NCBI RefSeq assembly: GCF_003003355.1
Contig: NZ_PVTQ01000024.1
Coordinates: 1 to 42,526, forward strand
Length of the DNA: 42,526 bases
DNA from: Donghicola tyrosinivorans
GTDB lineage: Bacteria; Pseudomonadota; Alphaproteobacteria; Rhodobacterales; Rhodobacteraceae
Direction: 5' to 3'
In this document: positions 1-42,526 of the stretch, in pieces
Numbering within the stretch: position 1 is the first letter of the stretch
Layout: every line of letters starts with the position of its first letter
Program-made: the position numbers and the translations under genes
Notes under the pieces: generated by a model
Told to the model about the DNA's origin: nothing
Database searches by the model: none
What the model saw: only the letters and a program-made list of their open reading frames with translations

Positions 1-28
1 CGTCGGTCAGCCAGAAAAGGTCGCTCAT
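1..28 (-). CDS. IS5-family transposase, first 9 codons only (partial)
   Basis: The ATG at 28 on the minus strand opens the peptide MSDLFWLTD, cut by the window edge. This start is characteristic of IS5-family (IS427-like) transposases common in Rhodobacterales, which continue with a helix-turn-helix region and a split DDE catalytic domain. A purine-rich stretch (AACGGAG) lies about 9 bp before the ATG and can serve as ribosome binding site. Only the N-terminal stub is visible, so whether the transposase is intact cannot be judged. Confidence 0.65.
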
Positions 29-92
29 GTCACCGCTCCGTTTTCCGGGCCGTGAATCACGCAGCGCTTTGAAAATCAATGCATCCTGACCC
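1..92 (-). mobile_element. IS5-family insertion sequence, one end (continues beyond the left edge)
   Basis: On the minus strand the copA1 frame reads Phe-Ala-Phe-Ala and then runs into TAG followed by GGGTCAGGATGC. Intact Cu-ATPases continue here with Tyr-Asn, so the coding match breaks exactly after GCC-TA. The TA is compatible with the 2-bp target duplication made by many IS5-family members. About 65 bp further on, an ATG opens a frame that starts like an IS5-family transposase. The element end is therefore placed at about position 92. The other end, the inverted repeat partner and the second TA copy are outside the window. Confidence 0.75.
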
Positions 93-2287
93 TAGGCGAA
101 GGCAAAGAACAGGTTTTCCTTGATGTTGCGAAGCGTTGCGGTGGCCAGTTTGCGGGCGCGTACAATGCCGGTCAGGTCGCCGCCCAGAAGGGTGATCCCT
201 GCGCTTTCGACAGCCACGTCGGCTCCGGTGCCCATGGCAATCCCGACATCGGCGGCGGCAAGGGCAGGGGCGTCATTCACCCCGTCGCCGGCCATCGCGA
301 TATAGGCGCCTTGCGCACGCAACTCCTCGACAAGGGATTTCTTGTCCTCGGGCAGAACGCCCGCGCGGACCTCGTCGATATCGAGTTGGCGCGCGACCGC
401 TTCGGCGGTGCGCTGGTTGTCGCCGGTCGCCATGATGACCCTAAGGCCAAGCGCGTGCAGGTCGCGGATCGCTGCGGCGGTCGTGTCCTTGATCGGGTCG
501 GCAACGGCGACCAGACCGGCCAGCGTTCCGTCAAGGGCAACATACATGGCCGTCTTACCGTCCGCGCGCATCGCATCGGCGGGCGCGTCCCCAGCAGACG
601 TGTCGACCCCCAGAGCCGCCATCAACGCCGGGTTGCCAAGAGCCACATCGCGGCCTTCAACCCGTCCGGTGACGCCTTTGCCCGTTACCGCATCGAATTC
701 ACTTGCGTCGTGGCGTGGGGCGCCCCTGTCCCGTGCACCCTGAACGATGGCTTCGGCCAGAGGGTGTTCGGAGCCGCGTTCCAGGGCGGCGGCATAGGCC
801 AGCACGTCAGCCTCGTTCGCGCCCGACAGGCCGACCACGTCGGTCAGGGTGGGCTTGCCCATGGTCAGCGTGCCGGTCTTGTCGACGATGACGGTATCGA
901 CGCGGGCCATGCGCTCCAGTGCCTCGGCGTCCTTGATCAGCACGCCCGCCTGCGCGCCACGCCCGGCGGCGGTGGTGATCGAGATCGGCGTAGCCAGCCC
1001 CAGCGCACAGGGGCAGGCGATGATCAGTACGGAAACGGCGGCGGTGATGGCAAACGCCAGCGCCGGGTCAGGACCGATCAAAAGCCACGCGAAGAAGGCC
1101 AGCGTTGCAATACCGACCACGGTGGGTACGAAGATCGCCGAAACCCGGTCTGCCAGACCTTGGATTGGCGCCCGCGACCGGCGGGCGCCCGCGACCATGT
1201 CGACGATCTGGGAAAGCACCGTGTCGGCACCGACTTGCGTGGCGCGGATCGCCAGCGTGCCATTCTTGTTGATCGTGCCGCCGGTGACGCGGTCGCCTGC
1301 GGTCTTTTCGATGGGCACGGGTTCGCCGGTGATCATGCTTTCATCAACCGAGGACCGACCCTCGACCACTTCGGCATCCACCGGAATGCTGTCGCCGGGG
1401 CGGACGCGCAGCATGTCGCCCGCGACCACGTTTTCCAGCGGCGCATCGTATTCCTCGCCATCGGGCAGGATGCGGCGAGCGGTCTTTGGAGCAAGGTCCA
1501 GCAGGGCGCGGATCGCATCGCCGGTGCGTTCGCGCGCGCGGAGTTCCAGCACCTGCCCGACGAAAATCAGGGCGACGATGACGACCGAGGCCTCGAAATA
1601 GGTGCCGACGCCTTCGCCCATCCGGTAGTCCTCGGGGAAGACACTTGGCAGGAAGGTGGCAAAGATCGAATAGACATATGCCGACCCGACCCCAAGCGAG
1701 ATCAGCGTCCACATGTTGGGTGACAGGTTGCGGAACGAGTCCAGCCCGCGTCTGAAGAACGGCAGCGCGGCCCACAGGACGATGGGCGTGGCCAACAGGA
1801 ATTCGATGTAGGTCGCGATACGGTGACCCAGCCAGTCGCGGACGGGCAGGCCGACAAGCTCTCCCATCGTCAGGATGACCAAAGGCACCGCCGCCGCGGC
1901 GCTGATCCACATCCGGCGGGTGAAGTCGGTCAGTTCTTCGGACGGTTCGTCGCTGGGTAGCATCGGTTCCAGCGCCATGCCGCAGATCGGGCAGGCCCCC
2001 GGTTCGTCGCGGACGATCTCGGGGTGCATGGGGCAGGTCCATTGCGTGCCGGGTTGGGCCTGTTGGCCTGTCTTGTCGGCATTGCCGGACGCATAGAACC
2101 ACGGGTCAGCCTTGAACCTGTCCTCGCAGGAGGCCGAGCAGAAATGATGGGTCTCTCCTCCAAAGGTCTGCGTTCGGGTGTCGTCCTTGACTTCGATGGT
2201 CATACCACAGACCGGGTCCGTGGCCGTAGGGGCGCCAGCCGGGATCGGGGCATGCTGCGAATGGGAGTGGTGGGCATGGTCGGGCAT
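92..2287 (-). CDS. copA: Copper-translocating P-type ATPase (CopA-type), 3' end lost to IS insertion
   Basis: A P1B-type ATPase that would export Cu(I) from the cytoplasm. In order it has a YHS-like metal domain (DPVCGM at 24-29, FCSASC at 49-54), a heavy-metal-binding motif with CPMHP and CPICGM (about residues 84-107), membrane helices, the actuator TGEP loop, the CPC ion-binding motif (Cys425-Pro-Cys427), the phosphorylated Asp469 in DKTGT, the HP motif in SEHPLAEA and the GDGVNDAP hinge. It stops right after ENLFFAFA, so the last two membrane helices, with the conserved Met and Ser that complete the Cu(I) site, are missing. The stop codon is created by an IS5-family insertion. About 80 residues are lost, so transport activity is unlikely. 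A CueR-type promoter sits directly upstream. An intact second copper ATPase lies at 23781-26288. Confidence 0.9.
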
Positions 2288-2310
2288 GATCGAAGTCCTT
2301 TCCCGTATCA

Positions 2311-2341
2311 GTCATGGGCCCTCCAGCAAGGGGAAGGTCAA
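2311..2341 (-). promoter_or_regulatory. CueR-type promoter/operator of copA1
   Basis: On the minus strand TTGACC (-35, 2336-2341) is followed after a 19-bp spacer by CATGAC (-10, 2311-2316). The long spacer is typical of MerR-family activated promoters. The dyad ACCTTCC-N6-TGGAGGG nearly matches the known CueR box of E. coli copA. It lies 24 bp upstream of the copA1 start, and its -35 hexamer overlaps the stop codon of the preceding permease gene. Confidence 0.85.
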
Positions 2342-3651
2342 GCGCCGTGATGGTGATGCATTTTGGGCGGGTGCCGACGCAAGAAGATGTGCTCGAAGCC
2401 AAAAACGATGATCATTCCGACACCTGCGATCACCACGATCCACGGGTCGGCCTGCACCTTCATCCCGGCAAAGGCAGCCAACACGACGGCGTCCAATCCG
2501 ATTGCGGTCAGCAAGACCCAGCCGCGCGCGCCCACCTCGGTCCGCAGATTGCGGAACACTCCCCAATGGATCAGCATGTCCATCACCAGATAGAAGAACG
2601 CCCCCAGCGACGCGATGCGTCCGAGATCGAAGAAGATGGTCAGCAGCGTGGCAATCACAACCGTGTAGACTAAGGTGTGGTCGCGGATGACGCCGGGCAT
2701 GCCGAAATGGCTGTGCGGGATCATCCGCATCTCGGTCAGCATGGCCAGCATGCGGGACACGGCAAAGACGCTGGCGATCAGGCCGGAGGCCGTCGCCACG
2801 AGCGCCAGGCCGACGGTCAGGTAGAACCCGGTCCGCCCCAGGGCCGGTTCCGCGGCCTCGGCCAGCGCATAGTCCCGTGCAGCAACGATCCGGTCCAGCG
2901 GCAGACTGCTGCCGACGGCAAAGGCGACCAACAGGTAGACCAGCGTACAGATGGCGATGGAAACGATGATGGCACGGCCAACGTTGCGGTGCGGGTTCGT
3001 GATTTCGGCCCCGCTGTTCGTGATGGTCGTGAACCCCTTGAAGGCAAGGATCGCCAGAGCCATCGAGGCGACAAATCCGGTGATCCCGGTGTCTTGCTGT
3101 CCCCCGGTCGCCTCGAAGCTGATCCCGCCCGCCCAAAGCGCTGCTATGCCGAAAACGGTGATGCCCCCGACCTTCAGCGCTGCCATCAGCACCGACAGCC
3201 AGCCGACGGACCGGTTGCCCGCGACATTGACCAGCCACGCAAACACGATGACGCTTACGCCGATGGCGGGCACAAGCCATGTGTCGCGCGGCATGTCGAG
3301 CCCGCGCAGCAGGTAGGTGGCAAAGGTCCGCGCCACGAGGCTTTCGTTGATGACCATCGACAGCGCCATCAGCAGGGCGGCCCCGGCGGCGACAGTCGTT
3401 GGGCCATAGGCTTTTTGCAAGATCATCCCTATGCCGCCCGCAGAGGGGTAGGCGTTCGACATCTTGACATAGGTGTAGGCGCTGAAGGCGGTGACAACGG
3501 CACCGGCGATGAAGGCGAAGGGGAAGAGCGGCCCCGCCAAAGCTGCGATCTGACCGGTCAGCGCGAGGATCCCGGCGCCGATCATCACGCCGGTACCCAT
3601 GGCGATGGCATCCAGCAGGGTCAGGCTGTTCTTGCGATAGTCCGAAGTCAT
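2338..3651 (-). CDS. APC-superfamily amino acid permease-like transporter
   Basis: A 437-residue polytopic membrane protein of the amino acid/polyamine/organocation superfamily. The N-terminal segment (AMGTGVMIGAGILALTG, about residues 17-33) is the first-helix signature of the family with its unwound GxG substrate-binding stretch. About twelve hydrophobic segments follow. The C-terminus ends in HHRRHPPK-type basic residues and a four-His tail (HHHHGA), which may bind metal. The ATG overlaps the stop of the upstream TVP38-like gene by 4 bp, so the two are translationally coupled. The substrate cannot be read from the sequence; the copper-operon position and His tail only hint at a metal-stress role. 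Confidence 0.8.
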   Translation of the reverse strand: MTSDYRKNSLTLLDAIAMGTGVMIGAGILALTGQIAALAGPLFPFAFIAGAVVTAFSAYTYVKMSNAYPSAGGIGMILQKAYGPTTVAAGAALLMALSMVINESLVARTFATYLLRGLDMPRDTWLVPAIGVSVIVFAWLVNVAGNRSVGWLSVLMAALKVGGITVFGIAALWAGGISFEATGGQQDTGITGFVASMALAILAFKGFTTITNSGAEITNPHRNVGRAIIVSIAICTLVYLLVAFAVGSSLPLDRIVAARDYALAEAAEPALGRTGFYLTVGLALVATASGLIASVFAVSRMLAMLTEMRMIPHSHFGMPGVIRDHTLVYTVVIATLLTIFFDLGRIASLGAFFYLVMDMLIHWGVFRNLRTEVGARGWVLLTAIGLDAVVLAAFAGMKVQADPWIVVIAGVGMIIVFGFEHIFLRRHPPKMHHHHGA

Positions 3652-4340
3652 TCCGTATTCCTCTTGTCATCGTCCCGGTGCCGCAAGGCCAGCACCAGCA
3701 GCGGTACCGCCGTGACCAGCCCCAGGCCGAGGGCCAGCCATTCCGCCGACCCGAAATCTCCCTGCATGGCGACGCTGCCCACATGGGCCAGAACGAAGCT
3801 GGCGGGCAGGATTCCGGCCATCGTCGCCAGCGCAAAGCGCCAGGCGTGCAGGCGGCTCAGTCCGGCGGCATAACTCATCGCGTCGAACGATACGAAGGGC
3901 AGCAGGCGGCTGACAAAGACCGTCAGTGTCAATGCGTTTTGCGAACCGAACAGCCCGCGATCGGCACTGTGGCCCAATAAACGCTCGACCGTGCCGCGCC
4001 CGAGCGTCCTGGCAAGGGCAAAGGCGATGACCGCGCCGATCTCGGACCCGAGGGCGACGTAGGCTGCCCCGGCATAGTGCCCATAGGCGGCACCTGCCGC
4101 CAGCGCGATGGGCGCGCTGGGGATCGGGCTGGCGACAACGGCGGCGGTCATCAGTGCGACAACGGCGACAGGCCCCCAAGGGCCCGCGGCATGGACCCAA
4201 GTTTCGACCCGCGCGCGGTCGATCGTCGGCATCTGCCCACCCAGCAGCCAGTACAGGGCCAGCGCGCCAAGCAGCGCCGCCGCGATCCACACAAAGGGGC
4301 GAAGCGCCGGACTGAACCGATCCACGCCGCGCCCGGTCAT
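3648..4340 (-). CDS. TVP38/TMEM64 (DedA-like, SNARE-associated) membrane protein
   Basis: A 230-residue inner-membrane protein with about six hydrophobic segments. The central region AAYGHYAGAAYVALGSEIG followed by AFALARTLGR (about residues 82-113) is the conserved re-entrant core of the TVP38/TMEM64 and DedA families, which are linked to membrane homeostasis and lipid scrambling. Members of this family often sit beside heavy-metal genes such as merA and copA. It ends 4 bp inside the permease gene and begins 1 bp after the rhodanese stop, so it belongs to the same minus-strand operon. No substrate can be assigned. Confidence 0.8.
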   Translation of the reverse strand: MTGRGVDRFSPALRPFVWIAAALLGALALYWLLGGQMPTIDRARVETWVHAAGPWGPVAVVALMTAAVVASPIPSAPIALAAGAAYGHYAGAAYVALGSEIGAVIAFALARTLGRGTVERLLGHSADRGLFGSQNALTLTVFVSRLLPFVSFDAMSYAAGLSRLHAWRFALATMAGILPASFVLAHVGSVAMQGDFGSAEWLALGLGLVTAVPLLVLALRHRDDDKRNTE

Positions 4341-4341
4341 G

Positions 4342-4815
4342 TCAGGTCAGCGCCTCTGGGAGGGATGCAAGCGCCGCATCCAGCGGCACCACGGGCAGCC
4401 CGGCGGCGATCCAGCCCGGCCCGGCCCCGGAGCCCAGCATCCCCTCGGAGATATCGGCATACCCGGTGTAGCCCGCCCGCATCAACGCGCCCAGCACCGA
4501 CAGCGACCGCCCGCCCGTGGCGCAGATCAGCCCGACGGTGCGCTCGCCCGCGTGGGAGCGGGCCGCAAAGAGGCGGTCGGCAAAGCGGGCTTCGTGCATG
4601 CTGATCGGCCAGACCCCGGCGCCGATCCCGGTTTCCTGCCATTCCTCGCGAGAGCGGATGTCGATCACCCGCGCAGTATCGTTCAACAGCGCATCATAAG
4701 CCTGACCGGCGGACCATGCGCCCGTGCCCTGCGCCCAGGAAGGAACTGCAAACGGCGCCGCGCCCGAAGCCGCCAGCCCTGCCAGCACGAACCGCCGCGT
4801 GCGATCAGGCCGCAT
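4342..4815 (-). CDS. Exported rhodanese-like domain protein
   Basis: A 157-residue protein with a twin-arginine-like N-terminus (RTRRFVLAGLAASG) and a cleavage-like site near SWAQG, so it probably acts in the periplasm. The remainder is one rhodanese domain: VIDIRSREEW is the first conserved strand and loop, and CATGGRS (Cys98) is the active-site loop that carries the persulfide. Rhodaneses transfer sulfane sulfur or act as thiol-handling proteins; the acceptor here is unknown. It overlaps the DUF302 gene by 11 bp and is followed at once by the TVP38 gene. A single-domain rhodanese beside copper-ATPase genes fits a role in thiol or sulfur chemistry under copper stress, which is inference. Confidence 0.85.
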   Translation of the reverse strand: MRPDRTRRFVLAGLAASGAAPFAVPSWAQGTGAWSAGQAYDALLNDTARVIDIRSREEWQETGIGAGVWPISMHEARFADRLFAARSHAGERTVGLICATGGRSLSVLGALMRAGYTGYADISEGMLGSGAGPGWIAAGLPVVPLDAALASLPEALT

Positions 4816-5191
4816 CGACAGCCCCCATCAGCATGTCGCGGACCTGGCCCGCGACGGCGTGCAACTGGTCGTTGTCGATTGCCGCCATCGACGCGACGGG
4901 ATCGATCGCGCTGACTTCGGTGCCGCCCTCGACTTCGCGCAGGATGACGTTGCAGGGCAGCATCGCGCCGACGCGCGGTTCCAGCCCGATGGCCTCATAC
5001 GCCATCTTGGGATTGCAGGCACCAAGGATGCGGTAGCCCTCCATTTCGGCGTCGATCTTCTTTTTCATCGTCGCCTTGACGTCGATTTCGGTCAGCACGC
5101 CGAACCCCGCCTCGGACAGGGCTGCGCGCACGCGCATGTCGGCGTCGTCGATCGACACGCCGCTCAGCAGGCGGTCATGGGTATAGCTCAT
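4805..5191 (-). CDS. DUF302 domain protein
   Basis: A 128-residue cytosolic protein without a signal peptide, consisting of a single DUF302 domain. FGVLTEIDVKATMKKKI followed by YRILGACNPKMAYEAI, and later GAMLPCNVILRE, are the family's typical blocks. The ATG at 5191 is preferred because AGGAG lies 7 bp upstream; a longer frame from 5236 lacks such a site. DUF302 proteins have no settled function, although they often accompany sulfur-oxidation or metal-resistance genes. The gene overlaps the rhodanese start and is the second gene of the operon beginning at 5779. Confidence 0.85.
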   Translation of the reverse strand: MSYTHDRLLSGVSIDDADMRVRAALSEAGFGVLTEIDVKATMKKKIDAEMEGYRILGACNPKMAYEAIGLEPRVGAMLPCNVILREVEGGTEVSAIDPVASMAAIDNDQLHAVAGQVRDMLMGAVDAA

Positions 5192-5251
5192 GGCAGGTCT
5201 CCTATCGTTGCGGCATGGCCCGATTGCCGGGGCCATGCCCGTGTAACTGGC

Positions 5252-5779
5252 TCATTCCTGCGCGGGGTCCATCCTCGGCATGGAACCGATCCGCCCGGCA
5301 AAGCCCTGCATTTCGGAACCGGTGATCTTGCCGTCGCCGTCGGCATCGAGATGCTGGAAGCGATCGACCATCGTCTCCTTCATCATCTGTGCGTGCCAAT
5401 CGGCGAATTCGTCAAGGCTCAGGCTGTCGTCCCCGTCGCCGTCATGGGACATCATGCCTTGCCGCATCATGTCGCCCATGTCCCCCATGCCGTCACCGGA
5501 CGGGCCCATCATGGGGCGCATCATCTGCATCATGTCGCGGTCCATCATCCCCATTGCGGAGGACCCCATGCCCATCATCGGCATGTCGCCGCCCGCGTGC
5601 ATCCGCATCATCATCTGCATCATGGTGTTGTGCATGTCGCCATTCATCTGGGGAATCGCCATGTCACCGCCCGTCGGGCCGGCGCCGTTTCCGGTGTGGT
5701 GGTCTGAGTCCGCAAGGGCGGGCGCTGCGGTCAGTGCCAGAACCGCAAGAACAGAGACAGCTTGTGTAAATCGGGGCAT
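5252..5779 (-). CDS. Exported methionine/histidine-rich EF-hand protein
   Basis: A 175-residue protein with a Sec signal peptide (about residues 1-23, ending ALA-DSDHH). The middle (about 39-105) is dominated by Met, with runs such as MMQMMMRMHAGGDMPMM, a composition typical of periplasmic Cu(I) binding. Two canonical EF-hand loops follow: DGDGDDSLSLDE and DADGDGKITGSE, each with acidic residues at positions 1, 3, 5 and 12, so Ca2+ binding is expected. The start at 5779 has AGGAG about 6 bp upstream. It is the first gene of the minus-strand operon that ends in copA1 and faces the two-component genes. A copper or calcium buffer or sensor in the periplasm is the likely role (inference). Confidence 0.8.
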   Translation of the reverse strand: MPRFTQAVSVLAVLALTAAPALADSDHHTGNGAGPTGGDMAIPQMNGDMHNTMMQMMMRMHAGGDMPMMGMGSSAMGMMDRDMMQMMRPMMGPSGDGMGDMGDMMRQGMMSHDGDGDDSLSLDEFADWHAQMMKETMVDRFQHLDADGDGKITGSEMQGFAGRIGSMPRMDPAQE

Positions 5780-5854
5780 CGTGTGCTCCTTTCGCTTGAG
5801 AGTGTCGTTTCCGGCCCCAGTCAAACGCTGTTTTCGGGCGACATGCAGCCCCGG

Positions 5855-5905
5855 ATTTGTAACGATCTGTCGCAAAGCCGGGGCGTGATACAAACCGCTA
5901 CAAAT
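5855..5905. promoter_or_regulatory. Inverted pair of tandem-repeat sites, probable response-regulator operators
   Basis: Between the divergent EF-hand and response-regulator genes, 5887-5905 reads GATACAAACCGCTACAAAT, a direct repeat TACAAA-N4-TACAAA with a 10-bp period. On the opposite strand 5855-5871 reads GACAGATCGTTACAAAT, matching it at 13 of 17 positions. Tandem half-sites one helical turn apart are what OmpR-family regulators bind. A third copy occurs at 17808-17826. Binding by the adjacent regulator is inferred. Confidence 0.6.
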
Positions 5906-5947
5906 CGACCGGTGAAGTTCCCGGCCCCGGTCCGTTAGAAGGGGCGC

Positions 5948-6670
5948 ATGGGACAGCAACCGCATATTCTCGTGGTCGACGATCACGCCCAGATCCGCGA
6001 AAGCGTCACGCGGTTTCTGCAAAAGAACGGGGTGCGCGCCACCGCAGCCAAGGATGCGGCCGAAATGGATGCCTGCCTTGCGGTCGGCCAATTCGACCTG
6101 ATGGTGCTGGACGTCATGATGCCGGGCGAGGACGGCCTGTCCGTCTGTCGCCGTCTGTCGCCGCAAGGCGATCTGCCCATCATCCTTCTGACCGCCCTTG
6201 GTGAGGAAACCGACCGGATCGTCGGGCTGGAGCTGGGGGCGGATGACTATCTGGCCAAGCCGTTCAATCCCCGCGAATTGCTTGCCCGGATCAAGTCCGT
6301 CCTGCGGCGGACCACGCGCGAAGCCCCCATGGCCGGGCGGCTGGCGGGCCAGACGGTGCGTTTTGCCCACCTGCTACTGGACACGGACCGGCAGATTCTG
6401 CGCGACGAATCGGGCGCCGAAACGGCGCTGACCAGCGCTGAGTTCAAGCTGCTGTCGGTCTTTTTGGAACGCCCGCGCATTGTGCTGAGCCGGGATCAGT
6501 TGCTGGACCTGACGGCAGGCCGCATGGCCGGACCGCTGGACCGCACCATCGACAACCAGATCAGCCGCCTGCGCCGCAAGATCGAGCCCGACGTGTTGCG
6601 CCCGCGCATCATTAAGACGGTGCGCAATGGCGGCTACAGCCTTGCCTGCGATGTCGAGGCCGAGGCATGA
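5948..6670 (+). CDS. OmpR/PhoB-family response regulator
   Basis: A 240-residue DNA-binding response regulator. The receiver domain (about 6-120) has the acidic pair Asp11-Asp12, the phospho-acceptor Asp55 in LMVLDVMMPG, Thr82 and Lys104 in LAKPF. A winged-helix output domain follows (about 135-235), with TSAEFKLLSVFLE and the recognition-helix region TIDNQISRLRRKIE. The ATG has AAGGGG about 5 bp upstream. Its stop overlaps the start of the histidine kinase gene by 4 bp, so the pair is co-translated. The context (copper ATPase, Met-rich protein and copper-linked cytochromes, with shared operator motifs) suggests a periplasmic metal-responsive system. The signal itself cannot be read from the sequence. 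Confidence 0.93.
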   Translation: MGQQPHILVVDDHAQIRESVTRFLQKNGVRATAAKDAAEMDACLAVGQFDLMVLDVMMPGEDGLSVCRRLSPQGDLPIILLTALGEETDRIVGLELGADDYLAKPFNPRELLARIKSVLRRTTREAPMAGRLAGQTVRFAHLLLDTDRQILRDESGAETALTSAEFKLLSVFLERPRIVLSRDQLLDLTAGRMAGPLDRTIDNQISRLRRKIEPDVLRPRIIKTVRNGGYSLACDVEAEA

Positions 6671-8076
6671 GCCTGCGTGCCGCGATGACGCTGCGCTGGC
6701 AGTTGGTCCTGCTGATCGTAGCGGCGCTGACCGTGGCGCAGATCATCAGCCTGCTGCTGTTCGCCGACGAGCGCAGCCTTGCGATCCGTGCGGCGCTTGG
6801 CTTCGAGGCGGCGGGGCGTGCAGCCAACGTGGCGCGCCTGATCGAAGAGGCGCCACCCGATCTGCATGCCTCGATCCTGCGGGCGGCAAATTCGCCTCTC
6901 GTGCGGTTCGACCTGTCGCAGACGGCCTTGGTTCAGCACAGCGACCATTCCGATGGCGGTCTGGTCGAAAGCCGCATCCGTACCCTGCTGGATGACAGCT
7001 ACAGCCGCGACATCCGTGTCGAGCTTCACCAGATCGAGGGCCAGTTGATGCCGCTCGCCAATCTGTCGCGCGAGATGACAGAGATGCACATGGCGATGAT
7101 GCGGGGCGAGCTGACAGCCATCGAGATGAACCTATCAATAGCCATTTCCGGGGGGCACTGGCTGAATGTGGGCACCCGCTTCGAACGCCCGCCGATCCAG
7201 TGGCCGCTGGAATCCATGCTGGCCTTTGTGCTGTCGGCTACGGTGCTGCTGATCGTGGTGATCTGGTTCGTCATGACGCGGTTGACCGGCCCGCTGCGGC
7301 GGCTGGCGCGGGCCGCCGACCGGCTGGGGCGGGGCGAGGACGTGCCTGAACTGCCCGTTGCCGGCCCGACCGAGGTCCGCGACCTGACGGTTTCCTTCAA
7401 CCGGATGCAGGAACGCCTGACCCGCTTCGTCAATGACCGGACGCGGATGCTGGCGGCGCTGGGGCACGACCTGCGCTCGCCCCTGACGGCGATGCGGGTG
7501 CGTGCCGAGATGGTCGACGACGACGAAACCCGCGACAGCATCGTCGCCTCGGTCGAGGAAATGCAGGGCATGGTCGAGGCAACGTTGACTTTCGCACGCG
7601 GACTGACCGGATCAGAGCAGCCCGAACGCGTCAATCTGCACGACTACCTCGGCGCTCTGTGCCAGACCCTGCCCGCCGGGGTCGACCTGCTGGGAGCCGA
7701 CGACACCGAACTGCGCTTGCGCCCCAACGCCATGCGCCGCGCCTTGCGCAACCTGATCGAAAACGCCCTGCGCTACGGCCATATGGCGCGCATCGATTGG
7801 CAAAAGACTGGCGGGGAGGTGGTTCTGATCGTTGACGACGACGGACCGGGCATCCCCGAGGACCAGTTGGACAAGGTCTTTGACCCGTTTGTGCGGCTCG
7901 AAGAGTCGCGGTCGCTGGAAACCGGCGGGCATGGGCTGGGACTGTCCATCGCCCGGACGATCATCCAGTCGCATGGCGGCGATGTCACTCTGACGAACCG
8001 GCCCGAAGGCGGGTTGCGGGCACGGGTGCGGCTGCCGAACGGACATGCGGCCAACACCGAAGGAGAAACACCATGA
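6667..8076 (+). CDS. Membrane sensor histidine kinase
   Basis: A 469-residue two-component sensor, partner of the upstream regulator. One helix (about 10-33) leads to a periplasmic sensor region of roughly 145 residues, and a second helix spans about 180-205. A HAMP linker comes next (TRLTGPLRRLARAADRLG), then the HisKA domain with phospho-accepting His267 in ALGHDLRSPLTAMR, and the HATPase domain with the N box (NLIENALRYG), G1 box (DDDGPGIP) and G2 box (GGHGLGLSIA). The periplasmic part has His and Met residues (HSDHSDGG, MTEMHMAMMRGE) that could contact metal, but no known copper-sensor motif is recognised. The ATG overlaps the regulator stop. Confidence 0.92.
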   Translation: MSLRAAMTLRWQLVLLIVAALTVAQIISLLLFADERSLAIRAALGFEAAGRAANVARLIEEAPPDLHASILRAANSPLVRFDLSQTALVQHSDHSDGGLVESRIRTLLDDSYSRDIRVELHQIEGQLMPLANLSREMTEMHMAMMRGELTAIEMNLSIAISGGHWLNVGTRFERPPIQWPLESMLAFVLSATVLLIVVIWFVMTRLTGPLRRLARAADRLGRGEDVPELPVAGPTEVRDLTVSFNRMQERLTRFVNDRTRMLAALGHDLRSPLTAMRVRAEMVDDDETRDSIVASVEEMQGMVEATLTFARGLTGSEQPERVNLHDYLGALCQTLPAGVDLLGADDTELRLRPNAMRRALRNLIENALRYGHMARIDWQKTGGEVVLIVDDDGPGIPEDQLDKVFDPFVRLEESRSLETGGHGLGLSIARTIIQSHGGDVTLTNRPEGGLRARVRLPNGHAANTEGETP

Positions 8077-8390
8077 GACAGATCCTGATTTCACTGGGCG
8101 CGGCGCTGGCCGGCGCAGCACCTGCGCTGGCCGATGCCGATGACGGCATGATGAACGGCTATGGCATGGGCGGTTTCGGATTTGGCCTTGGCGGGTTCGG
8201 GATGCTGCTGTTCTGGGGCCTCGTGATTGCGATCGTCGTACTGGTCGTGATGCGGCTGACGGGCCGTGGCGACAGCGGGCCAGCCGTGTCCGATGCGCCG
8301 GATCCCCTTGAGGAACTGCGCCTGCGCTATGCGCGGGGCGAGATCGACGAAGAGGAGTTCCAGCGTCGCAAAGCTGCGCTGGACAAATAA
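8073..8390 (+). CDS. Small membrane protein with SHOCT domain
   Basis: A 105-residue protein with a signal-like N-terminus, a Gly/Met-rich stretch (MMNGYGMGGFGFGLGG), one strong membrane helix (about 45-66) and a C-terminal SHOCT motif (DPLEELRLRYARGEIDEEEF, about 77-96). SHOCT motifs are short helical segments found at the ends of many small membrane proteins, where they probably mediate oligomerisation. The ATG overlaps the kinase stop by 4 bp, making this the third gene of the two-component operon. Similar Gly/Met-rich SHOCT proteins are common in copper islands. A specific function cannot be given. Confidence 0.8.
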   Translation: MRQILISLGAALAGAAPALADADDGMMNGYGMGGFGFGLGGFGMLLFWGLVIAIVVLVVMRLTGRGDSGPAVSDAPDPLEELRLRYARGEIDEEEFQRRKAALDK

Positions 8391-8417
8391 CCGCGACACC
8401 CCCGAGGGAGGCCAAGC

Positions 8418-10412
8418 ATGATCCCGGAAATCGGACATTTCTCACTGGCATTGGCGCTGGCCTTGGCCATTGTTCAGAGCGTGTTGCCTATTCTGGGCGC
8501 GTCGCGCGGCAACGTCGTGTGGATGCAATCCGCGCAATCCTCGGCCATGGGGCAGGTGGTTTTTGTCGGGTTGGCCTTTGCCGCCTTGATGCGCTCTTTC
8601 GTGGTCAGCGACTTTACCGTGCTGAACGTGGTTGAGAATTCCCATTCGCTGAAACCGATGCTGTTCAAGATCGCCGGCACATGGGGCAGCCACGAAGGCT
8701 CGCTGCTGTTGTGGGTGCTGATCCTTGCGGTGTTCGGCGCGGGCGTGGCCTTGTTCGGATCGAACATCCCCGCCGCCACCAAGGCGCGCGTCCTGTCGGT
8801 GCAGGCCTGGATCAGCGTCGGTTTCCTGAGCTTCCTGCTGTTCACCTCGAACCCGTTCGAACGGGTCTTTCCGCCGCCCGCGAATGGCAATGACCTGAAC
8901 CCGCTGTTGCAGGACGTTGGTCTCGCCATGCATCCGCCGCTGCTGTATTTCGGGTATGTAGGCTTTTCCATCGTGTTTTCCTTTGCGGTTGCGGCCTTGC
9001 TCGAAGGGAGGGTCGATGCCGCCTGGGCGCGCTGGGTGCGGCCGTGGACGCTGGCTGCGTGGATGAGCCTGACAGCCGGGATCGCGCTGGGATCGTGGTG
9101 GGCTTATTACGAGTTGGGCTGGGGCGGCTGGTGGTTCTGGGACCCGGTGGAGAATGTCAGCTTCATGCCGTGGCTAATGGGAACGGCGCTGCTGCATTCC
9201 GCCATCGTCACGGAAAAGCGCGACGCCTTCAAAAGCTGGACGATCCTGCTGGCGATCCTGACATTTTCGTTGTCGCTGCTGGGCACCTTCATCGTGCGTT
9301 CGGGGCTGCTGACCTCGGTTCATGCGTTTGCCGTCGATCCAGAGCGCGGGCTGTACATCCTCGGGCTGTTGGGCCTGTCCATCGGCGGGTCGTTGGCGCT
9401 TTATGCGTGGCGGGCCCCCGAGATGGAGGGCGGCGGCCTGTTCCGGCCCGTCAGCCGAGAGGCAGGCCTGCTGCTCAACAATCTGATCCTCGCGGCGGCG
9501 ACCGGGACGGTGCTGTTCGGAACGCTCTACCCGCTGCTGCTGGAGGCGTTGACCGGCGACAAGATTTCGGTCGGACCACCGTTCTTCAACGCCGCTTTCG
9601 TCCCGATGATGCTGGTCCTCGTGCTGTTCATGGGGATCGGGCCGTTCCTGTCGTGGAAGCGCGCCGATATTGGCGGGGTGCTCCAACGGGTGCGCTTCGT
9701 GGCGCTGCTGTGCCTCGCTGCGACTCTGATGCTTTGGTATGTTCAGACCGGTGCGCCTGTGTTGGCCTATGTCGCGGTTGCCGCAGCGCTCTGGCTGCTG
9801 TTTGCGACGCTTCGGGAATGGGCGCTGCGGATCAAGCTGTTCGACGCACCGCTGTCCGAATCGGCCCGCCGCGCCCGCGCACTACCACGGGCGTCGCATG
9901 GCATGACGCTGGCTCATGCCGGGCTGGCGGTGGTCATACTGGGCATGGTCGGGTCAAGCGCCTGGAAGAGCGAAGAAATAGCCTTTGTCCGACCTGGGGA
10001 CCGCATCGAGATTGCCGGGTTCGAGGTCCTGTTCGAGGGGGTCGAGAAGCGTCGCGGGCCGAATTATCTGGCCGATCAGGGCCGGTTGAAGGTTTGGCGC
10101 AATGGCAGCTACGTGACGACTTTGTTCCCCGAACGGCGCAGCTATCCCGTGGCCCGGTCGACGACAACGGAATCCGCGATCCGCTCGACCCTGGCAGGGG
10201 ATCTCTACGCCTCGATCACGGAACCGGCCTCGGACACGGCGGCCAAGGGCGGGGCGTGGACCCTGCGCATCCTGTACGAACCGCTGGTGAACCTGCTGTG
10301 GATTGGTGCGGGCCTGCTGGTGCTGGGTGGCGCGCTGTCGCTATCGGACCGTCGCCTGCGCGTCGGGGCGCCACGGCGGGCGCGCCGACCGCAACCCCAG
10401 CCCGCCGAATAG
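8418..10412 (+). CDS. ccmF: Cytochrome c-type biogenesis protein CcmF (heme lyase)
   Basis: A 664-residue polytopic inner-membrane protein of the heme-handling family, which joins heme from holo-CcmE to apocytochromes c at the periplasmic face. The tryptophan-rich signature GGWWFWDPVENVSFMPWL (about residues 236-253) is diagnostic. About fifteen hydrophobic segments, the conserved AMHPPLLYFGY loop and a soluble domain near the C-terminus all agree with CcmF, and the length is normal. GGGAGG lies 9 bp before the ATG. It starts the ccmF-ccmG-ccmH-ccmI run. ccmA to ccmE are absent from the window and are presumably encoded elsewhere. Confidence 0.95.
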   Translation: MIPEIGHFSLALALALAIVQSVLPILGASRGNVVWMQSAQSSAMGQVVFVGLAFAALMRSFVVSDFTVLNVVENSHSLKPMLFKIAGTWGSHEGSLLLWVLILAVFGAGVALFGSNIPAATKARVLSVQAWISVGFLSFLLFTSNPFERVFPPPANGNDLNPLLQDVGLAMHPPLLYFGYVGFSIVFSFAVAALLEGRVDAAWARWVRPWTLAAWMSLTAGIALGSWWAYYELGWGGWWFWDPVENVSFMPWLMGTALLHSAIVTEKRDAFKSWTILLAILTFSLSLLGTFIVRSGLLTSVHAFAVDPERGLYILGLLGLSIGGSLALYAWRAPEMEGGGLFRPVSREAGLLLNNLILAAATGTVLFGTLYPLLLEALTGDKISVGPPFFNAAFVPMMLVLVLFMGIGPFLSWKRADIGGVLQRVRFVALLCLAATLMLWYVQTGAPVLAYVAVAAALWLLFATLREWALRIKLFDAPLSESARRARALPRASHGMTLAHAGLAVVILGMVGSSAWKSEEIAFVRPGDRIEIAGFEVLFEGVEKRRGPNYLADQGRLKVWRNGSYVTTLFPERRSYPVARSTTTESAIRSTLAGDLYASITEPASDTAAKGGAWTLRILYEPLVNLLWIGAGLLVLGGALSLSDRRLRVGAPRRARRPQPQPAE

Positions 10413-10420
10413 GAGTGACC

Positions 10421-10975
10421 ATGAAACGCATGTTAGCCGGGCTGCCGTTGGTGTTGGCGGCCATCCTCGGGGCCTTTTTCCTTTGGGGACTGGACCCTGA
10501 GCGTGACCCAAATGATATCCCCTCGGTTCTGATCTCGCACCCGGTGCCGGAGTTTGCGCTGGACCCGGTCCCAGGACTCGACGTGCCGGGCCTTGCAACA
10601 GCGGACCTGTCGGGCAATCCCGGCCCCGTGGTGGTCAATGTCTTTGCCTCGTGGTGCGTGCCGTGCAAGGCCGAACATGCGGTCCTGTCGCGGTTCGTCG
10701 AACGGGACGGGGTGCGCCTTCTGGGCATCAACTACAAGGACAAGCCCGAGGACGCCCTGCGTTGGCTCGCCGAGTTGGGCAACCCGTACAGTGCCATCGG
10801 CTCTGACCTCGATGGTCGGGCGGGTATCGAATGGGGCATTTCCGGCGTTCCGGAAACCTTCATCGTCGGCGGAGACGGAACGGTTCTGTATCGCTATGTC
10901 GGGCCGATCGTGGGCGAGGACGCCGTGGCAAAATTCACGCTCGCGTTGCAGCAGGCGCAAGGCGGCCTGTCATGA
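10421..10975 (+). CDS. ccmG: CcmG/DsbE thioredoxin-like thiol:disulfide oxidoreductase
   Basis: A 184-residue membrane-anchored periplasmic thioredoxin. One N-terminal helix (about 5-23) is followed by a thioredoxin fold with the active site WCVPC (Cys79, Cys82) and a cis-proline in SGVPETF. In the cytochrome c maturation pathway it keeps the CXXCH thiols of the apocytochrome, or of CcmH, reduced before heme attachment. The ATG at 10421 has AGGAG 5 bp upstream, directly after the ccmF stop. Its own stop overlaps the ccmH start by 4 bp. The order and size are standard. Confidence 0.93.
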   Translation: MKRMLAGLPLVLAAILGAFFLWGLDPERDPNDIPSVLISHPVPEFALDPVPGLDVPGLATADLSGNPGPVVVNVFASWCVPCKAEHAVLSRFVERDGVRLLGINYKDKPEDALRWLAELGNPYSAIGSDLDGRAGIEWGISGVPETFIVGGDGTVLYRYVGPIVGEDAVAKFTLALQQAQGGLS

Positions 10976-11445
10976 GGGCGGTGGTGCTCGCCGTTCTGTT
11001 GGCTGTCTTGCCCATGCTCGCGCAGGCTGTAGAGCCGGACGAGATCCTGGCCGACCCGGCGCTTGAGGCGCGCGCCCGCGTGATCTCCAAGCAGCTGCGC
11101 TGCGTGGTTTGCCAGAGCCAGGACATCGACAGTTCCAACGCCGGGGTGGCGCGGGATTTGCGGCTGCTCGTACGTGAACGGCTGACCGCGGGCGACAGCA
11201 ATGCGGAAGTGGTCGACTACATCCACGCGCGCTACGGAGATTTCGTCCTGTTGAAACCGCCGTTCACACGTCGGACCGTGGTGCTTTGGCTTGCGCCGCT
11301 GGTCCTGATTTTTGCAGCGGTGCTGACCGGGGGGCTCAGTCTTTCGCGGGCCCGACGCCGACGCACCGACGCGGCGCTCGATCCCGAAGACGAGGCGCGC
11401 ATTGCAGCGGCCATGGACCGATACAAACAGGGAGGATCGGAATGA
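10972..11445 (+). CDS. ccmH: Cytochrome c-type biogenesis protein CcmH
   Basis: A 157-residue protein with a signal peptide (about 1-19), the periplasmic LRCVVCQ motif (Cys44, Cys47) that presents apocytochrome to the heme lyase, and one C-terminal helix (about 104-126). The length matches single-domain CcmH proteins, in which the TPR part is a separate CcmI. The ATG sits inside the end of ccmG (4-bp overlap), and the stop overlaps the ccmI start by 4 bp, so ccmG, ccmH and ccmI are translationally coupled. Confidence 0.93.
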   Translation: MRAVVLAVLLAVLPMLAQAVEPDEILADPALEARARVISKQLRCVVCQSQDIDSSNAGVARDLRLLVRERLTAGDSNAEVVDYIHARYGDFVLLKPPFTRRTVVLWLAPLVLIFAAVLTGGLSLSRARRRRTDAALDPEDEARIAAAMDRYKQGGSE

Positions 11446-12578
11446 TCTGGGGTATTTTCGCCATCATGGCGATTGCTGGTCTGACCATCGCGCTGTTTCC
11501 GATGCGCCGGGCAGGCATGGCACCGGTCTTGCGCGCCGACGCCGTGCCGGCGGTTCTGGTCGACCAGCTCGAAGAAATCGACCGCGACATGGCGCGGGGG
11601 CTGGTCTCTGCACCCGAAGCAGAGGCCGCAAGGCAGGAAATCCGCCGCCGCATGGCGCAGGTGCTGCGGCGCGCTGATCGGCAGACCGTCACGACGACAG
11701 GCGGGCGCGGCGCGCTGATCCTCGCGGCGGTGTTTGTCCCGGTCATGGCCTTTGGCTACTATTCGTTCGCCGGTGCGCCCGACGTGCCGGCTGTGGCCTT
11801 CGCCGACCGCGCCGACGAGCGCGCCGACACGCGACGGATCGCCGATTTGGCTGGGCAATTGCGCGAAAGGCTGAGGGCCGATCCCGACGGCGGCCCGACC
11901 GATGGCTGGATGTTGTTGGGCCAGACCTATGCGCGCATGGGACAATTCGACGAAGCCGTTACCGCCTTCCGGACGGCCTCTGGCCGTGACGACGCGGTTT
12001 CGGCGACATGGTCGATGCTGGCCGAGGCGATGATCCGGGCCAATGACGGAACCGTCACGCCGGACGCGGTGACCGCTTTGAACAGGGCGCTGACGCTGGA
12101 CCTCTCGAACCCGGCGGCGGCGTTCTACCTTGCGATCGCGGACGCGCAGGCAGGAGAGGTCGGGGCAGCTCATGACCGCCTGACGGCGCGACTGGCCGAG
12201 ACGCCGGGCTACCAGCCCTGGATGGACACCTATATTGCGCAGGCGAATGCATTCGCACAAACACTCGGCCGGGCGCCCATCGCGTCGCGTGCGCCTGTTG
12301 CCCGCAGCCCCAGTGCCGCCGATGTCGCCGCCGCACAGGAGATGAGCGAAGGCGACAGGGCGGTTTTCATACGGTCCATGGTGGATCGTCTGGCGACGCG
12401 GCTTGAGGATGAACCGGATGACGTGAACGGATGGCTCAGGCTGGCGAATGCCTATGGCGTGCTCCAAGAGATGGACAAGGCGCGGGACGCTTACCTTCGC
12501 GCGGATGCGCTGTTGCCCGAGGGCGATGCGCGCAAGGCAGAGGTCAGGGCAAGCATCGCACGTCTGGAAAACCCGTGA
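11442..12578 (+). CDS. ccmI: Cytochrome c biogenesis protein CcmI (TPR domain)
   Basis: A 378-residue protein that begins with one membrane helix, then the cytoplasmic heptad-rich segment LVDQLEEIDRDMARGL typical of CcmI, a second helix (about 88-106) and a periplasmic TPR region. Repeat-like units are visible around DGWMLLGQTYARMGQFDEAV and DVNGWLRLANAYGVLQEMD. CcmI acts as a chaperone that binds apocytochrome c and hands it to CcmF-CcmH. The ATG is preceded by GGAGG and overlaps the ccmH stop by 4 bp. It is the last gene of the plus-strand run; the next gene is convergent. Confidence 0.92.
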   Translation: MIWGIFAIMAIAGLTIALFPMRRAGMAPVLRADAVPAVLVDQLEEIDRDMARGLVSAPEAEAARQEIRRRMAQVLRRADRQTVTTTGGRGALILAAVFVPVMAFGYYSFAGAPDVPAVAFADRADERADTRRIADLAGQLRERLRADPDGGPTDGWMLLGQTYARMGQFDEAVTAFRTASGRDDAVSATWSMLAEAMIRANDGTVTPDAVTALNRALTLDLSNPAAAFYLAIADAQAGEVGAAHDRLTARLAETPGYQPWMDTYIAQANAFAQTLGRAPIASRAPVARSPSAADVAAAQEMSEGDRAVFIRSMVDRLATRLEDEPDDVNGWLRLANAYGVLQEMDKARDAYLRADALLPEGDARKAEVRASIARLENP

Positions 12579-13121
12579 TCAGTCCGGGTTACCGGGCCGC
12601 CATGTCCATCGTTGACCGTCGTGTACCAGGTGGATCGGGGCGAGAGGATGGATATCCAGCCGGAACCCGGCAATAGGCGGCAGGTCCAGCGCGCTGACAA
12701 TGACTCCGCGCAGCACGGGCGGGGCCGCCAGAGCCACCACACGATCTGCCGACGAGGCCGCCATCTGGTCCAGCCAGGGTCGTACGGTCGCGCAGAGGTC
12801 TGTCAGGGAGGTACCCCCGCCGGGGCGAGCTTCGGGGTCACGGGTCCACAGTGACAGTGCCTCGGGATCGGTGGCGGCGACTTCGTCCAGGGTCATGTCT
12901 GTCCAGTGCCCGAAATCCTGCGCGCCGAGCGCCGCGCAGTCGTTTGGCTGCAATCCAAGCTCCAAGGCCAAGACACCGGTCCCTGGCGCGGTCTGGCAAG
13001 CACTGCCCCCAAGCCGGCCAGAGAGGGTACGTGCCCGCTGTACCTGCGCAGCGCTCATATCCGCGGCAAGGCGAAAGGGGTGATGCGCAGACATGGGCGC
13101 GGCAACGAGGATCAGGCGCAT
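12579..13121 (-). CDS. Histidine-phosphatase-superfamily-like protein lacking catalytic histidines
   Basis: A 180-residue protein whose outline resembles small histidine phosphatases: an N-terminal strand MRLILVAAP where active members have RHG, a middle block PEARPGGGTSLTDLCATV like the PEGGES region, and a late block AAPPVLRGVIVSALDLPP where active members have a TH-x-x-x-R motif. Both catalytic histidines are absent (RHG replaced by AAP, TH by AA), so phosphatase activity is unlikely. It begins next to the B12 riboswitch and faces away from cbtB-cbtA. Position suggests a corrinoid-linked or cobalt-linked role, as CobC-type phosphatases belong to the same superfamily. The family call is moderate; the role is inference. 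Confidence 0.6.
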   Translation of the reverse strand: MRLILVAAPMSAHHPFRLAADMSAAQVQRARTLSGRLGGSACQTAPGTGVLALELGLQPNDCAALGAQDFGHWTDMTLDEVAATDPEALSLWTRDPEARPGGGTSLTDLCATVRPWLDQMAASSADRVVALAAPPVLRGVIVSALDLPPIAGFRLDIHPLAPIHLVHDGQRWTWRPGNPD

Positions 13122-13149
13122 GGGGGGCTTTCGTACAGGCGAGGCAAGA

Positions 13150-13270
13150 AAATGTTGGCAGCTCGAGGCATTCTGGCCTATCGATCAGACACAGGGGAAT
13201 ACGGAAGCCGGTGAAAATCCGGCACGGTCGCGCCACTGTGATCGCGCAAGCGTAAGTCAGACACGGATCC
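13150..13270 (+). ncRNA. Cobalamin (B12) riboswitch
   Basis: The core 13201-13240 contains GAAGCCGGTGAAAATCCGG followed by CACGGTCGCGCCACTGTGA. This is the highly conserved P5-P6 region of cobalamin riboswitches. The B12-box-like segment AAGTCAGACAC follows at 13255-13265. The outer boundaries are approximate because the P1-P3 arms are variable. It lies 41 bp before the cbtB start, so it probably represses cobalt-transporter expression when adenosylcobalamin is plentiful. Confidence 0.9.
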
Positions 13271-13310
13271 CTGGAAAATACTCATGACGCGTCATCAGAA
13301 GGAGTACCAA

Positions 13311-13523
13311 ATGACTGTCGCAACCCGTCCCGCCGTTTCGAGCGATCTTCCCGCCATCCCTATGCGGGACATTGCCCCTTGGGCGATCCTGGCCGCGCTG
13401 CTGGCTGTCCTGCTGGTCTATTTCGTTGGTGCAGAGCAGGGCGCATGGTCTGTTTTCGCCGGGACCGACGTGCACGAATTCGTGCACGATGCGCGCCACC
13501 TTCTTGGCTTTCCCTGCCACTAA
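13311..13523 (+). CDS. cbtB: CbtB, small subunit of predicted cobalt transporter
   Basis: A 70-residue protein with one membrane helix (about 25-42) and the C-terminal signature HEFVHDARHLLGFPCH, whose His residues and final Cys-His are the proposed cobalt ligands of CbtB. The ATG at 13311 is preceded by AAGGAG at a 6-bp distance; an upstream in-frame ATG at 13284 has no such site. It lies behind a B12 riboswitch and 9 bp ahead of cbtA, the standard arrangement in alphaproteobacteria. The transport function was predicted from this context in the literature. Confidence 0.93.
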   Translation: MTVATRPAVSSDLPAIPMRDIAPWAILAALLAVLLVYFVGAEQGAWSVFAGTDVHEFVHDARHLLGFPCH

Positions 13524-13532
13524 GTTACAGCG

Positions 13533-14243
13533 ATGACTCGTCTTCTTGTGCTCGGCCTTCTGGCCGGGCTGTTGGCGTCCGTGGTGACGTTCGGCGTGGC
13601 GCGACTTGTCGGTGAACCTGCGCTGGACGCGGCCATCGCGATGGAAACCACCGACAGCCACACACACGCGACAGATACGCCGGATCTTTCCGATACCGGC
13701 GGCATGTCGCGCCATTTGCAGGCTGGTCCTGGATTGTTCGTCGGTCTCGCCGCCGTGGGCGTGGCCCTGGGCGGGATCCTGGCAATCAGCTTTGCCGTGG
13801 CGCGGGGGCGGATCCTGCATGGATCGACACGGGCCACGGTGGCCTGGATCACGGCGTTGGGCTTTGCCGCGGTGATCGTCGTTCCCATGCTGAAGTTTCC
13901 GGGAAATCCGCCAGCAGTTGGCAACCCCGAAACGATCGGGGCGCGCACCCTGGCCTATTTCGCCTTTCTGGCGCTGTCGTTGGCAACCCTCGGGCCGGCT
14001 GTCTCGGCGGTGAAAGGGATCGCTTCGCGACGACGCAAGATGCTGATCGGGGCGGGGATCTACGCAGGGGTCATGTCCGGGGCAGCGATCCTGTTGCCCT
14101 CGTTCCACGAGGTGGACCCGGCCTTTCCGCGCGATCTGCTCTGGCAGTTCCGGGCATCGACATTGGCGGTGCAGGCAACGCTGTGGGCCAGCACGGGGAT
14201 CGCCTTTGGCTGGCTGGTCGAACGGTTCGGCCAATCCATTTGA
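13533..14243 (+). CDS. cbtA: CbtA, predicted cobalt transporter membrane subunit
   Basis: A 236-residue membrane protein with about five or six helices. The first helix (LLVLGLLAGLLASVVTFGVARLVGEPALD is the region, residues about 3-31) is the CbtA signature; a His-rich loop (DSHTHATD) follows, then helices that include GLFVGLAAVGVALGGILA and the block MLKFPGNPPAVGNPETI, both typical of CbtA. It probably moves Co2+ with CbtB for corrinoid synthesis. It lies 9 bp after cbtB in the same riboswitch-controlled transcript. Confidence 0.92.
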   Translation: MTRLLVLGLLAGLLASVVTFGVARLVGEPALDAAIAMETTDSHTHATDTPDLSDTGGMSRHLQAGPGLFVGLAAVGVALGGILAISFAVARGRILHGSTRATVAWITALGFAAVIVVPMLKFPGNPPAVGNPETIGARTLAYFAFLALSLATLGPAVSAVKGIASRRRKMLIGAGIYAGVMSGAAILLPSFHEVDPAFPRDLLWQFRASTLAVQATLWASTGIAFGWLVERFGQSI

Positions 14244-14466
14244 CGGGAGGTGTACAGATATCGGCACGGTGACGTTCAGAAAGTAACCTTCACGTTCGGT
14301 GCTTGCGGCGGAATTCCGGCGCGACCAAAGCGTTGCCAGATCAGCGAGTTGTTTCCCGATGTCAGGGCCGCAACTGGCCGTCCGCACGCGCGACTGGCCA
14401 AGACGCGTGGTTTGCGCGCAAGGCAGAGGTTCAGGCAATACTGGCGCAACTCGGGGGAGACTGAGG

Positions 14467-15087
14467 TCAGCCGACCCGACGGATCAGGCTAAATTGAAAA
14501 GCTTGCTCCGCGCCTTTCGGGGTTTGGTGGAGGTGGCGGCGATGCGCCACCGGCGCGAAACTGTCTGCCAAAAGCACCGCGATATTCTCGGGGCTGTAGC
14601 GGACGACCGGCAGGCCGCTGCACCGATCCGGTCCGTCCGGCGCAAAAGTGGCTATGATGGCATGGCCATCGATCCGGACGGCGCGTGTCAAGCTCTCGAT
14701 ATAGGCGGCTCTGTCGGCGGGGTCGGTGAGAAAGTGGAATACCGCCCTGTCATGCCACAGGTCGTACTGTCGCGTCGGCGACCAGGTGGTGATGTCTTTA
14801 CACAGCCAGGTCAAGCTGCCCCCTGCGGGCCCCAGCCGGTCTCGCGCGGCATCCAAGGCCACTTGCGACAGGTCCAAAATCGTCACGTCGCGCAGCCCCA
14901 TCGCCAGCACGGCGTCCGTGAAACGGGACATGCCGCCGCCTATGTCGATCACCGACGCGCCTCTGGGAATTCCGGCCATCCGAATTAGGTCGAGCGAAAC
15001 TGTCGGATCGTCCTGATGCCAGCTCAGGCTGGTCTCGGGCGTCTTGCCGTAGACGGTGTCCCAGTGTTCTTTTCGATCGACTGACAT
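14467..15087 (-). CDS. Class I SAM-dependent methyltransferase
   Basis: A 206-residue cytosolic protein with a Rossmann-like methyltransferase fold. VIDIGGGMSRFTD is motif I (SAM binding), VTILDLSQVAL gives the acidic residue that binds the ribose, and DITTWSPTRQYDLWHDRAVFHF holds motifs II and III. The N-terminus (DRKEHWDTVYGKTPETSLSW) is typical of a broad subfamily often annotated only as methyltransferase; related proteins occur in metalloid or thiol resistance. The start at 15087 is chosen by similarity; ATG at 15093 is two codons earlier, and neither has a strong ribosome binding site. The substrate is unknown. It is convergent with cbtA across a 223-bp gap with no recognisable feature. 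Confidence 0.85.
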   Translation of the reverse strand: MSVDRKEHWDTVYGKTPETSLSWHQDDPTVSLDLIRMAGIPRGASVIDIGGGMSRFTDAVLAMGLRDVTILDLSQVALDAARDRLGPAGGSLTWLCKDITTWSPTRQYDLWHDRAVFHFLTDPADRAAYIESLTRAVRIDGHAIIATFAPDGPDRCSGLPVVRYSPENIAVLLADSFAPVAHRRHLHQTPKGAEQAFQFSLIRRVG

Positions 15088-15160
15088 GGCCATGCCCACT
15101 GACGCGGATCTGCAGACCAACTAAAGGTCCAACATATTCCATATACATAATGTTTAAATG

Positions 15161-17230
15161 TCAGTTCGGCAAGGTTGCCCGATCGAGAGCCTTCAGCACG
15201 GATCGGTCCGTCAGGATTTCCGACAGGACGATACCCTCTGGCGCGCCCGGTCCATAGACGACGTTGAAGGGGATGCCGTAACGGTCGAAGCTTTCGAGAT
15301 AGCGCGCAATCGACTCGTCCGGGCGCGTCCAGTCGGCCTGCATGAGGGTGATGCCGTCAGCGGACAGCGCCGTGCGCACCGGGTCGCGTTCCAGCACCAG
15401 GGCTTTGTTGGCCTTGCAGGTCAGGCACCAATCCGCAGTGACATCGACAAAGACGACCTGCCCGCCCGACACCTGCCGCGCGATCTCGGCGCGGGCAAAG
15501 CTTTGCCAAGCCAGCGCGCTGCCGTCCGGCGCGGGGGAGGCGGCGGGCGTGGACACGAAGGGAGCGGCCACCAACGTCACAGCGACCAGAAGCGCCGCGC
15601 CAGACAGGCGCGGACCCGGTGACAGGCGGCTGAGCGACAGCAACCCGGTCACCGACAGCGCCAATGCCAGCACGATGAGCGCAGTCCACGGCCCGGCGAC
15701 ACCGCTCATGACCCAGACCAGCCACCCGAGCGTGGCCAACAGCATCAGCCCCAGAACCACCTTGACCAGCAGCATCCAGCGCCCGGGCTTCGGCAGGCAC
15801 GTCACCACTCCTGGCCACGCCGCGACCAGCAGGTATGGCAGAGCCAGCCCCAGCCCCAGCGCGGTAAAGATCACGGCGATATCGAGACCCCGACCGGCCA
15901 GCGCAAAGGCTATGGCGGTGCCCAGCAGCGGCGCGGAACAGGGCGTGGCCATGACCGCCGCGAAAAGGCCTGTGGCAAAATCTCCGCCGCCGTTATTGGC
16001 CATCCATGTCTGGAGCCTGGACGGCAAGGAAATCTCGAACGCGCCCAGCAGGTTGCCGGAAAAAACCGTCATCACGACGATCAGACCTGCAAGGAAGACC
16101 GGGTTCTGGAATTGCAGACCCCAACCCACGGACACACCCGCCCATTTCAATCCGTAGAGTACCGCCGCAAGCGCCCACATGAAGGTGAGGACCCCGGCGG
16201 CGGCGGCAAGAAAACCGCGGCGGATGCGCGGGCGATCCTCTGAGCCGTGGCGCAGGACAGACGAGAACTTGATCGACAGGACGGGCAGCACGCAGGGCAT
16301 AACGTTCAGGATCAGACCGCCAAGGAAGGCAAGCGCGGCGATCCCGGCCAGCATCCCCGCCCCGGTCCTCCGCGTTGCCAGACGAAAGGGCGGGGCAGGG
16401 GCGCTTGCCACCTTTGTGGCTGGCACCGTAAAGGCGCGGGTGTCCCCGTCGGTCACTGTGATACGCGGTGTCTCGGGCGGGCCAGAGGACAGGATCGGGA
16501 GCCGCGCCCAAAGCAGGCGTCCGTCTTCGCCCAGCCGAATGTCGGGTGCACCGAAGGTGACGCCGTCACCGGCCTCGGGGAAGATGTCGGGCGCGTCGAA
16601 GGCCTTGGTGCTGCGCAGCGCGACGGTCAGGCTGCGGGCCGCGTCATCCACATGGAATTGCGCCGAGGTGATGCGCGGAACGGGGGCCATTTGCGGGACC
16701 TTGTCCACGAAACGCGCAATCCTGTCGGCAGAGGTCTGGTCGATGCCGCTGCCCGGCGGCAGGTCGAGCGTCAGGACGAAATCCTCAGGCACGCAGATGT
16801 CGGAGCATACCAGCAGCGACACGGCCGCGTGCAGCCGGGCCGCGGTGCCGGGCTGTTTCAGCGTGATCCGCAAGGGGAACACAACCTCTCCATGATAGCC
16901 GAAATTCTGGATGCCGAAGGCGGTGAAGCGTTCCGGTGCAGGCCATTGAAAATCGACTTCGGCGATGTTGGTCGAGCCGGACCAGTCGACCCGGGGCGGT
17001 GTGCCGACCTCTCCCGGCGTGCGCCAATAGGTCTTCCATCCCTCGGATATGGTCAGGTCCAACCCGGCGGCCAAGCTGCGTGATCCCGGCGCCACACCGT
17101 TTTGCGCGGTGATGAGCCGGGCAATGACAGGGGTCGAACGATAAACGTCCGACGTGGCGGCCAAGGCCCCGCTCGCAATCAGCGACAGGGCGGTCAGAAA
17201 CCCGACAAAATACGTCTTCCGGCGCAGCAT
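15161..17230 (-). CDS. scsB: DsbD/ScsB-like protein-disulfide reductase
   Basis: A 689-residue membrane reductase that carries electrons from cytoplasmic thioredoxin to periplasmic thiol proteins. A signal peptide is followed by a long periplasmic domain with the Cys pair in LLVCSDICVPEDF, then eight membrane helices with the transfer cysteines in NVMPCVLPV and ATPCSAPLLG, and a C-terminal thioredoxin domain with WCLTC (Cys602, Cys605). The large N-terminal domain is that of ScsB (suppressor of copper sensitivity) rather than classical DsbD. A GTG at 17236 is an alternative start two codons upstream. It ends the minus-strand operon behind a CueR-type promoter. The DsbA-like protein at 22655-23386 is its likely partner. 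Confidence 0.9.
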   Translation of the reverse strand: MLRRKTYFVGFLTALSLIASGALAATSDVYRSTPVIARLITAQNGVAPGSRSLAAGLDLTISEGWKTYWRTPGEVGTPPRVDWSGSTNIAEVDFQWPAPERFTAFGIQNFGYHGEVVFPLRITLKQPGTAARLHAAVSLLVCSDICVPEDFVLTLDLPPGSGIDQTSADRIARFVDKVPQMAPVPRITSAQFHVDDAARSLTVALRSTKAFDAPDIFPEAGDGVTFGAPDIRLGEDGRLLWARLPILSSGPPETPRITVTDGDTRAFTVPATKVASAPAPPFRLATRRTGAGMLAGIAALAFLGGLILNVMPCVLPVLSIKFSSVLRHGSEDRPRIRRGFLAAAAGVLTFMWALAAVLYGLKWAGVSVGWGLQFQNPVFLAGLIVVMTVFSGNLLGAFEISLPSRLQTWMANNGGGDFATGLFAAVMATPCSAPLLGTAIAFALAGRGLDIAVIFTALGLGLALPYLLVAAWPGVVTCLPKPGRWMLLVKVVLGLMLLATLGWLVWVMSGVAGPWTALIVLALALSVTGLLSLSRLSPGPRLSGAALLVAVTLVAAPFVSTPAASPAPDGSALAWQSFARAEIARQVSGGQVVFVDVTADWCLTCKANKALVLERDPVRTALSADGITLMQADWTRPDESIARYLESFDRYGIPFNVVYGPGAPEGIVLSEILTDRSVLKALDRATLPN

Positions 17231-17237
17231 GGTCACG

Positions 17238-17465
17238 TCAGTTTCCCGTGTTCAGAACGAATCCTGTCCGGCCATCTGCGCAACGCAGTTGTGCAACGCC
17301 GGGCGACGATCCGTCCACGATCTCGCAGCCAGGGGGAAGCAAGGCCGCGACCGTATCTCCACCCTGCGTCGACAGGGCTGAGGGCGAACGGAAGCAGTCA
17401 CTGAGCGTGGCAGAACAGCCCGACACAACCGCCATTGCCCCAAGCACAAAGACGCGAGGGGTCAA
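17238..17465 (-). CDS. Small lipoprotein, TTG start
   Basis: A 75-residue predicted lipoprotein that must start at a TTG (17465), since the first in-frame ATG (17435) would leave no signal peptide. From the TTG the peptide is MTPRVFVLGAMAVVSGC, a good lipoprotein signal with a VSGC lipobox (Cys17). AGGAGG lies 10 bp upstream. The mature part has three further Cys residues and contains CEIVDGSSPGVAQLRCADGR, ending in GFVLNTGN. It is packed between the DUF2933-like gene (5 bp away) and scsB (a few bp away), so it belongs to the CueR-controlled operon. The protein family is not recognised. Confidence 0.6.
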   Translation of the reverse strand: MTPRVFVLGAMAVVSGCSATLSDCFRSPSALSTQGGDTVAALLPPGCEIVDGSSPGVAQLRCADGRTGFVLNTGN

Positions 17466-17470
17466 GTCCT

Positions 17471-17743
17471 TCAGGCCTCCTCGGGGCGGCGCTCCGAGCG
17501 CGCCTCGGATTTGGCAGTGTCGTGGCTGTGGCACGATTTGCCCATCATCTTGTGCATGACAAGGTGCGCACCGACGCATAGCACCAGCGGCGCAAAGGCC
17601 AGTGCATTCGATCCCAGCCCCGACAATGTGCCGCCGCCGATGAAATATCCGGCGATCGGCAGCAGCATCACGGCGCAGCAGGCCATCATGCCCCAATGCA
17701 TCAGCTTTCCTGCGCCCCTGGCAGAGTGCCTGTCATCCTTCAT
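17471..17743 (-). CDS. DUF2933-like small membrane protein
   Basis: A 90-residue protein with two membrane helices (about 15-38 and 44-64) and a His/Met-rich cytoplasmic or periplasmic tail (HLVMHKMMGKSCHSHD). The pattern LMHWGMMACCAVMLLPIA followed by PLVLCVGAHLVMHKMMG resembles DUF2933 proteins, which are common companions of copper-resistance genes. Met, His and Cys residues near the membrane suggest metal binding. It is the first gene behind a CueR-type promoter at 17776-17806. Function beyond copper association is unknown. Confidence 0.7.
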   Translation of the reverse strand: MKDDRHSARGAGKLMHWGMMACCAVMLLPIAGYFIGGGTLSGLGSNALAFAPLVLCVGAHLVMHKMMGKSCHSHDTAKSEARSERRPEEA

Positions 17744-17775
17744 CGCCCAATCCTTTCGCGGTGTCGTCGATGGCG

Positions 17776-17806
17776 GTTATGCCACCCTCCGGCAGCGGAA
17801 GGTCAA
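17776..17806 (-). promoter_or_regulatory. CueR-type promoter of the DUF2933-lipoprotein-scsB operon
   Basis: On the minus strand TTGACC (-35, 17801-17806) is separated by 19 bp from CATAAC (-10, 17776-17781). The spacer holds the dyad ACCTTCC-GCTGC-CGGAGGG. The half-site gap is one base shorter than in the copA1 box, but the 19-bp spacing is kept. It lies 32 bp upstream of the DUF2933-like start. Confidence 0.75.
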
Positions 17807-17807
17807 G

Positions 17808-17826
17808 GATACAAACAGATACATTT
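17808..17826 (+). promoter_or_regulatory. Third copy of the two-component operator motif
   Basis: GATACAAACAGATACATTT matches the site at 5887-5905 at 15 of 19 positions, keeping the TACAAA-N4-TACA tandem repeat. It lies in the divergent promoter region between the scsB operon and the L,D-transpeptidase/cytochrome operon, one base from the -35 of the CueR-type promoter. Binding by the regulator encoded at 5948-6670 is inferred. Confidence 0.55.
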
Positions 17827-17843
17827 CTCTGGCCCTGCTGCGA

Positions 17844-17871
17844 TTGATGTGTGCGGCCCGGCCTGTATCTA
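17844..17871 (+). promoter_or_regulatory. Possible sigma70-like promoter of the cytochrome/oxidase operon
   Basis: TTGATG (17844-17849) and TATCTA (17866-17871) are spaced by 16 bp and lie 31 bp upstream of the L,D-transpeptidase start. The tandem operator motif ends 17 bp before the -35, a position suited to activation by an OmpR-type regulator. This is a sequence-only call. Confidence 0.35.
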
Positions 17872-17901
17872 TCATTGCCAAAGTTGACGGAGGGTATGAC
17901 C

Positions 17902-18468
17902 ATGACCAGACAGAAACAGACGCGTCGCGCCGTTCTGCGCGCGGCCATGGCCTCTGCCGGTCTGATCGGAGCGCCGGGCATCCTGCGCGCCGCCGGGGAT
18001 GTGCAACGGCGCAACATCTCGGCATTTCGGACCCATGACTGGCATGACCATTTCGATAACCTTGGCAAGGGCATCATCATCGCCGACACCGCCAGCAAGA
18101 TGCTGCAGCACTGGACTGCAGAGGGTGAAATGCGGATCTATCCGACATCGGTTCCGCTGACGGATGAACTGACCAAGCGTGGCTACACCGAAGTCGTCGA
18201 AAAACGCAAGAATCCCGGCTGGGCGCCGACCCCGTCGATGCGCGAACGCAACCCGGAATGGCCCGCATATGTCGAGGGCGGCGACCCGACCAATCCCCTG
18301 GGAACACGGGCGCTATACCTGTCATGGACCTACTACCGGATCCACGGAACGCAGGACACGCGCAAGATCGGACGCAAGTCCTCGAACGGTTGCATTGGTC
18401 TCTACAACCGACAGATCGAAGAGGTCTACGACCGCGCGCCGCTTGGCACACAGGTCAAACTGATCTGA
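17902..18468 (+). CDS. Tat-exported L,D-transpeptidase (YkuD domain)
   Basis: A 188-residue protein with a twin-arginine signal (QTRRAVLRAAMASAG) and a C-terminal YkuD catalytic domain: YYRIHGT (His148) and SSNGCIGL (nucleophile Cys164). Such enzymes make 3-3 cross-links in peptidoglycan or attach proteins to it. The usual SHGC-[IV]-R-[ML] motif is altered: the Arg after the Cys is Gly (SNGCIGL), so activity may be changed. The ATG at 17902 has GGAGGG 7 bp upstream; the in-frame ATG at 17896 is too close to it. It leads the plus-strand operon of cytochromes and a multicopper oxidase. A similar gene (32822-33403) precedes another multicopper oxidase. Copper is known to inhibit L,D-transpeptidases, which may explain extra copies here. 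Confidence 0.85.
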   Translation: MTRQKQTRRAVLRAAMASAGLIGAPGILRAAGDVQRRNISAFRTHDWHDHFDNLGKGIIIADTASKMLQHWTAEGEMRIYPTSVPLTDELTKRGYTEVVEKRKNPGWAPTPSMRERNPEWPAYVEGGDPTNPLGTRALYLSWTYYRIHGTQDTRKIGRKSSNGCIGLYNRQIEEVYDRAPLGTQVKLI

Positions 18469-18492
18469 AATCAAACAAGCAGGACAGACAAG

Positions 18493-18951
18493 ATGGACAA
18501 GTTGACGGGCCTGATCGGGGTCGTTCTGATCGGTGGTGTCGCGGCACTGGGATGGCAGGTGTTTGGCGCGCAGGACGCGCCGCAAGGGCATTCGATGGTG
18601 CCGCCGGACACCAGCAATATTGCTGAAGGTGCGCCCATTGCCGAGGTCTCTCTTCCCGATGACCTGTCGGCCAGTGCAAAGCTGGGCAAGACCATGTTCG
18701 AAGCGGCCTGCGCCAAGTGTCATGGCGATAACGCCGCAGGACAGAACGGCATCGCGCCGCCGCTGGTCCACAAGATCTACGAGCCGAACCATCATGGCGA
18801 CATGGCCTTTCTCATGGCAGCCAAGAACGGCGTGCAATCTCATCACTGGAACTTCGGCAACATGCCGAAAATCGACGGCGTGACCGACGGCGACGTCAAG
18901 ATGATCGTCGCCTATGTGCGGGAATTGCAGCGGGCGAACGGGATCAACTGA
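18493..18951 (+). CDS. Membrane-anchored or exported monoheme cytochrome c
   Basis: A 152-residue class I c-type cytochrome. One N-terminal hydrophobic segment (about 5-25) acts as signal or anchor. The heme motif CAKCH is at 73-77, and GNMPKIDGV supplies the likely distal Met ligand. It carries electrons in the periplasm and needs the Ccm system, part of which is encoded at 8418-12578. It follows the L,D-transpeptidase by 24 bp and abuts the next gene (one-base overlap of TGA and ATG). The His-rich patch NHHGD and QSHHW near the heme is unusual. The partner is probably one of the neighbouring cytochromes or the multicopper oxidase. Confidence 0.88.
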   Translation: MDKLTGLIGVVLIGGVAALGWQVFGAQDAPQGHSMVPPDTSNIAEGAPIAEVSLPDDLSASAKLGKTMFEAACAKCHGDNAAGQNGIAPPLVHKIYEPNHHGDMAFLMAAKNGVQSHHWNFGNMPKIDGVTDGDVKMIVAYVRELQRANGIN

Positions 18952-19265
18952 TGCGGGTTCGGGTGGGACTTCGGCTGTGTCTGGTGTTGCTCTGCACGAT
19001 GGTGCTGGCGTCGCTTGGCGTGACCGAGTTCGACCCGCATCCCGAAAGCCGCCGGATCGCCTCCGTCGAGGACCATGTGCATGATTCCGAGGCACAGGGC
19101 CATTGCCACCCCGGTATCGACTGCGCCCCTGCGGTGATCTTCCTTGCGCTTCATATGCCGGAGGTCACACCTGTTCGGCTCGACACGCCACGGCTTTCGG
19201 AGGCTCGGTTGGACGAGGGTTGGCGCTTTACCGATGATCCACCCCCGCCGCGATATCGTGTCTGA
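18951..19265 (+). CDS. Small exported protein, function unknown
   Basis: A 104-residue protein with a clear Sec signal peptide (about 1-24) and a short His/Cys-bearing segment (HVHDSEAQGHCHPGIDC). The C-terminus is Pro/Arg-rich (DDPPPPRYRV). The His and Cys content could bind copper. The family is not recognised. Its ATG shares one base with the stop of the upstream cytochrome gene, so it is co-translated with the cytochromes. The gap to the next gene is 38 bp. Confidence 0.65.
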   Translation: MRVRVGLRLCLVLLCTMVLASLGVTEFDPHPESRRIASVEDHVHDSEAQGHCHPGIDCAPAVIFLALHMPEVTPVRLDTPRLSEARLDEGWRFTDDPPPPRYRV

Positions 19266-19303
19266 TGACTCAGCTGAAAAACGATCAACGGAGACATGAG
19301 ACT

Positions 19304-19870
19304 ATGAAAAAAACGACTTTGACCGCCGCCATCCTGATTGCCGGCACCACCGTGACCGCACTTGCCCATGGCAGCGCCACAGGCATCGTCAAGGAACGCA
19401 TGGAGGCCATGATGGCGATGGGTAAGGCGGTGAAAACCGTCACTCCCATGATGCGCGGCGAAACGGCCTATGACGCGGAGGCCCTGCGCGCCGCCGCCCT
19501 CACCTTTCAGGCCCATGCCGGCAAAGCCCTGACAGAGCAATTCCCCGAAGGCAGCGGCGGTGCCCCGTCGGAGGCCAAGGATGAGATCTGGCAGGACTGG
19601 GCCCGCTTCACTGATCTGGCTGACCAGTTGGAAACCTATGCGCGCGGGCTGGAATTGGCGGCGGCCAACGGTCTGGGAAGCGATGGCAGCATGGGCGCTG
19701 GTGCCATGATGGGCGGGAGCAGCATGATGGGGGGCGGGTCCATGATGGGCGACTCAGCCGACATGATGAGCGCTGAGGCCATCGGTGCCATGCCCGCCGA
19801 TGCGGCCTTCAACATGACCACGCAGGTCTGTTCCGCCTGCCATGCGCGCTTCCGCGCCGAGGATGACTGA
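19304..19870 (+). CDS. Cytochrome c' family protein with Met-rich insert
   Basis: A 188-residue periplasmic protein: a signal peptide (about 1-21), a four-helix cytochrome c' body with the usual N-terminal motif around IVKERMEAMMAMGKAVK, and the heme motif CSACH at 176-180 close to the C-terminus, as in class II cytochromes. Between helices 3 and 4 (about 128-156) is an added loop of MMGGSSMM-type repeats. Met-rich loops bind Cu(I), so this protein may bind copper as well as heme. The ATG at 19304 is chosen because the signal peptide starts there and GGAGA lies about 11 bp upstream. It is in the middle of the cytochrome/oxidase operon. Confidence 0.85.
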   Translation: MKKTTLTAAILIAGTTVTALAHGSATGIVKERMEAMMAMGKAVKTVTPMMRGETAYDAEALRAAALTFQAHAGKALTEQFPEGSGGAPSEAKDEIWQDWARFTDLADQLETYARGLELAAANGLGSDGSMGAGAMMGGSSMMGGGSMMGDSADMMSAEAIGAMPADAAFNMTTQVCSACHARFRAEDD

Positions 19871-19872
19871 CC

Positions 19873-20778
19873 ATGCGTCGCATCCTTATGGGCGCGGCGG
19901 TGCTGGGCACGGTCGCGCTTGCGGGGGTGGTGTCGCTGGTCGTCTGGCCGGTCGGCGCTGCCACCGTCCCGATCACCTTGTCAGGCAATGTTGATCGCGG
20001 TGCCTATCTCGCACGGGCCAGCGGCTGCATCTCTTGCCACTCGAATTTCGAGGCAGGCGGTGCGCCTCTTGCGGGCGGCGCGCCGCTGGATACGCCTTTT
20101 GGCACGTTCCACCCGCCAAATCTGACCACTGACCCGGTCAGTGGCCTTGGCAACTGGACGGTCGAGCAATTCGCAAGGGCGGTCCGGCAGGGGGTCGGGC
20201 CAAACGGAACCCCGTATTATCCGGCCTTTCCCTATGCGTTTTACGCGGACTTCACCGATCAGGACATCGCCGATCTCTGGGCGGCGTTCCAGACGGTGCC
20301 GCCCGTTGCAGACCCTGCGCCCGATCATGTGGTGGGGTTCCCCTTCGATCAGCGTTGGGGGCTGAAACTGTGGCGCGCGGCCTTTCTCCACGACCCGGAC
20401 ACCCGGCCGGTCGAGGGCCGCAGCGACGCATGGAACCGGGGACGGGAACTGGTCCGCGGCCCAGCCCATTGCGGTGCCTGCCATACCCCCCGCAATCTTG
20501 CCGGGGGGCGAGACCTTGCTGCACGGTTCGCCGGAAACGCGGCTCTGCCCGGCGGCAGCAAGGCACCCTCGATTCAACCGCAGGCGCTGGAAGAGGGCGG
20601 CTGGACGGTTTCGGCGCTGGCGTATGCGCTGGAAACCGGGTTGACGCCTTCGGGTGATGCCTTTGGTGGAAGCATGTCCGAAGTGGTGCGCGAGAACACG
20701 CGCTTCATGACACCCGAGGACCGGACCGCCATGGCGACCTACCTTCTGCAAGGCGAAGACGGCGGGCAGACGGACTGA
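19873..20778 (+). CDS. Diheme cytochrome c
   Basis: A 301-residue exported protein with an N-terminal helix (about 5-30) and two class I cytochrome c domains. The heme motifs are CISCH (52-56) and CGACH (200-204). PPNLTTDP and PYYPAFPY are typical of the cytochrome subunit of alcohol/aldehyde and gluconate dehydrogenases and of thiosulfate-linked diheme cytochromes. Here there is no dehydrogenase next to it, but a multicopper oxidase 55 bp downstream. It is likely to pass electrons between periplasmic redox proteins. It begins 2 bp after the cytochrome c' stop. Confidence 0.88.
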   Translation: MRRILMGAAVLGTVALAGVVSLVVWPVGAATVPITLSGNVDRGAYLARASGCISCHSNFEAGGAPLAGGAPLDTPFGTFHPPNLTTDPVSGLGNWTVEQFARAVRQGVGPNGTPYYPAFPYAFYADFTDQDIADLWAAFQTVPPVADPAPDHVVGFPFDQRWGLKLWRAAFLHDPDTRPVEGRSDAWNRGRELVRGPAHCGACHTPRNLAGGRDLAARFAGNAALPGGSKAPSIQPQALEEGGWTVSALAYALETGLTPSGDAFGGSMSEVVRENTRFMTPEDRTAMATYLLQGEDGGQTD

Positions 20779-20833
20779 CACGAGACGGGCGGGGGCCACG
20801 GTGGCCCTCGTCCCCTGCAAAGGACACAAGCGT

Positions 20834-22219
20834 ATGACATACACGCGGCGCACTTTCCTTGCCCTCGCGGGGGCGGCGGCGGGTCTGGGCCTGCCACTGC
20901 GGGCGCAGTCCCTCAGCGGTGCCATACCTCTGGTCACGCGCGAGGCCAGCCTGCAACTGCTGCCCAATGGTTACCCGCAGACGCGCATCTGGGGCTATGA
21001 CGGCGCGGTCCCCGGCACCGAGATCCGTGTGCCGCAAGGCGCGCGCGTGCAACGACAACTGGTCAATGACCTGCCCGAGGCCACCTCCGTGCATTGGCAT
21101 GGCATCCGCATCGACAACGTCATGGACGGTGTGTCGGGCCTGACGCAGGACGCGGTGCGGCCGGGCGAGACCTTTGATTATGACTTCACCGTGCCGGATG
21201 CCGGAACTTATTGGTATCACGCGCATAACCGATCATACGTGCAGGTTGCGCGCGGACTGCGCGGTGCGTTGATCGTCGAAGAGCCTCATGCCCCTGACGT
21301 GGATCGCGACGAGGTGCTGATCCTCGACGACTGGCTGATCGACCCTGAAACCGGTCAGATCGCCGACACGTTTGACCAGCCGATGATGATGAGCCACGGC
21401 GGGCGAAGCGGGAACTACGTCACCACCAACGGTCAGTATAATCTGACCCTGACGGCACAGCGGAACGACCGACTGCGGCTGCGCCTGATCAATGCCGCCA
21501 ACGCGCGCATTTTTGCGCTGCGGCTACAGGGGATGACGGGCTGGACCGTCGCACTTGACGGGATGCCCTTGGCACAGCCGCAGCCGGTCGCGGACACGCT
21601 CCTGCTGGGTCCGGCGCAGCGGATCGACTTGTTCGTCGACATCACCGCCGCGCAGGGCGAACCGGCGGCGCTGTTGAATGTCGATACCAATGAACCCTTT
21701 CCGCAGGTGGCCTTTACGGTGACGGGGCAGGGTGCGCAGGTGGCTCGCGCCGCCCCCGCCGCGTTGCCACCCAATCCGCGAATGGATTTGCTCGATCTGG
21801 CCAATGCCACGCCAGTCAAGCTGTACATGTCGGGCGGCGCGATGGGACGGATGAACGCGGCGGTGCTGAACGGTGAACGCAAGGGCTTTCGCCAGCTCGC
21901 GGCAGCGGGCTATTTCTGGGCGTTGAACGACGTGGCGAATATGCCCGACACGCCCTTGACGACGCTGTCGCGGGGCGACCACGCGCGGGTCGCGATCACC
22001 AATGACACCGTATTTCCCCACGCCATGCACCTTCACGGTATGCACTTCCGTGAGGTCACCCAAGGTAAGACAGGATCGATGCGCGACACGCTGCTGATCG
22101 GCGCGAACGAGACCCGGGAAATCGCCTTTGTCGCGGACAACCCGGGCAAGTGGCTCTTCCATTGCCACATGCTTGAACACGCCGCGTCCGGCATGACCAC
22201 ATGGTTGGAGGTCACATGA
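20834..22219 (+). CDS. Tat-exported multicopper oxidase (CueO/CopA-like), copy 1
   Basis: A 461-residue periplasmic oxidase with a twin-arginine signal (YTRRTFLALAG) and three cupredoxin domains. The four copper motifs are HWHG (87-90), YWYHAH (126-131), HAMHLHGMHF and HCHMLEHAASGM. The last supplies the type 1 Cys and Met and two type 3 His ligands. Enzymes of this type oxidise Cu(I) to the less toxic Cu(II) and reduce O2 to water. The ATG at 20834 is the only start compatible with the signal peptide; AAAGGA is upstream. The stop overlaps the ATG of the next cytochrome gene by 4 bp. No long Met-rich insert is visible, unlike CueO. Confidence 0.9.
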   Translation: MTYTRRTFLALAGAAAGLGLPLRAQSLSGAIPLVTREASLQLLPNGYPQTRIWGYDGAVPGTEIRVPQGARVQRQLVNDLPEATSVHWHGIRIDNVMDGVSGLTQDAVRPGETFDYDFTVPDAGTYWYHAHNRSYVQVARGLRGALIVEEPHAPDVDRDEVLILDDWLIDPETGQIADTFDQPMMMSHGGRSGNYVTTNGQYNLTLTAQRNDRLRLRLINAANARIFALRLQGMTGWTVALDGMPLAQPQPVADTLLLGPAQRIDLFVDITAAQGEPAALLNVDTNEPFPQVAFTVTGQGAQVARAAPAALPPNPRMDLLDLANATPVKLYMSGGAMGRMNAAVLNGERKGFRQLAAAGYFWALNDVANMPDTPLTTLSRGDHARVAITNDTVFPHAMHLHGMHFREVTQGKTGSMRDTLLIGANETREIAFVADNPGKWLFHCHMLEHAASGMTTWLEVT

Positions 22220-22653
22220 AGGGGTCAGTATCCATCATCGGGGCCGCGCTGGTTCTGGCGCAGACCGCATTGGCCGACACGCCGGATATCGCCGAAGGCG
22301 AGGTCTTGTATGCCGAGAATTGCGCCTCTTGCCACGGGGCCGAGTTGCAGGGGCAGCCCGACTGGCGCGCGCCCGGCCCGGATGGCCGACTGCCTGCCCC
22401 GCCGCATGACGAAACCGGCCACACCTGGCATCACAGCGACCGCGTGCTGTTCGGCTATACCAAGCTGGGCGGCAAGGGCTTCATGGCACAGCAGGGCATG
22501 GAGTTCGATAGCGGCATGCCCGGCTTTGACGACCGACTGAGCGATCAACAGATCAGGAACATCCTCGCCTACATCCGCTCCACCTGGCCAGACCGGACCC
22601 AGCAGGTGCAGGCCGAACGCAGCAAGGCCGACATGGAAAACGGAGACAACTGA
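22216..22653 (+). CDS. Exported monoheme cytochrome c
   Basis: A 145-residue class I cytochrome c with a signal peptide (about 1-20), the heme motif CASCH (about 37-41) and a likely distal Met in FDSGMPGFDDRLSDQQ. The C-terminal helix region NILAYIRSTWPD is the typical family end. It overlaps the multicopper oxidase stop by 4 bp, so oxidase and cytochrome are made together and may be redox partners. It is followed 1 bp later by the DsbA-like gene. Confidence 0.9.
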   Translation: MKGSVSIIGAALVLAQTALADTPDIAEGEVLYAENCASCHGAELQGQPDWRAPGPDGRLPAPPHDETGHTWHHSDRVLFGYTKLGGKGFMAQQGMEFDSGMPGFDDRLSDQQIRNILAYIRSTWPDRTQQVQAERSKADMENGDN

Positions 22654-22654
22654 C

Positions 22655-23386
22655 ATGACATTCAAAACCCCCATACTTGCTCTGGCGCTGGTCGCGCTGA
22701 CGCCGTTGCCGACCCTGGCGCAGGATCTCGACGAGGCGCGGATCAAGGAGCTGGTTCTCGAAGCGATACGCGAGAACCCGGAAATCGTGATGGAAGCGGT
22801 GGCGATCCTTGAGCAACGTCAGGCGGGCGCGCAGGCCGATGCGCAGGCGCGTGCGCTGGACACACAGCGCGAGTTGATCGAGAATGACCCGAACGCCCCG
22901 GTGCTGGGCAATCCCGACGGCGACGTGACCGTGGTCGAGTTCTTTGACTACAACTGCCCCTATTGCCGCCGCGTGAAACCCGAGGTCCGCGCGCTCATCG
23001 ACGCGGATCCGAACATCCGTCTGGTTTATCGCGAATGGCCGATTCTCGGCGACGGCTCGGTCTTTGCCGCAAAGGCTGCGCTGGCGGCCCGCAAGCAGGG
23101 AAAATACGAAGACTTCCATTGGGCGATGATGGGTAACGAAGGCCGCGCCGAAGAGGCCAGCGTGCTACGCGTGGCCGAAGAGGTGGGTCTGGACATCGAG
23201 CAATTACGTGCCGACATGGATGCCCCGGAAGTCGAAGACCATATCGCGACCTCGATGCAGTTGACGCAGGCGCTTGGGTTCAACGGCACCCCGTCTTTCG
23301 TGATCGGCGACGCATTGGTGCCCGGTTTCGTTGAAACCGACCAATTGGCCAAGCTGGTTGCCGAAGCGCGCCAAGCCGCTGAATGA
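22655..23386 (+). CDS. DsbA-like thiol:disulfide oxidoreductase (ScsC-type)
   Basis: A 243-residue periplasmic protein: signal peptide (about 1-22), an N-terminal helical segment with heptad character (EAIRENPEIVMEAVAILEQ, typical of trimeric ScsC/DsbA relatives), then a thioredoxin fold with the active site CPYC (Cys101, Cys104) and a cis-Pro in NGTPSF. It would isomerise or oxidise disulfides in copper-stressed proteins. The ScsB-like reductase at 15161-17230 is its probable electron donor, which makes an Scs-like pair split between divergent operons. A 10-bp-stem hairpin follows 7 bp after the stop, ending the operon. Confidence 0.88.
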   Translation: MTFKTPILALALVALTPLPTLAQDLDEARIKELVLEAIRENPEIVMEAVAILEQRQAGAQADAQARALDTQRELIENDPNAPVLGNPDGDVTVVEFFDYNCPYCRRVKPEVRALIDADPNIRLVYREWPILGDGSVFAAKAALAARKQGKYEDFHWAMMGNEGRAEEASVLRVAEEVGLDIEQLRADMDAPEVEDHIATSMQLTQALGFNGTPSFVIGDALVPGFVETDQLAKLVAEARQAAE

Positions 23387-23392
23387 ATGTGC

Positions 23393-23418
23393 GCTGCCCG
23401 CGTCCATGCGCGGGCAGC
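23393..23418. terminator. Hairpin between convergent dsbA-like and copZ genes
   Basis: GCTGCCCGCG-TCCATG-CGCGGGCAGC forms a perfect 10-bp GC-rich stem with a 6-nt loop. It lies between two convergent stop codons. No T-run follows on either strand, so intrinsic termination may be weak or need help. It probably serves both transcripts. Confidence 0.6.
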
Positions 23419-23426
23419 GGTGTCGC

Positions 23427-23621
23427 TCAGGCTGCGGTGGACTCGTATCCGGCGTCCTTGATCGCAGCCGACAGCTGATCGGCGCTGAGCGCGCTGTCGA
23501 TACGCACCGTGCGGGTGTCCAGATCGCAGGCGATCTGCGCCGCCGGGTCTGCCGATTTGACCGATTTCTCGATGGCCGAGGTGCAGTGGCCGCAGCTCAT
23601 GTCGGGAACCTTGAAGTCCAT
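23427..23621 (-). CDS. copZ: CopZ-like copper chaperone (HMA domain)
   Basis: A 64-residue cytosolic protein made of one heavy-metal-associated domain: the motif MSCGHC (Cys10, Cys13 binding Cu(I)) followed by the ferredoxin-like fold and the usual ending AIKDAGYEST. It delivers Cu(I) to the P-type ATPase and to CueR. The ATG at 23621 has AAAGG 7 bp upstream; the ATG at 23627 would sit directly on that site. It is divergent from copA2, and each gene has its own CueR-type promoter. Confidence 0.92.
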   Translation of the reverse strand: MDFKVPDMSCGHCTSAIEKSVKSADPAAQIACDLDTRTVRIDSALSADQLSAAIKDAGYESTAA

Positions 23622-23652
23622 GTTCATACCTTTCCGGATTTTGACTGACAGG

Positions 23653-23683
23653 GAGATAGAGGTTCCAGCGGGGGGAAGGTCAA
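23653..23683 (-). promoter_or_regulatory. CueR-type promoter of copZ
   Basis: On the minus strand TTGACC (-35, 23678-23683) and TATCTC (-10, 23653-23658) are 19 bp apart. The dyad ACCTTCC-CCCCGC-TGGAACC lies in the spacer. It is 31 bp upstream of the copZ start and back-to-back with the copA2 promoter. Confidence 0.85.
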
Positions 23684-23719
23684 GATGGTCGGAGCGGCGC
23701 AGAAATTTATTTTCGGCCC

Positions 23720-23750
23720 TTGACCCTCCAGTGACTGGAAGCCCTATCTC
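23720..23750 (+). promoter_or_regulatory. CueR-type promoter of copA2
   Basis: TTGACC (-35, 23720-23725) and TATCTC (-10, 23745-23750) are separated by 19 bp with the dyad ACCCTCC-AGTGAC-TGGAAGC between them. The -10 is identical to that of copZ. The copA2 ATG lies 30 bp downstream. Confidence 0.87.
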
Positions 23751-23780
23751 TGCCGCAAGATCAAAGCGAAGGAGCCCCCC

Positions 23781-26288
23781 ATGTCGGACCCGATTCCCCT
23801 GACCCTGTCTGTCGAAGGCATGTCCTGCGCGTCCTGCGTGGGCCGCGTGGATCGCGGACTGTCGACTCTGGAGGGCGTGAGCGACGTGTCGGTGAACCTC
23901 GCGTCTGAATCGGCGCGGATGCAGGTGGACAGCCCCGACCGCGCGGGCGAGGTCGTGGCTGCGCTGGCCGATCTGGGCTATCCGGCGCGCACCGGGCGGG
24001 TGACGATGACCGTCGAGTCCATGTCCTGCGCGTCTTGTGTCGGGCGGGTGGATCGTGCGCTGGCGGCGGTGCCGGGCGTGCTGGAGGTCAACGTGAACCT
24101 CGCCGCCGAAACCGCCACCGTCACCTATGCCGAAGGGGCCGTCACCCCGGCCCAGCTGGTCGCGACCAGCACGCAGGCGGGCTATCCCGCCCGGCTGGCC
24201 GAGGCCACCGACACCGAGGATCGCAGCACCCGCAAGGCCGAAGAGGCCCGCGCGTTGTCGCGGCGCATGGCCTTTGCCGCGGCGCTGGCGCTGCCGGTCT
24301 TCATCGTGGAGATGGGCGGGCATGTCTTCCCGGCCTTTCACCACTGGATCAACGCCACCATCGGCCAGCAGACCAGCTGGGTGCTGCAATTCCTGCTGAC
24401 GACCCTCGTGCTGGCCGGGCCGGGGCGGATGTTCTACGCCAAGGGCATCCCCGCATTGCTGAAGGGCGCGCCGGACATGAACAGCCTTGTCGCGGTGGGC
24501 ACCGGGGCGGCGTATATGTATTCGGTCGTGGCGACCTTCTTGCCGGGGCTTTTGCCCGACGCCCTGCGTGCCGTCTATTTCGAGGCAGCGGCGGTGATCG
24601 TCGTGTTGATCCTGCTGGGCCGGTTCCTTGAGGCCCGCGCCAAGGGGCGCACCGGTGCCGCCATCGAGAAACTGCTGGGGTTGCAGGTCAAGACCGCGCG
24701 CGTGCTGCGCGGCGGCGAGACCGTGGAAATCCCGGTCGAGGAACTGGCGCAAGGGGACATCGTTCTGGTCCGCCCGGGCGAGCGTATTGCCGTCGATGGC
24801 GAGGTGACAGAGGGCGCCAGCCGTGTCGATGAAAGCATGCTCACCGGAGAGCCGGTTCCGGCGGCCAAGGACATTGGCGACAGCGTGACCGGCGGCACGG
24901 TCAACGGCACCGGCAGCCTGACGGTCCGCGCGGGGCGCGTCGGGCAGGATACGACGCTGGCGCAGATCATCCGCATGGTCAAAGAGGCGCAGGGGGCAAA
25001 GCTGCCGATTCAGGGCTTGGTCGACCGCATCACCCTGTGGTTCGTCCCCGCCGTCATGAGCGTCGCTGTGCTGACCGTGCTGGTCTGGTTGGTCGTCGGG
25101 CCGCAGCCCGCGCTGACCATGGCTTTGGTGGCGGGTGTGTCGGTGCTGATTATTGCCTGCCCCTGTGCGATGGGTCTTGCCACGCCGACCTCGATCATGG
25201 TGGGCACGGGGCGCGCCGCCGAACTGGGCGTGCTGTTTCGCAAGGGTGACGCGTTGCAGGCGCTGGATGGCGTGCAGGTCGTGGCTTTGGACAAGACCGG
25301 CACCGTGACCGAGGGTCGCCCGGAATTGACGGACCTCGTGCTGGCGCCGGGCTTTGACCGCGCCGGGGTGCTGCCCGTGGTGGCCGCTGTCGAGGCGCAG
25401 TCCGAGCACCCGATCGCCGAGGCGATCGTGCGTGCCGCACAGGCCGAGGGGATGACCCTGCCGCAGATCGCGGGGTTTGCCTCGGTCACGGGCTACGGTG
25501 TGCGCGCCGAGGTCGAGGGCCGGGAGGTGTTGATCGGTGCCGACCGCTTGATGACGCGTGAAGGTGTGGATGTCAGTGCCTTGGCGGATCGCGAGGCGGA
25601 ACTGGCGGAGACTGGCCGCACCGCGCTGTTCGCCGCCATCGGCGGGCAGGTCGCGGCGGTGATCGGTGTGGCCGATCCGGTGAAACCCGCCAGCAAGGCG
25701 GCCATCGCCGCCCTGCGCGCCAAGGGGCTGACCGTCGCCATGATTACTGGTGACAAGCAGGCCACGGCGGATGTCATCGCCCGCGAAACCGGCATCGATC
25801 ATGTCGTCGCCGGGGTGCTGCCCGATGGCAAGGTCGCCGCGCTGGAGGCCTTGCGCCAAGGCCGCCGCGTCGCCTTTGTCGGGGATGGCATCAATGATGC
25901 CCCCGCGCTGGCCCATGCGGATGTGGGCATTGCCATCGGCACCGGCACCGACGTGGCCATCGAATCCGCCGATGTGGTCTTGATGTCGGGCGACCTGCGC
26001 GGGGTGGTCAACGCGGTCGAGGTCTCGACCCGGACCATGCGCAACATCCGCGAGAACCTGTTCTGGGCCTTCGCCTACAACACCGCGCTGATCCCGGTGG
26101 CGGCAGGGGCCCTGTACCCGGTCTGGGGTGTGCTGCTGTCGCCGATGCTGGCGGCGGGGGCGATGGCGCTGTCCTCGGTCCTTGTCCTGACCAACGCGCT
26201 GCGCCTGCGCCGCGTCGCGCCCGCGATGTCGGAACGGGCCGATCCGGCCCGCAGCGGCGCGGCGCCCGTGGCCGCCCCGGCGGAATAA
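23781..26288 (+). CDS. copA: Copper-exporting P-type ATPase CopA, intact copy
   Basis: An 835-residue P1B ATPase that pumps Cu(I) out of the cytoplasm. Two near-identical N-terminal HMA domains (GMSCASC about 13-19 and SMSCASC about 79-85) are followed by eight membrane helices, the TGEP loop, the ion-binding CPC (Cys460-Pro-Cys462), the phosphorylated Asp504 in [14 protein letters not shown], and GDGINDAP. Unlike copA1 it has the full C-terminus, with [11 protein letters not shown] and [14 protein letters not shown] carrying the Met/Ser pair of the Cu(I) site. The start has AAGGAG upstream. cueR follows 10 bp after the stop, so the regulator is probably co-transcribed and autoregulated. A very long frame on the opposite strand is a GC-rich shadow. 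Confidence 0.96.
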
Positions 26289-26298
26289 GGAGGCAAGA

Positions 26299-26700
26299 AT
26301 GAACATCGGAGACGTCGCCCGCCAATCGGGCTTGCCGCCCAAGACCATCCGCTATTACGAGGATATCGGGCTGATCCGCCCGCAGCGCAGCGAAAACGGC
26401 TATCGCAGCTTCCGCGAAAGCGACCTGCACAAGCTGGCCTTTCTGGGCCGGGCCCGCGCGCTTGGCTTCACCATCGAGGATTGCCGGACGCTGATGGCGC
26501 TGTATGAGGACGATCACCGCGAAAGTGCGCAGGTCAAGGCGGTGGCCGAGGAACACCTGCGGCAGATCGATGAGAAGATCGCGCAGCTGCAATCCATGCG
26601 CGCCACCCTCGACACGCTGATCCACGCCTGCGCCGGGGATCACCGCCCCGACTGCCCGATCCTTCAGGATCTGGCGCGCAGCGACGCGAACCAAGCCTGA
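26299..26700 (+). CDS. cueR: CueR, MerR-family copper-responsive activator
   Basis: A 133-residue regulator with the MerR-type winged helix (IGDVARQSGLPPKTIRYYEDIGLI, quoted region about 3-26), a dimerisation helix and a C-terminal metal loop with Cys111 and Cys119 (CAGDHRPDCP). Ser76 aligns with Ser77 of E. coli CueR, a residue that marks sensors of monovalent ions (Cu+, Ag+, Au+). It activates promoters with 19-bp spacers; four such promoters are visible in this window. AAGGAGG precedes the ATG by 6 bp. It lies directly downstream of copA2. Confidence 0.94.
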   Translation: MNIGDVARQSGLPPKTIRYYEDIGLIRPQRSENGYRSFRESDLHKLAFLGRARALGFTIEDCRTLMALYEDDHRESAQVKAVAEEHLRQIDEKIAQLQSMRATLDTLIHACAGDHRPDCPILQDLARSDANQA

Positions 26701-26707
26701 CGTGCAA

Positions 26708-26731
26708 GCGCGCCCCGCAACAGGGGCGCGC
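26708..26731. terminator. Hairpin between convergent cueR and cusF-like genes
   Basis: GCGCGCCCC-GCAACA-GGGGCGCGC forms a perfect 9-bp stem with a 6-nt loop between the cueR stop and the cusF-like stop. There is no clear T-run. It is well placed to separate the two convergent transcripts. Confidence 0.6.
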
Positions 26732-26738
26732 AGCAGTT

Positions 26739-27026
26739 TCACTTCGACAGTTCGGTGACGGTCAGTTTACCGTTCACCCGCTCTGCAAGGAAGGTGATCC
26801 TGGCACCCTCGCTCAAACCGTCGAGCATGGTCGGATCGGACAGATCGAACACCATCTTCATGGCGGGCATGTCGAGATTTTCCAGCGGGCCGTGATCGAT
26901 TGTGACCTTGTTCCACTTGGTGTCGATCTTGGTTACGGTCCCCGAGGACATCGGGTGGTCGCCCTCAGCCAACGCGGCCCCGGCTGCAAGGATCATGGCG
27001 GCGGACAGTTTCAGAAGTTTGTTCAT
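26739..27026 (-). CDS. cusF: CusF-like periplasmic copper-binding protein
   Basis: A 95-residue protein with a signal peptide (about 1-20) and the small beta-barrel of the CusF family. Aligning VTIDHGPLENLDMPAMKM with E. coli CusF puts His45, Met56 and Met58 on the known Cu(I) ligands. The tryptophan that caps the copper in E. coli CusF is replaced by Met53 here, a change also seen in many CusF-like domains. CusF normally hands Cu(I)/Ag(I) to the CusCBA pump. No CusA or CusB is encoded in the window, so its partner here may be the cupredoxin or oxidase upstream. It is the last gene of the minus-strand operon starting at 30542. Confidence 0.87.
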   Translation of the reverse strand: MNKLLKLSAAMILAAGAALAEGDHPMSSGTVTKIDTKWNKVTIDHGPLENLDMPAMKMVFDLSDPTMLDGLSEGARITFLAERVNGKLTVTELSK

Positions 27027-27050
27027 TTTGGATTTCCTGTGGATTGAAGA

Positions 27051-27539
27051 TCAGTTGACGATAAGGGCGCCGTGCATGCCGCCCTCGTAGTGGCCGGGCA
27101 GGAGGCAGGCGAATTCGAACTTGCCCGCTTTGTTGAAGGTCCAGAGGATGTCGGCCTCTTCGCCGGGATCCAGTCGTACCGAGTTCGGGTCGTCGTGTTC
27201 CATCTCGGGGAACTTTGCCATCAACACCTTGTGCTCGGCGTTTTCCGCCATCGTGTCCATGACGAACTCGTGGGTTTCCTCGCCCATGTTGACGATGTGC
27301 AGACGGACGGTTTCACCCGCCGCAAAGACCATGTCAGCCGAGGGTTCAAAGACGAAAGGCGCGTCCTTGTCGTAATCCTCCCGCATGATGACGTCGATCG
27401 TGCGGGTGGGTTCATGGCCGTGCATGGCGGGCATGCCGACGGCCATCTGCCCGCTGCCATGTCCGGCGTCTGCCAAGCCCGGGACAGGGGCCAGGGCGGG
27501 CGCCATGGCCAGCCCCAGTATCAGAAGTGCAGTTCTCAT
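27051..27539 (-). CDS. Plastocyanin/azurin-like cupredoxin
   Basis: A 162-residue exported blue-copper-type protein. A signal peptide (about 1-23) and a His/Met-rich linker (HGSGQMAVGMPAMHGH) precede a cupredoxin fold with type 1 copper ligands His90 (EETHEF), Cys145, His150 and Met155 (FACLLPGHYEGGM). It may shuttle electrons or copper to the multicopper oxidase, 26 bp upstream. The ATG at 27539 is chosen for the signal peptide and the AGGAG upstream. Confidence 0.88.
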   Translation of the reverse strand: MRTALLILGLAMAPALAPVPGLADAGHGSGQMAVGMPAMHGHEPTRTIDVIMREDYDKDAPFVFEPSADMVFAAGETVRLHIVNMGEETHEFVMDTMAENAEHKVLMAKFPEMEHDDPNSVRLDPGEEADILWTFNKAGKFEFACLLPGHYEGGMHGALIVN

Positions 27540-27565
27540 GAGCGCGTTTCTCCTGTGCTCTTGCA

Positions 27566-28933
27566 TCAACCCTGCCGCACGCCGCCGCGCGGCGTGATCA
27601 CGGTTTTGGGGCTGGTGTTGCTTGCGTGTTCGGGCAGCTCGCCCGTCCATTCGTAGGCTTCGGTTCCGGGCGGGTTCTGATACCAGCCGGGATCGCTGTA
27701 ATCGTCGCGGTCGATGCCCTCGCGGACCTTCACGACACTGAACATGCCACCCATTTCCAGCGGGCCATGGGGTCCCCAGCCCGCCATCATCGGGATGGTG
27801 TTCTCGGGGATTTCCATGGACATCTCGCCCATGTCGGCCATTCCGGCGGTGCCCATCGGCATGTAACCGGGCTGATGGCGGCGCATCATCTGGGTCAGTC
27901 GGGTCTTGTCGGCACCGATCACCGTGGGCAATTCATGGCCCATGGCGTTCATCGTGTGGTGTGACTTGTGGCAATGGATCGCCCAGTCACCTTCGTGGAT
28001 TGCGTCGAATTCATAGGCCCGCATGGCACCGACGGGAATGTCGATGCTGACCTCCGGCCAGCGGGCTGTTTCGGGCACCCAGCCGCCATCTGTACAGGTG
28101 ACATGGAAGTCGTAGCCGTGCATGTGGATCGGGTGGTTGGTCATCGTCAGGTTACCACAGCGCACCCTCACCCGGTCGCCCTTGTTCACCACCAAGGGAT
28201 CAATGTCAGGGAAAATCCGGCTGTTCCAGGTCCACATGTTGAAGTTGGTCATCTCGGCCACGCGCGGGATGTAGGTGCCGGGATCGATGTCGTAGGCCGC
28301 CAGCAGAAACGCAAAATCCCGATCCACCGGCATGAAGGCCGGGTCGCGCGGATGCACGATGAACAGGCCCATCATGCCCATGGCCATCTGCACCATCTCA
28401 TCCGCATGCGGGTGGTACATGAAGGTGCCGGACTTGGTCAGGTCGAACTCATACACAAAGGTCTTGCCCGGCGGGATCGCGGGGTGGCTGAGGCCACCGA
28501 CGCCGTCCATCCCCGAAGGCAATATCAGCCCGTGCCAATGCACGGATGTGTGTTCCGGCAAGCGGTTGGTCACGTAGATGCGCACGCGCTCGCCCTCGAC
28601 CGCCTCGATGGTGGGGCCGGTGGATTGGCCGTTATAGCCCCACAGCCGCGCCATCATGCCATCCGCCATGATGCGCTCGACCGGCTCGGCGACGAGGTGG
28701 AATTCCTTCACGTTGCCGTTCATCCGCCACGGCAGGGACCAGCCGTTCAGCGTCACGACCGGGTTATAATCCAGTCCGGTCATGGGACGGTCTGGCACCT
28801 GCGTGTAGGGGATGTCGGTAAAGGCGGCCTCTGGCAGGTCGCGGAAACGGGTTTCCGCGGCGGCGGCCGAGGCCAGCACGGCACCGGCACCGGCGGTCAG
28901 CCCGGCGCCCAGCAATTGACGACGGTTCATCAT
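27566..28933 (-). CDS. Tat-exported multicopper oxidase, copy 2
   Basis: A 455-residue oxidase with a twin-arginine start (MMNRRQLLGAGLTAG) and copper motifs HWHG, MYHPHADEM, HPIHMHGYDF and HCHKSHHTMNAM. The last has the HCH-x3-H-x4-M spacing of type 1/type 3 sites. The region after it (about 345-400) is Met-rich (MMRRHQPGYMPMG, MADMGEMSMEIPE), suggesting Cu(I) capture. It is distinct from copies 1 and 3: it has YHPHADEM rather than YWYHAH or YWYHSH, and is probably a copper oxidase of the CopA/PcoA type. The start overlaps the stop of the TolC-like gene by 4 bp. Confidence 0.9.
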   Translation of the reverse strand: MMNRRQLLGAGLTAGAGAVLASAAAAETRFRDLPEAAFTDIPYTQVPDRPMTGLDYNPVVTLNGWSLPWRMNGNVKEFHLVAEPVERIMADGMMARLWGYNGQSTGPTIEAVEGERVRIYVTNRLPEHTSVHWHGLILPSGMDGVGGLSHPAIPPGKTFVYEFDLTKSGTFMYHPHADEMVQMAMGMMGLFIVHPRDPAFMPVDRDFAFLLAAYDIDPGTYIPRVAEMTNFNMWTWNSRIFPDIDPLVVNKGDRVRVRCGNLTMTNHPIHMHGYDFHVTCTDGGWVPETARWPEVSIDIPVGAMRAYEFDAIHEGDWAIHCHKSHHTMNAMGHELPTVIGADKTRLTQMMRRHQPGYMPMGTAGMADMGEMSMEIPENTIPMMAGWGPHGPLEMGGMFSVVKVREGIDRDDYSDPGWYQNPPGTEAYEWTGELPEHASNTSPKTVITPRGGVRQG

Positions 28934-30330
28934 TCTTCCCCTCCTTTGGACAGGGTTACGGATCCGCCCCAGATCGCGGCGGTCGCTTCAGTTTCGGCGA
29001 GCCAGTAGTCTCGCTTGGCCTCGGCGGCGGACAGCCGGGAGTCCAGCCCCTCCTGCGCGTCGGCGATCAGTTCGAAGGTAGAGGTCAGCATGCCGTTGTA
29101 GGACAGCAGCGCCTCTTCATCGATCTGGCGGCGCAGCGGCAGTACCTGGTCGCGCCAATGTCGCGCGATGTTGTGCCGCCCCGTGACCGCCTTGTAGGCC
29201 ATGCGCGCGTCCGACCGCGCGTCGATGGCCTGCTGTGCCAGGGTGTTCGCCGCCTGCAGGTAGGCCATGCGGCCGCGTTTCGACACCAGCGGGCCAGTGT
29301 CATACAGCGGGATTTCGAAATCCAGCGCCAGCGCGGGCGTGGCCTCGGTTTCGCCGTTGGCGCGCTCCAGCTCGACCCCGGCGACCAGCGCCGCGTCGGA
29401 CACCATGCGGGTCTTGCCGGTCAGACGATAATCCAAGGCGATGGCCTGCAGTTCCAGCTTGCCCGCGGCCAGGTCGACGCGGTTGGCCAGTGCCTGCTGC
29501 TCAATGTTGCCTGCCGCGCGCGGACCGCGCGGCAGGGCGGGCAGCGCATCGGGCACGTAGACGGTGGTGGCGCTCCCCCACAGACCCATCAGGCGCAGCA
29601 GCTTTTCCTTGGCCAGCTGTGCCTCCAGCCGGGCGGCGGCGCGTTCAGCCGCCAGTTCTGCGGTAAAGGCATGTTCGCGCGCCTGGTCGGCCTTGTTCAT
29701 GGCGCCGGTCCGGCCCAACTGCACCGCCAGCTCCGATGCGGCCTCGGCCGTGCCGTGGGTCTGTCCGATCAGCGCGGCCGCCTCGAAGGCCCCGACCGCT
29801 TCGATCCAGGCGCGGCGGGTTTCCACGGCAAGGTCAATGGTTTGTGCCAGCGCCGCCAGTTCCGCCTGGCGAAAGCGGACTTCGGCCAGCTGGGTACGCG
29901 GCTTGGTCGTTGCAAGATCCAGAAGCGCGCCCGCCACGGTCGCCTCGAGCGTGCGGGTCACGTCACCCGCCAGGCCCGAAACGGATACGCCGAGCGTGGG
30001 CACCGGGCCCATGGCCACCTCCCACAGGTCCGTCGAAGACAGTCCCAGCTCGGCAAAGCTGGCCTGAAGCGCGCGGTTGTTGATCAGCGCGACCTGCACT
30101 GCGGTATCGGCGCTGATCGTCTTGCCATGGACCAGGGCGTGCACGCGCCTTTCCGTGGCCTCGATATCGGCAGCGGACTGGTTCCAAACGGGCACAGCCC
30201 CGACGGCCTTGCGGGCGCCCTCTTCGACGCTGACGAAACCGGCACGGTCGGCCTTTGCGCGCTCGATTACAGCGGGATTGGCGCAGGCTGCCACCAGCAG
30301 CGCCGCGCCGAGCATCAACGGCAGTTTCAT
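28930..30330 (-). CDS. TolC-family outer membrane lipoprotein (CusC-like)
   Basis: A 466-residue outer-membrane efflux protein with a lipoprotein signal (LVAAC, Cys16). Long alpha-helical segments with the repeated TolC layout are seen, for example TVQVALINNRALQASFAELG and the mirror region around RVDLAAGKLELQAIALDY. These proteins form trimeric channels through the outer membrane. The usual RND pump and membrane-fusion genes are missing from the window; its neighbours are a multicopper oxidase, a cupredoxin and a CusF-like protein. Both ends overlap neighbouring genes by 4 bp. Confidence 0.87.
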   Translation of the reverse strand: MKLPLMLGAALLVAACANPAVIERAKADRAGFVSVEEGARKAVGAVPVWNQSAADIEATERRVHALVHGKTISADTAVQVALINNRALQASFAELGLSSTDLWEVAMGPVPTLGVSVSGLAGDVTRTLEATVAGALLDLATTKPRTQLAEVRFRQAELAALAQTIDLAVETRRAWIEAVGAFEAAALIGQTHGTAEAASELAVQLGRTGAMNKADQAREHAFTAELAAERAAARLEAQLAKEKLLRLMGLWGSATTVYVPDALPALPRGPRAAGNIEQQALANRVDLAAGKLELQAIALDYRLTGKTRMVSDAALVAGVELERANGETEATPALALDFEIPLYDTGPLVSKRGRMAYLQAANTLAQQAIDARSDARMAYKAVTGRHNIARHWRDQVLPLRRQIDEEALLSYNGMLTSTFELIADAQEGLDSRLSAAEAKRDYWLAETEATAAIWGGSVTLSKGGEE

Positions 30331-30542
30331 TTGCCGCCCTCCCGCTGTGCATCGTTCAGGCTGCGCCAGTCAGCGGGTTCTTGAAGCCGGTAGCCAAGAT
30401 AGGCCACATTCGGTCCAGGTTGCGCCATGGTCGCAGGCGGCGTCACAGACGCGGCCGTCAACCCAGGCGCGGTGTCAAGCTCGGGAAGTGCCGCACAGGC
30501 ACCCACGAGCAGCGGCAATCCAGCCGCAATAGCAAGTTTCAC
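30327..30542 (-). CDS. Small lipoprotein preceding the TolC-like gene
   Basis: A 71-residue predicted lipoprotein with the lipobox LVGAC (Cys16). The mature part is Pro/Ala-rich and contains GPNVAYLGYRLQEPADWRSLND, which has no match that I recognise. Its stop overlaps the TolC-like start by 4 bp, so it is translationally coupled and probably works with the outer-membrane channel. It is the first gene of the operon reaching to the CusF-like gene. A short intergenic stretch (30543-30604) separates it from the His-rich gene. Confidence 0.65.
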   Translation of the reverse strand: MKLAIAAGLPLLVGACAALPELDTAPGLTAASVTPPATMAQPGPNVAYLGYRLQEPADWRSLNDAQREGGK

Positions 30543-30604
30543 TGGTAGTCCCTCGTCGTGTCAGATGCAGTTATCCGCAGGCGAATCGCCGCGGCGGGGC
30601 TGCA

Positions 30605-30940
30605 TCAGGCACGTGGGGGGCGCTGCAAACCTTCGGGAATTGCGGTGATGACAAGCGAAGCTATGTCCCAGGACCGGATCGACACTGGAATGGCGCGCGG
30701 CGCCTCCGCATCCGCTGACCGTAGATCGCCGAGGACGCAAATATGCGATGCGCAATGATCCGTAGCGTGATCAACCGCGTGGTCCGTTGTTTGACTGGCG
30801 TGGTCGTGCGCCTGCTCAATGGTCGCCTCGTGTCCGTCGCACAGGATCATCGCGGACGCGTTGGACGGCATCAGGGCCATCGCCAGAAAAAGGGCGACGA
30901 CCTGAAATTTGACCAGAAGTGCGCGAATCCAGTGAGACAT
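30605..30940 (-). CDS. Exported His-rich protein, probable metal binder
   Basis: A 111-residue protein with an N-terminal hydrophobic segment (about 8-28, ending NASA) and a His-rich stretch (AHDHASQTTDHAVDHATDHCASHIC, positions about 43-67) that could bind metal ions. The C-terminus ends in AIPEGLQRPPRA, a motif seen in small proteins that precede CzcC/CusC-type genes. The start at 30940 fits the signal peptide, but no strong ribosome binding site is visible, and a longer frame from 31015 is possible. It lies 62 bp upstream of the small lipoprotein gene and may share its transcript. Confidence 0.65.
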   Translation of the reverse strand: MSHWIRALLVKFQVVALFLAMALMPSNASAMILCDGHEATIEQAHDHASQTTDHAVDHATDHCASHICVLGDLRSADAEAPRAIPVSIRSWDIASLVITAIPEGLQRPPRA

Positions 30941-31048
30941 TCGTGAATCGATAAGCGAGAAAACGACACCCGGCAAGTCACCAAAACGTGTGGCCAAAAT
31001 TTCCGTGCCGAGCATGTAGGCGCGGGAAAAAAGGCATTTTTCAGACCA

Positions 31049-31813
31049 TCACCCGAACAGTGCCTTGCTGCCCATCCACAGGCCCATGGCGATCATCATC
31101 AGGTTCTCGGTCAGCGACACAAACCCCAAGGGCACTTTCGACGACCCGCCGACGCAGGCGCATTTCAGCGCGCGCTTGTCGATGTAGACAGCCTTGAAGA
31201 CGCTGACGGCGCCAACCGTGCCGATGAACAGCGCGACCGGGGCCGACAGCCATGTCAGGGCTCCGGCGGTCATCAGGATGCCCGCCAACGCCTCGCCGAA
31301 CGGGTAAACCTTGCCGTAGGGCACCCAGCGGCGGGCGAGCAGGTCGTAGTTCAGGAACATGGTCGAGAAACTCTCGACGTCCTGCAATTTCTGGATCGCG
31401 AGGATCGTCATCGACAGCGAAATGAACCATTCCAGCGCGCGCAGCGTCAGGACCGTGCCGTATTGGTGCCACGACAGCCCCAGCGCCAGCAGCGCCGCGA
31501 CGGAAAAGATCGCGATGACCGGCTGGTAGCTGGTGTCGCTTTGTTCGTCCTTGGGCGGGTCGAGGTCGAAATGCACACGCAGGTCGTCATAGCCGCCGAT
31601 CCGCACACCGTCGATGAAGGTCTGCGGCGTCGTTTCGACCCCGTGCTTTTCCATGAACGCGTCGGTTTCTTCGCGCGTTGTCAGGTGGTGGTCATCGACC
31701 GTATAGCCCTGACGTTCCAGCAAGTCCTTGGATTTCAGGCCAAACGGGCAAAGATGGTCGGGCATGACCATCCGATACAGCGTGGCGGTTTGCGTTGTAT
31801 CCTTGGGCATCAT
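31049..31813 (-). CDS. Glutaredoxin-MauE fusion membrane protein
   Basis: A 254-residue fusion. The first about 85 residues are a glutaredoxin-like domain with CPFG (Cys22) and the cis-Pro in ETTPQTF, followed by IGGYDDL. The rest is a MauE/DoxX-like membrane domain with four helices and a conserved Cys pair in KCACVGGSS. MauE proteins help to form disulfides in periplasmic proteins, so this fusion probably moves thiol electrons across the membrane. The ATG overlaps the stop of the DUF305 gene by 4 bp and uses GGAGGT within it. CPFG is a monothiol-like site, with Gly where dithiol members have Cys. Confidence 0.85.
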   Translation of the reverse strand: MMPKDTTQTATLYRMVMPDHLCPFGLKSKDLLERQGYTVDDHHLTTREETDAFMEKHGVETTPQTFIDGVRIGGYDDLRVHFDLDPPKDEQSDTSYQPVIAIFSVAALLALGLSWHQYGTVLTLRALEWFISLSMTILAIQKLQDVESFSTMFLNYDLLARRWVPYGKVYPFGEALAGILMTAGALTWLSAPVALFIGTVGAVSVFKAVYIDKRALKCACVGGSSKVPLGFVSLTENLMMIAMGLWMGSKALFG

Positions 31814-32634
31814 TGACCTCCTTCGCAGGTATATTGGCCGCGGAACCCGGCGGAGTAATCCGGCCCGGCCGTGACGATCAGATCGGTCAGGTCATCACCC
31901 TTGTGCAGTTCGGCACTCAGCGGGTCGGCGGCAAAGCCGTCACCCTGCCGGTCAAGTCGCACGAGGTCGCCGCTGATCTTCATCACTGCCGCGTCCTTGC
32001 CCACGGCCAGAACGGCGGGGCTGGTGGCGGTGTAGGTAAACCGGCAGGTGGCACCTTCGGGCAGGGCCTTGGTGATGTCGTCGGCGGTCAGGAATTCCGG
32101 GTCGACGGTGGCGGTCACCTCGGTCGACAGAGCCTGTCGGGCGTCGACCACCTCGGGCGCGGCGGTCTCGCCGGTCGGATCAGCCTCGCCATTGGCCGAG
32201 ATATCGGCGATCAAATAGCGCATCTCGGCGATTTCCTTGTCCTGCGCATAGACGATGGCCTCGGCCAGTGTCGCCACGCGCGGATCGGTGATCTCGGCCC
32301 GCGATGAGGTCATGATGGCAATCGAATGGTGCGGGATCATCGCCCGCATGAAGGACCGGTCCTGCACCGTGACCTGACTGCGCACCAGCCAGAGCGACAG
32401 CGCAAAGACCACGACGGAGCCCACGAAGATGCCCGCGTTCAGCGCCTTGTTGGTGTACATCGACAGCATGAAGGACAGCATGACAAAGGCCATCGTGGCC
32501 CCCATCAGCACAGCCATCCAAGCCCGCGTTTCCGAAAAGAAGACGTGCCCCAGAAGGTAGGTGTTCAGATACATCAGCACGAACATCACCAGCGTCGACG
32601 TGCCGATCATCAGGAAAAATCTGGAATACTTCAT
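31810..32634 (-). CDS. DUF305 membrane-associated protein
   Basis: A 274-residue protein with three N-terminal helices (about 5-27, 38-60 and 66-84) and a periplasmic DUF305 domain with the family motif FMRAMIPHHSIAIM followed by AQDKEIAEM. DUF305 domains are ferritin-like four-helix bundles often found near copper genes. The C-terminal 90 residues form an extra domain with two Cys (ATCRF and YTCEGG) that is not recognised. The ATG at 32634 has GGAGAGG 4 bp upstream. It is the first gene of a two-gene unit with the glutaredoxin-MauE fusion. Confidence 0.85.
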   Translation of the reverse strand: MKYSRFFLMIGTSTLVMFVLMYLNTYLLGHVFFSETRAWMAVLMGATMAFVMLSFMLSMYTNKALNAGIFVGSVVVFALSLWLVRSQVTVQDRSFMRAMIPHHSIAIMTSSRAEITDPRVATLAEAIVYAQDKEIAEMRYLIADISANGEADPTGETAAPEVVDARQALSTEVTATVDPEFLTADDITKALPEGATCRFTYTATSPAVLAVGKDAAVMKISGDLVRLDRQGDGFAADPLSAELHKGDDLTDLIVTAGPDYSAGFRGQYTCEGGQ

Positions 32635-32670
32635 CAATCCTCTCCCGCTTGGCTCACATGTGAAGCAAAC

Positions 32671-32691
32671 GCCCTTCCAGCGCTGGAGGGT
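32671..32691 (-). promoter_or_regulatory. CueR-box-like dyad upstream of the DUF305 gene
   Basis: On the minus strand ACCCTCC-AGCGC-TGGAAGGG is a near-perfect palindrome like the CueR boxes elsewhere in the window. The flanking -35 (GGAACC) and -10 (TTTGCT) are poor, so its use as a CueR promoter is less certain. It lies 37 bp upstream of the DUF305 start, in the region shared with the divergent L,D-transpeptidase gene. Confidence 0.45.
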
Positions 32692-32821
32692 TCCGAAATG
32701 GCGCGAATTCCGTGCTTTCGGGGAAACAGGCCCGCCTGCGCAGGGCAGGATCACGGGCATTTGACTGGGCGCAGGCATTGCGGGCTGGCCTGCTGAAACG
32801 CATGCGAGAACAGGAGATGTC

Positions 32822-33403
32822 ATGACTGGATATACACGCCGCACGATCATAACGGGGCTGGCCATGGCCTTGGCCGCGCCGACGCTGGCGCGCGCCCATC
32901 AGGTCACATTGCCCGACCACTTCAACCCGACGGCCGTGCAGACCGGTCGCACAGACTGGCTGCCTGGGGACATCCACGTGGTGCCAGACGAGTTCCACCT
33001 GTATCTGATGGGGAAGGACGGGGCGGCGATCCGGTATGGCGTGGGCGTCGGGCGCAAGGGGCTGTACGAATCCGGCGTCTTTACTGTCGCGCGCAAGGCC
33101 AAGTGGCCGTGGTGGCGCCCGACCCAGTCGATGATCCGCCGCGATCCGGGGAAATATGCCAAATACAAGAACGGCATGAAGGGCGGCCCGAACAATCCGC
33201 TCGGCGCAAGGGCGCTGTACCTGCATGACGATCAGGGGCGTGACACCTATCTGCGCATCCACGGCACCAATGCGCCCTCGACCATCGGCAGCGCCGTGTC
33301 CAACGGCTGCGCGCGGCTGACCAACGAGCACGTCAAGGACCTGTATGAACGGGTCGAGATCGGCGCCCGCGTCACCCTGCACCCCAAGGTGACGACCGCG
33401 TGA
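32822..33403 (+). CDS. Tat-exported L,D-transpeptidase (YkuD domain), copy 2
   Basis: A 193-residue protein with a twin-arginine-like signal (YTRRTIITGLAMALA) and a YkuD domain. The catalytic elements are LRIHGT (His148) and SNGCARL (Cys163, with the Arg retained, unlike copy 1). KWPWWRPTQSM and NNPLGARALYL are typical of the L,D-transpeptidases related to ErfK/YbiS. It is predicted to cross-link peptidoglycan in the periplasm. CAGGAGA lies 6 bp before the ATG. A multicopper oxidase follows 76 bp downstream, the same gene pairing as in the operon at 17.9 kb. Confidence 0.87.
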   Translation: MTGYTRRTIITGLAMALAAPTLARAHQVTLPDHFNPTAVQTGRTDWLPGDIHVVPDEFHLYLMGKDGAAIRYGVGVGRKGLYESGVFTVARKAKWPWWRPTQSMIRRDPGKYAKYKNGMKGGPNNPLGARALYLHDDQGRDTYLRIHGTNAPSTIGSAVSNGCARLTNEHVKDLYERVEIGARVTLHPKVTTA

Positions 33404-33479
33404 GGCCCCGGCGGGTTGGTTGACCTTTGTCCGCGCCTGTCTGAAAAGCGCCTCCGCAATTTTGGATAACGGGGTTTCC

Positions 33480-34760
33480 ATGAAGGTGAACCGACGACAG
33501 GCCTTGTCCCTGCTGGCCGCCTGCTTGGCGACGCCAGCTTTGGGCGGCTCCCGCATTACGCTGCGCCCCGAAGAGATCGTCACGCAGGTCGCCGGGCGGC
33601 GCCTGCCGATGCTGGGCTTCAACGGCGGGGTGCCGGGGCCGGACATCCGCTTCCGCCAAGGTGATACGGCGCAGATCCGGTTGGACAATGGGCTGAACGA
33701 CGGGGCCTTGGTGCATTGGCACGGGCTGCGCGTGCCCAACCGCATGGACGGCGTGAACGTGCTGACGCAGGATGTGGTCATCCCCGGCGAACGCTTTGAC
33801 TACCGGTTCGACTTAGCCGATGCGGGAACCTATTGGTACCATTCGCATTATCTGTCGTATGAACAAGTCAGCAGGGGCCTCTTCGGGGCATTCATCGTCG
33901 AGGAACGCGACCCGCCCGCCGTCGACCACGACATCACCGTGCAGTTGTTCGACCTGCTGCTGGATGCGGACGGTCAGTATGATGACAGCTTCGATCCCGC
34001 GCGCTTTGCCACCGAGGGACGGCTTGGCAATATCAAGACCGCGATCCTGTCGCGGAACAGCGTGCAGCAAGGCGACAGGCTGCGCCTGCGGATCATCAAC
34101 CCGTCCATCGACCGCATTTATCGATTGTCCGTGACCGGGCTGGCGGGCAAGATCGTGGCGCTGGACGGGATGCCGTTGGAGGTCCCGCAGGCGCTGGCGC
34201 CGATGGCGCTGGCCCCCAGTCAACGCTGCGACGTGATCGCAGATGTGACCGGCCCGGTGGCGCTGCGCGACACCTATGACGGGGCGAACGACTTGCTGGG
34301 GCATTTGACAGTGACCGGCACGCGCAGCCCCTCGACTGCGCCGATCCCGACCCTGCCGCCAAACCGCATGACCCGTCCCGGCACGCCGGATCACACCACA
34401 AGGCTGGTGCTGCAAGGCGGCGCGGGCGCGCCTGCGCATCGCGGCACTGGAACATGGGCGCTGAACGACGTGTCGGGCCTTCCAAGCCGTCCCTTGATCG
34501 CGGCAAAGCGCAGCCAGACCATGCGCATCGAGATCGAGAACCGCACCGGCTTTCCCCATGTCATGCACTTGCATGGCCACCATTTCCACGAACTGGACAC
34601 CTCGGGAGACCTCGGGCCACTGCGCGACTCGACCCTGCTGGCGGCGGGAGAGACACGCGCCATCACCGCCGTCCTCGACAATCCGGGCGCGTGGATGCTG
34701 CATTGCCACATGCTCAGCCATCAAGCCGATGGCATGGCGACGTGGCTGACTGTCAGTTGA
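33480..34760 (+). CDS. Tat-exported multicopper oxidase, copy 3
   Basis: A 426-residue oxidase with a short twin-arginine signal (MKVNRRQALSLLAACLA) and the four copper motifs HWHG, YWYHSH, HVMHLHGHHF and HCHMLSHQADGM. It is closer to copy 1 (same YWYH-x-H and HCHML pattern) than to copy 2 and probably arose by duplication of the L,D-transpeptidase/oxidase pair. It is smaller than CueO, without a Met-rich insert. The ATG at 33480 is the only start compatible with the signal peptide. It is the last metal-related gene of the window. Confidence 0.88.
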   Translation: MKVNRRQALSLLAACLATPALGGSRITLRPEEIVTQVAGRRLPMLGFNGGVPGPDIRFRQGDTAQIRLDNGLNDGALVHWHGLRVPNRMDGVNVLTQDVVIPGERFDYRFDLADAGTYWYHSHYLSYEQVSRGLFGAFIVEERDPPAVDHDITVQLFDLLLDADGQYDDSFDPARFATEGRLGNIKTAILSRNSVQQGDRLRLRIINPSIDRIYRLSVTGLAGKIVALDGMPLEVPQALAPMALAPSQRCDVIADVTGPVALRDTYDGANDLLGHLTVTGTRSPSTAPIPTLPPNRMTRPGTPDHTTRLVLQGGAGAPAHRGTGTWALNDVSGLPSRPLIAAKRSQTMRIEIENRTGFPHVMHLHGHHFHELDTSGDLGPLRDSTLLAAGETRAITAVLDNPGAWMLHCHMLSHQADGMATWLTVS

Positions 34761-34940
34761 AGGCAGCTATTTCTGATATATTATGAAGGGCGTACCAAAA
34801 GGAGTCGTAAGCAACATAATCAGGACTACGCGCGAAACGTCAGCCCGCTTGGCAGACCCAAGTACCGCCACCGAAGCACTGCGACATTCAGGAAACCGCT
34901 GTGCACCGCAAATCCACGCTGACGAAACGGTGTTTCCGGA

Positions 34941-35255
34941 TCAGGAATCGACCCATATGGAGACCGAGACACCTTTCGGTTCTTTGACGAAACCATCGAT
35001 GTCGACGACCTTGATCCTAAACTTGCGTGCCTCCGCCATGAAAGGCTGTATACGCCGGCAGTGAGTTTCATCGATTTGGCCAACTGGTTTCGCATCGCCG
35101 CCAAACATCCAGGCGATCAGACCCTTGGGTTTGGCAAGGACCTCGACCCGGTCTTCGACCTAGCGGAGATCGAGCTGGTCTCCAGGTTTCAGGCCAAATC
35201 TCGCGAGGTTTCGCGGGATTTCGACCAACTTGCACGAGTAGATCAGTGGATGCAT
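34941..35255 (-). pseudogene. AbrB-family-like gene interrupted by an in-frame amber codon
   Basis: From the ATG at 35255 (GAGGA about 7 bp upstream) the frame reads MHPLIYSCKLVEIPRNLARF, then GLKPGDQLDLR, then TAG (35160-35162), and then continues in the same frame with VEDRVEVLAKPKGLIAW up to a TGA at 34941. IPRNLARFGLKPGDQLDLR-x-VEDRVEVL matches the AbrB/SpoVT DNA-binding fold used by antitoxins and transition-state regulators. The amber codon splits that fold, so the gene is probably dead unless the stop is read through. The part after about residue 45 (RRIQPFMAEARKF, DIDGFVKEPK) is not recognised. Confidence 0.5.
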
Positions 35256-35380
35256 CTGCTGTCCTCTTGTTGGCAGCGCTCTTGATGGCGCTTGAGTCTC
35301 TTCACGCAGGGTATTGCAGCTTTGATCTGCGGCAAAGCGCAAGATTGATGTGGCCAGCAAAGCTGACCATGGACGCACAT
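35243..35380 (-). CDS. Putative Cys-rich small protein overlapping the AbrB-like gene
   Basis: A 45-codon frame with GGAGAT 7 bp before its ATG. The peptide begins MCVHGQLCWPHQSC, with Cys at 2, 8 and 14 and His at 4 and 11, and three further Cys follow, giving a zinc-finger-like look. Its stop overlaps the AbrB-like ATG by 13 bp, as in coupled gene pairs. No family is recognised. Expression is uncertain because the partner gene carries an amber codon. Confidence 0.35.
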   Translation of the reverse strand: MCVHGQLCWPHQSCALPQIKAAIPCVKRLKRHQERCQQEDSRCIH

Positions 35381-35476
35381 TGGGCAATCTCCTTTCCGGA
35401 TTTCTGAGCCATAGCATTGACCTCTATGCCTCACCAATGCTCTAATCTTGATTTATAGAAAGGGTGCCTATACCTC

Positions 35477-36616
35477 ATGACCTGGAACTGGACACTGCCC
35501 GACTGGCCGGATTTCCGGTATGACGCCTCCGCTCTGGAGCCGTTCGAACAGAGGTTTCTGCTGTCATCCGGAGAAATCCTCGGCGCAGTCCATCATGTCA
35601 ACCCGCCGGATCGCGAGCAACTCCGCATCGAGTTACTCAGCGACGAAGCCATGCAGACCAGCGCCATCGAAGGCGAAATCCTCGACCGGCTCAGCGTCCA
35701 GTCTTCGCTGCGGCGCCATCTGGGACTCGATCCCGACAGTTATCCCGCCAAACCGCGCGAACAGGGCGTCGCGGAAATGATGGTTGACGTCTATTCCAGC
35801 TTTGCGGAGCCGCTGAGCCACGAGACGCTGTACCGCTGGCATCGGATGCTGCTGTCCCATGACCGTCGGTTAGAGACCATCGGAGCCTACCGACAACACG
35901 CCGAATCGATGCAAATCGTTTCCGGCCGCTTTGACCGACCGACGATCCATTTCGAAGCGCCGCCTTCGGCGCAGGTCATGCCTGAGATGGAGCGATACGC
36001 GGATTGGTTCAATAGGACCGGCCCGCGGGGAGCAGAGCCGCTTCCCGCCCTGACGCGTGCCGGGCTAAGCCACCTCTATTTCGAGAGCATCCACCCATTC
36101 GAAGACGGCAACGGCCGCCTGGGCCGCGCGCTCGCTGAAAAGTCGCTGGCGCAGAACATTGGCCAGCCGACCCTAATCTCGCTCGCCTTCACCATCGAGA
36201 AAGAGCGGAAAGAGTACTACGACCAACTCAAGCGGCATCAAACGACGCTTGACGTGACGGCGTGGCTCATCTGGTTCGCAGAGATTGTCTTGAAGGCGCA
36301 GCAGATCACACTCGACCGCGTAGCGTTCTTCATCAACAAGGCACACTTTTACGATCGACATAGAGATCACCTGAACGACCGCCAGGCCAAGGCCATCGCG
36401 CGGATGTTCCGTGAAGGACCCGAAGGTTTCAGCGGCGGCCTAAGCGCGGATAACTACCTCAAGATCACCGGCACATCCCGCGCAACCGCGACCCGCGATC
36501 TACAGGACTTGGTCGAGAAGGGCGCGCTGAACCGAACTGGCGAGCTGAGACACACGCGATACTGGTTGAAGCTCGATGGAGACAAGGGTTTTTCTGCAGC
36601 AAAAACAGTACAATAA
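35477..36616 (+). CDS. Fic-domain protein with DUF4172 N-terminus
   Basis: A 379-residue protein. Residues about 1-85 form a DUF4172-type helical domain, and TSAIEG at 61-66 matches the inhibitory motif (S/T)xxxE(G/N) of Fic proteins with an N-terminal auto-inhibitory helix. The Fic motif HPFEDGNGRLGR begins at His206, so the catalytic His and the nucleotide-binding Asn/Arg are intact. Fic enzymes usually transfer AMP to target proteins. A C-terminal winged-helix-like region (GTSRATATRDLQDLVEKGAL) is present, as in many Fic regulators. No separate antitoxin gene lies beside it, in keeping with self-inhibition. It is the first intact gene of the non-metal accessory section. Confidence 0.9.
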   Translation: MTWNWTLPDWPDFRYDASALEPFEQRFLLSSGEILGAVHHVNPPDREQLRIELLSDEAMQTSAIEGEILDRLSVQSSLRRHLGLDPDSYPAKPREQGVAEMMVDVYSSFAEPLSHETLYRWHRMLLSHDRRLETIGAYRQHAESMQIVSGRFDRPTIHFEAPPSAQVMPEMERYADWFNRTGPRGAEPLPALTRAGLSHLYFESIHPFEDGNGRLGRALAEKSLAQNIGQPTLISLAFTIEKERKEYYDQLKRHQTTLDVTAWLIWFAEIVLKAQQITLDRVAFFINKAHFYDRHRDHLNDRQAKAIARMFREGPEGFSGGLSADNYLKITGTSRATATRDLQDLVEKGALNRTGELRHTRYWLKLDGDKGFSAAKTVQ

Positions 36617-36819
36617 CAAAAATCCGAGAATCCGTTTTATGTAACATGACCCAAGACTTGAGCTCACGTTGGTGGGTTTGGGAACGCGCCCGATACACTT
36701 CGTCACAACCGGCGCTTGTCCGGGAAATCTTTGTTTCCGCAGCACAGATGCCCCTTTGGTCGCATCCCGGAAAAGCTCGGGGCGACTCTAGCCTGCCCGA
36801 AAGCGACTGGTGAACGGCC

Positions 36820-36848
36820 TTGCATGTTGGATTTTCCAACATTATATT
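36820..36848 (+). promoter_or_regulatory. Promoter with a 19-bp palindromic operator overlapping the spacer
   Basis: TTGCAT (-35, 36820-36825) and TATATT (-10, 36843-36848) are 17 bp apart. The perfect inverted repeat ATGTTGGA-TTT-TCCAACAT (36824-36842) fills the spacer. A repressor bound here would block RNA polymerase. The XRE regulator at 37202-37576, second gene of the unit, is the obvious candidate. The start of the first gene lies 30 bp downstream. The rest of the 36617-36878 gap shows nothing recognisable. Confidence 0.7.
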
Positions 36849-36878
36849 GAGCGCAAGACAGCTATTCGGACATGGACG

Positions 36879-37205
36879 ATGCAAACGACCACCAAGACGA
36901 AACTGTTTCCGAAGCAGGATCTGGAACTTGTGCTTCGTGACGAGCTCATGCTCGCGGCGGAGGCTGAAGCCAGCATGCACGGAATTGTACTGCCAGCATC
37001 ATCTGGGGTTGCGGCAGTCGCACCTGTACCGATGGATTCTCTTGTAGTTGTGGAGCTCCTGTGCGCTGTCGAACCAGTGCTTGGCTTTACGCCGGCGGAT
37101 GCGACGGTACGCACTGGCGGATACAACTCGGTGCAAGACGCTTTGGATCACCTAATCCCGCGGCTGGAACAGCAGTGGAAAAAGAAGAATGGAGTGTCAG
37201 CATGA
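36879..37205 (+). CDS. Small protein with acyl-carrier-like DSL motif
   Basis: A 108-residue protein. MDSLVVVELLCAVEPVLGF (about 52-70) is like the phosphopantetheine-site helix of acyl carrier proteins (DSL-x-x-x-E-L), with Ser54 in the position of the modified serine. VRTGGYNSVQDALDHLIPRLE follows like helices III and IV. The N-terminal 50 residues are not recognised. No acyl-synthesis enzyme is near. The ATG at 36879 is chosen since the conserved part begins soon after; the ribosome binding site is weak. Its stop overlaps the XRE gene start by 4 bp, so it is the first gene of the unit. It could equally be a small structural protein with a chance DSL match. Confidence 0.55.
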   Translation: MQTTTKTKLFPKQDLELVLRDELMLAAEAEASMHGIVLPASSGVAAVAPVPMDSLVVVELLCAVEPVLGFTPADATVRTGGYNSVQDALDHLIPRLEQQWKKKNGVSA

Positions 37206-37576
37206 GCGTCGCGAAGCGGACGAACGACGATGACCAAGAAGCTCGGCAGGAGATGGGGGAGCGGCTGCGGGAAGCTCGTCGGTATTTGGGTCTTAAACAA
37301 GACGAGGTGGCCCAGTACCTCAAGATCCAGCGAACCGCGTTGTCAGAGATCGAGGCAGGAAACCGCCGTGTCGAGGCACTGGAGTTGAACCGGCTCGCGA
37401 AGCTGTATCGACAACCGGTCGCGTATTTCATCGGAGAAGACGATGCAGCTGGGAGTTTGCCGGTAGATGTAGCGCACCTTGCACGACAAGCCGCAGACTT
37501 GTCTCGGCAAGACCGGGATGAACTGGGGCGTTTTGCCGAGTACTTGCGCGCCCGCTCGGCCGCAACCCAGGAGTAG
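37202..37576 (+). CDS. XRE-family transcriptional regulator
   Basis: A 124-residue protein with a helix-turn-helix of the Cro/XRE type (about 17-72): GERLREARRYLGLKQDEVAQ, then LKIQRTALSEIEAGNRRVEALEL. A C-terminal tail (LPVDVAHLARQAADLSRQDRDELGRF) could mediate dimerisation or contact the following ImmA-type protein. XRE regulators paired with ImmA/IrrE peptidases are usually repressors cleaved or inactivated under stress. The ATG overlaps the stop of the preceding gene by 4 bp. The palindrome at 36824-36842 is its probable target. Confidence 0.9.
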   Translation: MSVAKRTNDDDQEARQEMGERLREARRYLGLKQDEVAQYLKIQRTALSEIEAGNRRVEALELNRLAKLYRQPVAYFIGEDDAAGSLPVDVAHLARQAADLSRQDRDELGRFAEYLRARSAATQE

Positions 37577-37579
37577 CCA

Positions 37580-38593
37580 GTGGTTTCCAATTATTCGCAG
37601 GCAGTTCGCGGCGGAGCAGCTGCGGCGGCTCGAGCACACCGGCAACTAGGCGTGCGAGAGCGGCTCGAAACTTCAGGCGGTTCAGTCAACGTTTTTGCTC
37701 TCATCAATGAACTTGACGTGCCTTTGCTCCTCCGGCCGCTCGACGGATTGCTCGGAGCATATCTTAATGTCCCATCGCAAGGGATTCTCGTCACCACTCA
37801 GCGCCCCATGAGTATCCAGCGATTTACGGCCGCACATGAGCTGGGCCATTGTCTTCTGAACCATCAGCCCAGCCTCGACGATGAAGCGAGTATCCTCCGT
37901 CGAATGCCAGCCAATTTCGATCCGGGCCACGACTATCAAGAAGTCGAAGCCGACGCTTTCGCAGTCGCGTTTCTCATGCCCAAATGGCTGCTGGCCCTAC
38001 ACATGAGGCGGCAGAATTGGACTGTGCCAGACTTTCGACGCGCAAACGTGATTTACCAGTTCAGTCTGCGACTTGGGGTGAGCTACGAGGCGTTGTGCTG
38101 GACCCTAGTTCGGTACAGGATGATTGCTGCGAAGCAGGCCCGCGAGCTTTTGCAGACAAAGCCAAAGGCGTTGAAAGAAGCGCTTCTCGCTGATCATCGA
38201 CCGACAAACTATCGTGGCGATGTATGGCTACTTACCGAACGCGACGCTGGTGCGCTGATTGATGGCAGTCGTAACGATCTATTCGTTCTCAAGCTCACCG
38301 AGCACAGCAACGGAGGATATCTCTGGAACATCCATCAATTGCAGGAGAGCGGATTCGCCATCGTCAGTAATGAAATCGAAGCGCTCGAAACAGATAGCGT
38401 CGGTGATCCTGGAATACGGCGCGTCACAGCAAGGCCTCCGGAAGAGTACCGAGGTCGCCTTGTGTTGGATGAAACACGGCCCTGGGATCACAATCAGAGT
38501 TACTCCAGACTCGAGTTGGACCTCGACCTGACAGGCCCCGAAGGTGAAGGCCTTTCACGTGCTGAGCGGCGAAGACTACTGGAGGCCGCTTGA
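37580..38593 (+). CDS. ImmA/IrrE metallo-endopeptidase fused to a chagasin-like (I42) inhibitor domain
   Basis: A 337-residue two-domain protein starting at GTG (37580), with AGGAG 6 bp upstream. Residues about 40-180 form an ImmA/IrrE peptidase with the zinc motif HELGH (86-90) and a third ligand in EVEADAFA (Glu121/Glu123). Residues about 212-318 look like the I42 chagasin fold: the loops NGGYLW (244-249; NPTTGY-like), GDPGIRR (275-281; GxGG-like) and RPW (300-302) fall in the right order and spacing. Chagasins block papain-family proteases, and such a protease is encoded by the very next gene. ImmA proteins cleave XRE repressors, encoded just upstream. A sensor/inhibitor hub is the likely role (inference). 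The fusion was not known to me. Confidence 0.85.
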   Translation: MVSNYSQAVRGGAAAAARAHRQLGVRERLETSGGSVNVFALINELDVPLLLRPLDGLLGAYLNVPSQGILVTTQRPMSIQRFTAAHELGHCLLNHQPSLDDEASILRRMPANFDPGHDYQEVEADAFAVAFLMPKWLLALHMRRQNWTVPDFRRANVIYQFSLRLGVSYEALCWTLVRYRMIAAKQARELLQTKPKALKEALLADHRPTNYRGDVWLLTERDAGALIDGSRNDLFVLKLTEHSNGGYLWNIHQLQESGFAIVSNEIEALETDSVGDPGIRRVTARPPEEYRGRLVLDETRPWDHNQSYSRLELDLDLTGPEGEGLSRAERRRLLEAA

Positions 38594-39277
38594 GTGACTG
38601 TAACGATAGACGTAGATTTACGGGCGAAGTTTGGCCCCGTCAGGGATCAAGGTGCGCGACCAACTTGCTTGGCGTTTGCTGCCAGCGACGCCCATGCTGC
38701 ATTGCGGAGCGGCTGGGATCCTCTGTCATGTGAGTTCGCCTTCTACCACGCACAAAAACGTACCGGGCGCTCTCCATATAAGGGAGCATTTCTCGACGAC
38801 ATGCTGGCCGCGCTTCGCGATACCGGCCAGCCATCGGAAAGTGGATGGCCGTACATTCCGCGTTTGCCCACGGACCTGAGGCACTATCGCCCCCCATCAT
38901 CCGTCGGAAGTTTATTTGGGCGCGAAAGTCAGAAGACCAGCCACGAAGTCGATCGAGTTTGCGATGCGTTGGATTCCAACGTCCCTGCTATTGTTCTTTC
39001 AGTCCTGACGAGAAGTTTCTTTAATCCGCCATCGGATGGAGTCATCGACCAAATCACCGGTGACGAGGTTTTTCCAACGCCGCGACATGCTGTTATCGCG
39101 GTCGGCCATGGGAAAGCGGCGACGAAACGTGTCATTCTGGTGCGAAATAGCTGGGGACCGACCTGGGGTTTGAGCGGGTATGCTTGGCTAACTGAGGATT
39201 TTCTGGCTAAGCACATGTATGCCTTGGCAATATTGACGGACGAATGTGATGTATCTGGCCATTCCGCCACAGCCTGA
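38594..39277 (+). CDS. Papain-family (C1) cysteine protease
   Basis: A 227-residue cytosolic protein with no signal peptide or long pro-segment. The papain catalytic set is intact: Gln19 (oxyanion) and Cys25 in GPVRDQGARPTCLAFA, His165 in RHAVIAVGHG and Asn185 in RNSWGPTWGLSGYAWL. Without a pro-region it must be controlled by other means, and the chagasin-like domain of the preceding gene product is an obvious choice. The GTG start directly follows the stop of that gene (no gap), with GGAGG upstream, giving coupled translation in a fixed ratio. It overlaps the next gene by 29 bp. Bacterial cytosolic papain-like proteases are rare. Confidence 0.88.
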   Translation: MTVTIDVDLRAKFGPVRDQGARPTCLAFAASDAHAALRSGWDPLSCEFAFYHAQKRTGRSPYKGAFLDDMLAALRDTGQPSESGWPYIPRLPTDLRHYRPPSSVGSLFGRESQKTSHEVDRVCDALDSNVPAIVLSVLTRSFFNPPSDGVIDQITGDEVFPTPRHAVIAVGHGKAATKRVILVRNSWGPTWGLSGYAWLTEDFLAKHMYALAILTDECDVSGHSATA

Positions 39278-40025
39278 TTGTGTAAGAACTTGGCGCGAAG
39301 CGGTTCGTTGCGTTGATAGCGAACCCGGACACGAGGCGCACAACGTCCTGATGTCAGTCGATGACCCGACCGCCGGGGCAAAGTTGAGCGACGCGAGCGT
39401 CAATGCCGTCAATGAATTCTTGCTCCGGCACGACAAATCCGTCCGGACCATCGCCAACACGATCTTTCCTGAGGCACTCTATCATAGATATGGTGCCCCG
39501 GAATTCTTCAACCGGTTTCGCGACCGAGTTCTGCCTACGGTACGACGCAACGAAAGATGGTCAGGATACTATTTCGAGCGGATGGTCGATTGGCCCGGTG
39601 CCCCGGCCGGCAATCCGCTTTGGGACGTCGTCACGCGTATGAGGGACCCGGCGGTCAGGGCAAGGAACAAATTTGAGCTTGCTCTTTTCGATCCTGCTCG
39701 CGACGTTGATCGTTCACCTTACGGCGGACAGTGCCTCAGTTTTCTCAGCTTCAAACTGTTGGCAGGGAATCCGGAGACGCTCACACTCACAGCGATCTAC
39801 CGGAACCACTACTATGTCGAAAAGCTACTCGGAAACTTGATTGGTCTCGGCCAGTTGATGTCGTTTGTGGCCACTGAAGCCGGACTCAAGATTGGATCCC
39901 TGACCGTGCTGTCGTCACATGCGACAATCGACCTGCCACGATCAGCCTGCGGGGGGACTACAACACGCGGCGAGCTTCGAGCACTCCTCGACGAGATTGA
40001 TAGTCTGTCTGAAGCCAATACCTAG
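39249..40025 (+). CDS. Thymidylate-synthase-like protein
   Basis: A 258-residue cytosolic protein whose second half resembles thymidylate synthase: GGQCLSFLSFKL has Cys162 where TS has its catalytic PCH, LTAIYRNHYYVEKL (Arg185) fits the RSxD strand, LLGNLIGLGQLMSFVATEAGL (Asn196) the substrate-binding helix, and SSHATID (His224) the HxY region. RSxD and PCH themselves are changed, so ordinary dUMP methylation is doubtful. TS relatives also make hydroxymethyl-pyrimidines in phages. The ATG at 39249 follows the GTG at 39246. Its stop and the stop of the convergent gene share CTAG (40022-40025). It ends the five-gene unit. Confidence 0.7.
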   Translation: MYLAIPPQPDCVRTWREAVRCVDSEPGHEAHNVLMSVDDPTAGAKLSDASVNAVNEFLLRHDKSVRTIANTIFPEALYHRYGAPEFFNRFRDRVLPTVRRNERWSGYYFERMVDWPGAPAGNPLWDVVTRMRDPAVRARNKFELALFDPARDVDRSPYGGQCLSFLSFKLLAGNPETLTLTAIYRNHYYVEKLLGNLIGLGQLMSFVATEAGLKIGSLTVLSSHATIDLPRSACGGTTTRGELRALLDEIDSLSEANT

Positions 40026-40708
40026 GCAAACTCAGCGAAAGGCAGAGTTGCCGTTTCCGGTCGCCGGGCCGAACTTGAGAGATTGTATATTGCCTCGATG
40101 CCAGCAATGAACTCGCTTTGCCCACCATAGCTCGGATGGCGGACCTGAGAGACAGGAAGGTCCAAATCTGCTAGAGCTTCTCCCGCATCACGCCCAATTG
40201 CCACCAAGCGTTTAGGTTGAAGCATCTCCAGGAGTGCCAACAGAAATGGCCAAGTCGCCGAACGCTCCGTTTTGCGATGTGAGCGGTTGGTCATGGGATC
40301 ATCTGGCGCGTGCGGGTGAAGCGGAAACACATTCCACAGCATTACTGGCCTGCCAATTGACGAAAGAAGCTGCCAAGTGACTGTCGCCGTACGTTCGGCA
40401 AGTGCCGGTCCTGTCGTAGCCCGAGCAAGGGTTATTCCGCCAAACAGATGTTCAGCTTCCGTGAGATGTGCTTCGTCGGTCAAGGGTACTCCGGTACGCC
40501 GTCCCCCCCGGTACCCGAGGTCCCTTGCTATCCAGATAGTATCAGCACGGGCATTCATCGCGGCCTCAAGACACCGCTTCAGGTTCTCGCGTCGAGCGCG
40601 TGCAGCATCGACGGTATCGTGAATTGGGCAGATGTCGCTGTACGGATTAAAGGTGTTCACCAAATCTACAGCGGCAAGTTCTTCGACAAAGGATTCTGGA
40701 GTGTTCAT
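40022..40708 (-). CDS. Uracil-DNA-glycosylase-superfamily protein
   Basis: A 228-residue protein of the UDG fold: ARDLGYRGGRRTGVPLTDE (about 71-89) corresponds to the catalytic-loop region, WNVFPLHPH (about 136-144) to the uracil-binding strand, and RHPSYGGQ (about 195-202) to the His-Pro-Ser DNA-intercalating motif. The usual GxDPG water-activating motif is replaced, as in SMUG2-like or family-4-like relatives, so the excised base may differ from uracil. The ATG overlaps the stop of the MazG-like gene by 4 bp, and the two are co-translated. Its stop codon lies on the same CTAG as that of the TS-like gene. Confidence 0.75.
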   Translation of the reverse strand: MNTPESFVEELAAVDLVNTFNPYSDICPIHDTVDAARARRENLKRCLEAAMNARADTIWIARDLGYRGGRRTGVPLTDEAHLTEAEHLFGGITLARATTGPALAERTATVTWQLLSSIGRPVMLWNVFPLHPHAPDDPMTNRSHRKTERSATWPFLLALLEMLQPKRLVAIGRDAGEALADLDLPVSQVRHPSYGGQSEFIAGIEAIYNLSSSARRPETATLPFAEFA

Positions 40709-41880
40709 GTCAACGGCTCGATGTTTAGCCGCCGCTCTACGGCATCTAGGATAACAGTTCCACGGCGATGTTCGCGCAGATAGCGAAATGCTGCGTATCC
40801 TTGCAGGATGGCCTCTTCCCACAGCCAGGTCGGACAGTTCTCGGCTTCGTAGCCGCGAACGAACTGTCTGACCTGCTTCAATAGGTCGAACGGCAACTCC
40901 CCGGCCTTCAGGTCTTGAAAGAAATCCATCTCCATGGCCTGTCCGAAAATCCAGGTCGCGATCCCCTCCTCGATCAATGCGGCGCGGGCTCCGTCTTGGG
41001 CCTCGTCGATCTTTGGCCGACTCTTGCGTTTCAACCGAAAAAGGGAACGAGTGACTGGCGACCAGCCAAGGATAGCGACGTAGGCATAATGGAAGACATC
41101 ATGGAACCTGTAGTCATCCGGTGTCATGGCGTTGTCCGTCAGTCGATCCCCGATGTTGAGGCCGTTGCAGGTCTGGAAGACGTAGCGTTTGCCACCAACC
41201 TCCCGTTCAAATATGTTGATCTTGAGGTTCCTGGGCAGCTGTTCTTCCGGGGGCAAGTCTGCATCGAAGAAGGGCGGGTATGCCTTCTGGATGGGCCATC
41301 GGTCTGTCGTCTTCGCTCGATTCTTGATGGCCGCAGCTTCCAGTGTGACGCCCGCTTCATTGGCCGCGCGAATGAGTATCTCGAGAATCGCGACAAGTCG
41401 GGGTCCGAGACGTCGGCGATCCCTTTGGAGCTCGTTGTTCGATTGATCGGCCATAAGAAGCCCGGTTGCAGCCGCCAACTCGATGAGGGTTGCTTCAAAG
41501 GCCGGTGACGGTGACTGTCCAGCGGTCAGTACAGACGGCTGCAAAGCCTCAAAGGTGAGCGGCTCTCCGGTTGCGGATAGCCAGTTCTCGCTATCGCTGG
41601 CAAGGTTGGTGACAATATCGGCGAACGAGATTTCTGCCCTAGCAGCAACCAGGTTGAAGTACCAAAGTACGTCGCCGAGTTCTTCTGTAACCGCAGCCGC
41701 GTAGGCGCGATAGGAGATCGGGTCTCTCTGCTTCTTCTTCACTTCAGAGAGAAGGCTCCCGACCTCTCCAAAGAGGCCAAGCAAAGGGAAGTTGAGGGAA
41801 TCTGCGTCCCGCCGAAGGTCCGTCGCAAGCGCATCCGCTGAGAATTCCTGCACTGACAATGGAATGAAATCGTCTGACAT
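40705..41880 (-). CDS. MazG-like nucleotide pyrophosphohydrolase with extra C-terminal domain
   Basis: A 391-residue protein. The N-terminal 100 residues are a MazG-type all-alpha NTP pyrophosphatase: LFGEVGSLLSEVKKKQRD (Glu39, Glu46) and EELGDVLWYF (Glu67, Asp70). The second motif is canonical, the first partly altered. Residues about 225-390 form a second domain with RFHDVFHYAYVAILGW (HDxxH) and EEGIATWIFGQ, which looks metal-binding but is not assigned. MazG enzymes remove abnormal nucleotides. GGAGGA precedes the ATG. The downstream UDG-like partner makes a nucleotide-hygiene pair. No feature is seen between this gene and the WGR gene (41881-42067). Confidence 0.8.
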   Translation of the reverse strand: MSDDFIPLSVQEFSADALATDLRRDADSLNFPLLGLFGEVGSLLSEVKKKQRDPISYRAYAAAVTEELGDVLWYFNLVAARAEISFADIVTNLASDSENWLSATGEPLTFEALQPSVLTAGQSPSPAFEATLIELAAATGLLMADQSNNELQRDRRRLGPRLVAILEILIRAANEAGVTLEAAAIKNRAKTTDRWPIQKAYPPFFDADLPPEEQLPRNLKINIFEREVGGKRYVFQTCNGLNIGDRLTDNAMTPDDYRFHDVFHYAYVAILGWSPVTRSLFRLKRKSRPKIDEAQDGARAALIEEGIATWIFGQAMEMDFFQDLKAGELPFDLLKQVRQFVRGYEAENCPTWLWEEAILQGYAAFRYLREHRRGTVILDAVERRLNIEPLT

Positions 41881-42067
41881 CCGTCCTCCAAATGTGTGAT
41901 AGCTGAATGCGAGGCTACCTATATCTTGTATCTGTCATTTGAATCGATTGCGGTCAGTCCGGCAAGAAAAAGTGACTTTGCGCTCACGGGACTTTCCAAG
42001 AACCGAAGCTAGGCACACCGAACGGCTAGGGCTGGAGCAATCATAAAGCGGTCTTCTGGTGCGCGGA

Positions 42068-42340
42068 TCACATCTTGGATGACGACTGGTACCCCCGCCG
42101 CTTCTTCGTCGCCGACAGCTTCATCAAAGCGTTCACCGCCCTGCCCTCGTCATCTTGTTGCTCGACCAGCATCTGGCCACGGTAGCCGATCCGACCCCAT
42201 TCCCGCACCAAGCTCACGCCGCCGAAGAGGTCCGGCTGAACGCTCATCCTGTAGAACCGCCGCATGTTGAGAGACGGGTCGATCCGCTTGAGATCGACCG
42301 TCGTCGGGAACACTTCCATTTGCTGCGATATGTCGAACAT
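42068..42340 (-). CDS. WGR-domain protein
   Basis: A 90-residue protein that is almost all WGR domain: MRRFYRMSVQPDLFGG followed by VREWGRIGYRGQMLVE (about 26-60), with the Trp-Gly-Arg motif. WGR domains bind DNA or RNA ends in PARPs and are also found alone in plasmid-encoded proteins of alphaproteobacteria. The C-terminus is basic (TKKRRGYQSSSK). It lies between the MazG-like gene and an insertion-sequence end, so it may be part of the mobile DNA here. Confidence 0.85.
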   Translation of the reverse strand: MFDISQQMEVFPTTVDLKRIDPSLNMRRFYRMSVQPDLFGGVSLVREWGRIGYRGQMLVEQQDDEGRAVNALMKLSATKKRRGYQSSSKM

Positions 42341-42438
42341 GTTGTTGGCGCCTCTCTCAAGACCACAATATCAAGCGCTCTTCGACGTTTCCACAATGTT
42401 CTGTCCCGGATTGAAGTCGGGGGCTCACGCCTGTTAGA

Positions 42439-42526
42439 TGTCACCGAGAACTGACCCAGCATTGTCATGAAGATTTGACCCGCCTTTCAGTTATGTGCGT
42501 TGCTTCATGATGGGGTCAATGTGGTT
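42439..42526. mobile_element. IS21-family-like element end (partial)
   Basis: TGTCACCGAGAACTGACCC (42439-42457) is repeated 24 bp on as TGTCATGAAGATTTGACCC (42463-42481). IS21-family elements begin with a TG end and such multiple imperfect repeats carrying the GGGTCA core. The remaining bases include one more GGGTCA, at about 42512-42518. No transposase start can be confirmed before the window ends. Confidence 0.45.

Follow-up and report, generated by a model that had tools for sequence, protein, structure and literature searches.

Gene content of the locus

The locus lies in Donghicola tyrosinivorans (Rhodobacteraceae), in a stretch of 42,526 nucleotides (assembly GCF_003003355.1, contig NZ_PVTQ01000024.1) that is referred to here as the window. 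Five genes on the forward strand encode an acyl carrier protein (ACP)-like protein, an XRE repressor, an ImmA/IrrE-type metalloprotease fused to a chagasin-family (I42) domain, a papain-family (C1) cysteine protease and a thymidylate synthase (TS)-like protein. All five open reading frames named in the initial annotation were confirmed; its left edge at 36820 does precede them, but takes in a palindrome and is not a likely coding start. This palindrome, ATGTTGGAtttTCCAACAT (36824 to 36842, forward strand), is a candidate operator that fits the pattern TGTnnGAnnnTCnnACA with its core at 36825 to 36841, ends 36 bases 5' of the ACP start, and is the single match within the window at one mismatch or fewer.

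The ACP-like protein (36879 to 37205) carries a conserved serine, Ser54, in a DSL motif. The window protein had no Pfam match, and the profile of its family weakly matched 56 PDB sequences (best E 0.003), all of them carrier proteins apart from a nodulation protein F and an uncharacterised one. The repressor gene (37202 to 37576) encodes a helix-turn-helix (HTH) at about residues 17 to 76 (HTH_31, 2e-9); the protein is CapH-like, matching PADLOC capH at 2.4e-12 and, as its best match, RmrA at 3.4e-14.

The fusion gene (37580 to 38593) had been read as joining ImmA to a chagasin, and Pfam found both halves: an M78 domain at residues 76 to 174 (6e-11), in a part that also matches PADLOC capP (6.5e-16), and an I42 domain at residues 231 to 307 (38270 to 38500, forward strand; 1e-7, scoring 32.6 bits where the cut-off is 27.2). 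The I42 profile matched amoebiasin-2 among PDB sequences (8e-11), and by profile the C-terminal domain is I42-like and not of an unrelated fold. In the window the NPTTG of chagasin loop L2 is replaced by HSNGG, with the loss of both threonines (T31/T32), and the GxGG of loop L4 reads GDPG. The loss of T31/T32 was counted against an inhibitor-based switch.

The next gene (38594 to 39277, forward strand) encodes the C1 protease (Pfam 2.1e-11), which has no pro-segment. It combines a papain fold, with xylellain (2.5e-11) and cathepsin S as Foldseek matches, with the Gln-Cys-His-Asn set, and the assignment of these residues to Q19, C25, H165 and N185 was correct.

The TS-like gene occupies 39249 to 40025 on the forward strand, with an alternative GTG start at 39246, from which its nucleophile, Cys163, is numbered. 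The window protein had no Pfam match and a partial NCBIfam TS match (5.2e-7), and its score against the TS equivalog (a methanogen-type model), 29.4 bits against a cut-off of 174.55, is below the threshold for dTMP-forming TS. Eight of 37 family members matched Pfam TS at E ≤ 0.1 (best 2e-4). Since the family profile retrieved nothing from PDB sequences at E ≤ 1, fold comparison was used: the predicted fold (pLDDT 92, pTM 0.92) had the TS superfamily as its top structural matches, at modest TM-scores of about 0.5 to 0.6. The thymidylate-synthase-like call made earlier holds as a TS-superfamily fold with a nucleophilic Cys. Both features are shared with the CMP hydroxymethylase MilA, the dCMP hydroxylase AfhB and classical ThyA, from which the protein differs in having 11 to 18% identity among the 50 matches listed. 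It differs from ThyA also in an Asn which, by its spacing, we take to stand at the uracil-selecting position.

A second gene pair, absent from the initial annotation, lies on the reverse strand, divergent from the module. It encodes a uracil-DNA glycosylase (UDG)-superfamily protein (40022 to 40708, with a possible start at 40822; PF03167, 2.5e-5) and a MazG pyrophosphohydrolase with a MazG_C domain (40705 to 41880; PF18722, 2.7e-82).

Distribution and conservation of the module

The five genes recur together in at least 53 loci, which span six bacterial phyla and also include a haloarchaeon; many of the non-proteobacterial loci are metagenome bins, whose taxon assignment could be wrong. Conserved linkage in unrelated genomes, which the initial annotation had named as a check, was found, and adjacency by chance was rejected on the basis of these loci and by 36 control C1 loci that lack the module. 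A generic secreted C1 protease was likewise ruled out, as the genome scan, in which the best 80 of at least 448 matches were taken, contained 35 other loci with C1 and without ImmA or TS. A phage origin was rejected: among the 80 best viral C1 loci none had ImmA or I42 and one had a weak TS match of 26 bits (E ≤ 1e-3), and the TS-like protein had no match in the phage collection at E ≤ 1e-3. The module resides in part on plasmids. Relatives of the C1 protease occurred on 17 plasmid records, and the module was present in eight of the nine retrieved, being absent from a Deinococcus plasmid C1 locus; ImmA proteins of the C1-less type gave 14 plasmid matches, six of which were retrieved.

The order XRE, ImmA-I42, C1, TS was kept in 49 of the 51 loci with a TS match, and the ImmA and C1 genes shared a 4-base overlap in 20 of 45 loci, by script-assigned start codons. 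The HTH repressor adjoined an ImmA-type metalloprotease with an intact HExxH in 53/53 loci, and HExxH and the third Glu were both retained throughout (53/53). Similarly, the Gln and Cys of C1 were kept in 53/53 loci and its His and Asn in 52/52 readable ones. An ACP-like frame with the carrier serine was found in 52 of 53 loci, the remaining locus being cut by a contig edge, so that the serine was kept wherever it could be read (52/52); locus L074 has lost the Asp preceding it and carries the one TS-AcpS fusion seen. The TS Cys was kept in 51/51 loci, and the protein retains this nucleophile with two substrate-site residues. The full dUMP-binding set of dTMP-forming TS is not present across the family, as only 29 of the 50 loci that could be read at His225, by its spacing presumably the dUMP-site His, retain it.

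The palindrome was found exactly in 35 of 53 module loci (34 times upstream of the ACP gene and once in L074), and nowhere else without a mismatch in 1.4 Mb of sequence, made up of 887 kb from module loci and 516 kb from control loci.

Probable pairing of the I42 domain with the C1 protease

The central idea of the initial annotation, that the I42 domain holds the protease silent, is supported as far as a pairing of the two goes by their joint presence and absence. I42 was found in 52 of 54 ImmA proteins beside C1, and in none of the ImmA proteins of C1-less sister loci (0/7 by Pfam, 0/9 with our own HMM). In a tree from which six near-duplicate rows (L033, L034, L036, L049, L057 and L070) were left out, and in which L074 and L076 formed long branches, I42 and C1 changed together at least twice. 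Given the absence from nine of nine C1-less loci and these joint changes, I42 is probably the partner of the C1 protease, most simply as its inhibitor. A one-chain model, built from a 28-row alignment for which MAFFT settings and 150 random subsets were tried and chosen by row placement only, folded each domain (pTM 0.64) and speaks neither for nor against docking of I42 in the protease cleft.

Neighbouring nucleotide and carrier genes

Relatives of UDG and MazG were found beside the module in 31/53 and 43/53 loci, and a 5-hmdU-kinase-like (HMUDK) gene in 17/53; UDG and HMUDK never occurred together. A phosphopantetheinyl transferase (PPTase) gene was present in 18/53 module loci against 0/36 control loci, with PPTase, HMUDK and similar queries drawn from module loci (PPTase queries from eight of the 18). 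In the initial annotation the protease was released by a signal perceived by the ImmA domain or the TS-like protein. Signalling through the latter is so far unsupported: given the retained nucleophile and substrate-site residues and the nucleotide-modification neighbours, the TS-like protein is more likely to be an enzyme than purely a sensor.

The module may be a regulated conflict or defence system, as its make-up suggests. Defence-island enrichment is only suggestive; the PADLOC neighbourhood comparison, which tallied families and not proteins, used control loci unmatched by taxon and excluded proteins longer than 800 aa together with six near-duplicate loci, was not relied upon. P values for the C1-less sister-locus test and the module-locus counts ignore relatedness.

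Comparison with known systems

As in CapH/CapP and DdrO/PprI(IrrE), an XRE protein and an ImmA-type protease stand near the operon head with a palindrome before the first gene, and CapH/CapP match both halves of the module's pair in sequence; the module differs in that its protease is fused to I42 and an ACP gene precedes the repressor. PMC10904395 and PMC13373217 describe repressor cleavage by CapP and PprI as stimulated by ssDNA. The module resembles chagasin/ICP-papain pairs (chagasin-cruzipain, amoebiasins) in having I42, with the RPW loop mostly kept, beside C1, and differs in that the pair sits in one operon, with I42 fused to a metalloprotease and no signal or pro-segment seen. TS, 5-hmdU kinase, MazG, MazG-C and UDG domains are common to the module and the nucleotide-modification defence candidates of DefensePredictor (PMC13092281), which lists TS and 5-hmdU kinase for validated systems and MazG and MazG-C for predicted ones; neither ImmA nor a cysteine protease nor an acyl carrier was found in its main text.

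Proposed mechanism and alternatives

The reading preferred here, to which a probability of about one half is given, is a two-layer proteolytic switch in which a CapH/CapP-like layer and an inhibitor-protease layer control a uracil-nucleotide modification cassette. Its basis is the gene order, the domains, the residues, the conserved palindrome and the fact that I42 and C1 were gained or lost together. At rest, XRE would bind the palindrome ahead of the first gene and keep the operon low, and the C-terminal I42 domain would restrain the papain-like protease of the next gene. Upon a trigger, which by analogy may be ssDNA or DNA damage, the ImmA domain would cleave the repressor as a CapP/IrrE-like protease; the operon would be induced, and C1 would escape I42 and cut a putative target. 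The TS-like enzyme, the dedicated carrier protein, a UDG-like or 5-hmdU-kinase-like enzyme and MazG would act on deoxyuridine-type nucleotides or bases, with a putative role in defence. More tentatively, the repressor-cleaving metalloprotease may double as the built-in inhibitor of a papain-type executioner, so that one signal induces the operon and frees the executioner, while the TS-like enzyme performs ACP-dependent deoxyuridine chemistry that is finished by the UDG-like or hmdU-kinase-like enzyme. Several observations count against the two-layer switch: in nine sister loci the core stands alone, lacking both I42 and the papain gene; L067 has ACP, XRE, ImmA-I42 and C1 and no TS match; the TS frame is split in three of 51 loci (L030, L044 and L065); His225 is poorly kept; and at one mismatch the palindrome occurs elsewhere 12 times in module loci and eight times in controls.

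A toxin-antitoxin pair, with C1 as a cytosolic protease toxin, the I42 half as antitoxin and the nucleotide genes as sensor, serving mobile-element maintenance or abortive infection, would fit the inhibitor gene lying 5' of the protease gene, often with the 4-base overlap, the joint gain and loss of I42 and C1, and the plasmid records. It is nevertheless unlikely, since the core persists without the I42-C1 pair, and every readable locus retains the TS nucleophile and the ACP serine, beyond what a passive sensor needs. The replaced threonines would suit a non-inhibitory I42 that brings C1 to ImmA for sequential proteolysis of the repressor, the ACP or the TS-like protein, and I42 may be a regulatory module, since IrrE and CapP proteins have a different C-terminal domain at its position. 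Such docking is disfavoured by conservation within I42: the loops keep their length, and the Gly and Trp in L2 (53/53) and most of the RPW motif (R 42/53, P 48/53, W 51/53) are retained. Moreover, although in PMC2607524 the T31A/T32A double mutation weakens chagasin about 140-fold on cruzipain, which counts against the inhibitor-based switch, it does not do so on cathepsin L, which is still tightly inhibited without these side chains. Docking without inhibition is thus doubtful.

A third possibility takes C1 as an acyl or aminoacyl transferase or hydrolase acting on an ACP thioester for base hypermodification, gated by I42. Papain-type Cys-His pairs are capable of acyl transfer, and both the near-constant ACP-like frame with its carrier serine and the PPTase genes would be expected. 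We consider this quite improbable: the papain set is complete, Gln and Asn included, C1 is absent from sister loci that hold the ACP and TS core, and no acyl-activating enzyme was seen among the accessory proteins scanned with Pfam, a subset of the neighbours.

Implications

With nine C1-less sister loci, two flavours of the module and a conserved palindrome, the cluster is directly testable. Chagasin-papain pairs are known mainly from parasites and lysosomal-type proteases, and to our knowledge a dedicated carrier protein is used by no described defence system. If the two-layer switch is true, the chagasin-papain pair would also be a signal-gated switch inside bacterial and archaeal cells, and CapH/CapP-like protease control would be tied to nucleotide-modification chemistry and a dedicated carrier protein.

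Genes and domains of the module

The module occupies five plus-strand genes of the window: an ACP-like gene (36879-37205), an XRE gene (37202-37576), an ImmA/I42 fusion gene (37580-38593), a papain-family C1 gene (38594-39277) and a TS-like gene (39249-40025). All five open reading frames of the initial annotation were found, and M78 (6e-11), I42 (1e-7) and C1 (2.1e-11) domains were recovered using Pfam, in which the ACP-like and TS-like proteins had no match. The chagasin-like C-terminus claimed for the fusion protein was borne out by the I42 match and by the family profile, which matched the PDB sequences of amoebiasin-2 (8e-11), CapP (1.6e-6) and IrrE (6e-6). The ACP-family profile weakly matched 56 PDB sequences (best E 0.003), all named as carrier proteins or complex I carrier-type subunits except nodulation protein F and one uncharacterised protein. 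The TS-like family profile matched no PDB sequence at E up to 1; the first four structural matches to the predicted model of the TS-like protein (pLDDT 92.0, pTM 0.92) include MilA, the phage dCMP hydroxylase AfhB and dUMP-bound L. casei TS, with TM-scores of about 0.5-0.6. A one-chain ImmA-I42-C1 model (pLDDT 90.8, pTM 0.64) placed papain-family proteases, xylellain and cathepsin S, on top of the 50 matches listed.

A UDG-like gene (Pfam UDG 2.5e-5) and, beside it, a MazG-MazG_C gene (MazG_C 2.7e-82) follow the TS-like gene on the minus strand. Upstream of the MazG gene, a 90-aa ORF (42068-42340, minus strand) resembles by eye what we take to be a WGR-type domain. A Fic protein with DUF4172 (SoFic-like; 35477-36616, plus strand) lies directly upstream of the module, and its protein cluster occurs near the module in only two of the loci compared (L032 and L034).

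Distribution and conserved residues

Genomes of 84,980 species were scanned with a C1 alignment, and the module was recognised by profiles in 45 of the best 80 of 448 loci, the other 35 being C1 genes without it. Seventeen plasmid records encode a C1 relative, and eight of the nine examined carry the module, including haloarchaeal and Burkholderia glumae plasmids. C1, ImmA and XRE are each present in all 53 module loci and TS in 51, being absent from L067 and from L070, which is cut by its contig. ACP was found by profile in 48/53, with a small ACP-like ORF nearby in four more; the remaining locus (L044) is cut by a contig edge. MazG is present in 43/53 and UDG in 31/53. By record title, the module loci belong to Pseudomonadota, Acidobacteriota, Planctomycetota, Actinomycetota, Balneolota, Dormibacterota and Haloarcula, many of those outside Pseudomonadota coming from metagenome bins. 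The gene linkage seen in the window recurs in distant genomes, as the model of the initial annotation required. Within the order, a strong fusion-protein match occurs in 6/292 genomes, that of the window included, and the TS family in 7/385 genomes of the class, which makes the module's occurrence sparse and uneven.

The Gln/Cys/His/Asn set reported for the window's protease is intact throughout (Gln and Cys 53/53; His and Asn 52/52 readable, L070 being incomplete). The ImmA HExxH with its third Glu and the Gly and Trp of I42 loop L2 are present in 53/53 module loci, and the I42 RPW motif retains R in 42/53, P in 48/53 and W in 51/53. TS Cys163 (51/51), Arg186 and Asn197 (50/50 readable) are invariant, and His225 is found in only 29/50. 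The ACP Ser54 is present in 52/52, although in L074, one of the four loci with a nearby ACP-like ORF, the motif Asp is missing. Split frames, suggestive of broken copies, affect TS in L030, L044 and L065, UDG in L073 and MazG in L065.

The palindrome core TGTnnGAnnnTCnnACA occurs exactly upstream of ACP in 34 loci and directly upstream of the ACP-like ORF in L074, in taxa including Alphaproteobacteria, Betaproteobacteria, Acidobacteria and Amycolatopsis. The window holds a single copy (36825-36841), and a search of the rest of the module loci (887 kb) and of control loci, which are C1 loci without the module (516 kb), found no further exact copy. Ten of the 18 loci (of 53) that miss the exact core have a one-mismatch copy; such copies also occur 12 times at other positions of the module loci and 8 times in the controls. 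We infer that the palindrome is bound by XRE.

Probable pairing of I42 with C1

A TS-family search, in which C1 was not used as a query, found eight places in 385 genomes, six adjoining ImmA-I42 and C1, one a TS fragment with neither, and the eighth (L199/L216) with XRE, ImmA, TS, HMUDK (5-hmdU-kinase-like) and MazG genes and no C1. The ImmA of this locus had 14 plasmid matches, of which six were taken (Sinorhizobium, Rhizobium, two cyanobacteria and two Streptomyces), and the Sinorhizobium ImmA, searched against 398 genomes of the phylum, gave two further C1-less loci. The resulting nine sister loci (L216-L222, L225 and L226) all hold the ImmA-TS-HMUDK-MazG core; XRE was recognised in eight, L226 ending at a contig edge there, and an ACP-like ORF with the serine in eight. 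The exact palindrome occurs in 0/9, and a one-mismatch copy precedes ACP in L219, L221, L222 and L225.

Profile search found C1 in 0/9 of the examined stretches. A module-specific profile (E up to 1) recognised I42 in 0/9 of their ImmA proteins, and Pfam in 0/7 of those scanned. Beside C1, Pfam finds I42 in 52/54 ImmA proteins, the window's included, and the module-specific profile, built from those same proteins, in 53/53. Two changes of the C1-less label are needed on the ImmA-domain tree (57 rows), as many as its well-supported branches alone demand, and a single-change topology appeared in 0/200 bootstrap trees; on two or more occasions, therefore, I42 and C1 were gained or lost jointly. 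No other evidence speaks as strongly for an I42-C1 partnership, and the two are probably functional partners. It also shows I42 and C1 to be accessory to an ACP-XRE-ImmA-TS-HMUDK-MazG core.

The I42 domain of the window reads HSNGG where chagasin has NPTTG, at the same length. In a chagasin study (PMC2607524), removal of both T31/T32 side chains did not weaken cathepsin L inhibition and weakened cruzipain inhibition about 140-fold, deletion of both residues harmed inhibition of both proteases, and W93A cost about 100-fold on cathepsin L and about 4-fold on cruzipain. On these data the equal-length replacement is therefore neither proof nor exclusion of inhibition.

Nucleotide and carrier-protein genes

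MazG-MazG_C or HMUDK is present in 50/53 module loci. Of the three exceptions, two (L041 and L070) are truncated by their contigs and the third, L067, has neither gene. UDG (31) and HMUDK (17) are mutually exclusive across the 53 loci, and five (L041, L045, L060, L067 and L070) have neither. Among the neighbour proteins scanned, Pfam confirmed HMUDK_hel, dCTP-deaminase-like, thymidylate-kinase-like and phosphopantetheinyl-transferase (PPTase) members. PPTase genes occur in 18/53 module loci against 0/36 controls, the queries being drawn from 8 of those 18, and in 15/17 HMUDK loci; in L074 (2457-3785) a TS-like protein and an AcpS phosphopantetheinyl transferase domain form a single chain. The TS-like Asn (50/50 readable) is spaced from the invariant Arg as is, presumably, the uracil-selecting residue of TS. 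The sequence evidence points to a pathway shared by the TS-like enzyme and the carrier protein, with a putative deoxyuridine-type substrate. Two families without a name adjoin HMUDK-type modules (L059, 6791-8125, 445 aa, and 11464-12057, 198 aa); neither the 445-aa member nor a relative of the 198-aa family (L030, 9398-10045) had a Pfam match at 0.01, and the latter family matches phrog_19333, of unknown function.

Proposed mechanism and setting

The module XRE and ImmA resemble CapH and CapP in PADLOC, the top match of XRE being RmrA. In CapH/CapP, as described in PMC10904395 and PMC13373217, the protease is activated by ssDNA and the repressor undergoes cleavage. The initial annotation had proposed that I42 silences the papain-family protease until a signal frees it while XRE is cleaved. 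Cleavage of XRE by ImmA is likely, and by analogy an ssDNA-type signal would induce the operon. In 20/45 loci the end of the ImmA gene shares four bases with the C1 gene (script-made start-codon calls), and the inhibitor would therefore be made first, coupled to the protease, which might be freed by a change of occupancy on ImmA activation, by self-cleavage or by simple excess.

At 1e-10, module neighbours matched 108 PADLOC families and control neighbours 33 (130 proteins were compared on each side, from 270 and 186, respectively; family counts, taxa unmatched), which only suggests a defence setting. From deposited annotation, caspase-family genes adjoin the module on two rhizobial plasmids (L030, 2635-5654; L031, 3352-5274), and Shedu and AbiEii-type genes adjoin it in L028 (4402-5562) and L029 (4680-5730). 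The DefensePredictor study (PMC13092281) has TS and 5-hmdU-kinase among validated-system domains, MazG and MazG-C among predicted-system domains and UDG in a predicted-systems legend, and thus offers a precedent for the nucleotide half of the module. No description of the module was found in the literature searched; key comparative papers lie outside that search, and an earlier mention is possible.

The module is real, conserved and unexplained. The chances that it acts in defence or mobile-element conflict are about even, and the whole picture, in which a CapH/CapP-like switch with an added chagasin-papain layer controls an ACP/TS-like nucleotide cassette, is given a probability of roughly 0.5.
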